IMG/VR virus record: IMGVR_UViG_3300034166_000746
Location: 1-38,263 of that record
Direction: 5' to 3' (one strand)
DNA length: 38,263 nt
DNA from: a virus
Below are positions 1-38,263 of this stretch, in pieces; positions within the stretch are counted from its first letter, which is position 1, and the number at the start of each line of letters is the position of its first letter. Below the pieces are notes generated by a model. The model saw only the letters and a list, made by a program, of their open reading frames with translations, was not told the DNA's origin and did no database searches. Position numbers and translations under genes: made by a program.

Positions 1-652
1 CGCGCAGAAGCAAGTCGCCAAGCTCGCCGGGAACGATCCGCTGGCCTTGCTGGTCAATGGCGATGCCACCGAAGGCATCCACCACCGCTCGCCCGAAGTT
101 GTTGCCAGCTTAATCGAACATCATTGCCAGATGGCGGCTGTGGCCTTGAAGCCGTGGGCCGATCGTGCCGTCAAAACCTACGTCACGCGCGGCACTGAGT
201 GCCACACGCACGATGTGGAAAGCTACCTCGCCCGCCTGCTCGGCGCGGAAGACGGCAAGGCCCGCGACAAGTGGCTGCTTTCCATCGCAGGGTGCCAAGT
301 GGACGCCGCGCACCACATCGGCACCACGGCCCGCACCTACCTTGAAGCCTCCCTGCTTTCCATTGTGTTGGGCAACGCTCGCCTGAACAGCGTCCGCGCC
401 GGGCATCCCGTGTCGCAAGTCTATCTCCGCGCTCACCGTCATTGCGGTGGCGTCTATTCGGACGGCAGCGGCCTCATGGCTGTCACAGGCGCTTGGCAGT
501 TCCTCACGCGCCACGGCCACAAGGTTGTCGGTGACGCCATCCCCCGCCCTTCCGTGCTGGTCTTGGATTGGCGCGACAAGCCAGACGGTTCCCTGCCTAC
601 GCCACACCACATCTTTTTCAACGCGCCAGCGCCAGAAATTGCCGAGGTATGA
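1..652 (+). CDS. Metallophosphoesterase, 5'-truncated second allele
   Basis: This is the C-terminal 216 residues of a calcineurin-like metallophosphoesterase; the frame is open from base 2. It retains the NGDATEG metal-binding motif, the RGTECH block and the H-x-H of RAHRHCGG, but lacks the N-terminal D-x-H found in the complete copy at 37332-38150. Against that copy there are about 59 base differences in 638 bases, no indel, and only about 7 amino-acid changes, so both alleles are under purifying selection. It is probably a strain variant joined to the contig during assembly. The TGA overlaps the next start (ATGA). Confidence 0.85.
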   Translation, partial: AQKQVAKLAGNDPLALLVNGDATEGIHHRSPEVVASLIEHHCQMAAVALKPWADRAVKTYVTRGTECHTHDVESYLARLLGAEDGKARDKWLLSIAGCQVDAAHHIGTTARTYLEASLLSIVLGNARLNSVRAGHPVSQVYLRAHRHCGGVYSDGSGLMAVTGAWQFLTRHGHKVVGDAIPRPSVLVLDWRDKPDGSLPTPHHIFFNAPAPEIAEV

Positions 653-765
653 AAGAAAAACTCAAAGACAAATACCACGACTGCGGCCACCGCCCGCGCA
701 ACACGGACAAGCGCAAGCGGACGGCCAAGGTTAAGCCACCAACGCAAAACGACATACAGCAGCCA
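1..765. repeat. Left terminal repeat (diverged, pairs with 37499-38263)
   Basis: Base n matches base n+37498 without gaps. Positions 1-638 carry about 59 substitutions (roughly 9 percent), mostly at third codon positions. Positions 639-765 are identical for exactly 127 bases, up to the end of the window. An exact 127-base end match is the signature expected where a k=127 assembly path re-enters a vertex. Joining there gives a circle of 37,498 bp. Confidence 0.9.
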
Positions 766-981
766 ACAGGCACAAAAGCCCAAACGGCTGGCCAAGGTTG
801 GGAGTGTTTTCGCTGCCACAGGATTAACGCACCCTTTGTCCAGCAATGCAGTTGCAGCGGCTATTTCACTACAACGTATCCCAACACGCCGCCGCATTGG
901 CCTTGGTGGAAGCAGTATGAAATCACCTGTGCTTCAAGCGCCACACACGACCCCCGTGTTGTTTGTTATGCGTCAATCTAA
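649..981 (+). CDS. Small zinc-ribbon protein, unknown role
   Basis: A 110-residue protein starting at the ATG that overlaps the phosphoesterase stop (ATGA). The N-terminal 35 residues are strongly basic (MKEKLKDKYHD, then repeated K and R). Residues 45-70 hold W-x-C-x2-C-x10-C-x-C, a pattern like RanBP2-type or rubredoxin-like zinc ribbons, in which four cysteines bind one zinc. The tail is aromatic (PPHWPWWKQYE). The basic arm plus a ribbon suggests nucleic-acid binding. Translational coupling suggests it acts with the phosphoesterase. I do not recognise a named family. Confidence 0.65.
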   Translation: MKEKLKDKYHDCGHRPRNTDKRKRTAKVKPPTQNDIQQPTGTKAQTAGQGWECFRCHRINAPFVQQCSCSGYFTTTYPNTPPHWPWWKQYEITCASSATHDPRVVCYASI

Positions 982-1225
982 GCTCACCGCCGAGCAGATC
1001 GAAGAAGCAGCATGGGCCGCAGCCCTGCGTGCCCCCGCCGTGACGGACGTAGTTCCGCCCGGCTGGTTTACCACCAAACAACTTGCCGACAAACTAAACA
1101 AGACGCGGCCAACGATGGCCCGCCTGCTCGCCGATGCCGTAGCGGCTGGCCGCTGCGAGGTGCAAAAATTCCGCGTGAGCGTGGGAAGTTTTTCGCGGGC
1201 GACTCCGCACTATCGACCGCGATGA
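968..1225 (+). CDS. Winged-helix-like DNA-binding protein
   Basis: An 85-residue protein; an in-frame ATG at 917 would add 17 residues. I prefer 968 because it overlaps the previous stop by only 14 bases, as is usual in this genome. Residues 31-65 read GWFTTKQLADKLNKTR followed by a second helix (MARLLADAVAAGR) and a short beta wing (CEVQKFRV). That is the layout of a small winged helix-turn-helix. It probably regulates transcription or forms a DNA-binding subunit of the cassette. Its stop overlaps the next start (ATGA). Confidence 0.6.
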   Translation: MRQSKLTAEQIEEAAWAAALRAPAVTDVVPPGWFTTKQLADKLNKTRPTMARLLADAVAAGRCEVQKFRVSVGSFSRATPHYRPR

Positions 1226-1566
1226 AAAAGCCCGCCAAAGGCCAACGTCGGCGCAAGAAACCAGCGCCCACAATGCGCTTCAAGCTCGACGGCCAATGGT
1301 GGCGCGTCCGGGTGGAGCGTCCGCCTGACAAGGAAAAGCTCGACGGCCTGTGCCACTACAAGAAACGCACCGTGTGGCTAAACCCCGAAGCGGTGAAAGG
1401 CGACTTGCTCGGCATCGTCACGCACGAATTAACGCACGCCTGCATCCCGCCGACTGACGAGACGCACGTTCGGGACTTGGAGCGGCTGGTCTGTGCGGTG
1501 GTTCGGTGGGCGGCGACGAGATGCAACGATGGCAAGATCAGCATTGGCCGTCACAAAGCATCCTGA
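1222..1566 (+). CDS. HExxH zinc metallopeptidase-like protein
   Basis: A 114-residue protein starting in an ATGA overlap. A basic N-terminus (KGQRRRKKPAP) precedes a beta-rich part (WWRVRVERPPDKEKLDG) and then ITHELTHACIPPTDETHV-like sequence (the text reads VTHELTHACI). This is an H-E-x-x-H motif with a downstream E-T-H that could give a third ligand. The size and motif placement resemble minimal SprT-like or ImmA-like gluzincins. Next to a small DNA-binding protein, an ImmR/ImmA-like regulatory pair is conceivable. No family match is certain. Confidence 0.6.
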   Translation: MKKPAKGQRRRKKPAPTMRFKLDGQWWRVRVERPPDKEKLDGLCHYKKRTVWLNPEAVKGDLLGIVTHELTHACIPPTDETHVRDLERLVCAVVRWAATRCNDGKISIGRHKAS

Positions 1567-1572
1567 CTTTTC

Positions 1573-1719
1573 GTGACCTTCTGGCCCTTGCTCGCCTCAA
1601 CCATGCTCTACGTCCTCACGGCGGCGGGCTTTCTCCGCGACGGCAACGGGCCGATGGCCGTGGCGTTCGGCGGGTATGCCCTGGCGAATGTCGGCTTCCT
1701 TTGGCTGACTTGGCGATGA
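1573..1719 (+). CDS. Small two-helix membrane protein
   Basis: A 48-residue protein from a GTG start, six bases after the previous stop. Residues 3-20 (FWPLLASTMLYVLTAAGF) and 28-46 (MAVAFGGYALANVGFLWL) form two hydrophobic helices separated by the charged turn LRDGNG. The shape fits a small inner-membrane hairpin. It closes the plus-strand cassette and could anchor or signal for it. A holin-like role is less likely because the lysis genes lie on the other strand. No internal start leaves both helices intact. Confidence 0.55.
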   Translation: MTFWPLLASTMLYVLTAAGFLRDGNGPMAVAFGGYALANVGFLWLTWR

Positions 1720-1731
1720 ATCCCTAAATCT

Positions 1732-1756
1732 TCGACACGTCCCGGCAACGTGTCGA
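1732..1756. terminator. Hairpin between convergent genes
   Basis: Nine-base perfect arms TCGACACGT and ACGTGTCGA with a 7-base loop lie between the ends of the plus cassette (1719) and the last minus gene (1770). There is no U tract on either side. The position fits a bidirectional stop or an mRNA 3' end structure. Confidence 0.5.
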
Positions 1757-1769
1757 TGGCATCGACGTA

Positions 1770-1910
1770 TTAGGCAAGCAGCATGGCTAAACGTCTGAAC
1801 AAACGCCACAGGCAGAGCCGTCCCGCAGGACGATTCGGCGCGTGCCGCTCGACGTAGCCGATGCCGCCATACGGGCCATAGACAAGGCCGCTGTCGGTAG
1901 ATCGGTGCAT
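1770..1910 (-). CDS. Small basic protein, last gene of the lysis block
   Basis: A 46-residue protein. A strong ribosome binding site (AAAGGAGG) lies just upstream of the ATG and overlaps the end of the amidase gene. The first half is glycine- and tyrosine-rich (LVYGPYGGIGY). The second half is arginine- and leucine-rich (RLCLWRLFRRLAMLLA) and forms a cationic amphipathic or membrane-associating helix. A role in lysis is suggested by position and helix type only. I recognise no family. Confidence 0.5.
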   Translation of the reverse strand: MHRSTDSGLVYGPYGGIGYVERHAPNRPAGRLCLWRLFRRLAMLLA

Positions 1911-1923
1911 AGGTGTCCTCCTT

Positions 1924-2565
1924 TCATGTTAGTCGCTTTCCAAGGTATGCCCTGAACCGCGCAAACTCGACCGGGTTCAAATCGTCTTTGCGCCCCGGCG
2001 AAACCGTGCGGTGGTCGGTCACATCATCCAGCGTGAGCCGATACAGCTTCATTAGCGGCTCAAGATATTCGGCCATTGAGGCCATCTCGTCTTCGTTCAA
2101 AGGCCGTTTGTAGGTGTCGCCTTCAAAGGCAGCGCCGATGCTCCACGAGTTAAGGTCGCGCCTTCCGCGCCATTCGCTGCGCCCAGCGTGCCATGTTCTT
2201 TCGTCTGGATCGGCCAACGTGGAGCGCCGTCCGTCCTTTGCCACGATGCAGTGATAGCTGACCTTGCTCGCCGGGTTCATACACCATGCCACTGATCCCG
2301 CGTAAGTGCCGCAAGTGTGATGCAATACAACGGCCTTTGGCGCGATACGCCTGCCTTGTGAGACATTGGGCGTGTTGAGCAGTTTTTCGGGGTAGCTCTT
2401 AGGGCTTTTCGCCTTTGTGCTTGGGGCGCTTTTTGGTAGCGCGCTCGGCTTCTTTGGCTCGCTTATCAAGGATGACTTTAATGGCGAGGAGGAGTTCGGC
2501 GAGATCGACGGTGGGCCATTTCGCAAGCCCGCGAATAAGTGACTGAACCATTTGAGCGGGTTCAC
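1924..2565 (-). CDS. N-acetylmuramoyl-L-alanine amidase endolysin
   Basis: A 213-residue endolysin of the Amidase_2 (PGRP-like) family, which cuts the amide bond between MurNAc and the stem peptide. The catalytic domain spans about residues 72-213: VVLHHTCG gives the first zinc ligand H82 or H83, followed by VSYHCIVAKDGR, TWHAG and NSWSIGAAFEGD, and DHRTVSPGRKDDLNP supplies the late histidine and acidic ligand. The GTG start overlaps the lipoprotein stop (GTGA). Residues 15-65 are a proline/serine/lysine linker whose DNA is shared with another small frame (2399-2551). No ATG, GTG or TTG lies between that frame's end and the domain, so the amidase must start upstream. Confidence 0.9.
   Translation of the reverse strand: MNPLKWFSHLFAGLRNGPPSISPNSSSPLKSSLISEPKKPSALPKSAPSTKAKSPKSYPEKLLNTPNVSQGRRIAPKAVVLHHTCGTYAGSVAWCMNPASKVSYHCIVAKDGRRSTLADPDERTWHAGRSEWRGRRDLNSWSIGAAFEGDTYKRPLNEDEMASMAEYLEPLMKLYRLTLDDVTDHRTVSPGRKDDLNPVEFARFRAYLGKRLT
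2399..2551 (-). CDS. Nested small basic helical protein within amidase 5' end
   Basis: A 50-residue frame, ATG to TAA, lying wholly inside the amidase gene in a different frame. It reads MVQSLIRGLAKW, then an amphipathic helix (LAELLLAIKVILDKRAKEAE), then a lysine/arginine tail ending KHKGEKP. Its composition looks more natural than the P/S/K linker of the amidase frame over the same bases. Nested frames are common in phage lysis cassettes (Rz/Rz1). There is no lipobox or clear membrane helix, so a spanin role is only a possibility. Confidence 0.45.
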   Translation of the reverse strand: MVQSLIRGLAKWPTVDLAELLLAIKVILDKRAKEAERATKKRPKHKGEKP

Positions 2566-2699
2566 TTTTTGTAGCCGTCTAACGGCTTTTCCAAATTCAC
2601 GAAAAACTGTTTCGTCTCGAAATTGTATCCGCCGCCCAGCTTCATCCCCGCGCAACCCGTGAGGCAGAGCGCGGCCAGCGCCAAGATGAAGGCGCGCAC
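2562..2699 (-). CDS. Small lipoprotein, possible outer-membrane spanin
   Basis: A 45-residue lipoprotein from a GTG that shares one base with the holin stop (TAGTG). Residues 2-16 form a signal peptide with lipobox LTGC, so C16 would be lipidated. The mature part, about 30 residues long, starts AGMKLGGGYNFE and ends DGYKK. It lies between holin and endolysin. Small phage lipoproteins in this position often act as outer-membrane spanin subunits, but no proline-rich stretch or paired inner-membrane spanin is evident. The end overlaps the amidase GTG. Confidence 0.6.
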   Translation of the reverse strand: MRAFILALAALCLTGCAGMKLGGGYNFETKQFFVNLEKPLDGYKK

Positions 2700-2866
2700 T
2701 ATTTGCTCTCCCGGCGAAAGACTTCAAACACACCAACCAAAGCCATCACGGCGGCAGCAATGGCCGAAAACTGTTCGGGATCAACGGCCAGACCGAGGGC
2801 CGAAAGCAGGGCCAGCAGGCCCGAATAAGTGGACTTCTCTTTAAGTCTCGCAACGAGGTAGTTCAT
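2699..2866 (-). CDS. Holin-like small membrane protein
   Basis: A 55-residue protein with the plan of small phage holins: a charged N-terminal helix (MNYLVARLKEKSTYSG), hydrophobic segment LLALLSALGLAV, a turn DPEQ, a second segment (FSAIAAAVMALVGVFEVF) and a charged tail RRESK. It would sit in the inner membrane and release or activate the endolysin. It begins the lysis operon after a terminator. The start codon is preceded by a short GC hairpin (CCCC GCA GGGG on the plus strand, 2869-2879) and a TTGACA site. Confidence 0.75.
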   Translation of the reverse strand: MNYLVARLKEKSTYSGLLALLSALGLAVDPEQFSAIAAAVMALVGVFEVFRRESK

Positions 2867-2879
2867 GCCCCCGCAGGGG

Positions 2880-2885
2880 TGTCAA
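2880..2885 (-). promoter_or_regulatory. TTGACA start-proximal site, lysis operon
   Basis: Minus strand reads GCTTTGACAC at 2888-2879. Thirteen bases separate TTGACA from the holin ATG at 2866. The same 10-mer recurs at 8450 and 9939. Confidence 0.6.
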
Positions 2886-2914
2886 AGCCTACCCATTCGC
2901 TATTCGCGCATAGC

Positions 2915-2946
2915 AAAAATGCGAGAGCCGCCCGGTGAGGGGCGGC
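2915..2946 (-). terminator. Intrinsic terminator after the fibre operon
   Basis: Perfect 7-base arms GCCGCCC (2927-2933) and GGGCGGC (2940-2946) with a 6-base loop. On the minus strand they are followed by TCTCGC and then ATTTTT. The position, after the last fibre gene (ends 2977) and before the holin, suggests the lysis genes are separately expressed. Confidence 0.65.
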
Positions 2947-2976
2947 CCTGCGTTTTCCAAGGAGGAGGTATGGAAA

Positions 2977-3405
2977 TCAAGATTGCAGTGTTTGGACAGC
3001 CTCCCCACTCGCCTCCGCAAATGTCGCCTGCGGCTGGCCGAAAGACTCCGCTGGTGCGGGTGTCGGGGATGCGGCCCATGAAAGCATGACGGTTTCTAGC
3101 CACTGCTTGCAGGCGGTCATCTTCGGGCCGAGGGGCTTGCCTGCTTGTAGTAGGGCCATGCGAAGCTCTTGCAGGGCGGCGATCTGGTAGGCGCTAAAGT
3201 ATTGGCTGACGGCTTCTTCGGCGGTCACAAGCGCCACAGGCGGCACGATCCATTCGCCATTCGTCCAGACGGAATTAGATGACGGCGCGGGGGGCTGCAC
3301 GGCCCAATCGTGGCGCTTCGGGTTGTCTGCAAGTTCCCATGCGGCCATCTGCTCGCCAAGGTCGCGGACATCGTTGGGATCGGAGATGCGGTAGTATAGG
3401 CTCAT
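2977..3405 (-). CDS. Phage tail-tip associated hypothetical protein
   Basis: A 142-residue protein whose start overlaps the upstream lectin-like gene (ATGA). It begins MSLYYRISDPNDVRDLGEQM, has a WTNGEWIVPP turn, a helical centre (TAEEAVSQYFSAYQIAALQELRMALL) and an alanine/proline/glutamine-rich tail. Short proteins of this kind at the end of fibre operons are often fibre chaperones or assembly factors. I see no family signature. Its coupling to the lectin-like gene argues for a role with that protein. Confidence 0.6.
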   Translation of the reverse strand: MSLYYRISDPNDVRDLGEQMAAWELADNPKRHDWAVQPPAPSSNSVWTNGEWIVPPVALVTAEEAVSQYFSAYQIAALQELRMALLQAGKPLGPKMTACKQWLETVMLSWAASPTPAPAESFGQPQATFAEASGEAVQTLQS

Positions 3406-4046
3406 GCGTAAATTCTTGGATGCGGCTCCACGGTGCTGCTGGCGTCCGTCAACGTCATGCCGCGAGTGAGGTCTTGGATTTCGCGGACGAGAGGGGTGTA
3501 ATAGACGAGTGACTGCGGGCGCACCTTGTCGCAGGCAAAGCCTTTGGCGAGCGAGTTGATTTCCGCGCTACTTAAAGTCGCTTGCCACATGCCAAGCTCG
3601 GCGAAACCTCCTGTTGACCAAGCATTGTTAGCTTGCGCTCGGCCAATGGTGAATGATTCGTTGGATGCGTTGTTTGAGGTCGTGGCGGGAATTGTTAAAT
3701 TGTAACTCGGCGTGACTGCCGCGCCATTGACATATAACAAAAGTCGGGTTGCGTTGGTAGACTGAGATCCGTCAAAAGCGATAGCCCAATGATTCCAGCC
3801 TGTTATATTTTGCGAGGAAGAGGCAAAGCTGTTAACGCCGTTGGACAGCACAAAATAAATGTTGTTGTCGGAAAAATGCACACAGGTAGTTCTGTGCTGG
3901 ATATTGGTAGTATTAAAACCCCACGCTTGAATACTGGCGGCGCTTGGTCGCCTCATCCAGCCCGCCATCGAAAAATTTGTCAGATTTTTAGCGACAGTCG
4001 TTGTGCCGCTAATCTGCGTATTGGTGCCTGCAAATCCCCGAGCCAT
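3402..4046 (-). CDS. LamG/concanavalin-like lectin domain protein
   Basis: A 214-residue beta-rich protein. Residues 10-165 have the pattern of a LamG-type jelly roll: FSMAGWMRR, then NNIYFVLSNG, WNHWAIAFDG, RLLLYVNGAAV, FTIGRAQANN and FAELGMWQATLSSAEINSLA. In this fold each block is a strand or hairpin of the sugar-binding sandwich. It lies directly after the long fibre, so it probably binds receptor glycans at the tail tip. The C-terminus (SLVYYTPLVREIQDLTRG) resembles the exit strand of such domains. Confidence 0.75.
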   Translation of the reverse strand: MARGFAGTNTQISGTTTVAKNLTNFSMAGWMRRPSAASIQAWGFNTTNIQHRTTCVHFSDNNIYFVLSNGVNSFASSSQNITGWNHWAIAFDGSQSTNATRLLLYVNGAAVTPSYNLTIPATTSNNASNESFTIGRAQANNAWSTGGFAELGMWQATLSSAEINSLAKGFACDKVRPQSLVYYTPLVREIQDLTRGMTLTDASSTVEPHPRIYA

Positions 4047-4047
4047 T

Positions 4048-6369
4048 TTACGCCGCGCTCCTTAATTCGCAGACGACCAACTCCGCATCGCCCGTCATGG
4101 TGTCGCTCGCATTGTTGGCATCCCGCGTGACCTTGAGGCGGAAGCCGTCACCCGCCGTCACGGAGTCGATGGTCGTGAGGGTGATTTCGGTCACGGTCAA
4201 GATGCCGCTGGTGCCGTTGGCCGCTGCGGTGCCGCTGGCGATGGTGTCGAAAGAGTCTGAATCCAAGTCGGTGGTCATCCGCTCCAAAGACACATCCCAG
4301 ACCACGTTGCCAGAGGTCGCGGTGGTTGCCATCCAGTGCAGGCGGATCTTGAGGCCGCTGCCGAGTGAGGCGGCTTCGGGGATGATGCTGACGAAGACGG
4401 CGCTCTCATCGGTGGCGTCATCGAAGTCAAGGACGGCGATGCTGTTGCGGGTGTCGAGGGTGGCGAAGGTGGTGGCAGGCGGTTGGTTGTGTTCGGCGGT
4501 GAAGACGGCGTAGGTCTTTGATCCTCCGCTGGCGGTGGCCGAAAGCGTATCCCCCGACACGCTCAACCCGCTGCCAATAACAAACCCAATCGCCTTGGAT
4601 TCCGAATCATCCCACCCGTAGAGCTTGTCGGCAGCCAGATCGTCGGCCACAAGGTCGCTGCCGCTGACGGAAAGGATGTCCGCGAGGGTCGTGCCGACTG
4701 CGGTGACGCCCGATCCCGTAGCCGACAGCTCCCCCGCCGAAAGCGAAAGGCCCGATCCGATTTGGATCTCCTCTATGGAGCCTGTGCTGGCGCTCGTCCT
4801 TCCTAAAATTCTTGCGGTGGCTTGCGTTAGGCCGCTGCTTGTGATGGAGCCAGAGGCTGCTGCGCCTGTAACGTCTGCGACAACGTGGGTGTGATTGCCT
4901 GCGGATATTTGCGTGGAGCCTGTGCCGACAGGGAGGCGGGCGACATCAACCGTGCCGCTAAATATCGCTTCGGCGGCAAAGCGGCTAATAGTTCTGTCCT
5001 CATACCAAGACGTTGCAGAAGTGCTTGCAGCAATAAATGTGGCGCGATCAGTGGCTCGCAGATTGTCTGTGAAAAAGCCAGAAGAGATCGACCCGCGCAT
5101 AGGCGTCAGCGTCTGCCCCGTAGAGGAATTAAATTCAATTATGACCACATCGCCCGCCATGACGCCCGTAGTTGGCAGCAAGATTCGCAGACCAGATGTG
5201 GCTGTGTTGACCGTATAAATTTTAGCGCGGGCGGCGGTCAGTGTGACGTTGGCGGTAATTGTGCCGAGGTCTTCGGTGACAAAGATCGACTGCGCCCCAA
5301 TATCACTCGGAGCCAGCGCATCCGTGCCGCCTGTGGAATGGGATTCTTTGTGCGCGAGGGTGCTGCTTGGCGTCCTCGCATCGCTCAACCGCGCATCGTT
5401 CCCCTCGCAAAAGCTCCCTGCCACGTTAGAAAAAGAACCCGCCTCGACTACGCCGTTTGTGCCTGTGATGAGCGGGAGGTTGGCGGTGGTGCCGATGGCT
5501 CCCGCGTTGGTTAGGTTGCCGTGGGTGTGGTTGCCCTCTGCAAACTGCCCTGCCCCCGTCCCAAAAGCAGAAGCCTCGACCGTGCCGCCGCTGCCAGTCT
5601 TGAGCGGGAGGCCGCTGCTTGTGCCGACTTTGAGGTTGTCGCCGACAAATTGGAATTGCTGCGCGGCACGTTCGCCAAGGTTGGCGACATTGGCGCGCTG
5701 CACGTTGCCGCCGCTCCATGTCGTTTGATGCGGGAACGGTTCATCATCGTCGGCGCTGCTGGCAACGATGTTTGCTGTGAGCGGCGAGTTCTCAAAAATG
5801 TGCCACCGCAAATTCTCAAAGAACATTCCGTAAGTGCGGTTGAGTTTGTAAACAGGCTTGCTGTTGATCGTGAGATCGGTCGGCCAGTAGATGCCGTTGC
5901 GCCCCTCGGCAAAACTTTGGGCAAGAACAGGGCCATACGCCTCGTCATCGGTTAGAAAAACGTCGGTGCCGTCGTGTGTGTGCGAGGCGGCTGCGGCTCC
6001 TACGTCTGCCGCGCTCAAAGAAACTGCGCCCGTTTCGCCATTCACGCTCGTCACAGCCCCCGACTCGTTGCCCCATGCGGGGATGCCGTCGGCGACCTTT
6101 AGCACTTGGCCGCTTGTTCCGATGGCGAGGCGCAACGCCGTCGATGCCCCGCGATAAAGCAAGTCGCCTTGGGTCGTAAGAGTTTCAATGCCTGTGCCCG
6201 CTGGCCCCTGCGCCCCGGTCGCGCCTGTTGCGCCCGTGGCTCCCGTTGCCCCGGTTGGCCCCGCAGGGCCGATGGTCGGCACTACCACGTTCACCGTCTG
6301 CGGCGACGGGATGCCAACCTCAACAGCGTTGGTATTTAGACTGACCTCAACTTTGTGATACGCGGCCAT
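4048..6369 (-). CDS. Long tail fibre with collagen-like stalk
   Basis: A 773-residue fibre. An N-terminal beta part (1-33) is followed by a collagen-like Gly-x-y stretch (about 34-60, with GATGATGATGATGAQGPAG). Next come repeated trimeric fibre modules with GTGAGQFAEGNHTH, GTGSTQISAGNHTH, ASHTHDGTD and CEGNDARLSDARTP, and repeated SSGLTQATA/GSGLSLSAGEL blocks. The last 140 residues (from TYAVFTAEHNQPP) form a compact beta domain, likely the receptor-binding head. Histidine pairs in the HTH repeats are typical ion-binding sites of trimeric fibres. The collagen DNA is a GC-rich direct repeat near 6190-6270, prone to length variation. Confidence 0.85.
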   Translation of the reverse strand: MAAYHKVEVSLNTNAVEVGIPSPQTVNVVVPTIGPAGPTGATGATGATGATGAQGPAGTGIETLTTQGDLLYRGASTALRLAIGTSGQVLKVADGIPAWGNESGAVTSVNGETGAVSLSAADVGAAAASHTHDGTDVFLTDDEAYGPVLAQSFAEGRNGIYWPTDLTINSKPVYKLNRTYGMFFENLRWHIFENSPLTANIVASSADDDEPFPHQTTWSGGNVQRANVANLGERAAQQFQFVGDNLKVGTSSGLPLKTGSGGTVEASAFGTGAGQFAEGNHTHGNLTNAGAIGTTANLPLITGTNGVVEAGSFSNVAGSFCEGNDARLSDARTPSSTLAHKESHSTGGTDALAPSDIGAQSIFVTEDLGTITANVTLTAARAKIYTVNTATSGLRILLPTTGVMAGDVVIIEFNSSTGQTLTPMRGSISSGFFTDNLRATDRATFIAASTSATSWYEDRTISRFAAEAIFSGTVDVARLPVGTGSTQISAGNHTHVVADVTGAAASGSITSSGLTQATARILGRTSASTGSIEEIQIGSGLSLSAGELSATGSGVTAVGTTLADILSVSGSDLVADDLAADKLYGWDDSESKAIGFVIGSGLSVSGDTLSATASGGSKTYAVFTAEHNQPPATTFATLDTRNSIAVLDFDDATDESAVFVSIIPEAASLGSGLKIRLHWMATTATSGNVVWDVSLERMTTDLDSDSFDTIASGTAAANGTSGILTVTEITLTTIDSVTAGDGFRLKVTRDANNASDTMTGDAELVVCELRSAA

Positions 6370-6370
6370 G

Positions 6371-6736
6371 TTAGAGCGGGGCGGTGCGGACAGTCACATC
6401 GGAGAGCACTTTCCAGATGCCGCCGAAAAGCGTGTAGATTTTGTTGTCCGAAGTCTTTAGCTGCACATCGTAGTAGTAAGTGCCAGCCGTCGGGTTGTCC
6501 GTTGTAGCCAGGTCAAAGTGCGACTCGCCACCGGCTGCGTCATCATGCGCGGTAACTTCCTTGCGGAGCGTGGCGTTAGCGTCCGTGACCGTGAGCGCCG
6601 TCTTGACGGTCAGAAACAGCGTGGCCCCCGTGAGGCTGTAAGGATCGCCGTCCGCGTCCGTGACAGTCACATCGAGCCGCCCACTGTCGCCGCGAGTCCA
6701 GCAAAGATCGGCTTGGGATGAGGTGCAGGCGCTCAT
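6371..6736 (-). CDS. Baseplate/tail-tip Ig-like protein (BppU-N-like)
   Basis: A 121-residue beta protein. RGDSGRLDVTVTDADGDPYSLTG-type sequence, then LFLTVK, an acidic middle, TYYYDVQLKT and YTLFGGIWKV follow the order seen in N-terminal domains of baseplate upper proteins: an Ig-like sandwich tying fibre proteins to the tail. It begins at an ATGA overlap with the small membrane protein and ends one base before the fibre start, so it is probably the adaptor for the fibre. Confidence 0.65.
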   Translation of the reverse strand: MSACTSSQADLCWTRGDSGRLDVTVTDADGDPYSLTGATLFLTVKTALTVTDANATLRKEVTAHDDAAGGESHFDLATTDNPTAGTYYYDVQLKTSDNKIYTLFGGIWKVLSDVTVRTAPL

Positions 6737-6918
6737 TTGTTCCGATCCTTCCAGACTTTGCGTGCGGACATCGCCGCGACAAACAGGCCGAGTGCCAAGG
6801 CGGACAGGCGCATCCCCGTTTCAAGGTGCGGCAAAAGCGAGACGATGACCGAGCCGAGCGAGGTGGTCACGCCGACGAAGGGACGAGAAAGAAAGTCGAT
6901 GGGGTCGTGGAAGCTCAT
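6733..6918 (-). CDS. Small one-helix membrane protein in the fibre operon
   Basis: A 61-residue protein. One clear hydrophobic helix at about residues 35-52 (MRLSALALGLFVAAMSA) is followed by a cationic tail (RKVWKDRNK). A weaker hydrophobic stretch lies at 18-31 (TSLGSVIVSLLPHL). It overlaps both neighbours by ATGA. The topology fits a second holin or antiholin, yet its position among fibre genes is unusual. It directly follows a gene with a Sec signal peptide, so an envelope-related role is possible. Confidence 0.55.
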   Translation of the reverse strand: MSFHDPIDFLSRPFVGVTTSLGSVIVSLLPHLETGMRLSALALGLFVAAMSARKVWKDRNK

Positions 6919-7892
6919 TGAACGTAAAAATCCAAGATGATGCCATTGCTCACAACCATCTCGTAGGTGTTGGCCGGGTCGATAATCATTGTGCCGCTCA
7001 ACGGCATATTTGTATTTGTGGTTCCCGCGAGCGCGCGCATGACCGTGACGTTGCTGGTGTTGGTGAGGGCAGAAAGCGGCAGGCCGACGTTCGTGCGCGT
7101 GGTCGCCGCGTCTGTCGTGTTGGCAAAACTGATCGGGCGCGCAAACTCCGTGGCTCCGCTCTTAATGAGCGTCATCACCTCGTTGTTCGTGCCGCCGCCG
7201 CTAAAGATCACGGCGTTGGTCGAGGCGTCCGCTCCGATTTGCATCAGCGCATTGTAGCCAAACACGCTAAACACGGCCACGCCGCTGCCGTTGGTGTTGG
7301 TTGAACGGAAGCCGAATTGCGCGCTGCGATTCGTGGCCTCTGCCGTGCCTACGCGGAACAACGTCTCGTTGCTGATCGTTGTGTTGTTGCTGGCGATGAG
7401 GTTGGCTAAACCGAGAAACGCTTCGTTGTTGGTGCGATAGACGAAAAGTAGCCCGTTATTTGTGGCCGATTGGTTGGTGATGACGATGTTGCCGTCTGAG
7501 GTAAGGCCGCGAAATGCGGCATTATTCGTAGCCCCCAACCCGATCGCCGTGCGAAAATTGGTGACGTTGGCGTTGGTGAGCCATGTGGCTCCGAGGTCAA
7601 GGTTGGTGCGAACACTGGCTGCGGCCTCAAAAGTGATGCTGCCCCCAAACGTCCAGTCGCCGACAAAGCGCGTTTCTTCAAGGCTAATTCGATCTACGCC
7701 GCCGAATTGAAGAACTGAACTAATGATGCGGGTATCGCCACCAAATCTTAAGCTGCTCGGAAGCTGCAAGTCGTTCGTGTTGCTATAAGCCACAACGCCG
7801 TTGCTCGCGTTGTAAGACAGCGCCTTCATCGTCTGCCCGTAGCTGGTGGCCGCGCAGAGGGTGGCGAGGAGGAGGGTGAGAAGGGTTTTCAT
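6915..7892 (-). CDS. Secreted fibre-like repeat protein (Sec signal peptide)
   Basis: A 325-residue protein. Residues 1-20 are a classical signal peptide (MKTLLTLLLATLCAATSYGQ) with a likely cut after SYG. The rest is asparagine/threonine-rich beta repeats (TNANVTNFRTAIGLGATNNA, NTTISNETLFRVGTA, FGFRSTNTNGSG), like trimeric fibre shafts and adhesins. A signal peptide is not expected on a virion protein assembled in the cytoplasm, so this may be an exported surface or decoy protein, or a host-derived adhesin fragment. It is coupled to the membrane protein at 6733-6918. Confidence 0.65.
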   Translation of the reverse strand: MKTLLTLLLATLCAATSYGQTMKALSYNASNGVVAYSNTNDLQLPSSLRFGGDTRIISSVLQFGGVDRISLEETRFVGDWTFGGSITFEAAASVRTNLDLGATWLTNANVTNFRTAIGLGATNNAAFRGLTSDGNIVITNQSATNNGLLFVYRTNNEAFLGLANLIASNNTTISNETLFRVGTAEATNRSAQFGFRSTNTNGSGVAVFSVFGYNALMQIGADASTNAVIFSGGGTNNEVMTLIKSGATEFARPISFANTTDAATTRTNVGLPLSALTNTSNVTVMRALAGTTNTNMPLSGTMIIDPANTYEMVVSNGIILDFYVQ

Positions 7893-7893
7893 G

Positions 7894-8430
7894 TTAGATT
7901 TTCTGTGTGGTCAAAACTCCATCCGCGTCGATCGTCACGCGCCAAATCGTGTTGTCGCTGGCCCGCAGATCGAACTGGTTCATGGTGTTGGCGAAGCTGA
8001 CAGAGCCTTCCGACCCGCGAATGACATCGTTGTAGATTACGCATGAGCAGGGCATGGTGCTGGACGTCGTGCCGCTGGCTGTCCAAGAAATTTCAAACTT
8101 GGCCGTGATTGAGTCTGTGTCCGCGTCAGGATTAAACTCGGCGGAAAGCTCGGTGGTGTTTAGCGCCAGGTCGAACTGGTAAACCGTGCTGGTGCCCGTT
8201 CCTGTTTTCGTCCACCCGGCATCGTTGGCGAGGAAGCTGCCCGTGTAGGTTTTTTTGATCCCAAGCTGTCCGGTGGCCCCGGCCCCCAACTCGACCACGC
8301 CGCCATCGCGGACAAACTGCACCTCGACAGGCACGGTGTCGCGGCGAACAAAGTAGTGCGTGTTGACCCGTTGCGTCAAAACGGGGGAAACGACAAATTC
8401 GCTGCTGTCGAGGTTGATATAGACGCGCAT
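7894..8430 (-). CDS. Tail-tip/baseplate beta protein
   Basis: A 178-residue protein with a purine-rich leader (GAGGGGAGGGGC) upstream of its ATG. It starts MRVYINLDSSEFVVSP and has FVRRDTVPVEVQFVRDGG, a short alternating-beta block reminiscent of the attachment modules of phage fibres, then TVYQFDLALNTTEL and a final FDLRASDNTIWRVTID domain. It is organised like the 6371-6736 protein, so both may be fibre adaptors. It lies one base before the signal-peptide gene. Confidence 0.55.
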   Translation of the reverse strand: MRVYINLDSSEFVVSPVLTQRVNTHYFVRRDTVPVEVQFVRDGGVVELGAGATGQLGIKKTYTGSFLANDAGWTKTGTGTSTVYQFDLALNTTELSAEFNPDADTDSITAKFEISWTASGTTSSTMPCSCVIYNDVIRGSEGSVSFANTMNQFDLRASDNTIWRVTIDADGVLTTQKI

Positions 8431-8450
8431 GGCCTTGCCCCTCCCCTCTG

Positions 8451-8456
8451 TGTCAA
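8451..8456 (-). promoter_or_regulatory. TTGACA site before the 8430 start
   Basis: Minus strand GCTTTGACAC at 8459-8450, in the 30-base gap after the epimerase-like gene. The distance from TTGACA to the ATG is 20 bases, the largest of the late sites. Confidence 0.55.
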
Positions 8457-8460
8457 AGCG

Positions 8461-8889
8461 TTAGCGCGACTCCACAGCCCACCGAAACGGGAAAGCCATC
8501 GGCCCCCGGCGATCCTCATCGGGATTGGCGGGATCGTATTCGCGGGACGGAAGGTTAAGGATCGCCGCCGAGGTGTGGCCGTGGCAGGGCGTGAAGCCGT
8601 GAAACAACCCTGCGGGGATGATGAGTAGCTGCGGCGTGTCGGCGGAAAGGATGACGGTTTGCCCGCGCTTGGCCTCGGCATCCCAGATGCCGACTTTCGC
8701 CGCGCCCGCTACGCAATACCAGCGATCCACTTGCAGTCGGTGGCGGTGCCAGGCTTTGACCACCCCCGCCGCGCAAGTCGTGATGTAGGCTTGGCCGAAG
8801 CCATGCGCGTCATCCGAGGCGCGGAAGATTTCCGTAAGCCTGCCCCGCTCATCGAGGTGGGCGGTGAGTGAGCGGATCTCGGCTAACAT
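8461..8889 (-). CDS. RmlC-like cupin sugar epimerase
   Basis: A 142-residue cupin related to dTDP-4-dehydrorhamnose 3,5-epimerase. The match rests on GRLTEIFRASD, then WHRHRLQVDRWYCVAGAAKV, then LLIIPAGLFHGF and a PSREYDPANPDED end, which follow the RmlC order of active-site His pair, cupin strands and YDP loop. It is shorter than full RmlC (about 180), so the exact substrate is unsure. I chose the ATG at 8889, which has AGGA eight bases upstream; 8898 is an alternative. It overlaps the glycosyltransferase by 7 bases and probably supplies or modifies its sugar. Confidence 0.75.
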   Translation of the reverse strand: MLAEIRSLTAHLDERGRLTEIFRASDDAHGFGQAYITTCAAGVVKAWHRHRLQVDRWYCVAGAAKVGIWDAEAKRGQTVILSADTPQLLIIPAGLFHGFTPCHGHTSAAILNLPSREYDPANPDEDRRGPMAFPFRWAVESR

Positions 8890-9923
8890 GGCATCCATTC
8901 CTGTTGGCGAACGCGGAGGTGGCCTCGGTATTCGCCTTCTGTCTCGTGATACGCGCGGAAATGGGTGTATTCGGGTGCGCCTGCGGGTGCGTCTTTGCCC
9001 TTTCGCTTCACATGATCCGCCGCCGTGTGAGGGATGCAGGCAATCCGAAGCCCTGCCGGGTGCCAGCGGTGCCAACAAAGGAACAAGTCCTGCGTCCCTC
9101 GCCCGTCGTAGCCGCTGAACTCGGCCAGCGCCAACGCCTTGGCCGACATGAGCGTGCATCCAAGGCCGCACCAATCCGACGGCACGATGGCTCCCCTACC
9201 GATGCCAGGATAAGCAAAGTCCATCCATCCCCTGCGCCTCCAGCCGTGCTTGCCGCTGACTTCAAAGACGTTGCCGTCAGGCGGGAATTTCTTCACGCGC
9301 TCATGGAGCCGCCCAAGGCGCTTGCCCTCTCGCTCGCCAATCTCCTTGTCCTTGCAGTCCTTCAGCCTTTCCCGGCAGACCTCCAAAGCGCGGACAAGGC
9401 GCGGCGGAAGTCTCCTTTCTTTCTCGGTGAAGTCTTCCGCGATTGGATGATTCGGGCTTCCGTTCCCGCCAAGAAACAAGCCATTCGGATACGTCACGGC
9501 GGCAACGTCGTAAAAGTTTGACCCATCCGCCTGCGGCATTTGCAGCGTCCACTCGGCCACCCGCAGCGCGTCCGCAGGGACAAGGTTGTCGGCCTCTACC
9601 GACCACAACATCGAGGCCCGAATCTTCCTTGCGGCGGCAAACGCCGCGCCTTGCAACGCGGCGATCCGCATTTGCGCGGGCTCCTTGTAGTCCTTGCCCT
9701 CGCCCCCGCCGTCCTCCAGCGGCAGGGTGATGGCTTGGATGCGCCACCCTTCCGGCAGTTCGTGCCGCGCGGCTTCAATGGCGGCTTTAGCCTCGTCCGA
9801 CTGATCGGTGGCGAGGATGAAATGCGCCTCGGCGTGGTGCCCGGCGGCGGCAGCAATGCGCCTCAAAAACTGCGGCCAACAGTAGAAATACGAACGGGTT
9901 GCGTATGTTGCGATTGCCAGCAC
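8883..9923 (-). CDS. Glycosyltransferase (GT-A-like)
   Basis: A 346-residue protein from a GTG start. The N-terminal MLAIATYATRSYFYCWPQFL region and LWSVEADNLVPADAL (an acidic E-A-D metal site in place of DxD) fit a GT-A nucleotide-sugar fold. The C-terminal DWCGLGCTLMSAKALALAEF and DLFLCWHRWHPAGLRI resemble acceptor-side motifs of GT2/GT7-type enzymes, where a D or E precedes an H-W. A central charged helical insert (residues 165-215) is unusual. It sits in the tail operon next to the epimerase-like gene and a threonine-rich tail protein, so virion glycosylation is a reasonable inference. Confidence 0.7.
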   Translation of the reverse strand: MLAIATYATRSYFYCWPQFLRRIAAAAGHHAEAHFILATDQSDEAKAAIEAARHELPEGWRIQAITLPLEDGGGEGKDYKEPAQMRIAALQGAAFAAARKIRASMLWSVEADNLVPADALRVAEWTLQMPQADGSNFYDVAAVTYPNGLFLGGNGSPNHPIAEDFTEKERRLPPRLVRALEVCRERLKDCKDKEIGEREGKRLGRLHERVKKFPPDGNVFEVSGKHGWRRRGWMDFAYPGIGRGAIVPSDWCGLGCTLMSAKALALAEFSGYDGRGTQDLFLCWHRWHPAGLRIACIPHTAADHVKRKGKDAPAGAPEYTHFRAYHETEGEYRGHLRVRQQEWMPC

Positions 9924-9939
9924 TCGGAGGCGGCGGCAG

Positions 9940-9945
9940 TGTCAA
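9940..9945 (-). promoter_or_regulatory. TTGACA site before the glycosyltransferase
   Basis: Minus strand GCTTTGACAC at 9948-9939. The TGA in it is the stop codon of the upstream tail gene. Sixteen bases separate it from the GTG at 9923. Confidence 0.6.
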
Positions 9946-11789
9946 AGCACAAGATCGTCTTCGCCAATGATATTGGTGAAGTTGCGCTGCGTAGTAAAAC
10001 GCTCTTGGATGTTAAAGTCATTAAGCGCCGTGGCGTAGGGCATTCGACTCAAAGCAACACGCGGGGTGCTGGTTCCTATCTCAAATGTCGCAAAGCCGGA
10101 AAAGCTCTGCGTGCCCGTTCCGTTTGGTCCGCTTGTGTAAAACAATCCCGGACCCCGAAAGCCCGTGCCCAAGGTCGAGGCGGCTTGCCGCCCTCCGGGG
10201 TTAATGACGTTTTGGCGCAGGGCCAAGGACGTTGTTGCGCTTCCGGCGGTGGTCCAAGAGCCTGATTGGCTTGTTGAAGTTGTTGATGTTCCGGATTCGG
10301 CCAATGTGGTGACGGTAACCCCGACCCCATTGGCAGACCACCGCACCGTCTGGCTGGCGCTAGAGGTGGAGCTGCTAGTTTCAACACGTGGCAGGTGGGC
10401 CGTGCGCGAGGCTTGCCACCACCCGTTCGGTGCATTGGTTATAGTTATGCCAACCGGCCCGACAACAGTGCCAACCTCTGAGAAATTTCTTGGCAAGGCG
10501 TAAGCCCCGCGAAAAGAAAGCCCCGCCGAGTGCTGTAAGTTGGAGCCCAGCGCGAAATTGCCGCCGATCCGCTCGGCAATTTCAAAAGTTTTGGCCAGAG
10601 TGGCGCTTTGTCCACTACTTGTCTTGCTAACAAATTCTTCGTCGTAGATAGTTTCTGTTGAAGACGTGAAACTGGTAACAGAGGCAAATTCTTCAATCGT
10701 AGTGGTTTCTTTTGTGCTTGTGTAGCTTTGTTGATACACAACGGAACTGAGTGATATTTGACGGAAAAACAAATCCGATACCGTTGTGGCTATGGTTGGC
10801 CCCGTGTAAGAGCGCGAGGAAGTTTCTCTGATTTCTTCAGTTGTCGTAATCCTCGTGACCGCAGCTTGCAGGGCGTCGGTTGGGGGCCAGCAATTGACGG
10901 GAAAAAGCGTGGTGATGGTAAAGTTGTTTGCCGTGGTCGTCGTTATTGTTTCTTGCCCCTGCTCAATTTCTTGTGAAGTGGGAGCGATAAACAACACGCC
11001 TTCATCTTCATCAAAAGAGGAGTCGTAGGTGACGACCGGCCCTTCTCGGAAACTAAAGCTCTGAGAAAACGTTGTTTGCGTGGCCGCGATAAGACTAACC
11101 ACGTCGCTAAAAGGCACTTCGCCAGAAGGCCTTTGGGTTATAGAATAAAGTGCCTCATTGGCATCCAAAACAACCACTGTTGCCGTAGCGCGCGTTCCAG
11201 TTGTGCCGCCATAGGCGGTGATTGTTTCGGCAGTTTCCGTAGTGCCAATCGTTGTTGTTGCCCGCTCCTGAATGTCGGTTGTTGTCGCATTGGCCAGCGT
11301 GGTTCTGGTTGTGGGAAGCGTTAACGAAATACTGCTGCGCACGGTAGAAGTGGTTGTGCCAGTAACTATGACTGTTTGTGTCGCCTGGGTGACGGTCGCA
11401 AAAACTGTTATTTCCGATTCGGTCGTTGTGATGTTGCTGATAACAGAGGCTTCTGCCGTTGCTGTTGTTTGTCCGTCAGAATTTTCCTGTGTGCGGGCGC
11501 CGTTCCAGCTTTGCGTTATTGCGACAGTATTATTTGTATTGTCGGTGTAAGGAGTGAGGTCGCCGCCCGCTCCTTGCGCCGTTACCAAAAATGATCCACT
11601 TGCGTATTTGTTTCCGCTTCGGTCTGTAAAGAAAACGGAAACTGCCGACGTGGTTTCATTGCCTAACTGAGGATTGTCGGGCCATCCAAAAGGCGTTAAG
11701 TCCTCAGAAACATAAGAGGTTGTATAAGCGGTGGCTCGCTCTGTGCTCGCCGCCACAGTCGGCGGGCAAGTAATGGTAAAGGTAGTCAT
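9942..11789 (-). CDS. Threonine-rich tail protein
   Basis: A 615-residue protein dominated by threonine and serine, with runs such as VTGTTTSTVRSSISL, TTTRTTLANATTT and SSTSSASQTVRWS. Blocks of alternating T/V/I strands suggest a long, mostly beta, Ig-like or shaft structure. It follows two other tail proteins and the tape measure, so it is probably a central tail-tip or side-fibre protein. The extreme Thr/Ser content just upstream of a glycosyltransferase makes it a plausible O-glycosylation substrate. No known family recognised. Confidence 0.6.
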   Translation of the reverse strand: MTTFTITCPPTVAASTERATAYTTSYVSEDLTPFGWPDNPQLGNETTSAVSVFFTDRSGNKYASGSFLVTAQGAGGDLTPYTDNTNNTVAITQSWNGARTQENSDGQTTATAEASVISNITTTESEITVFATVTQATQTVIVTGTTTSTVRSSISLTLPTTRTTLANATTTDIQERATTTIGTTETAETITAYGGTTGTRATATVVVLDANEALYSITQRPSGEVPFSDVVSLIAATQTTFSQSFSFREGPVVTYDSSFDEDEGVLFIAPTSQEIEQGQETITTTTANNFTITTLFPVNCWPPTDALQAAVTRITTTEEIRETSSRSYTGPTIATTVSDLFFRQISLSSVVYQQSYTSTKETTTIEEFASVTSFTSSTETIYDEEFVSKTSSGQSATLAKTFEIAERIGGNFALGSNLQHSAGLSFRGAYALPRNFSEVGTVVGPVGITITNAPNGWWQASRTAHLPRVETSSSTSSASQTVRWSANGVGVTVTTLAESGTSTTSTSQSGSWTTAGSATTSLALRQNVINPGGRQAASTLGTGFRGPGLFYTSGPNGTGTQSFSGFATFEIGTSTPRVALSRMPYATALNDFNIQERFTTQRNFTNIIGEDDLVL

Positions 11790-11792
11790 CCG

Positions 11793-12410
11793 CTACCCCC
11801 AGACGTAGTAGATTTCGTAAGGCAATTCACCCGCCGCCGCAGGCGACGACTTGCTGGCGATAAACTGCTGCTTGCCTGTCACTGAAATGTTGGTAAAAAC
11901 CACTTGGTAAACGCTGGAGTTGTAAACGATGCCCAGCAAAAACTTTGCCGTGGCTGGCAATCCGAAGATTTCGGGGGATTGGGGCTCTGGTGCTTCTGCT
12001 TCCAAAAGAATTGAAGCGGCATTGATTTGTTGCCCGTCGCTGTTTGCCTCCAGAACAACGTAGCGCAGGGTGTTTGCCGAAAGTGTATGCTTTTTTAGCC
12101 CCGACCCGTCGAAAATTTGTGAGGGCAAAAGGGCGTTGATTGTGCCGGGATGCACGCTGACGAGGTATTGGCTTTCGTTGTTGGGGGAACCGCGGCTAAT
12201 AATGCGAAAAGGGTGCTCAATGACGGCATCGGTGCCCGGCTCCGGGCGCGGCATGGAAATGTGGGTGCCGTCCCCAGTGACGCGCGCCGACAGCGGGGCC
12301 GAAACCACGGGGCGGTTGCGTTTGATCTCGGCAAGAATGCGATTGAGCTTGTCGGCGGTGACTTCCGACAAGAGCGGCCTGCCGCTTTGAAATGGCGATA
12401 TGCCCTCCAT
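11793..12410 (-). CDS. Tail protein, unknown function
   Basis: A 205-residue protein starting at the ATG three bases after the preceding stop. It begins MEGISPFQSGRPLLSEVTAD with a helix (KLNRILAEIKRNRP), then alternating strands (HISMPRP, FRIISRGS, QYLVSVHPGTI, LRYVVLEANSDGQQ, FLLGIVYNSSVYQVVFTN) and an ELPYEIYYVWG C-terminus. Helix-then-sandwich proteins of this length occur between tape measure and fibre genes in siphoviruses. There is no assignable family. Confidence 0.6.
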   Translation of the reverse strand: MEGISPFQSGRPLLSEVTADKLNRILAEIKRNRPVVSAPLSARVTGDGTHISMPRPEPGTDAVIEHPFRIISRGSPNNESQYLVSVHPGTINALLPSQIFDGSGLKKHTLSANTLRYVVLEANSDGQQINAASILLEAEAPEPQSPEIFGLPATAKFLLGIVYNSSVYQVVFTNISVTGKQQFIASKSSPAAAGELPYEIYYVWG

Positions 12411-12412
12411 GC

Positions 12413-13105
12413 CTAAGTGCCGTTGTAGATGACTTTTTCGGGGTCCCACCCGCCGCGCGCCGAAAGCAGCCACTCTTTAGTCACCTCATAGCGCACCCCG
12501 CCAGTCGGCTGCGCTACGGTGCGCGCATTTATTGAAGAGAGCAGCCAGTTTTGTTGTGCGGCCACAGAGGGCGCTCTTTGCGGGGCGTTGATCGTTGCCA
12601 ACTCGCGCAGCGGGGGCAAAGATGTCTCCAGAGTTGTTTCGCGGTAGCTCACCGCTGGTGCCAAATAGTATTCTTGACCGCGCAGCAATAGACGATAAAG
12701 GACGCGCGCCTTGTTTTCGCTTTGCGTAGGTATTATGGCCGGATCGGGTTCTCGACTTTGTTGAATTGCGCTTTTTATTTCAACCATTTGCGCCGTCGTA
12801 ACTGATTTGAACGAAGGATGCGACTCAGTGGGCACCTCGCGCGATCCGCCGATTAGCTCTGCGGTCGTGCCGCCGCCTGCTGATCCGCCGCCGCCCCCTC
12901 CAGCTTGGCCCTCGGTCCAAGTGACCGTGACGCGGGTCACGCCTGCTGCGTCGGCAACAAAATCAGCCGAAGTAATAACGGCATTTGAAACGGCATCCGG
13001 CGCAACAGAGGTCGTTCCTTCGGTTAAAACATAAACTTGGCGGGTCAGCTTTTTTCCGTCCGATGTATAACTTATCCCGCCGCCTGGTGCTTCTATTTGT
13101 GCCAT
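12413..13105 (-). CDS. Tail protein with Gly-rich hinge, unknown function
   Basis: A 230-residue protein. Residues 1-68 are a small beta domain (GISYTSDGKKLTRQVYVLTE, then VTRVTVTWTEGQ). A flexible AGGGGGGSAGGG hinge (about 69-80) links to a helical and polar C-terminal half (VTTAQMVEIKSAIQQSREPD, ARVLYRLLLRGQEYYLAP). It follows the tape measure, so it is probably a distal tail or tail-tip component. The hinge suggests two domains that move relative to each other. Confidence 0.6.
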   Translation of the reverse strand: MAQIEAPGGGISYTSDGKKLTRQVYVLTEGTTSVAPDAVSNAVITSADFVADAAGVTRVTVTWTEGQAGGGGGGSAGGGTTAELIGGSREVPTESHPSFKSVTTAQMVEIKSAIQQSREPDPAIIPTQSENKARVLYRLLLRGQEYYLAPAVSYRETTLETSLPPLRELATINAPQRAPSVAAQQNWLLSSINARTVAQPTGGVRYEVTKEWLLSARGGWDPEKVIYNGT

Positions 13106-13106
13106 A

Positions 13107-14495
13107 TTATGATGATCCTTTCAAAACGAGGGGCTCGCCGTTGCGAAGCGCCTCGTTGATTTGTTTAAGCAGTTGGTTGGTGAGGCGCTGCTCGCGCTGC
13201 TCGTCTGGACGCACTCGGAAAAACTCTTCGGAGGCGCCGCCGATGCGTTGAAGGGCGGAGGCGCCGAACGCGCCGCCGAAGGTGTCGGGCGATACTGCGG
13301 CGAGCGCCTTGGCCGCTTCTTCTGCCTGCTGGCGGGCGAAGTCTGCCGCATCGACGCGGAATCCGCCGGCGGCGGCTTCGGCTGTGCCGGGGCCAAACTC
13401 GGGGCCAAGCGCGCGGCGGGCGGCCTCCTGCTCGCGCTCGAACTCGCGGATGCCCTCGATGCTGCCCGGGGATAATTGCTTGCCTGTGACGTTGCCTTTT
13501 TGCGTGCCTGATTTTTGGCCCGAAGAGGCGCCAGGCGTGATGTCCATGTCTTCGGGTGGGAGCATGGAGGGCGGCTTTGTCGCGGGGTCGGACCAGATGT
13601 CTTTGAGCTTGGTCTTTAGTTCGTCGGCTGCGCGTAAAGCGTTTTGAATTGGGGCGGCCCCGACTTGCGCCGCGCCCCCGATGACGTTGCCCCCCAAGAT
13701 TGAGCGCACTCCCAAGGCTGATTGCACAATCGTTCCGACAATCCCATCGACGCCGGCACGAATTGCTTCAAAGGATGAAAGTATGGCCTGACCGACGGGA
13801 ATCAAAACGGGTCCGAGGGCGGCGGTTAGCTGCTGTCCGAGTCTTGCAAATCTGTCGCCCACCTCGTCGGCCTTGGCGATGATCTCGTCGCTGGCAACTG
13901 ACACTTGACTGGCCTGCTCGAGGATGGCAGCCGAACCTTGTTGGAGCAGAGGGATCAGGTTGCGCTGCCTGGCTCCGATGATCGTCAACACGTCGGCATA
14001 GGCGCGTTGCTTGTCCTCTGATGCGACAAAAGCATCGGCCAACTTCAGCAGTCCTTGGGCGGCGTCTATATTGCCAAGCTGCTGCGCTGAAAGCCCAAGT
14101 CTTTGCAGCGCCTCGGCCTGCTCGCCTGTGCCATCTTTTGCCGCCTGCACGTTGCGTGTGAGCGTAGAAAGCGCGACCGCCACTTGCTCGATGTTGCTGC
14201 CGCTCTCGGAGGCCACTTGCCCAAAGCGTTGCAGTGTTTCAGCGGATACACCGAATTGCTGGCTCAGATCATTAATGCGCCCGAATTGCTCAAAGGTGGA
14301 GCGGATAAATTGCCCGATGCCGATGCCGGCAAGAGCTCCAACAAGCGAAGAGCGGATCTCTGAGCCGATGCCGCCCAGGCCGCCGCCGATCGACTTGCGC
14401 GCCTCTTGGCCGAACTTGCGGGCATCGCCAAGCGCCTGTTGAAACCCGGTGCGGGTTTCGTTCTGCGCTGTGACTTTTACTCTTACGTCGCTCAT
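13107..14495 (-). CDS. Tail tape measure protein
   Basis: A 462-residue protein that sets tail length and lies in the tail tube. It starts MSDVRVKVTAQNETRTGFQQ, then has a Gly/Ala hydrophobic helix (GGGLGGIGSEIRSSLVGALA) and typical tape-measure sequence FGVSAETLQRFGQVASESG with long helices. A second hydrophobic part (AALGPVLIPVGQAILSSF) follows. At about 1.5 angstrom per residue this implies a short tail near 70 nm. The start overlaps the chaperone-like gene (ATGA), with no programmed frameshift needed. Confidence 0.85.
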   Translation of the reverse strand: MSDVRVKVTAQNETRTGFQQALGDARKFGQEARKSIGGGLGGIGSEIRSSLVGALAGIGIGQFIRSTFEQFGRINDLSQQFGVSAETLQRFGQVASESGSNIEQVAVALSTLTRNVQAAKDGTGEQAEALQRLGLSAQQLGNIDAAQGLLKLADAFVASEDKQRAYADVLTIIGARQRNLIPLLQQGSAAILEQASQVSVASDEIIAKADEVGDRFARLGQQLTAALGPVLIPVGQAILSSFEAIRAGVDGIVGTIVQSALGVRSILGGNVIGGAAQVGAAPIQNALRAADELKTKLKDIWSDPATKPPSMLPPEDMDITPGASSGQKSGTQKGNVTGKQLSPGSIEGIREFEREQEAARRALGPEFGPGTAEAAAGGFRVDAADFARQQAEEAAKALAAVSPDTFGGAFGASALQRIGGASEEFFRVRPDEQREQRLTNQLLKQINEALRNGEPLVLKGSS

Positions 14496-15064
14496 GGGGC
14501 GGATGTTTCCTCGGATTTGGCCGCCCGCGCCTTGGCTCGCGCAATGGCAAGGCGTTCGCTGTCAGAGACTATGTCAAGGCGCGACCCGCTCTCTGTCTCG
14601 TAAGCGGCGGCCTCATACCATGTCGCGGCGCCGACGGGTGTGGCCCAGGCTTGCTCCTCGGTCATGCCGAGGCGCATGAGGCGCACGACAGTTGCTATGC
14701 CCGACGGAATGGCAGACGGCTCGTGGCGTTCGGCCCCGGGCTTGGGCGCTTTGTTCCACATCTGCGGAGGCGCGCAGTAATCGGCAACGTAGGTTTTCCA
14801 GCGCGCCACCTCGGCCACAAAATCCAATTTGCGGCACTTCCACAGGCGGCAGCGCCATCCGTCCATCTGCGGGAGGGCCAAGGGTGGGCGAGAACAGATC
14901 CACGCGGCAAGGCGCAAGTCGGCTTCGCTGCCGAGTTCGCCGTGGTAGAAGGGTGAGCCGATGGCCTCGAGGGCGAAACTGTGGCCCAGAGAAAGCGGAC
15001 GCATCCGCAGGCCACAGATTTTGTGTGGCGCGTTGAGAAAGGATTCTGCCGCGAGCGCGTCCAT
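14492..15064 (-). CDS. Putative tail assembly chaperone
   Basis: A 190-residue protein between the tube candidate and the tape measure, the slot of lambda G/GT-type chaperones. It is mostly helical with many aromatic and charged residues (HKICGLRMRPLSLGHSF, LRLAAWICSRPP) and a C-terminal MTEEQAWATPVGAATWYEA helix followed by a charged tail. MRPLSLGH and the TEEQAW element resemble tail-chaperone proteins fed by the tape measure. The single frame and ATGA overlap show that no -1 slip is used. Confidence 0.55.
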   Translation of the reverse strand: MDALAAESFLNAPHKICGLRMRPLSLGHSFALEAIGSPFYHGELGSEADLRLAAWICSRPPLALPQMDGWRCRLWKCRKLDFVAEVARWKTYVADYCAPPQMWNKAPKPGAERHEPSAIPSGIATVVRLMRLGMTEEQAWATPVGAATWYEAAAYETESGSRLDIVSDSERLAIARAKARAAKSEETSAP

Positions 15065-15080
15065 AGGGCGCTGTCGCGGA

Positions 15081-15641
15081 TTAAGTTCCGCTGAAGGCTA
15101 CGGATGTGACCGTTTTGCGGGCGTAGTCCGTATTGCTGATGCGAAGCTCAACGCGGATGGTCGAAGAAGAGGAATGGTCGCCCGTGGTCAGGCTTGTGCT
15201 GTCCAGCGAAGAGGTGGCGATGGCCGTGCCGCGAATCGAGGTCTTGGCCACATCGCCGGCCGTTTCCGACTTCTCGGCCGAAAGCGTTGTGAAACTAATG
15301 CCTGCCAGTTGAAACGTGCTGGCCGTAAACGCCCCGAGGATGGTGGCCGAAGCCTCCACGCGCGGGTTGTAAAAGCGAACGGATGGCGGTGCGGTGTTGG
15401 CGGCGCCGCTTTCGATGAGTTGCTCGTCCACTTGGGCTGTCAGGGTGGCGTTGAGCACGTCATCCGATCCGATGGCGTAGCCGCCAAAGGTCGTGCCCAC
15501 CGTCTCGGTTGTGGTTTCGGTGCGGACGTATTTGGAAATGATCGTTGTCGTGACGCCGTTTTTGTCGGCCACGAGCAATTTCTCAAAAGTCTTGGAGGTC
15601 TGGACGGAGAATCCGCCAGTTACGCCGTAGGTGATCGCCAT
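15081..15641 (-). CDS. Putative major tail tube protein
   Basis: A 186-residue beta-rich protein: MAITYGVTGGFSVQTSKTF, TTIISKYVRTETTTETVG, then NATLTAQVDEQLIESG, SATILGAFTAST and a final VRVELRISNTDYARKTVT. The size and alternating strands suit a tail tube subunit that stacks in hexamers. The order portal, connectors, terminator, tube, chaperone, tape measure supports this. No signature is decisive. Preceded by a TTGACA site 14 bases before the ATG. Confidence 0.6.
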   Translation of the reverse strand: MAITYGVTGGFSVQTSKTFEKLLVADKNGVTTTIISKYVRTETTTETVGTTFGGYAIGSDDVLNATLTAQVDEQLIESGAANTAPPSVRFYNPRVEASATILGAFTASTFQLAGISFTTLSAEKSETAGDVAKTSIRGTAIATSSLDSTSLTTGDHSSSSTIRVELRISNTDYARKTVTSVAFSGT

Positions 15642-15655
15642 GCCCTCGGGGGCGA

Positions 15656-15661
15656 TGTCAA
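15656..15661 (-). promoter_or_regulatory. TTGACA site before the tube gene
   Basis: Minus strand AAATTGACATCG. TGA is the stop of the upstream gene. Fourteen bases to the ATG at 15641. Confidence 0.55.
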
Positions 15662-16536
15662 TTTTGCTGGCAGTAGAGAGTCACGGCCAAGACGTCCACA
15701 ATACGGTTGTCCGAGCGGTCAATCGTGTGGCCTGTCTCGAGCATCCCGGCTACGGTGACGTTGGCCGAGGTGAAGTCTTGGGCAACGATGTCGCGCAGGG
15801 TGTCCTGCACCTGACGCACGGCCTCGTCGTGACTTGTGGCGTAAATGCCTGGCGTGATGACGTGGACCGTTACTTGCGCGGACCATCGGGCCAACTGCGG
15901 GAACGGACGCTCGGCGGCAAGGCAGGCGGCCACAATCCGGCGCTCTGGCACCACGGTCTCCGAGTAGAATGGATACACGGAGTAGTCATCCGTCACGCCC
16001 GCCGGGAGCTCGGTGCCAAGGTGGGCGCTGACGATCTGCTCGATCTCGTGCCGCAGGCTGTAATTCTGCGGCGTGGCCGTCGGCCCGGTCGGGGATGTGG
16101 CGATGCGATCTCCTGCGATCAGGCTGATTCTGATGGTGTCGGTCTGGATGTTCGGCTCGGTCTCGGCGGCAAGCTCGACCAGGTGCCAGCCGTAAAGCGT
16201 GAAGTCCGTTTGCGCGCCATTGATCGAGGCCAGCGCGGCGTTGGTGTTGGTATCATCCAGCCTGCGGGACAAGGCGGCCACGCGGTTCTTGTGGGCGGTC
16301 TGCCATCCCGGGCCACCATTGGCAGCCGACACTACGGAAAAGTCCATGCTGACGCGGCTGGCTGCCCTCACCCCGCCCTCGAGGAGCTCGGCGCCGGCCG
16401 AGGCCACGATGACGCACGGCAGGGCCAGAGGATCGGCGGGCACCGCATGACGGATGGGAACGCCCGAGAGGCTGGTCCCGCTCACGCCCGAGATGAGCCA
16501 AGTGGCAAAGCTGGATTCAAGTTCGCGGTGGATCAT
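15658..16536 (-). CDS. Putative tail terminator, internally duplicated
   Basis: A 292-residue protein, about twice the usual tail terminator size (130-150). Each half has the same plan: a P-x-x-V/I-A strand (LPCVIVASAGAELLEGG; RIVAACLAAERPFP), a conserved basic strand (ARWSAQVTVHVITPGI in the second half), a helix with D-x-V-x2-L or R-R-L and a C-terminal T-x-R-I-S/A-V-T-L strand (IRISLIAG; VLAVTLYC). It starts in an ATGA overlap. It lies where the terminator sits between connector and tube genes. Fusion of two terminator-like copies is an inference. Confidence 0.5.
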   Translation of the reverse strand: MIHRELESSFATWLISGVSGTSLSGVPIRHAVPADPLALPCVIVASAGAELLEGGVRAASRVSMDFSVVSAANGGPGWQTAHKNRVAALSRRLDDTNTNAALASINGAQTDFTLYGWHLVELAAETEPNIQTDTIRISLIAGDRIATSPTGPTATPQNYSLRHEIEQIVSAHLGTELPAGVTDDYSVYPFYSETVVPERRIVAACLAAERPFPQLARWSAQVTVHVITPGIYATSHDEAVRQVQDTLRDIVAQDFTSANVTVAGMLETGHTIDRSDNRIVDVLAVTLYCQQN

Positions 16537-17432
16537 GGGGCGGTTTGCAGTTTGCCGAGTTCGGCGTTGAGCTTGTTCTGGATGTCAGCTTTCATGCGGA
16601 TGACGCGGCCGCGCAGGGTCCGGGCCATGACCGAACGGAGACTGCCACCGATGCCAGGCGTGGAATTGATGGCGGTGAAAGCCGGGCTTTCTTGGTCAAG
16701 TTCATTGAGGAAACTGCCGTTGTTGCGGAAATTGCGCGCAACGAATTTTGGCAACCCTGTGATTCCAAGATTGCGAGCGGCGGCCACCCACCCCGCCTTC
16801 ATGGTGCCGACGTTCTTTTGCTTCTGCTTGACGTAAGCTGCCACGGTGCCGCTTTGCAGCACGACGGCAGACCATTGGCGGCGGGAGACAAATTTGCGGT
16901 TGTTCTGCCGCGACTTGTGGATCGGGTGCGTGCCGGCCGCCGGGAGGGATTGGATGATGTTGGTGATGCGGCCAAGTTCGTTGCTTTTAAGATCAACCTC
17001 AGTTGGCCGGCTTTGCACATAGGACCGCACGCGCACTGTCTTTCCGTTCTGGTTTCGTTGGTGGGCTTTGGTGCGAAAGTTTTTCTGCATTGTCCCGTTC
17101 AACAATGCCTTGGCTTTTTCGTGGTCGCCCTCGCGGATGTATCGACTAAACGCAGTGCGGGCGCCCCGAACTCCAGAGTGTTTTAAGATTTTTTTGACGT
17201 TGGAAAGCGAGCCAAAGACGCGGGAAATGTCGCGCGCCACAGCGGCTTCGCCCTGCTGCTGGCCTTTGGGCGGTGGCGTGTAGGGAATTAACCCCTCGTC
17301 GCGGCCCGATCCGCTGCCCCGGATAATGAGCTTGGCCTGCTGTTTGACCACCGAGCGAAGGGAACGCTTGGTCACATTGGCAAGCTGCGGGATCAGCCGA
17401 CCGAATTTGCTGATGTCTACCGTGATTTCCAC
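16533..17432 (-). CDS. Basic neck or connector-associated protein
   Basis: A 299-residue protein from a GTG four bases after the previous stop (VEITVDISKFGRLIPQ). It is strongly basic (KTVRVRSYVQSRP, RTLRGRVIRMKADIQNKL) with many helices, and its length and position between neck proteins and terminator fit an HK97-gp10-like or minor neck component. The family is not certain. The gene body is GC-rich and its antisense strand has a long open frame that I treat as shadow. Confidence 0.55.
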   Translation of the reverse strand: MEITVDISKFGRLIPQLANVTKRSLRSVVKQQAKLIIRGSGSGRDEGLIPYTPPPKGQQQGEAAVARDISRVFGSLSNVKKILKHSGVRGARTAFSRYIREGDHEKAKALLNGTMQKNFRTKAHQRNQNGKTVRVRSYVQSRPTEVDLKSNELGRITNIIQSLPAAGTHPIHKSRQNNRKFVSRRQWSAVVLQSGTVAAYVKQKQKNVGTMKAGWVAAARNLGITGLPKFVARNFRNNGSFLNELDQESPAFTAINSTPGIGGSLRSVMARTLRGRVIRMKADIQNKLNAELGKLQTAP

Positions 17433-17436
17433 GGTT

Positions 17437-17775
17437 TTACTCCGCCAGACCACCGGCCGTGATTTCAATGACGGCCGCATCCTGCGAAACGCCGAGCACT
17501 TGAAGCTCGATGTCGCGGACGGTAATGCGGCTCCAGATTGTCGGGACCGATACCTCGGTGATTCCCATAGCGATGCAGCGTTCAAACTCCGAGCGCGGAA
17601 TCCCAAGTCGAACCGAGCGCACCTGGCGAACGCCACCCTCGGCCAATTCGTCGCGGGAGTCCATGTCGCCCACCACGGCTTTGAGCGCGGTGCTGCCAAT
17701 CGTGACAACCTCGCCGCCTATGTCCGCGATGGCGGAAACGCCGAGAATGTGCGCGGTATCTAACTGGTTCGCCAT
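17437..17775 (-). CDS. Putative head-tail stopper/joining protein
   Basis: A 112-residue protein with repeated short strands: ADIGGEVVTIGSTALKAVV, DELAEGGVRQVRSVRLGIPR, TEVSVPTIWSRITVRDIELQ. Compact beta barrels of this size at the neck usually plug the portal after packaging (gpFII-like). It lies just after the glycosyltransferase gene and before the basic neck protein. TTGACT occurs 14 bases before its ATG. Confidence 0.5.
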   Translation of the reverse strand: MANQLDTAHILGVSAIADIGGEVVTIGSTALKAVVGDMDSRDELAEGGVRQVRSVRLGIPRSEFERCIAMGITEVSVPTIWSRITVRDIELQVLGVSQDAAVIEITAGGLAE

Positions 17776-17778
17776 GCC

Positions 17779-19533
17779 CTAACCCTGCGAGTCAAAGGCG
17801 TCGGGGTTGCGGCGGCGGAATACTTCAAGGCCGAACTTGTAGCCCTCTGAGCTATTTTCTATGGCGTAGATGTCATCGGTTGGGACGGCCGGATTGAAAA
17901 ATGGATGCTCGTGCCGCAGGACAATGTCGCTTGGCACGATCCATCCGTTCTTTTTGGCCCGGTGCGTGAACTCGTTGTCGCAAAACACGCCCCGATATTC
18001 ATCGCTAACAATGCCCCCGTTGTGATTCATGGCGCGCAGGGTCGGGCGCGTGACGCAGAACGTAATCAGCAAATCGTCGTTTCGGTAGCCGTCGCCAACC
18101 TGAAGCACGGCCGGCCTGTTCAGATGATTTGCAAGCGCCTTCCAAATGAGTTCGTCCCAGAACAGGCAGGGTTCCAGATCGTCTTGGATTGTCAGGATGA
18201 TTTTGCCGCTACTTGCGCGCACGGCGGCATTGTAATTTTGGACGAGCGTTCCACCCACGGCGTCTAGGTTGCCGGCGGCAGACTGCGCGTGGCGGAATCG
18301 GCCCAAGATGTCTGCCGTTTCGGTATCGTCGGCCGAAAACCCAAAGATGTATTCAATGGCCTGCGGATCTTTGGCGGCCTCGAGCCACTTCTTGCGCGTC
18401 TCGGCGGCCTGCAAAGGGCGGCCGCGCGTCGGGTGGCACACGCTAATCTTGCCGCCACACTTCTTGAACCATTCGAGCTCGAACTTGTCGGCCTTCTCGG
18501 TGTCGCCGTTGGCGCGCAAACAGCAGGCATAGAGCCCCACCCCGCCGAAGCCATAGACCACCGGGCGGTGCGTCCACGGCACCACGTCGGGAACAGGGAT
18601 CGCCATGAAAGCGCGGGCATAGGCCAAGGCGTCTTGCGGTTCGTTGTTGTCGAGCGAAACGGCAGCCAGTTGGGCCAAGGCTTCGCGGCGCCACGGGCTC
18701 ACTTTGTAGGCTTCATGCAATAGCGACTTTTTCGGCGCGAAGTCGTGCGTCCGCATGGCGAGTTGAAGGTAAAGCTCGTAACGCTCGTTATCGTCCAGCC
18801 CTGGCGTTTTGAGCGCCTCGACCGCATAGGCCATGCCGTTCTCGTCATCCTTGAACCCGAAATGCTCAAGGCTCGCGTAAAAAAGCCAACGCGGGTTTTT
18901 GTCGAAGTCGGGAATGGATGAGATGATGCGCCAGTTGCGCTGGTTGCCCTGCTTGCCGTCGGCCTCGTCTTTGTGCGAGTCGGGCGCGTGGACGATGCGG
19001 CAGTCCTCCCAGCGGACGTGGCCGTCGCCCGATTTGTCCACCGGCTCGAGGTGTTCATGCACAGGGTCCGCCCAGACGGCCGTGCCGCGCCGCCAGATGC
19101 GCTCCCGCAGGAGATTGAGTCCGTTATTGGTCAGACGGTAGGGAACAAGCGCCAGCGTGGTTTCTGGGGCGGTAATGCGTAGATGCTCGCGGATGATGTC
19201 GGCGCTCTCGGACTCGAGGATATCGTCGGTATCGGCCCACATGAGCCACTCGTGGCCGTCGGCCTCGGCCATGTCGGCGGCCATTTGCCGGGCGGCGCCG
19301 AAGTTGTCCACATGGTCCCAGAATTGGTGCGCCTCGGCGTTCTTGTATTCGCCGACCTTGCACCCCATTTCGCGGGCGATGTCCAGGGTCTTGTCTGGAT
19401 CTCGGCTGCCGCAGGCGCGGACGATGTAGATGTGCGGCGTGAGCCGCTGGAATGATTCGATAAACCGCCGGATGTAGCTCTCGCAGTTTCCCGCAATCGC
19501 CACTAGCGCCAACGAGGGCTGTGTGTTCTCCAT
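17779..19533 (-). CDS. Two-domain glycosyltransferase in the head/neck operon
   Basis: A 584-residue protein. Domain one (1-150) is GT2-like: LALVAIAGNCESYIRRFIES, then a DADGHEWLMWADTDDILE-type DxD (W-A-D-T-D-D). A middle helical TPR-like part (about 220-330, ERYELYLQLAMRTHDF) follows. The C-terminal part (about 350-584) holds a second GT-like unit with VCHPTRGRPLQAAETRK, NAAVRASSGKIILTIQDDLE (another D-D) and FDNEFTHRA-like sequence near VFCDNEFTHRAKKNGW. It would add sugars from a nucleotide-sugar donor. Its place in the capsid operon suggests a virion target. Confidence 0.75.
   Translation of the reverse strand: MENTQPSLALVAIAGNCESYIRRFIESFQRLTPHIYIVRACGSRDPDKTLDIAREMGCKVGEYKNAEAHQFWDHVDNFGAARQMAADMAEADGHEWLMWADTDDILESESADIIREHLRITAPETTLALVPYRLTNNGLNLLRERIWRRGTAVWADPVHEHLEPVDKSGDGHVRWEDCRIVHAPDSHKDEADGKQGNQRNWRIISSIPDFDKNPRWLFYASLEHFGFKDDENGMAYAVEALKTPGLDDNERYELYLQLAMRTHDFAPKKSLLHEAYKVSPWRREALAQLAAVSLDNNEPQDALAYARAFMAIPVPDVVPWTHRPVVYGFGGVGLYACCLRANGDTEKADKFELEWFKKCGGKISVCHPTRGRPLQAAETRKKWLEAAKDPQAIEYIFGFSADDTETADILGRFRHAQSAAGNLDAVGGTLVQNYNAAVRASSGKIILTIQDDLEPCLFWDELIWKALANHLNRPAVLQVGDGYRNDDLLITFCVTRPTLRAMNHNGGIVSDEYRGVFCDNEFTHRAKKNGWIVPSDIVLRHEHPFFNPAVPTDDIYAIENSSEGYKFGLEVFRRRNPDAFDSQG
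17790..17795 (-). promoter_or_regulatory. TTGACT variant before neck gene
   Basis: Minus strand CCTTTGACTC inside the 3' end of the glycosyltransferase gene, 14 bases before the ATG at 17775. One mismatch to the consensus. Confidence 0.4.
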
Positions 19534-19549
19534 GCGGGCACGGCATTTT

Positions 19550-19555
19550 TGTCAA
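19550..19555 (-). promoter_or_regulatory. TTGACA site before the large glycosyltransferase
   Basis: Minus strand GGTTGACAAA, 16 bases before the ATG at 19533 and just downstream of the capsid terminator. Transcripts must either start here or read through. Confidence 0.5.
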
Positions 19556-19561
19556 CCGAAC

Positions 19562-19594
19562 CAAAAGCAAAACCCCGGGGCGGATGCCCCGGGG
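19562..19594 (-). terminator. Strong intrinsic terminator after the major capsid gene
   Basis: Perfect 9-base arms CCCCGGGGC and GCCCCGGGG around a 4-base loop, followed on the minus strand by TTTTGCTTTT. It lies 24 bases downstream of the capsid stop. A strong terminator here would raise capsid mRNA relative to the neck and tail genes downstream. Confidence 0.85.
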
Positions 19595-19617
19595 CGCTTG
19601 AACACACAAACCAGTGC

Positions 19618-20532
19618 TTAGGCTTTCTTCGCCAGAATCTTGAGGCCGGCCGTGATACCGTAGGTGAAGCCACCGACCACCTCGAAGTTGAGGAAGTGGG
19701 TTCCGTTCGCCGTGTTGTAGTGGCGACGATACCCGAGACCGATGCCGCTGACGGGATCGACCACCGTGCGGGCTTCGAGGTATTCGCTCGGAGCCTGCGG
19801 CTGAAGGGTGCGGATTGCCACGGCGATGGCCGAAGGATGCACCGCGAAGCCGGCGAGAGTGATGCTGGTGCCGACGTTGGTGGCCGGGATCAGGGTGCTC
19901 TCGAAGACGTTCATGCCAGCCAGACGGCGGACCTGACCCTCGCGGATGCCTTCCGAACCGAAGTTCAGGTTGGCGAGGATGTTGGTGCTGTCAGACAGGA
20001 GCGCATCGTAGGCGTCGGGCTCGATGAACAACGCGCGGTCATTCTGAGGAGCCTTGGCTTTGGTAAGCTCGAGGCGGGCCTTGCGGACATCCGCCATGCT
20101 GAAGCTGGCCGAGGTGAAGGAAGCGACCGCCGCGCCGAAGTTGGCGGTGGTGATCATTCCCCAGCACGAAGCGATGAACGCCTGGGCAACCGCACGGCCC
20201 TGCTCTGCGCCGATCTCGGACAGCATTTGCGGGGTGAGCGCGCTGGATTTGCTCCATTGCGTGTCGGTGAAATCGACCGTGGACAGGAAGTGCTTGTCGA
20301 TGGTGACTTCGCGGGCCGTGAGGGTCACGTCGCCGTCGGCACCTTCGTAAGTGTTGTTGAAGGTCGAAGCCGTGATCGAGGAGATGAGCGGGATGCTCAC
20401 GACCTCACCCTTGCGGGCGGCCTCGGCGTTGTAGTTCACGCTGAACGCATTCAGCGGATGGAGGGAATCCACGAACGCTTTGAGGGCGCTTGAGGAGATG
20501 ATGTCGTCGTTAAGACCAGTGATGGAGGCCAT
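19618..20532 (-). CDS. Major capsid protein (HK97 fold)
   Basis: A 304-residue shell protein. It begins MASITGLNDDIISSSALKAF with a short N-arm. The order DGDVTLTAREVTIDKHFLS, QWSKSSALTPQMLSEIGAEQ (spine helix), DVRKARLELTKAKAP, RALFIEPDAYDALL and NTANGTHFLNFEVVGGFTYG matches HK97-fold capsid proteins of siphoviruses, with P-domain strands at the C-terminus. It lies after the protease/scaffold gene and before a strong terminator. The start is the ATG seven bases after the scaffold stop. Confidence 0.85.
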   Translation of the reverse strand: MASITGLNDDIISSSALKAFVDSLHPLNAFSVNYNAEAARKGEVVSIPLISSITASTFNNTYEGADGDVTLTAREVTIDKHFLSTVDFTDTQWSKSSALTPQMLSEIGAEQGRAVAQAFIASCWGMITTANFGAAVASFTSASFSMADVRKARLELTKAKAPQNDRALFIEPDAYDALLSDSTNILANLNFGSEGIREGQVRRLAGMNVFESTLIPATNVGTSITLAGFAVHPSAIAVAIRTLQPQAPSEYLEARTVVDPVSGIGLGYRRHYNTANGTHFLNFEVVGGFTYGITAGLKILAKKA

Positions 20533-20538
20533 GATGAG

Positions 20539-20919
20539 TTATTTGTTGGATTGTTTGAGCTTGGAGATGAGCGCGAAATCGCCGGCCTCGAGGGCTTTGC
20601 GGACGATTTCAAATTTGGTGGAGCGATCGCCCGAGGCGTAAGCCTCTTCGACGGAGACGGCGGAACCGTTGCCCGTCACGGCGTTGTCGCCGCGAGCGGC
20701 GAGTTCGACTTCCAAAACGGAGAGCTTGGAGGTGACGGCTTCGAGCTTCGCGGCGAGTTCAGCGGCTTTGCTGTCCTCGACGGGAGCGGGAGCGGGTGCT
20801 TCGGGTGCCACTTCGGCTTTTTCTTCAAAAGCGGCTTTGATCTCGGCGCGGAGTTCGGCGGCCATCGCTTCGATGGCGGCCTTTGCGTCGAACTGTTCAG
20901 GAGCGGATTTTTGATCCAT
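20539..20919 (-). CDS. Internal start: free scaffold protein
   Basis: In frame with the protease, an ATG at 20919 gives 126 residues (from MDQKSAPEQFDAKAA), exactly the coiled-coil scaffold. It is preceded by AAAAGGGC and by TTGACAC 14 bases upstream, the spacing seen at authentic starts here. Lambda makes scaffold Nu3 from inside the protease gene C in the same way. That this start is used is an inference. Confidence 0.5.
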   Translation of the reverse strand: MDQKSAPEQFDAKAAIEAMAAELRAEIKAAFEEKAEVAPEAPAPAPVEDSKAAELAAKLEAVTSKLSVLEVELAARGDNAVTGNGSAVSVEEAYASGDRSTKFEIVRKALEAGDFALISKLKQSNK

Positions 20920-21387
20920 GCCCTTTTCTGCGGTGTCAACCGCGACCGGCTTTTCGGCCTGCGGCAACGCGCGAAAAACTCCGTCAGGATTGGCGGCCGG
21001 GCGAGAGACAAGGTCTACGCTGACCAGTTCCGAAACGCGCGCCAGGCGGGTGCCGTCTTCGTTTTCGTCCGGCGTTCCGCTGAAGGTCATGCTGAAGCCG
21101 ACGCGCTGCGGGGCTTTGGTCAGGATCTCGGAATAGAAAGACGCTTGGGGGTGAGAGCCGAGGAGCTCAAGGTCCGCGCGCAGTTGGTCTTCCTCAATAC
21201 GAAAGTTGGCGAGAAAGCCGATCAGGCTGTCGATGCTTTCGTCGTGATCGACAAACACTTTGACCGGGCTGCCCACTTGGCCGGCCGCTTCGGCCTGCAA
21301 CAGCGTCACATCGTCGACCAACATGGCATGACCGAGCGCCGGGCCAACAGTGGCGACGGAGATGCCTTCAAATTTAAGCGCGTCCAT
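20539..21387 (-). CDS. Prohead protease and scaffold fusion
   Basis: A 282-residue protein. Residues 1-155 resemble phage prohead proteases: VFVDHDESIDSLIGFLANFR, SFYSEILTKAPQRVGFSMTF, and the signature ELVSVDLVSRPAANPDGVF. Residues 157-282 are an acidic and alanine-rich coiled coil (AKAAIEAMAAELRAEIKAA, AAELAAKLEAVTSKLSVLEV), as in scaffolds. It would process itself and the scaffold during head maturation. A catalytic triad cannot be named from sequence alone. An internal start at 20919 may give the scaffold separately. Confidence 0.85.
   Translation of the reverse strand: MDALKFEGISVATVGPALGHAMLVDDVTLLQAEAAGQVGSPVKVFVDHDESIDSLIGFLANFRIEEDQLRADLELLGSHPQASFYSEILTKAPQRVGFSMTFSGTPDENEDGTRLARVSELVSVDLVSRPAANPDGVFRALPQAEKPVAVDTAEKGMDQKSAPEQFDAKAAIEAMAAELRAEIKAAFEEKAEVAPEAPAPAPVEDSKAAELAAKLEAVTSKLSVLEVELAARGDNAVTGNGSAVSVEEAYASGDRSTKFEIVRKALEAGDFALISKLKQSNK
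20934..20939 (-). promoter_or_regulatory. TTGACA site inside the protease gene
   Basis: Minus strand GGTTGACACC, coding for V-D-T. It lies 14 bases before the internal ATG at 20919, so its placement parallels the intergenic sites. Confidence 0.5.
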
Positions 21388-21402
21388 ACTCGGACGGGCT
21401 CA

Positions 21403-21408
21403 TGTCAA
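21403..21408 (-). promoter_or_regulatory. TTGACA site before the protease gene
   Basis: Minus strand GCTTGACATG. TGA is the portal stop codon. Fifteen bases to the ATG at 21387. Confidence 0.55.
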
Positions 21409-22931
21409 GCGGTCGGCTTCTCGATCTTCTTCCGGCGATAGAGACGCTTGCGTTTTTTCGGCAGTGCCAATTCGGTCGGTTGCGTTGGTTCGGAAAGTTG
21501 TGGCGGTTCGGCGGCCGGCGCTTCTTCTTGCGGGAGAATCTCGGCCTGCGGCTGCGGCTGGTCCACGCCAATGCTGACGCCGAGCGATGCGGCAAATTCA
21601 CGTTCGGCGGCAATCTCGGACACGGCCTCTTTCCAATCGATGCCCTGCTCGCCAAAGAAATCGGAAAGCGTCATCAGTCCCGCCTTTACATCGTCCCGGC
21701 GTGCTGCGGCCTCGCGGCCAACGTCCACCGTAATGGAGCGCGGGGTCTGCCAGCCGACGTTGCGCCAGTTGGGATTCATCGGAAGCTCGCGGCGGCGCAT
21801 GGCGTTGGCGATGGCGTAGCCCCACAACTTATTGAGGAAGGCGTTGATCAGGACATCCTGGCGGCCCGCAAAACAACGCGCGGCTTTTTGAATGATAAAT
21901 CTTTGCGCGACACCTCCGACAGCGGACGTGTCCCAAACAAACTCATACGGCAGTCCGAGGCCGATGGCCGCCGCACGGATGTATTGCTCAAGGTGCTTGT
22001 CCAGCTTCTCGTTCGGGCGGTTCATCTGGAAGCTCTGGATGTCTTCCGTGGTCTTGAGGCGCGGCACCAAACCACCGCCGAACATGGATTCGCGGGTCAG
22101 GTTACCGTTGCTGTCTTTGCTCAGATCGCCAAAGAAGCCCTCGGCGCCGATCGTGCCAGTGTTGTTTTTGATGACCAGGCCGATGCTGCTGCCTGCCTTG
22201 GCCGCCATCATTTCAAAACGGAGGAGCTCGTCGCGGTCCAAGATGGAGTTGAGCGCCACACCGACAGCCGGATAGCCGCGCACTTGATCGGCGCGCTCGG
22301 GCTCGAAGACGTGAAGCATGGCCTCGGCTTTGATCTCCCGATGCCGGCGCGGGTATTCGTCGCCTTCTCCGATGAAGTAACTGAGCGGACGCTGGAACTT
22401 GTCGAGCTTTACGCCATCCACCACGCCGCCGTTGTTGGCCGCCGTGTCGGGCGACTCGATGCGGTGGGCTTCGACAATCTGGACGGCGGGAGCGCCGTCT
22501 TGCCGGGCGGTGAGGATAGCAAAGATTTCGCCGTCGCGATCGATGGCCTCCGAAACCAGCATTTGCAGGCCGCGCATATCGTGGCGGCCACTGATCTCGG
22601 GCTGCCGCGACCAATTTTCCCACCATGCCTCGGCCGCATCGTCCCACTCCTGATCGCCGGTCATGGCCTGCGGACGGATGCCGATGCCCGAGCCGACAGA
22701 ATACAGGGCTTTATCCCTGACAGCCCCGCGCACAATGGCGTTGTTGTAAAAGCATTTGCGGCTTAACGCCATCAGGCGCGTGCGGTCATAGGAGGAAAGA
22801 TCGACTTTGCTATCCTGCGCTTGCGCGTAGACCCAGCCGCGCTCTTCGCTGCGGTGGTTCACGGCTTCGATCATGCGCGAAAAGCCAAAGCGCGCGGCGA
22901 GACGGTCAACAAAGCTGGTGGTTTTAGCCAT
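21405..22931 (-). CDS. Portal protein, lambda type
   Basis: A 508-residue portal that forms the dodecameric ring at the DNA entry vertex and contacts terminase. The lambda-type (Phage_portal_2) order is seen: YDRTRLMALSRKCFYNNAIV, RDKALYSVGSGIGIRPQAM, AAEAWWENWSRQPEISG, ILTARQDGAPAVQIVEAHRI, AMLHVFEPERADQVRGYPAV and LNSILDRDELLRFEMMAAK. The C-terminus is proline/glutamate and lysine/arginine-rich. Its start shares one base with the gpW-like stop (TAATG). Confidence 0.9.
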   Translation of the reverse strand: MAKTTSFVDRLAARFGFSRMIEAVNHRSEERGWVYAQAQDSKVDLSSYDRTRLMALSRKCFYNNAIVRGAVRDKALYSVGSGIGIRPQAMTGDQEWDDAAEAWWENWSRQPEISGRHDMRGLQMLVSEAIDRDGEIFAILTARQDGAPAVQIVEAHRIESPDTAANNGGVVDGVKLDKFQRPLSYFIGEGDEYPRRHREIKAEAMLHVFEPERADQVRGYPAVGVALNSILDRDELLRFEMMAAKAGSSIGLVIKNNTGTIGAEGFFGDLSKDSNGNLTRESMFGGGLVPRLKTTEDIQSFQMNRPNEKLDKHLEQYIRAAAIGLGLPYEFVWDTSAVGGVAQRFIIQKAARCFAGRQDVLINAFLNKLWGYAIANAMRRRELPMNPNWRNVGWQTPRSITVDVGREAAARRDDVKAGLMTLSDFFGEQGIDWKEAVSEIAAEREFAASLGVSIGVDQPQPQAEILPQEEAPAAEPPQLSEPTQPTELALPKKRKRLYRRKKIEKPTA

Positions 22932-23194
22932 TAGGTGCGGTTCGGGAAGCGGACTTGCGTGACGCGGCTGTTGCCCACCGTGCCGGCATTGATCGCCAGC
23001 GCCGTTTCAATCAGGCCGAGCATATCCCAAGCGTTGTAGGTTTGCTGAAGCGTGACAGAGCGCCCGCCCACGCTGCTTGACACAACGAACGCTTGCGAAG
23101 CCCCGCCCGCAAGAATCTGCGCTTTGCAGGAGGCTTTCAGTTGGGACAATTCGCTGGCCGTGAAAACGGAGGCCAGCATCGAGGCGTCGGTCAT
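22931..23194 (-). CDS. gpW-like head-tail connector
   Basis: An 87-residue protein in the same place as lambda gpW, between terminase and portal. It begins MTDASMLASVFTASELSQL with a helix, then a beta hairpin (QAFVVSSSVGGRSVTLQQTY) and a second helix (AWDMLGLIETALAINAG). gpW joins the head to the tail and is of the same size and helix-hairpin-helix type. Its stop overlaps the portal start. Confidence 0.7.
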   Translation of the reverse strand: MTDASMLASVFTASELSQLKASCKAQILAGGASQAFVVSSSVGGRSVTLQQTYNAWDMLGLIETALAINAGTVGNSRVTQVRFPNRT

Positions 23195-23208
23195 GCCCTC
23201 GGTCTTTG

Positions 23209-23214
23209 TGTCAA
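23209..23214 (-). promoter_or_regulatory. TTGACA site before the gpW-like gene
   Basis: Minus strand GCTTGACACA. TGA is the terminase large-subunit stop. Fourteen bases to the ATG at 23194, ending GAGGGCATG as at several other sites. Confidence 0.55.
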
Positions 23215-24950
23215 GCAGCCGCGTTGGTTGCCTTGAACTGCGCCATGATCGAGTCGATCAGCACGAGGGCCATCTTTTCGCAGTCGGCCAGGTGGTTCGG
23301 CCCGAGGCGCTGCCACTTGGATTCTCCGTCTTTCTCGATGAGTGCCTCGCCCTGCAACTGGCCGACGTAATCCTTGGCAATGTCCCGGGGCAGATACCAC
23401 CGGCCGCGTCCGTCTCGCAGGATGTCGTGATAGAGTCGGGCCTGCCAGAAGTGCGCGTCGAATTGCACGGCCCACAGCACGGCGCCGGCCGACACGATTT
23501 GCTGGAACTTGTAGGGCTCGCGCAATCCCTGGCTGACAGTTCGCCCCTTGGCCGCGACAAAGAGCCCGCCCGACTTGGCAACGAAATCGTAAACGCCTGC
23601 CGGGGTCTTGGCCGCGTAGCCTGCGTCCACGATGCCGCGATAGCACTTGTAGTGCTTGAACTTGTCCATGATGCCGTCCCATCCCACCATCGCCCCGTAG
23701 TCGAGCAGGTAGCTGCTGCCGTCTTCGTGGAGCTCGCGCACGATCCACCACATTTCGGTTTGGCCCACGTCGATGGACATGAGGCGGCCGATTATCTTGC
23801 CCTCGGGCGCGGCGCCTATCATGTAACGCGGCGAAGCGTCCACGCGGTCGCGGATCATGGCGGTCGTAATGAGCGCCCCCTGCGGCTTCCACGGTTCGGC
23901 CATTTCGCGGTTTAGAAAATCCTGCAATCCGCCCGGGGCTTCGTAGTCCTGCAAATACTTCACGGCCAGATCAGGCCAAGTGCGCCAGGGCGAGTAGAGC
24001 GAGGAAAGGTGATAACTGCGGCGGCCGGCCTCGGCGGCGAACTCCGTTGCGCGCCACTCGCCGCGCTCGAGCCAGGTCTTTTTGTCGGCGTTTTCGTGGA
24101 GATGCCCGCACTTCGGGCAGGCATAGCGTGTGGTCTCGGCCACCCGCGCCATGTTCCACGTCGCGTTGTCCTGCTTGGCCTCGGCGTCCCAGCGCACATT
24201 CTTCCACTCGAGGAACTGCCACTCACCACACCCGAGGCACGGCAGGAAATAGCGGCGCTGGTCTCCCTTCAGCCATTCGGTCCAGATCGCGCCGTCTTCA
24301 TAGGTTGGCGTCGAGGTGCAGACGATCAAATGGTTGGGGAATGTCGCCGTGCGCGCCTCGGCAAGCTGGATCGGACTTGCCTCTTTGCCCGACTGCGCGG
24401 CGAATTTGTCCATCTCGTCCATCATCAGGAGCGCAATAGATCGGCTGGAAAGGTTGGCCGGGCTGTTGGACCCGACGAAATACACGCTCATCCCTTTGAA
24501 ATGCTGCTCGAGGATGGTCAGATCGTCGGCGTTGTCGGGCTTGTGCGTCTTCAAAACGTCCGAGCTTTCGACCATCGGCAGCCAGCGCGACTTGCTGAAC
24601 GACCGCGCCAGGTGCGTTGAAGGCATGACCCAAAGCGCGGGCGCCGGGTTTTGGTCGAGCCGATACCCCATGCCCGCAAGGATGGCCGTGGTCTTGGCCG
24701 TCTGGGCGCCCCAGACCAGCGCCATGCGCCGAATGGATTCGTTGCCGAAACACTCGAGCGGCTCGCGGATGTAAGGCGTCTCTCGCGTCCGATACGGCCC
24801 GTGCAAGTGCGCGGTGTTGCCGATCGTCAGATTGCCCTCGGCCCACTCGACCACACCCTGCTTCGGCGGTGGTTGGGCCTTGCGGGCAATGGCGGCGCCG
24901 ACATCGTCGGCCGTCAGGCTGCTTTTAATTTGTCCGAGAAAATCTGACAC
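23211..24950 (-). CDS. Terminase large subunit (GpA family)
   Basis: A 579-residue packaging motor and nuclease from a GTG start. The lambda GpA pattern is clear: VVEWAEGNLTIGNTAHLHGP, TPYIREPLECFGNESIRRMA, Walker A-like GAQTAKTT (about 81-88), LWVMPSTHLARSFSKSRW and Walker B LLMMDEMD (about 174-181). Two C-x2-C pairs (CLGC, CPKC) resemble the zinc finger of GpA. The nuclease domain starts near RLMSIDVGQTEMWWIVRE. It overlaps the small subunit by 37 bases. GpA homologues make cos or related ends. Confidence 0.9.
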   Translation of the reverse strand: MSDFLGQIKSSLTADDVGAAIARKAQPPPKQGVVEWAEGNLTIGNTAHLHGPYRTRETPYIREPLECFGNESIRRMALVWGAQTAKTTAILAGMGYRLDQNPAPALWVMPSTHLARSFSKSRWLPMVESSDVLKTHKPDNADDLTILEQHFKGMSVYFVGSNSPANLSSRSIALLMMDEMDKFAAQSGKEASPIQLAEARTATFPNHLIVCTSTPTYEDGAIWTEWLKGDQRRYFLPCLGCGEWQFLEWKNVRWDAEAKQDNATWNMARVAETTRYACPKCGHLHENADKKTWLERGEWRATEFAAEAGRRSYHLSSLYSPWRTWPDLAVKYLQDYEAPGGLQDFLNREMAEPWKPQGALITTAMIRDRVDASPRYMIGAAPEGKIIGRLMSIDVGQTEMWWIVRELHEDGSSYLLDYGAMVGWDGIMDKFKHYKCYRGIVDAGYAAKTPAGVYDFVAKSGGLFVAAKGRTVSQGLREPYKFQQIVSAGAVLWAVQFDAHFWQARLYHDILRDGRGRWYLPRDIAKDYVGQLQGEALIEKDGESKWQRLGPNHLADCEKMALVLIDSIMAQFKATNAAA

Positions 24951-25426
24951 GCATCAGCCACCAGTTTTCCGGCTTCGGGGTAGTCCCGATGCAGGCGTTT
25001 AAGGCACGAGTCGAAGGCCGCATCGAAAGCGGACAGCACGGCCGACTTTTCCATGAGCGCACCGACGCGTTTCTGCCACTCGATGAACTCGGCCTCGGCC
25101 GCCGAGGCGTCCTTACAAGAGAGCGAATAGGCTTTCTGAAGCTCGCACGCCTCGCGGACCTGACCCTGCTCGGCGGCTCCCTGCCAGAGTGCGTAGTTTT
25201 TGCCCACCATCGCGTGCGCCTGCTCTACGCGGCCGGCGGCCGTGCTGTCTTCGGGCGATGCGGATGCGGACACTGACCGCCTGGCGCGGCGGTTTCCCGT
25301 TACGTTGGACTCATACCACGCGACGGCGTTTTCCAAGGTGTCCAGCGGACAGCCCTTCTTCTTCAGTTGGCTGACCCGCTGGATCGTGATGCCCTTGGCT
25401 TCGGCAAGTTGGCTGGCGACAGTCAT
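24914..25426 (-). CDS. Terminase small subunit
   Basis: A 170-residue protein upstream of the large subunit. Residues 5-30 form an HTH-like unit (QLAEAKGITIQRVSQLKKKG) for recognition of the packaging site. A variable, alanine-rich middle (SVSASASPEDSTAAGR) links to helices that would oligomerise (EQAHAMVGKNYALWQGAAEQ, AEAEFIEWQKRVGALMEKSA). It begins the late operon. Position and domain order match lambda Nu1-type small terminases. A TTGACT site precedes it. Confidence 0.75.
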   Translation of the reverse strand: MTVASQLAEAKGITIQRVSQLKKKGCPLDTLENAVAWYESNVTGNRRARRSVSASASPEDSTAAGRVEQAHAMVGKNYALWQGAAEQGQVREACELQKAYSLSCKDASAAEAEFIEWQKRVGALMEKSAVLSAFDAAFDSCLKRLHRDYPEAGKLVADACQIFSDKLKAA

Positions 25427-25442
25427 GTGAGACTGCCGACCG

Positions 25443-25463
25443 AGTCAACTTAACTAAAGTTGA
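25443..25463 (-). promoter_or_regulatory. TTGACT site within a palindrome before terminase
   Basis: The arms TCAACTT and AAGTTGA (7 bases, loop AACTA) include the minus-strand TTGACT that lies 16 bases before the ATG at 25426. This palindrome heads the late operon. Confidence 0.45.
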
Positions 25464-25473
25464 GCTTTCGGGC

Positions 25474-25515
25474 CTTTATTTTCGCCAGAATAAAGAGAGT
25501 CGCGAGCTCCTCGCG
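25474..25515 (-). terminator. Two hairpins in the gap before the late operon
   Basis: The 138-base gap between the block ending at 25565 and the terminase start holds CTTTATT/AATAAAG (25474-25495) and CGCGAG/CTCGCG (25501-25515). On the minus strand the second is followed by ACTCTCTTTATT, a weak U tract, so it may end the middle transcript. I see no clear sigma70 promoter in the gap. Confidence 0.35.
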
Positions 25516-25564
25516 CTCTGAAAGCCAAAGAGATGCCTTACCCCTGTCTCAACAGAGTAATGCC

Positions 25565-26149
25565 TCACGACTCGACCTCGCCGCCACCTGTCAGCGCCAC
25601 CAACCGCTTCTCGTAGGCATAGATCGCGTCCCGCACCGGCTTGACCACTCGCAGCGTCTCAACCACTTGCTCTTCGCTCATTTTGTCAGGCGGCATCTTG
25701 ACCAATAGCTGACTGAACCACCGCCGCGCATCGTAGACCCAGCCCGCAGCTATATCGCGCACACTCACCTCTGGCACCTCGTCCTTCGTCGGTGTGTCGC
25801 CTTCCGCTGTCTCAGCGTTGGCCTCGGCCTGCGCCTGAACGCTGGCCCGATCCTCGACAGGCTTAAAGCCGGGCAAGAACAGTTGCCCCGGATGATAGTT
25901 GCGATGGTGCCGAATATATCGCTCGGCTGTCACGCCAGGCATCTCGACCTTCTCGCGCAGCCAATGGTGGAACGCATCGCCCACCGTGTCGCGTGCGCTG
26001 GCAAGCAGCATCCCGACGTGGTTTGCCATCGACCCGATCTCGGAGGCCGTGGCCTTCACCGCGTCGACCTTTGCCATGATCTCGGCGTGGTCTTTGTTAA
26101 TTTGCGCGGCCAGATCGTCCGCCGCCCGTAGTTCAATCTCCTTGCTCAT
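25565..26149 (-). CDS. Helical protein, possibly DUF3102-like
   Basis: A 194-residue protein starting in a TGATG overlap. Helices dominate: AADDLAAQINKDHAEIMAKV, ASEIGSMANHVGMLLASARD, then DTVGDAFHHWLREKVEM and TAERYIRHHRNYH. The ID/HAE/IGxML and WLREK/AERYIR order is reminiscent of DUF3102, a plasmid and phage helical family with a nearby wHTH. The C-terminus is acidic and then helical (VRDIAAGWVYDARRWFSQ). It may regulate or partition the genome. Function is unknown. Confidence 0.55.
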   Translation of the reverse strand: MSKEIELRAADDLAAQINKDHAEIMAKVDAVKATASEIGSMANHVGMLLASARDTVGDAFHHWLREKVEMPGVTAERYIRHHRNYHPGQLFLPGFKPVEDRASVQAQAEANAETAEGDTPTKDEVPEVSVRDIAAGWVYDARRWFSQLLVKMPPDKMSEEQVVETLRVVKPVRDAIYAYEKRLVALTGGGEVES

Positions 26150-26655
26150 CAGTGTGTGTTCTCCTCTTCGTGTCGTTTTGTCCAAGAGCGGTGCGCGGCC
26201 TTGCGGGAACTCTCCCGCGCCGCCTCACTCTTTTGAAAGTTGTTGTGCCCCTTGAGCCCCAGCTTGTCCTGCATCTCGATGACGGCCTTGGATAATGCCG
26301 CCCTCGTGACCCCGATCTTCCGCGCCAGTTCCGAATAGCTATGCGCCAGCGTTATGGAGGTATCGCCGGCAGCGAGCAGGAAGGCGTAATACCGCAACGT
26401 CTTGTTGCCTCGCGGCTCGTTCAAATAGGTCAGGATGGGAATGAGCATCTTGCTCGCCGCTTCCCGCGCCTCGCGCATTTGGTATTCGGCCATGAGCAGG
26501 ACGAGCGCCTTGTGCTGCCATTCAGCTAGGTCGAGCTCGTCGGCCCACTCGTCGGCCAGCGTGTCGATCTCGCCTGCCATGTCCGGGCGGTAGCTGGTTT
26601 CCAGCTTGTCTAAGGGGTTTTCGCCCATGCTGGCGAAGCGTCGAATGTCAATCAT
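26149..26655 (-). CDS. HTH regulator, candidate late activator
   Basis: A 168-residue protein. A helical N-terminal half (LDLAEWQHKALVLLMAEYQM, ASKMLIPILTYLNEPRGNK) precedes residues 106-135, SYSELARKIGVTRAALSKAV, a clear helix-turn-helix, and a lysine/arginine-rich tail (RESSRKAAHRSWTKRHEEE). It sits just before the late block, so a role as late-gene activator or small packaging regulator is inferred. It is linked to both neighbours by ATGA or TGATG overlaps. Confidence 0.6.
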   Translation of the reverse strand: MIDIRRFASMGENPLDKLETSYRPDMAGEIDTLADEWADELDLAEWQHKALVLLMAEYQMREAREAASKMLIPILTYLNEPRGNKTLRYYAFLLAAGDTSITLAHSYSELARKIGVTRAALSKAVIEMQDKLGLKGHNNFQKSEAARESSRKAAHRSWTKRHEEENTH

Positions 26656-26825
26656 AGTCGGTTCCTCCGTCTGCTTGCTTTCTGCATAAGTCTGCGCCGT
26701 TTGGCTTTGGCGCGGTCATGCTTGGCCTTAGTCGCCTTGCGCGTCTTTTCGTAACGCGGCCCCGTTGGGCGTAGTCGGCCCATCGAGAGCGCCTTCCATG
26801 ATCCGCCGCCTTGTTCGCCTTTCAT
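26652..26825 (-). CDS. Small highly basic protein
   Basis: A 57-residue protein, ATG to TGA, with TAATG and ATGA overlaps at its two ends, which support its reality. It is very basic (KTRKATKAKHDRAKAKRRRL) and glycine-rich at the start (MKGEQGGGSWKAL). It probably binds RNA or DNA and lies just before the HTH gene. No family recognised. Confidence 0.6.
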   Translation of the reverse strand: MKGEQGGGSWKALSMGRLRPTGPRYEKTRKATKAKHDRAKAKRRRLMQKASRRRNRL

Positions 26826-27019
26826 TAAGCCACCCTCCCATCCGCCAACCGCAGCACCACCCCATCAGGCCAAGTCTCAACCGACTTGGCCTCAAAAAGA
26901 ACAGCCGCATCAGCCGCCTCTTGGCCCACGGCCTGCACCAGCCATTCGGCCGGTAGGCCGTTGTTCAATACGGGTAGGCCGGTTCGTAGTTCGGCCAGCT
27001 TGATCTTTCTTTTTTTCAT
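26825..27019 (-). CDS. Small hypothetical protein
   Basis: A 64-residue protein starting MKKRKIKLAELRTG, then short strands (EWLVQAVGQEAADAAVLFEA, DGVVLRLADGRVA). It has a small beta-rich middle and a lysine-rich start. The ATG follows a purine-rich run (AAAAAAAG lies within its first codons). Its stop forms TAATG with the next gene. No function seen. Confidence 0.55.
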   Translation of the reverse strand: MKKRKIKLAELRTGLPVLNNGLPAEWLVQAVGQEAADAAVLFEAKSVETWPDGVVLRLADGRVA

Positions 27020-27155
27020 TGGTTTTTGGTCAATTTGGGTTCCGCCCTACAGACCTTGGGCGGACGGGACGTAAGGCACGTCCGTCCTTGGTCTTTCGGG
27101 AACCCCATACCCCATACTTTTACCTATAAGGGTCGTATGGGGTGGGTCTAAGGGT
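27020..27155 (-). promoter_or_regulatory. Palindrome-rich gap upstream of the middle block
   Basis: A gene-free stretch of 136 bases. It holds ACCCCATAC (27102-27110) and its inverted partner GTATGGGGT (27135-27143), with TTTTACCTATA (27118-27128) between them. A second hairpin, GGACGGGACGT against ACGTCCGTCC (27062-27087), has a one-base bulge. TTTTGCCTATA flanked by GGGGT/ACCCC also occurs in the early control region, so a shared regulator or promoter is plausible. No canonical -35/-10 pair is clear. Confidence 0.45.
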
Positions 27156-28385
27156 TTAAAAGGGATCATTTGAGGGCTTTCTATCGGCCGTTTTCAGCCG
27201 CCAAAGTGTGTCCTTTCCATCGCCAATTTTCACAATTTCCACCCCCACATCGGCCAGCGCCTGCGGGTGATCTTTGAGGCACTTTTTCCATGCCGCGATG
27301 GCCGCATTGTCGGGGAAACTTCCTGACTGTTTAATCGCCGCCGTCAGCGCCGACCGTCCCGGTAGGTGCCCGCCATTGGCCTCCAGCGCCACCCGCACGG
27401 CCTCGGCCCGCTGCGGCGCCTTGGTGATAGCCATCTTGCCCGCCTGCCGCAGCTTGCCGGGGTCGAGCTCGTCCCGCGGGTTAAGCACCGGGGCGGCCCA
27501 CTCAAAGACCGTGGACGGGATCGGCGCGAACTCCCGCAGGCTCGCCTCCAGCACAAAGCAATTCTCCTCCTCGTGCGGGGTGAAGGTCACGATGGCATCC
27601 GGGTCGCGCGCCATGACGCCACTGCCCGAGATCCGATCCATCGCCTCCTTGCCCGCCTGGTTGCCCTTGCTGAAGTGCGCGGCAAAGGCAATCGCCGCCC
27701 CGCACTCGTCGGCAAACTGCTCGAGCTCGAGCATCAGCCCGGCCATGTCGCCGGCCGCGTTCTCGTCCCGCCCGCCATAGGTCTTATAGATCGGGTCCAG
27801 CACGATCAACCGCAACCCGCCCGGGACTTCTGCCAGGCGTTTGCGCGCCGCCGACAGCATGATCGTCAGGTCGTAGCACTTGCCCCGCAGATTCCACGTC
27901 AGGAACCGCTCATGCACCTCGGCCGGCAGCCGGTCATCCTCCGCAATCCCGCGAAACGTGGCGATCCACTCGGCGCGGCGCGCGGCCGTCGAGCCATCGA
28001 GCTCGAGGTTTACATAGAGCACCGCCCCCTGCTCGCACTTGAACTTGCCGAGCCAATAGCCTCCCGAGGCCACGGCCAGCGCCAGATCGAGCAGTGTCCA
28101 CGTCTTGCCCATCTTGGACGAACCGCCGATCACCAGCTTCCGCCGTTGCCGCAGAATGGCCCCATCCTCGCCGCCATCCGGCCCGCAGATGAGCAGCCCC
28201 GGGGTCTGCGCCTTCAGCGCGAAAAGCTCATTGCCCTTGAGCCAAGGCGGCAACGCATCCGAATCCGGCGCATCATCCGCCACCTCGAGCTTGTGGACAT
28301 TGGCCGGCTCGCCCGCCGCGTCCATGTGTTCGGTTTCCTTGAAGGCTTGAAAGCCCGCCGGTTGTGCTTTGTGAACATTTCTCAT
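27156..28385 (-). CDS. RepA-like replicative helicase (RecA fold)
   Basis: A 409-residue hexameric-helicase-like ATPase. The ATG overlaps the previous stop (ATGA). Walker A is GGSSKMGKTW (87-96), Walker B is RLIVLDPIYKTYGG, and the sensor-like AFAAHFSKGNQAGKE follows. This is the RSF1010 RepA/AAA_25 pattern of plasmids and phages. It would unwind DNA 5' to 3' during replication. The last 90 residues (from GKLRQAGKMAITKAP) look like a small winged-helix or linker domain. It lies with the primase-like gene. Confidence 0.8.
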   Translation of the reverse strand: MRNVHKAQPAGFQAFKETEHMDAAGEPANVHKLEVADDAPDSDALPPWLKGNELFALKAQTPGLLICGPDGGEDGAILRQRRKLVIGGSSKMGKTWTLLDLALAVASGGYWLGKFKCEQGAVLYVNLELDGSTAARRAEWIATFRGIAEDDRLPAEVHERFLTWNLRGKCYDLTIMLSAARKRLAEVPGGLRLIVLDPIYKTYGGRDENAAGDMAGLMLELEQFADECGAAIAFAAHFSKGNQAGKEAMDRISGSGVMARDPDAIVTFTPHEEENCFVLEASLREFAPIPSTVFEWAAPVLNPRDELDPGKLRQAGKMAITKAPQRAEAVRVALEANGGHLPGRSALTAAIKQSGSFPDNAAIAAWKKCLKDHPQALADVGVEIVKIGDGKDTLWRLKTADRKPSNDPF

Positions 28386-29203
28386 ACTCCGCAAAGCCCC
28401 TCACATTCATCGCCAAACAAATCCAACTGCAAATCCGTGGGGCTTGTGTCGATGTCCACGCTGTCCAGCGGCTTGCAGGACTGATGCAAATACGGGATTG
28501 AGCGCAACACCTCTTGGTCGCGTTGTGCGGCCTGCATTTTGCGCTCAAACTCAATGGCCCTTTGCCATTCTTGCGGCTCTTGGTCCCGAAGCCTGCGCCA
28601 TTCTTTATCACCGTGAAATGGGCAAAACACACAGGCCGAGCGTGGCGGCTCTGGATAGCCATGCGCCTTCATCCACAAAAGGCATTGCTTGCGACTGATT
28701 TTTTTCTCAATCAGCGGCCAGATGTTTTCAATGTAGTCTGCTCGACTCGGCTTCATGCGGTGCCACTCATCGGTGCTTATGCCGATCCACATTTTTGCCA
28801 ACACCACACCGCGCCCGCCCCGTTTTATGCCGCACAATTCGCGCACCTTGCGCTGGATCGGCACAATCTTGTAATCGCTGGTGCATTTGCGGCCAAGAAG
28901 CCCACGATTGCCATCGTCCTTGAGAACAAAAGCAGGGATGCTGCCCTTTAAATACCGCTTGCCCGTCTTGCCGCTGGTGCGAATACGCAACTCATCTGCT
29001 TCCAAGTTGCCGGCCGTTACTCGGTAAAGCGGGAAAGGCAACTGCTTCTCCAGCCAATCAAGCCATGCATACACGCTGGCTGGTTCTGCCTGCGTGTCTG
29101 CAAAGATGGCGCAGTCTGGCATGGGGGTCAGTTCGCCCCTTGCCGCCATAAGCGCCATTGTTGAGCTTTGAACGCCCGCGCCGAGCGAAAGGATGTTAAG
29201 CAT
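28382..29203 (-). CDS. PAPS-reductase-like adenine nucleotide alpha hydrolase
   Basis: A 273-residue protein from the ATG at 29203, which overlaps the primase end by 8 bases. The N-terminal PP-loop is ILSLGAGVQSSTMALMAA, with DCAIFADTQAEPASVYAWL following. Cysteine-rich sites CTSDYKIVPIQRKVRE and SACVFCPFHGDKEWRRL could bind Fe-S or zinc. This combination is common in phage PAPS-reductase-like proteins. The substrate is unknown; sulfur chemistry on DNA or tRNA is one option. Confidence 0.75.
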   Translation of the reverse strand: MLNILSLGAGVQSSTMALMAARGELTPMPDCAIFADTQAEPASVYAWLDWLEKQLPFPLYRVTAGNLEADELRIRTSGKTGKRYLKGSIPAFVLKDDGNRGLLGRKCTSDYKIVPIQRKVRELCGIKRGGRGVVLAKMWIGISTDEWHRMKPSRADYIENIWPLIEKKISRKQCLLWMKAHGYPEPPRSACVFCPFHGDKEWRRLRDQEPQEWQRAIEFERKMQAAQRDQEVLRSIPYLHQSCKPLDSVDIDTSPTDLQLDLFGDECEGLCGV

Positions 29204-30092
29204 CAAAAAACTCCACTCGTTGAATTGTCCCGTTCTCCCGTTGCCCGTTCGGCATGCGCACGAACTGCGACTTCAGCCAGGTCTTCGGGTCGCCGCCCAG
29301 GCGGACGGCCTCCTCCATAAATTTCCGGTCACTGGCCTCATCGGTGGCCCGATACCAGCCATGCAGCGACTTGCTGCCGCTGAAGACCACCATCCGCAGA
29401 TCGCGGAACTCGGAGAGCCAGATATGCCGCGCTGCCTGCTCGTCCAAGGTTGCCCCGTCATCAAACTCCACGACGATGTTCTGGCGCGGCCCCGTATTGT
29501 CCAGGGTATGCGCGGAGAGCTCGCCGTCGCTCTTGCGCTTGCCCTCGAGGGCCGACATCGCATTCGGCACGACGAACTCCCACATCCGCAACTGCCCGGC
29601 AAAAGCCGACATCGCCGCCGTCTCGAACTTCGCCACGCCGAGCCCCACGCAGGCAAGCACCTCGCTGCCGCCCAACAATGCACCAAGGAACCACTCAGGC
29701 GCGGTCTTCTCCATCTCCGCAGCATCCAGCGCCGACGCCTCGCGCAACTTCTCCAGCGACCACTCCCGCCGCTTCGACAGCCGGCGGCACTCCGCCTGCA
29801 ACGTCTTATTCGGCACCGGCCACGGCCTCACCCGCGCCGTCCCGGTGGTCGGCGTCACCTCGTAGGCATATTGAATGGCCGACAGGATCTCGCGGTCAGG
29901 CGTGAACCGCCCGCCATTGTCCTCGCGCACCGCATCCACCATCCGCCGGATGATGTGATAAGCGCGGGCATGGCCGATCCCGTCATCGCGCAGCATACAG
30001 GCCCAAGCATAAATCTGCGTGTGGATACTACCCACCGCCCGCTTGCGCTTGTTCGGGTTGCGGCACCAGGCGAGGAATTTGCTGTCGGTCAT
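29196..30092 (-). CDS. Primase-like protein (AEP type)
   Basis: A 298-residue protein. The C-terminal half carries IVVEFDDGATLDEQAARHIW and VVFSGSKSLHGWYRAT, where S-G-x-K-S-x-H is a hallmark of archaeo-eukaryotic-type phage primases. E-F-D supplies the acidic metal site. The N-terminal part is helical (CMLRDDGIGHARAYHIIRRM). It would make RNA or DNA primers for the helicase downstream. Its ATG overlaps the stop of the small frame at 30089-30556. Confidence 0.75.
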   Translation of the reverse strand: MTDSKFLAWCRNPNKRKRAVGSIHTQIYAWACMLRDDGIGHARAYHIIRRMVDAVREDNGGRFTPDREILSAIQYAYEVTPTTGTARVRPWPVPNKTLQAECRRLSKRREWSLEKLREASALDAAEMEKTAPEWFLGALLGGSEVLACVGLGVAKFETAAMSAFAGQLRMWEFVVPNAMSALEGKRKSDGELSAHTLDNTGPRQNIVVEFDDGATLDEQAARHIWLSEFRDLRMVVFSGSKSLHGWYRATDEASDRKFMEEAVRLGGDPKTWLKSQFVRMPNGQRENGTIQRVEFFDA

Positions 30093-30556
30093 GCGGCCTC
30101 CTCAGTCATCGCTCGGCCCTCCGAGCAAACGCCATGCGAGCGCAGCCACACACGCCACCTGTCCATTCCCAATGGCTTTAAGTCTGTCCACCCGATGGGC
30201 CATCCCATTAGCCACTCGCTCCAATCGGGGTTCGGTGTTCCACCAATGCAATCCGCCAGATTGTGTTTCGCTCCGTGCCTCTGCCTCAATCCGGCTCCGC
30301 TCATTCCCTTGTAGTCCCTGGCTGTCGGCGTGAAGAAGGGCTGCGATCCAAATTCGCTCGCGCTTGTGAGGCCCGCCGGCGTGCGTTGCTCCCAACACTC
30401 CCCATCTCGCAACATACCCCAACGCGGCCAAGTCCCCGAGAACGCGTCCAAGCCCTCGAGAAGTGAGCATTGGGGAGTTTTCCACGAACGAGAATCGCGG
30501 TCGTATTTCGCCAATGATGCGGGCCATTTCCCTCCATAATCCGCTTCGGCTTGCAT
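30089..30556 (-). CDS. Overlapping phage protein in the methyltransferase 3' region
   Basis: A 155-residue frame that lies entirely over the methyltransferase C-terminal coding region. Its own signature blocks are SLAKYDRDSRSWKTPQCSLL, AFSGTWPRWGMLRDGECWEQ, FFTPTARDYKG and NPDWSEWLMGWPIGWTDLKP. I recall these blocks from many phage proteins found beside cytosine methyltransferases. The start (ATG at 30556) forms TGATG with the stop that truncates the methyltransferase, and its stop overlaps the primase ATG, as real genes do here. Function is unknown. Confidence 0.6.
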   Translation of the reverse strand: MQAEADYGGKWPASLAKYDRDSRSWKTPQCSLLEGLDAFSGTWPRWGMLRDGECWEQRTPAGLTSASEFGSQPFFTPTARDYKGMSGAGLRQRHGAKHNLADCIGGTPNPDWSEWLMGWPIGWTDLKPLGMDRWRVWLRSHGVCSEGRAMTEEAA

Positions 30557-30825
30557 CAATACCCCCCCCCCTTGCCGGCAACGCTGATGTCTTGGCACGG
30601 AAACCCGCCCGAAACCACGTCAACAATCCCTCGCCACGGTCTGCCGTCAAAGGTTCGCACGTCAGACCAGACGGGAAACGCTTCCAAGCATCCGTCGTTT
30701 TGTCGCGCCACAAGAACACTTGCGGCGTAGGCGTCGTATTCGACGGCGCAGACGGTGCGCCATCCAAGGAGTTTGCCGCCGAGTATTCCGCCACCAGCGC
30801 CTGCGAAAAGAGCCAGCTCATTCAA
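30102..30825 (-). pseudogene. C5-cytosine DNA methyltransferase, frameshifted at a G run
   Basis: A small Dcm-family enzyme. It begins at TTG 30825 with GGAGGT upstream (NELALFAGAGGGILG, motif I). The catalytic GGFPCQDISVAGKG (C77) follows. The frame then stops at TGA 30558-30556 after a run of nine G. Removing one G continues directly into GGGIDASRSGLWREMARII, FVENSPML (motif VI), GPHKRERIW (VIII) and DRLKAIGNGQ (X), ending at 30102. All motifs are present, so this is a tract-length change: an assembly error, a phase-variable switch or a true frameshift. Downstream, the alternative frame at 30089-30556 is also open. Confidence 0.8.
30562..30571 (-). repeat. Homopolymer C10 (G run on coding strand)
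   Basis: Ten C on the plus strand, so G on the coding strand, within the catalytic region of the methyltransferase. Tracts of this length slip readily, and each length gives a different reading frame here. Confidence 0.85.
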
Positions 30826-31027
30826 TCGGCACCTCCGGGAGTTCCATCCAATGCGTGATGACGCTGTCGATCTGCTCCGACGTATGGGCATTACTCCACT
30901 CAAAGCATCCCAATGCGCCATCTATGCGCGCCTCGTAGCACGCAATGAAATGGCACTCGCCATCGGTCGCTATTACGCAACGCGGGTTGCCCGGGAGTTC
31001 CTTGTCGGCGGGTATCCACTCGCTCAT
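30818..31027 (-). CDS. DUF551 protein
   Basis: A 69-residue protein of the DUF551 type: MSEWIPADKELPGNPRCVIA at the start (W-I-x6-L-P) and SVITHWMELPEVP at the end (I-T-H-W-M-x-L-P). These small phage proteins are common and of unknown function. Overlaps both neighbours by a few bases. The methyltransferase TTG starts within its last codons. Confidence 0.8.
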   Translation of the reverse strand: MSEWIPADKELPGNPRCVIATDGECHFIACYEARIDGALGCFEWSNAHTSEQIDSVITHWMELPEVPIE

Positions 31028-31203
31028 TGCTCGTCCTCCGGCTCAATGACCACCAAGTAGCCGCCGCGCTTTTCCATGCGCGCATCTTTCGACCACCCGC
31101 GCAGATAGCGCCCCATGCGGTTGAGCGGCACCGGCAACTTCACGGCCATCACCACGCCAGGCGTGATGATCGGCTCGCCATAAGTCGGCGCCTGCTCACT
31201 CAT
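31024..31203 (-). CDS. Small hypothetical early protein
   Basis: A 59-residue protein from the ATG at 31203. A beta-rich start (PIITPGVVMAVKLPVPLNRM) is followed by a charged centre (RYLRGWSKDARMEKRGGYL) and an acidic tail (EPEDEQ). The upstream gene overlaps its first 8 bases. No family recognised. Confidence 0.6.
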   Translation of the reverse strand: MSEQAPTYGEPIITPGVVMAVKLPVPLNRMGRYLRGWSKDARMEKRGGYLVVIEPEDEQ

Positions 31204-31393
31204 GGGCGCCCTCCTTCCACTCCCGGCTGGCCTTGATGAACGAGTAGTAAGCCGCATTGACCGACTGCTCGTCCATGTGACCGCCGCCGGCCGGCAAGGC
31301 CCAGAACAACTGCTTGGCGAGATTGCGCGCCTCGTTGCGCTCTTTGGCGAGACGCAGGATGGCGCTGTCGATGGTGGGTTTGGAGGCGATCAC
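31196..31393 (-). CDS. Small hypothetical early protein
   Basis: A 65-residue protein from a GTG that overlaps the nuclease stop (GTGA). Two helices (IDSAILRLAKERNEARNLA and VNAAYYSFIKASREWKEG) are separated by ALPAGGGHMDEQ. A partner of the nuclease is possible, given the coupling. Nothing more can be said. Confidence 0.55.
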   Translation of the reverse strand: MIASKPTIDSAILRLAKERNEARNLAKQLFWALPAGGGHMDEQSVNAAYYSFIKASREWKEGAHE

Positions 31394-32232
31394 GCCGCCC
31401 TCCTCTCCCTGTATTGCTCTGGCCTCGGGTCATAGCCCTTGCGGAAGCGCCACACCGCGCACATCTGCGTGAAGGCATGGTAAGCCTCCACCAGCCGCGC
31501 CTTGTCGTGCTTCACCACCTCGAGGCGCCCGGGTTCGGTGCTCGAGATGAAGAGGTTCGCCGCCAGCACGCGGTCGAGATACTCGGCCCCGTAGTGCGTC
31601 GCCGCGTAAGCCGCGAGTTGCAGCGTGTGCTCGTCGTAGGCTTCGACCTTCTCGTCGGGCTTCGTTTTCTTGGTCTTAAAATCCAAGATCCCCATGTTCG
31701 GCGCATCCACCGGCCCCCAGGTGAAGAGACTGTCCACCCGCCCGGCAAAGCCGTGGATCGGATTGACCAAAACAATCTCCGAGTGCGTCACGCGGATGCC
31801 CTTCTCCCGCATCCAAGTGATGACGGGCTTGACGTAGGGAATCAGATCGGCCGGCGCCTCCTCCGCGCTGCCGCGCATCAGATTCTCGATCGCCGTGTGA
31901 ATCCGGCTGCCGAGATCGGCCGCCTCGCCCACCTGACTCATCGCGTGCTCGATCGCCCGATCCGCAAACCGATCCAGCGGCTCCTCGCCCTGCGGCGGCG
32001 GCACATTCAGCGCCGCCTTGGCCGCTTCCCTCATTTTCCATTTGGTCAGTTGCGGTTTGTCTAGGATGCCGATGATCGTCGTGACCGACGGCAGCAGCCC
32101 CATCTTGCGCGCATCACGAATCGTCGTGGCGCGTGTTCCATCTCCGTCCTTGTTCGGCACCGTGTGGCACGGTTTGCCGTCCAGTGAATACCAATGACTC
32201 GACCCGAGGGTCGGCTTCGTTATGATAGCCAT
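31390..32232 (-). CDS. PD-(D/E)XK nuclease (RecB/Cas4-like)
   Basis: A 280-residue nuclease. The order ADLGSRIHTAIENLMRG, then GFAGRVDSLFTW, MGILDFKTKKTKP (D and E/K of the core) and YDEHTLQLAAYAATHYG is characteristic of RecB-like exonucleases of phages. It would degrade DNA ends for recombination and work with the SSB-like protein upstream. An 81-base gap, with a long GC-rich inverted repeat, separates them. No clear Cys cluster is present, so no Fe-S cluster is expected. Confidence 0.8.
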   Translation of the reverse strand: MAIITKPTLGSSHWYSLDGKPCHTVPNKDGDGTRATTIRDARKMGLLPSVTTIIGILDKPQLTKWKMREAAKAALNVPPPQGEEPLDRFADRAIEHAMSQVGEAADLGSRIHTAIENLMRGSAEEAPADLIPYVKPVITWMREKGIRVTHSEIVLVNPIHGFAGRVDSLFTWGPVDAPNMGILDFKTKKTKPDEKVEAYDEHTLQLAAYAATHYGAEYLDRVLAANLFISSTEPGRLEVVKHDKARLVEAYHAFTQMCAVWRFRKGYDPRPEQYRERRAA

Positions 32233-32313
32233 CGCAATCGCAAGGGTTGCGGGGCGGGGCGCTTGAGGATTCCCGTCGAAAGTTGTCCTCGATTGCGCTC
32301 CCGCCCCAATTCC

Positions 32314-32841
32314 TCAGAACGGGTCGTTGCTGTCTTTGACCGGCCCGAGAAATTCCAAGTCCGAATCATCCGACTTGGCCGACGATCCGCCGACCGAAGC
32401 AAACGCTTCGACCTTCGGCACCCTGTCCGCGTTGTCCTCCAACACCGCAGCAATGCCGGTGAGGTTGTTGTAGGTCTTGCCGTTGCGAGCCTCCTCGGCC
32501 GCCACGGTGATCTGCGCGCCTTGGCCGATGAGGGTCTTGGTATCGTCGCCCGGTTTGAGCGTTGCGCCCCAAGCCTTGAGGAACTTTGTGAGGTTGGCTT
32601 TCGGGCCCGAGGTGATCTTCATCTCGCGCGAGGCCAGCTTGTGAAGTTGGCCGCTCTTGGTCTTAACGCCGAAAACGAACCTCGTGACATCGACCTTCTC
32701 CATCTCCTCGGATTGGTATTTCTTGCGATCCACCCCGTAGAGGTCGATCACGTCCACGCAAACCGCGAGGTAGGTTCCAACTGGCGGCGGCGGCCCCATG
32801 TCTGCGAGTCCGCTGCCATTGCTTTCTGGTATCTTAGCCAT
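32314..32841 (-). CDS. Single-stranded DNA-binding-like protein
   Basis: A 175-residue protein with a clear ribosome site (AAGGAG). The start VGTYLAVCVDVIDLYG and an OB-like set of strands (ITSGPKANLTKFLKAWG, AQITVAAEEARNGKTY, LTGIAAVLED) lead to an acidic end (SDDSDLEFLGPVKDSNDPF) whose N-D-P-F mimics the D-x-I-P-F tail of SSB. This tail would recruit replication proteins. The family resembles phage ssDNA-binding proteins found next to exonucleases. Confidence 0.6.
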   Translation of the reverse strand: MAKIPESNGSGLADMGPPPPVGTYLAVCVDVIDLYGVDRKKYQSEEMEKVDVTRFVFGVKTKSGQLHKLASREMKITSGPKANLTKFLKAWGATLKPGDDTKTLIGQGAQITVAAEEARNGKTYNNLTGIAAVLEDNADRVPKVEAFASVGGSSAKSDDSDLEFLGPVKDSNDPF

Positions 32842-32873
32842 GTGTTCTTCTTCTCCTTGTGGTGCTTAGTTGT

Positions 32874-33254
32874 TCAGCGATCCGGCGCACCAGGCGTCCC
32901 GCTGTTTTCGGTTGCCGCGAGCCGCTCGGCTTCGCGTAGCTTCCGCAAAAGTCCCAAAAAATCCTCACCGGCCATCGTCACCAGCCAGGGTTTGCTCGAG
33001 GTCTTGTGCGCCACGGCCGGCGGCACACCGATCGGGCAAGCCGCCGCCGCCTGCTCGTAGGCTCGGCGCACGTTGAGCACCTCGACAAACTTGACCTCCC
33101 ACCACAGCCCCGAGTTGTCCTCCACATCCGCGCCACCGCTGCCCAGGTGCGCCTGCTTGTAGCCAGCGCGCTCGGCCTCAAAACCAAACATCCGCAGCAC
33201 GTCACGCCAAAGACGCTCGCCCCGCTTGCCCTTCTCTCTTTGTGCGCGGCTCAT
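32874..33254 (-). CDS. PD-(D/E)XK resolvase/VRR-like nuclease
   Basis: A 126-residue protein from the ATG overlapping the coiled-coil gene (ATGA). Basic KGKRGERLWRDVLRMFGF, then GGADVEDNSGLWWEVKFVE, gives G-E at the first helix, D-V and E-V-K of the PD-(D/E)XK core. The C-terminal SKPWLVTMAGEDFLGLLRKL is a helix after the last strand. It is about the size of archaeal Hjc resolvases, so a Holliday junction or similar recombination role is plausible. Confidence 0.65.
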   Translation of the reverse strand: MSRAQREKGKRGERLWRDVLRMFGFEAERAGYKQAHLGSGGADVEDNSGLWWEVKFVEVLNVRRAYEQAAAACPIGVPPAVAHKTSSKPWLVTMAGEDFLGLLRKLREAERLAATENSGTPGAPDR

Positions 33255-33634
33255 ATATTTGCCCAACCTCCGTCTGCCGCTGCCTTGTCCCTGCACGATT
33301 CGCGGCAAGCCTCATCCCGTGCGCGCTCGTCGGCCACCATTTCGCGCAACCGCTCCAACTCCCGCACCAAGATGCCGCGTTCAACTTCCCAAGTAGCAAG
33401 CGCGGCCCGCGCCTCTTCGGCCTCTTGCTCCAGCCGCACGATGCTCTGACAAGCCTTGTCGTAAAGCTCGCGCAGCGTTGGCTCATCGTCTTGCCACATC
33501 GGCCCGAAGCCAACGGCGCCCACGGTCAGGGAATTAGCGGGGGCGGCATCAAACGCACCGCGCAAGGTGCCACCGCCCCCGCTGTTGTTGTTGTCTTCCC
33601 TACAAGACGCCGCTTGTGCGTTGCACAAATTCAT
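33251..33634 (-). CDS. Coiled-coil hypothetical protein
   Basis: A 127-residue protein with an N-terminal asparagine/glycine-rich region (EDNNNSGGGGTLRGAFDAAP) and a long charged coiled coil (EQEAEEARAALATWEVERGI, RELERLREMVADERARDEAC). It overlaps both neighbours by ATGA. It may be a scaffold or partner of the coiled-coil protein upstream. Confidence 0.55.
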   Translation of the reverse strand: MNLCNAQAASCREDNNNSGGGGTLRGAFDAAPANSLTVGAVGFGPMWQDDEPTLRELYDKACQSIVRLEQEAEEARAALATWEVERGILVRELERLREMVADERARDEACRESCRDKAAADGGWANI

Positions 33635-33894
33635 AACTCCATTGCCTCCACTTCGGCCCGCCGCAGCGCGGCGAGTTGGATCTCCGCATCGGCCTCGTCG
33701 TAAAAAGCCTGTAGCCGCTGGCGCAAATCGAGGTTCTCGCGGGTTGCCGTCTGCGCTGCGCGGTAAAGCTGCGCCAATTCTGCCTCGATGCGCTCAATCG
33801 TGAGCCGGGCGCGTTGGAGTTCTTCGCGGAGCGATGCAATCTCGGCATCTTTGGCGCGAATGAAGTCCTCTTGCTCCATGAACACGCCGCTCAT
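33631..33894 (-). CDS. Coiled-coil hypothetical protein
   Basis: An 87-residue charged coiled coil (AEIASLREELQRARLTIERI, QRLQAFYDEADAEIQLAAL) overlapping its neighbours by ATGA. The neighbouring 127-residue coiled coil makes a hetero-oligomer plausible. An internal ATG at 33879 is an alternative start. No known family. Confidence 0.55.
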   Translation of the reverse strand: MSGVFMEQEDFIRAKDAEIASLREELQRARLTIERIEAELAQLYRAAQTATRENLDLRQRLQAFYDEADAEIQLAALRRAEVEAMEL

Positions 33895-34178
33895 TTCTCA
33901 AGCCTCCTCGCATCGAGAATCCGCGCCGTTGGCAACAAATCCATCGCCCACATTTTCGCCCAGGGCCGCGCAAATACCGCAGCGGCAAGCACGACACAAT
34001 TCGCGTGCAGATATTCCCCGCCCTGCAAGTTCATCGGCGGTGGAGCGTCATCAATGCGGTCGAACCGAGTGCTGAAGGCTCGCCCCTGCTTGCGCCCGGC
34101 AGCGCGGTTGTTGCCCTTGGGCGCGCCTTTGCGGCCCCAGCCCTTTGGCAAGATGCGTCCGAGGAATCCTTTTTTCAT
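33891..34178 (-). CDS. Small basic hypothetical early protein
   Basis: A 95-residue protein from the ATG at 34178. The first 35 residues are very basic (GRILPKGWGRKGAPKG, AAGRKQGRAFSTRFDRID), then a PPPMNLQGGE linker and a helix (ANCVVLAAAVFARPWAKMWA). The basic start may bind DNA or RNA. It is coupled to a small membrane protein upstream. Confidence 0.5.
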   Translation of the reverse strand: MKKGFLGRILPKGWGRKGAPKGNNRAAGRKQGRAFSTRFDRIDDAPPPMNLQGGEYLHANCVVLAAAVFARPWAKMWAMDLLPTARILDARRLEK

Positions 34179-34282
34179 CGCAGCCAGTTGGCGAGGGTTT
34201 CGCACAGCACCACGAGCAATACGGCAAGCGCCGTCAGCACCAGCATCGCGCCAATCGCCTGTTCCGGGGGTTCGGTGTTCAT
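34175..34282 (-). CDS. Very small single-pass membrane protein
   Basis: A 35-residue protein with one membrane helix (AMLVLTALAVLLVVLCETL) between an acidic start (MNTEPPEQ) and ANWLR. ATGA overlaps at both ends support it. It could be a superinfection or early membrane effector. Confidence 0.5.
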   Translation of the reverse strand: MNTEPPEQAIGAMLVLTALAVLLVVLCETLANWLR

Positions 34283-34443
34283 TTGGCGAGGCGTTTGCGG
34301 AGTTGGGCGAGCGCCTTGCTAATGCGAACGCGGAGCCTTGGCTCGCGGCCTTCGGCGGCAGCGCGCATAGCGCCGAGAAGCGCAAGCTGCGGGATGCACG
34401 GCGACTGGCCGTTGTTGTCGATGATGGTGGGCCGGATGCTCAC
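34279..34443 (-). CDS. Small hypothetical early protein
   Basis: A 54-residue protein from a GTG in a GTGA overlap. It reads VSIRPTIIDNNGQSPCIPQL, then an alanine/arginine helix (GAMRAAAEGREPRLRVRIS) and a basic end (RKRLAK). No family signature. Overlaps the membrane protein downstream. Confidence 0.5.
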   Translation of the reverse strand: MSIRPTIIDNNGQSPCIPQLALLGAMRAAAEGREPRLRVRISKALAQLRKRLAK

Positions 34444-34643
34444 GCCCGCACCGCCTTCCGTGCCGCCTTGCGTTTGTTCTTCGCCGACTTGGGGCGTCGA
34501 GGCGGGAGTTCGTTGATTAGTTCGGCCACCGTGGCCCGGCGCGGCTTGGCGCTTGCTTGTCCGAGTTCGTAGCCACCCATCCACGCGAGGCCGACGAGGG
34601 CGGCGAGGGCGGTGGTTCCGAGTATTACCGTTGTGTAGTCCAT
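34440..34643 (-). CDS. Small membrane-anchored basic protein
   Basis: A 67-residue protein: an N-terminal membrane helix (TVILGTTALAALVGLAWMGG), a short linker (YELGQASAKPRRATVAEL) and a strongly basic tail (PKSAKNKRKAARKAVRA). Type I or II orientation is uncertain. It stands in an operon of early small proteins and may tether DNA or an RNA to the membrane. Confidence 0.5.
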   Translation of the reverse strand: MDYTTVILGTTALAALVGLAWMGGYELGQASAKPRRATVAELINELPPRRPKSAKNKRKAARKAVRA

Positions 34644-34650
34644 GTTGTGT

Positions 34651-35217
34651 TTATTTGGTTGTTTGCGTGATGCTGACCACACCTTGCGGCAGGCCAACCG
34701 ATCCGCTCCAAGACACGGCAAGCGATGCCTGCGGGCTTGTGAACGAATCAAAAATGCTCCAGTTGTCGGCGCGATCACCCAACCGCCACGCGATTGTGGA
34801 AATTCCCCGCTCGACTAATTCGTCCAGCGTCCAAAACGTGAAACAGTCATGCTCGTCCACATACATGGCCAACACATCGAAGTCGCCGCGCTCATACAGT
34901 GAGTAGCGTTTGCCGTAGTCCTTGGGGTTGGCGGCGCAAGTTGGCTTGCCAGATCCGACCATAATCTTCCACTTGCCCGCGTCCTTTTGATACACGCCCT
35001 TCTTGATCTGCACCGAGATAGGTCGATTCGGCGGGCGGAACAAAATGACATCGGCTGGCGTGGCGTGGCCGTGGGGAGAGTAGACGTGCCATCCAGCGCG
35101 GCGGGCGCGTGGCAGAAATTCCAGTTCGGCTATCGACCCAGAGTCGCAAGCCTCCACGCTCAACACGTCTTCGCGTGGAGCGTCGTATTCGGTAAGATCA
35201 AAAAGAGCGGCAGTCAT
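34651..35217 (-). CDS. PD-(D/E)XK endonuclease-like protein
   Basis: A 188-residue protein. GSIAELEFLPRARRAGWHV (E at the first helix), HATPADVILFRPPNRPISVQ (D-V, then a strand) and IKKGVYQKDAGKWKIM follow the PDDEXK_11 layout of phage and intron-type endonucleases, with catalytic E/D and K. The C-terminal ASLAVSWSGSVGLPQG is beta-rich. It is coupled to the excisionase-like gene and may repair or restrict DNA. Confidence 0.6.
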   Translation of the reverse strand: MTAALFDLTEYDAPREDVLSVEACDSGSIAELEFLPRARRAGWHVYSPHGHATPADVILFRPPNRPISVQIKKGVYQKDAGKWKIMVGSGKPTCAANPKDYGKRYSLYERGDFDVLAMYVDEHDCFTFWTLDELVERGISTIAWRLGDRADNWSIFDSFTSPQASLAVSWSGSVGLPQGVVSITQTTK

Positions 35218-35381
35218 TTCGCGGATTCCTTTTTGCCTTCAATGAGCGCCCGGATGTCAGCAATGTCATAGCGGGTTCCATGCGCCGAAAGTTTCACGGC
35301 GGGCAAATGCAGCTTCACCTTGTTGCGGCTGATGCGGAGCATCTCGGCGGCTTCCTTCGTGGTGACAAGCTGTGGGATCAC
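35214..35381 (-). CDS. Excisionase-like HTH protein
   Basis: A 55-residue protein from a GTG in a GTGA overlap with the RHH gene. VTTKEAAEMLRISRNKVKLH is an HTH_17-type (MerR/excisionase) helix-turn-helix, followed by GTRYDIADIRALIEGKK, the usual recognition wing and end helix. It is the right size for an Xis or Cox-like protein that directs integrase to excise. Overlaps the endonuclease by ATGA. Confidence 0.65.
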   Translation of the reverse strand: MIPQLVTTKEAAEMLRISRNKVKLHLPAVKLSAHGTRYDIADIRALIEGKKESAK

Positions 35382-35545
35382 GCCGCCTCCCCGTTTAATT
35401 TTTCGACCAACAGCACGCGGACGTAGGACGAAAGGCTCATTCCCTTTTGAAACGCGGCCTTGCGCGCAACGCGGATCAAATCCCCCGGTAGTGATATGCC
35501 TGCGGCTTTGGCTTTCTTGTTTTCCGCAACTGGTTTTCTCGCCAT
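35378..35545 (-). CDS. Ribbon-helix-helix protein, first early gene
   Basis: A 55-residue protein beginning MARKPVAENKKAKAAGISLP, with helices DLIRVARKAAFQKG and SLSSYVRVLLVEKLNGEA. This is an Arc/CopG-like RHH unit (a beta strand then two helices). A GTG nine codons upstream is an alternative start. It heads the early operon and faces another RHH gene across a palindrome-rich gap, so it is a good candidate for an early regulator or autorepressor. Confidence 0.65.
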   Translation of the reverse strand: MARKPVAENKKAKAAGISLPGDLIRVARKAAFQKGMSLSSYVRVLLVEKLNGEAA

Positions 35546-35565
35546 GCGAGAAGGTCTACCAAGGA

Positions 35566-35626
35566 TTGTCACACCTTGTCAAAGCATAAAATGGGGTGTT
35601 TTGCCTATACCCCAAAAATTGACAAG
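35566..35626. promoter_or_regulatory. Divergent control region with TTGTCA/TTGACA operators
   Basis: Three copies of the same core: TTGTCA at 35566-35571 and 35576-35581, and TTGACA at 35619-35624. CTTGTCAA (35575-35582) and TTGACAAG (35619-35626) are perfect inverted repeats 36 bases apart. Nested inside are GGGGT and ACCCC around TTTTGCCTATA (35599-35609). TTGACA at 35619 and TACGTT 16 bases later could serve as a plus-strand promoter. Confidence 0.6.
35577..35582 (-). promoter_or_regulatory. TTGACA site before the early RHH gene
   Basis: Minus strand GCTTTGACAA at 35585-35576. It lies 31 bases before the ATG at 35545, or 4 bases before an alternative GTG. Confidence 0.45.
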
Positions 35627-35652
35627 AATTGGGCTTTCCCTACGTTAAAGGC

Positions 35653-35883
35653 GTGGCCTATCCCAAAAAAGATCCGAGCAAGCACTCCGTAAACGCGGGC
35701 GTCAGCTTCCCGGCAGACGTGAAGAAGCGCGCCACCGCTTTGGCCGAGGCCGAAAACAAAAGCCTTTCTCGGTATGTCTACGAGTTAGTGCTCAAACAGC
35801 TTGAGAAAGCGGATGCAGCCCTTGAGAGGGAGACGAAGGCCCGCGCAGCAAAGGCCGACACAAGCATGAAAAAGCGCCGTTAA
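35653..35883 (+). CDS. Ribbon-helix-helix protein, candidate repressor
   Basis: A 76-residue protein if it starts at GTG 35653; TTG 35629 gives 84. The core reads SVNAGVSFPADVKKRATALA, NKSLSRYVYELVLKQLEKAD, an RHH motif, and a lysine-rich tail ends MKKRR. TTGACA and TACGTT upstream would start transcription very near the GTG, so a leaderless message is possible. It is divergent from the early operon and next to the integrase, the usual place of a phage repressor. No ATG is available. Confidence 0.6.
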   Translation: MAYPKKDPSKHSVNAGVSFPADVKKRATALAEAENKSLSRYVYELVLKQLEKADAALERETKARAAKADTSMKKRR

Positions 35884-35950
35884 AAGGTGAAGAATGGTTT
35901 CCATTTCGTTGGGGTTTATATCGGGGGGCGTAGGACAACCGCTGACTTTG

Positions 35951-35961
35951 CCCCCCCCCCC
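35951..35961 (+). repeat. Homopolymer C11 before integrase
   Basis: Eleven C enclosed by TTTGC and GCAAA, 19 bases before the integrase ATG. The flanks pair to make a hairpin with a C loop. Length change would alter the integrase leader. Confidence 0.8.
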
Positions 35962-35980
35962 GCAAATCAATAATTAGGGA

Positions 35981-37051
35981 ATGAAAACCGATACGGTCAA
36001 AGTGGGATCATTTTCCGCCCACCTTTGGCTGGCCTCTGACGGACGCTGGAAATGGCACACCCACAAGGCCGGGCGGCGCATCCTTTGCACCGCCAAAAAC
36101 CTCGACCGCGCCCGCGACAAAGCCCGCGCCCAGCTTAAAGCCATCCGGATCGGCAAGGCAGACTTGTCCGAGATCACTCCCGCCCTGCTCTCCGAGTTCC
36201 AGCAGTGGCGAGCCACGCGGCTGGAATCGCCCAAGGTGTCCGAGGCCGTGACTCGCTACATGGCGCACCTCAACGATCGCAAGGTGCAAGAGACGCGCAT
36301 TGTGGCCTCCGACCTTGATAAGTTTGCCAAGGCCCACCCTTGCCGCATGAGCGAGGTCACTCCCGACCAGATCCGCGACTACCTCGACCGCCTGCCTGTT
36401 GGCCCTCGCCGCTACAACAATGTCCGCACCGCGCTTGTCAGCTTCTTTTCGTGGGCGCGCAAGTCGGCGCTCATCCCTGACGGCATGACCGCGCCAGAGC
36501 GCACACACACCAAGACCTTGGACACAAAGCCTGTGGCGATCTACACGCCGAAGGAGTTCCGCGCCCTACTTGCCGCCGCCCCAAGCGAATGGCGGCTCGC
36601 CCTGGCAATCGGTGGCCTTGCTGGCCTACGCACCGAAGAGATCCAAGGACTGCGCTGGGAGGACATTAAGCTCGGCAGAAAGCACATCGAGGTGCGGCCA
36701 GAGATTTGCAAAACCAAACGCCGCCGCCTCGTCCCGATCCTGCCTGCACTGGCAACGTGGATTCGCAAAAGCGAGCCGCAGCCCGGCGGCATGGTTGCCC
36801 CGCAAGATAGGATCGACAATTTGGCAAAGCGCCTGCGCCGAAAAAAGGTGCTCTGGGTAAAGAATGGGCTGCGACATTCTTTCGGAAGTTACCGATGCGC
36901 CGCCGTGAAAAGTGCCTCACAGGTGGCCTTAGAAATGGGCAACTCCGAGGCCGTAGTCCGCAAGAACTACCTTGAAATGCAGGAAAGAAAGGCCGCAACC
37001 GACTGGTTCAAAACTGGTTACTTTCCTCTCTCAAATTCTGTAAGTCGTTGA
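35981..37051 (+). CDS. int: Tyrosine integrase
   Basis: A 356-residue recombinase. An arm-binding N-terminus (FSAHLWLASDGRWKWHTH) and core-binding helices (DLDKFAKAHPCRMSEVTPDQ) precede the catalytic domain. R217 lies in GLAGLRTEEIQGL, with a lysine near CKTKRRR. Box II reads KNGLRHSFGSY, so Asn295 replaces the usual His while R298 is kept. Box III is EMGNSEAVV, with Asn321 for His. The tyrosine nucleophile is Y330 (VVRKNYLEM). These Asn variants are what I recall in Verrucomicrobiota integrases. A weak site (AGGGA) abuts the ATG. Confidence 0.9.
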   Translation: MKTDTVKVGSFSAHLWLASDGRWKWHTHKAGRRILCTAKNLDRARDKARAQLKAIRIGKADLSEITPALLSEFQQWRATRLESPKVSEAVTRYMAHLNDRKVQETRIVASDLDKFAKAHPCRMSEVTPDQIRDYLDRLPVGPRRYNNVRTALVSFFSWARKSALIPDGMTAPERTHTKTLDTKPVAIYTPKEFRALLAAAPSEWRLALAIGGLAGLRTEEIQGLRWEDIKLGRKHIEVRPEICKTKRRRLVPILPALATWIRKSEPQPGGMVAPQDRIDNLAKRLRRKKVLWVKNGLRHSFGSYRCAAVKSASQVALEMGNSEAVVRKNYLEMQERKAATDWFKTGYFPLSNSVSR

Positions 37052-37302
37052 TTATTAAGATGCCGGCGGAGGGGGTCGAATCTACACTACTTGGTTTGAG
37101 TGGCTCCAAATGGTGCCATGCTACACAGGAAATTGAGAAAATCGGGCGATAACATAGAGTCGGAATAGTGGTTACTTTCTGGTTTCATTTGGCAAAATAT
37201 TTTCACCCACACGCCACGTTGACCGCAACAGAGTAAAAAAGCCGTAGTGTGGGGGCTTGTGGGGGATTCGCTTCATGGAGTAACCGGGATGTAACCAGTT
37301 TT
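37010..37302. other. Likely attP region with integrase arm sites
   Basis: Downstream of the integrase. TGGTTACTTTC is repeated exactly at 37015-37025 and 37169-37179. GTAACC occurs at 37280-37285 and in GTAACCAGTTTT (37291-37302), which is the perfect inverse of AAAACTGGTTAC (37010-37021). Four GGTTAC-type sites flanking a possible core fit integrase arm sites. No gene was found in the rest of this 280-base gap. Confidence 0.6.
37061..37083 (-). other. Candidate att core, tRNA 3' end-like
   Basis: The minus strand reads ATTCGACCCCCTCCGCCGGC: a T-loop TTCGACC, then 5 bases for a T-stem and 7 for an acceptor stem, then A. This spacing fits the 3' part of a tRNA gene without an encoded CCA. The other strands of the stems are absent, as expected for an attP core. 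Confidence 0.45.
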
Positions 37303-37309
37303 ATATGAC

Positions 37310-37315
37310 TTGACA
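37310..37315 (+). promoter_or_regulatory. TTGACA site before the metallophosphoesterase
   Basis: Plus strand ACTTGACATA, 16 bases before the ATG at 37332, so the motif also marks a plus-strand start. Confidence 0.55.
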
Positions 37316-37331
37316 TACGGCTCGCCCTTGC

Positions 37332-38150
37332 ATGGCGGCTAAAAAATCCACTCGGCCCCGTCTCCTTGTCGTAGTCAGTGACCTCCATTGCGGAAGTTCA
37401 GTCGGCCTCATGCCGCCAGATTCCGAAATCATCGGCGGCAATACAATCGGATTCGGCACCAATTACCATCAACGCTGGCTTTGGGACTGTTGGCAGGACG
37501 CGCAGAAACAAGTCGCCAAACTCGCCGGGAACGATCCGCTTTGCTTGCTGGTCAACGGCGATGCGACCGAGGGCATCCACCACCGCTCGCCCGAAGTTGT
37601 CGCCAGCTTAATCGAACATCATTGCCAGATGGCCGCAGTCGCCCTGAAGCCTTGGGCAGATCGCGCCGTGAAAACCTACGTCACTCGCGGAACCGAGTGC
37701 CATACGCACGATGTGGAAAGCTACCTCGCCCGCCTGCTTAACGCCGAAGACGGCAAGGCCCGCGACAAGTGGCTGCTCAACATCGCGGGGTGCCAAGTGG
37801 ACGCCGCGCACCATATCGGCACCACGGCCCGCACCTACCTTGAAGCCTCCCTGCTTTCCATTGTCCTTGGCAACGCTCGCCTGAACAGCGTCCGCGCAGG
37901 GCATCCCGTGTCCCAAGTCTATCTGCGCGCCCATCGTCATTGCGGCGGGGTCTATTCGGACGGCTCTGGCCTCATGGCTGTTACGGGCGCTTGGCAGTTC
38001 CTAACAAGGCACGGCCACAAGGTTGTCGGTGATGCCATCCCCCGGCCTTCCGTGCTGGTCTTGGATTGGCGCGACAAGCCAAACGGTTCCCTGCCTACGG
38101 CGCACCATATCTTTTTCAATCCGCCAGCGCCCGAAGTTGCCGAGGTATGA
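37332..38150 (+). CDS. Metallophosphoesterase (calcineurin-like)
   Basis: A 272-residue enzyme. Metal motifs in order: VVVSDLHCGS (D17, H19), LLVNGDATEG (G76, D77), VTRGTECHTHD (about 119-127, in place of GNHD), AAHHIGTTA (H160, H161) and LRAHRHCGG (H201, H203). They fit the Mre11/SbcD-type fold, which hydrolyses phosphodiesters or phosphomonoesters with two metal ions. A DNA or nucleotide substrate is likely but not shown. It begins after the attP region with a TTGACA site, and it is joined to the zinc-ribbon gene by ATGA. Confidence 0.85.
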   Translation: MAAKKSTRPRLLVVVSDLHCGSSVGLMPPDSEIIGGNTIGFGTNYHQRWLWDCWQDAQKQVAKLAGNDPLCLLVNGDATEGIHHRSPEVVASLIEHHCQMAAVALKPWADRAVKTYVTRGTECHTHDVESYLARLLNAEDGKARDKWLLNIAGCQVDAAHHIGTTARTYLEASLLSIVLGNARLNSVRAGHPVSQVYLRAHRHCGGVYSDGSGLMAVTGAWQFLTRHGHKVVGDAIPRPSVLVLDWRDKPNGSLPTAHHIFFNPPAPEVAEV

Positions 38151-38263
38151 AAGAAAAACTCAAAGACAAATACCACGACTGCGGCCACCGCCCGCGCAAC
38201 ACGGACAAGCGCAAGCGGACGGCCAAGGTTAAGCCACCAACGCAAAACGACATACAGCAGCCA
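37499..38263. repeat. Right terminal repeat (pairs with 1-765)
   Basis: See the left copy. The exact part, 38137-38263, covers the phosphoesterase end and the start of the zinc-ribbon gene, and ends the window without flanking sequence. Confidence 0.9.
38147..38263 (+). CDS. Zinc-ribbon protein, N-terminal part cut by window end
   Basis: The first 39 codons of the protein complete at 649-981, identical to it at every base. They carry only the basic arm (MKEKLKDKYHD onwards) and stop at the window edge before the zinc ribbon. It is almost certainly the same locus seen twice in a circular genome. Confidence 0.85.
   Translation, partial: MKEKLKDKYHDCGHRPRNTDKRKRTAKVKPPTQNDIQQP

Follow-up and report, generated by a model that had tools for sequence, protein, structure and literature searches.

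An exchangeable phosphoesterase and winged-helix gene cassette common to many uncultured freshwater and groundwater phages

The stretch of DNA analysed here (the window, 38,263 nt, an IMG/VR virus record) carries one copy of a small gene cassette that is common to many uncultured freshwater and groundwater phages. Our results support its description as an auxiliary phage cassette that is mobile, late and built of fixed slots. Slot 1 is taken by a metallophosphoesterase of either of two families (PE or PE2), slot 2 by a small winged-helix protein (WH) and slot 3 by a GNAT acetyltransferase or by an HExxH protein, which a small membrane protein (TM) usually accompanies. The block is probably an interchangeable tool of phages, used on DNA, and not defence cargo of a lysogen. 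Our preferred mechanism, to which we give a probability of roughly 0.4, is a DNA-acting phosphodiesterase (PE) with a DNA-binding partner (WH).

The two contig ends (1–765 and 37499–38263) overlap over 765 nt with 92.3% identity; the final 127 nt are identical and the remainder is ~8% divergent. An identical tail of 127 nt is a usual assembler k-mer (k = 127, a circular graph with a two-allele bubble), so the end overlap is a contig-end effect, and the PE copies at the two ends are one gene present as two strain alleles that the assembler joined, with no real duplication. Thus, the phage genome is ~37.5 kb and circular or circularly permuted. Comparison of the two alleles gives 59 differences, 44 of them at codon position 3 (dN 0.029, dS 0.349). 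The strong allelic divergence with a conserved protein that an earlier note on this DNA had remarked on is therefore real as a measurement, and its cause is the two-allele overlap at the contig ends.

Across the join the gene order is integrase, PE, a zinc-ribbon protein (ZR), WH, the HExxH protein, TM, a basic protein of 46 aa encoded on the opposite strand, an amidase and a holin-like gene (Table 1). The zinc ribbon, winged helix, HExxH (HELTH) and two-helix membrane proteins are, as the earlier note had proposed, coupled + strand genes within 649–1719, with neighbours that overlap or lie no more than 7 nt apart. The phosphoesterase, which it had counted in the same interval, lies outside it, and the 46-aa protein is a member of the neighbourhood that it had not mentioned. 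Elsewhere in the window, in the structural region, one protein has a beta-1,4-glycosyltransferase PHROG match (17779–19533, −) and another is cupin-like and by eye resembles a dTDP-sugar epimerase (8461–8889, −).

Table 1. The cassette and its immediate surroundings in the window
Feature	Position	Strand	Remarks
PE, full copy, 272 aa	37332..38150	+	predicted metallophosphoesterase fold
PE, truncated second strain allele	1..652	+	contig-end overlap
ZR, 110-aa zinc-ribbon protein	649..981	+	zf-DPOE match; optional insert between PE and WH
WH, 85-aa winged-helix protein	968..1225	+	weak wHTH profile matches; N-terminal LTAEQIEEAAWAAAL segment plus wHTH
HExxH protein, 114 aa	1222..1566	+	HELTH and conserved Glu; minigluzincin-like model
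TM, 48 aa, two hydrophobic segments, GTG start	1573..1719	+	accompanies the HExxH protein, not GNAT
46-aa basic protein (f43)	1770..1910	-	convergent neighbour of the cassette; good ribosome-binding site
Tyrosine integrase	35981..37051	+	PHROG 1, E 1.7e-27; adjoins the cassette; context, outside the core
CTTGACAT motif	37309..37316	+	23 nt upstream of the PE start; [CT]TTGACA[CT], common to late genes

Scans of IMG/VR with PE found 22 relatives, then 245 and 160, with 80 kept from each of the last two, and recurrence was judged by our own gene calling and family clustering together with profile searches of the loci fetched with PE. The co-occurrence of the cassette genes in other phages, which the earlier note had put forward as a check, was found and is far beyond chance. 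Of its five-gene coupled set, the linkage recurs in many phages, but five is too many: ZR (zf-DPOE, 21.5 bits against a cut-off of 21) occurs in two records only, the second being a podovirus-type contig (L072) with a 93% identical protein in the same slot, and this rules it out as a core part. The 46-aa protein stands beside the block in 10 PE loci and about half of the PE2 loci (profile search); in L036 it occurs once on the other side and strand of the block. A PE tree of 60 rows requires a minimum of 11 switches between HExxH and GNAT in slot 3, and a minimum of 10 changes of genome context. In a pattern-limited scan of 50,697 phage records, PE relatives are found only in MW202647.1 and, distantly, in an archaeal virus. 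We also note that several lake phages encode, between PE and a TerL-like gene, a 319-aa protein that by eye is arginine-deiminase/amidinotransferase-like (L012 2805–3764). The remark that no named system is recognisable here holds, since Pfam, PHROGs, NCBIfam and PADLOC gave no match to the cassette beyond generic folds; the PADLOC search returned one chance-level match (E 0.017, the 48-aa protein), and an Rfam scan gave none.

The AF2 model of PE, built from 27 relatives (pLDDT 80.6, pTM 0.85), clearly predicts a fold of the metallophosphoesterase (calcineurin-like) superfamily. Of 456 chains that match it at Z of 8 or more, the PolD DP1 exonuclease is the best (228 residues, Z 16.2), and the next folds are VPS29 (Z 15), Mre11 (Z 13.7, ~205 residues) and LpxH (Z 13), with GpdQ/Rv0805 also close. 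DxH, GDxxE, GTECH, HH and HxH are invariant in the PE alignment; the canonical GNH[DE] motif is replaced by GTECH, or by GTxxH in the most distant members. Nuclease activity is therefore not assured, and VPS29-like folds score almost as high as nucleases against the model. By sequence the family is nearly invisible to profile collections: PHROGs and NCBIfam contain nothing that matches PE, Pfam gives it no significant match, PF00149 is detected in just 1 of 27 members, PHROG 221 matches neither PE nor anything else in the window, and PDB sequence searches with PE and PE2 profiles gave no useful match. PE is under purifying selection (omega 0.13).

The second slot-1 family came from a scan with the HExxH protein, which found 22 further phages whose HExxH proteins are 72–100% identical and which have no PE. 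In all 22, slot 1 holds PE2, a different metallophosphoesterase of ~235–260 aa, and the locus continues with WH, the HExxH protein, TM and often the 46-aa gene. PE2 has a Pfam Metallophos match in most members scanned, carries Cys in place of Asp in motif I, and matches PHROG 221 (E 1.1e-18 and 1.2e-20). PE and PE2 never occur together in 38 records (14 with PE2 and 24 with PE, many of them incomplete; positive controls included). The exchange can be followed at the nucleotide level: over the integrase and the intergenic DNA the window shares ~93% identity with PE2 phages such as L205, the sequences part at the start codon of slot 1, and similarity returns ~17 codons into WH. That two phosphoesterase families interchange before a DNA-binding protein suggests selection for phosphoesterase action on or near DNA.

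PHROG 221 also ties PE2 to an enzyme studied by experiment. Gp48 of A10ZJ24, a Cluster A mycobacteriophage, is a toxic protein with phosphodiesterase and nuclease activity; it degrades the DNA of the host and acts against host defence (PMC12287305). Our comparison used gp48 of the Cluster A phage HINdeR as a Gp48-type relative, and it matches PHROG 221 with E 1.7e-118; by this relationship PE2 may have nuclease/phosphodiesterase activity. Phosphoesterases of PHROG 221 with a fused N-terminal HTH were considered as a Rosetta stone for the PE–WH pair and set aside, as no adequate match to the extension was obtained. Two such proteins have an N-terminal extension that is possibly an HTH: one in MW202627.1 (L220 2135–3235; GcrA-like at only E 0.75) and one in Aeromonas phage vB_AdhaP_MF (L221 2234–3202; no relevant match).

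A WH-type gene follows PE in 35 of 39 testable lineages (lineages at 90% identity; loci fetched via PE alone and searched with a WH profile that included the WH-like sequence of MW202647.1), and the two genes overlap or nearly so. In three of the four exceptions (L099, L103 and L141) an 85–93 aa gene overlapping the PE stop reads by eye as a winged helix, as does the gene after PE in podophage MW202647.1 itself, whose unannotated PE is 32% identical. The N-terminus of WH contains a TAE motif in 74 of 76 PE-linked proteins and in none of the 22 PE2-linked ones, which share an N-terminal D-x-[DS]LAxWCAAL, and the wHTH part is up to 98% identical between the two groups. Judged from these alignments, the WH N-terminus tracks the enzyme present and its winged helix swaps freely, which fits a predicted docking segment matched to the slot-1 enzyme. 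The match could also come from physical linkage alone, the N-terminal codons being adjacent DNA, since the homology between the window and the PE2 phages restarts only ~17 codons into WH. WH is under purifying selection and is the fastest-changing cassette gene (omega 0.34). Its recognition helix is the most variable stretch, and as a positively selected hot spot it is only suggestive at a permutation p of 0.087 and this omega.

A small HTH gene in such a place also brings to mind an anti-defence operon of the acr-aca type, in which the phosphoesterase and the protease or acetyltransferase would inhibit host defence and WH would be a dedicated autorepressor. According to PMC9765179, acr-aca operons are recognised by a small HTH gene next to variable accessory genes, and here a small HTH gene overlaps the gene before it and stands by variable accessory genes, between head-morphogenesis genes. 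We rank this reading next after our preferred mechanism but nevertheless consider it unlikely. A repressor has no need of an N-terminus that tracks the enzyme; in scaffold-type phages the scaffold stop overlaps PE or comes just before it, which leaves no room for a separate promoter; and no operator co-variation is seen, nearly the same upstream DNA occurring with different wHTH domains. On this last point, a first k-mer contrast did favour an autorepressor with a site after TTGACA (TTGACATAC in 5 of 6), but the full table gave clear counter-examples and the candidate was dropped: near-identical upstream DNA, even the same bases after TTGACA, is found with quite different wHTH domains in L202/L203 vs L205/L206 and in L008 vs L035 vs L216. 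Comparison of the cassette proteins with named families matched none of the Acr kind.

Slot 3 is filled by an HExxH protein (three subtypes) in 21 lineages, by a GNAT in 7 (PF00583, E 5e-9 to 2e-8, above the cut-off) and by something else in 10; its omega is 0.18, again purifying selection. In the HExxH protein, H68, E69, H72 and E80 are invariant in 20 relatives, so that the HExxH and a third Glu ligand are present; its AF2 model (pLDDT 85.9) has weak zincin fold matches (Z no more than 4.8), and a SprT-like profile matches weakly (E 0.056). In the lineage table the TM gene follows some HExxH subtypes and never accompanies GNAT. We also note that the gene after WH in MW202647.1 (L026 6367–6687) reads as a small nuclease of the PD-(D/E)XK type, which may be a third sort of enzyme in slot 3; its product has no family match.

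The membrane protein and the zincin could be at home at the envelope, and the substrate of PE would then be a nucleotide messenger or the phosphate of a lipid or sugar, cleaved in counter-defence or lysis. The LpxH and GpdQ/Rv0805 folds close to PE, the small membrane protein in the cassette and the lysis genes that adjoin it in integrase-type phages are all consistent with this. It strikes us as quite improbable, however, given that the DNA-binding partner is nearly universal, that the membrane protein is absent with GNAT and that the alternative enzyme, PE2, is related to a proven nuclease.

The genomic position of the cassette bears on its timing. Most PE relatives are part of a morphogenesis operon, and no integrase is in view there. 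Nearly all scaffold-type phages have PE either in a 4-nt overlap with the scaffold stop or beginning within 22 nt behind it (the distance is 57 nt in L029), and their capsid gene comes after the cassette. In TerL-type phages (a label given to family f6 by position and reading, f6 having no PHROG match) the cassette is flanked by terminase-region genes on one side and scaffold/capsid on the other, or else by terminase and portal. In integrase-type phages it adjoins the integrase, with the lysis genes adjoining as well. In the last group the motif [CT]TTGACA[CT] stands ~19–28 nt upstream of the slot-1 gene, PE or PE2, and of several late genes. Of its eight copies in the window, five are placed 18–28 nt before the ATG of an ORF at least 50 aa long, as compared with a mean of 0.12 copies so placed (maximum 2) for 179 permuted motif cores. 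Sites in the window include 37309 (+), 23215 (−), 21409 (−), 9946 (−), 8457 (−) and 2886 (−), and the motif recurs in ~ten related phages. It has no matching −10 box and so may be an unusual late promoter core or an activator site; sigma-70 promoter and terminator scans gave no informative signal. In the TerL-type phages a candidate for a shared upstream motif proved to be sequence that occurs before PE alone. From the late-operon position and the upstream motif, the cassette is apparently expressed late.

These results speak against the lysogenic cargo, expressed in the lysogen as a defence or immunity module, that the earlier note had proposed. The integrase does adjoin the cassette in the window and its close relatives, but most relatives are in late operons and have no integrase in view, a late-gene motif precedes PE, and PADLOC recognises no part of it. 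The companion proposal to look beside defence islands and in prophages found, within search sensitivity, no PE relative: none was confirmed in two pattern-based scans of 84,980 GTDB species genomes, in which rare prophage copies could escape, and none was found in a plasmid search. We consider a lysogen-expressed module highly improbable; a counter-defence rather than a defence role for the cassette is possible.

Its place beside scaffold, terminase, portal and capsid genes might instead mean that the cassette helps in late DNA metabolism or packaging, with PE and WH trimming or debranching DNA before or during packaging. The Mre11/PolD-like fold of PE and the late-gene motif upstream of it would suit such a role, and in an Aeromonas phage the PHROG 221 phosphoesterase adjoins endonuclease VII and an exonuclease. 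We think it distinctly unlikely all the same, as the cassette is not always present and can move among unrelated phages whose packaging proteins differ, the copy in the window is far from its own packaging genes, and the slot-3 enzymes have no obvious packaging role.

We therefore return to a DNA-acting phosphodiesterase with a DNA-binding partner, the basis for which is the linkage, the exchange, the purifying selection, the late-operon position, the PE fold and the relationship of PE2 to PHROG 221. In this mechanism PE would be a DNA or nucleic-acid phosphodiesterase, carried to DNA by WH, which would bind PE via its N-terminal segment. Late in infection the two together would process or damage the DNA of the host or of a rival, and a second, exchangeable activity, for example the disabling of a host protein, would come from the slot-3 enzyme. 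The replacement of a zincin by an acetyltransferase, and the reverse, in slot 3 counts against the mechanism, which leaves it unexplained. Also against it are the GTxxH of PE in place of GNH[DE], the VPS29-like folds that score nearly as well as nucleases, the motif-I Cys of PE2 and the early expression of Gp48. A tentative extension, itself unlikely as it stands, is a modular late weapon in which a generic phosphoesterase nuclease is aimed by WH, with the DNA-reading part swapped or diversified and the N-terminal dock matched to the enzyme; phages could in this way retarget the enzyme against hosts or competing phages and add an interchangeable protease or acetyltransferase effector.

Fixed slots in which two phosphoesterase families and two unrelated accessory enzymes interchange show which activities are wanted, not which proteins. 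Should PE–WH prove to be a directed nuclease, hundreds of uncultured phages would be connected with the experimentally studied Gp48, and the pair would make a simple system in which to test the steering of a phosphoesterase by a DNA-binding partner. In any case the GTxxH phosphoesterase and the VPPGW winged helix together are a family signature with which proteins missed by Pfam and PHROGs can be annotated. Full-text literature searches, with incomplete coverage, found no description of this cassette, of the GTxxH family or of the matched WH partner; phage phosphoesterases with counter-defence roles are already known, and it is the slot-exchangeable cassette, the GTxxH family and the matched WH that are new relative to the literature searched.

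Among known systems, PolD DP1 and Mre11 are the best fold matches of PE (228 and ~205 residues), but they are only 12–16% identical to it, their GNH is GTxxH in PE, and the cassette has no polymerase or Rad50 partner. The HExxH protein resembles the minigluzincin, IrrE and Wss1-SprT proteins in having HExxH and a downstream Glu on a two-helix scaffold, and these are its best weak fold matches, although its Z is at most 4.8 and there is no significant sequence match. With acr-aca operons the cassette shares a small HTH gene coupled to accessory genes, here within phage late regions, and it differs in having no operator co-variation, an HTH protein whose N-terminus tracks the enzyme, and no match to a known family. 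Gp48 of the Cluster A phages is likewise a phage metallophosphoesterase, and PE2 and HINdeR gp48 both match PHROG 221, whereas PE has neither a PHROG 221 match nor its motifs. Gp48 is expressed early and the gene for HINdeR gp48 is located in a region for nucleotide metabolism, while the cassette looks late; its late position, separate winged-helix partner and slot-3 exchange are features of the cassette that are not seen there.
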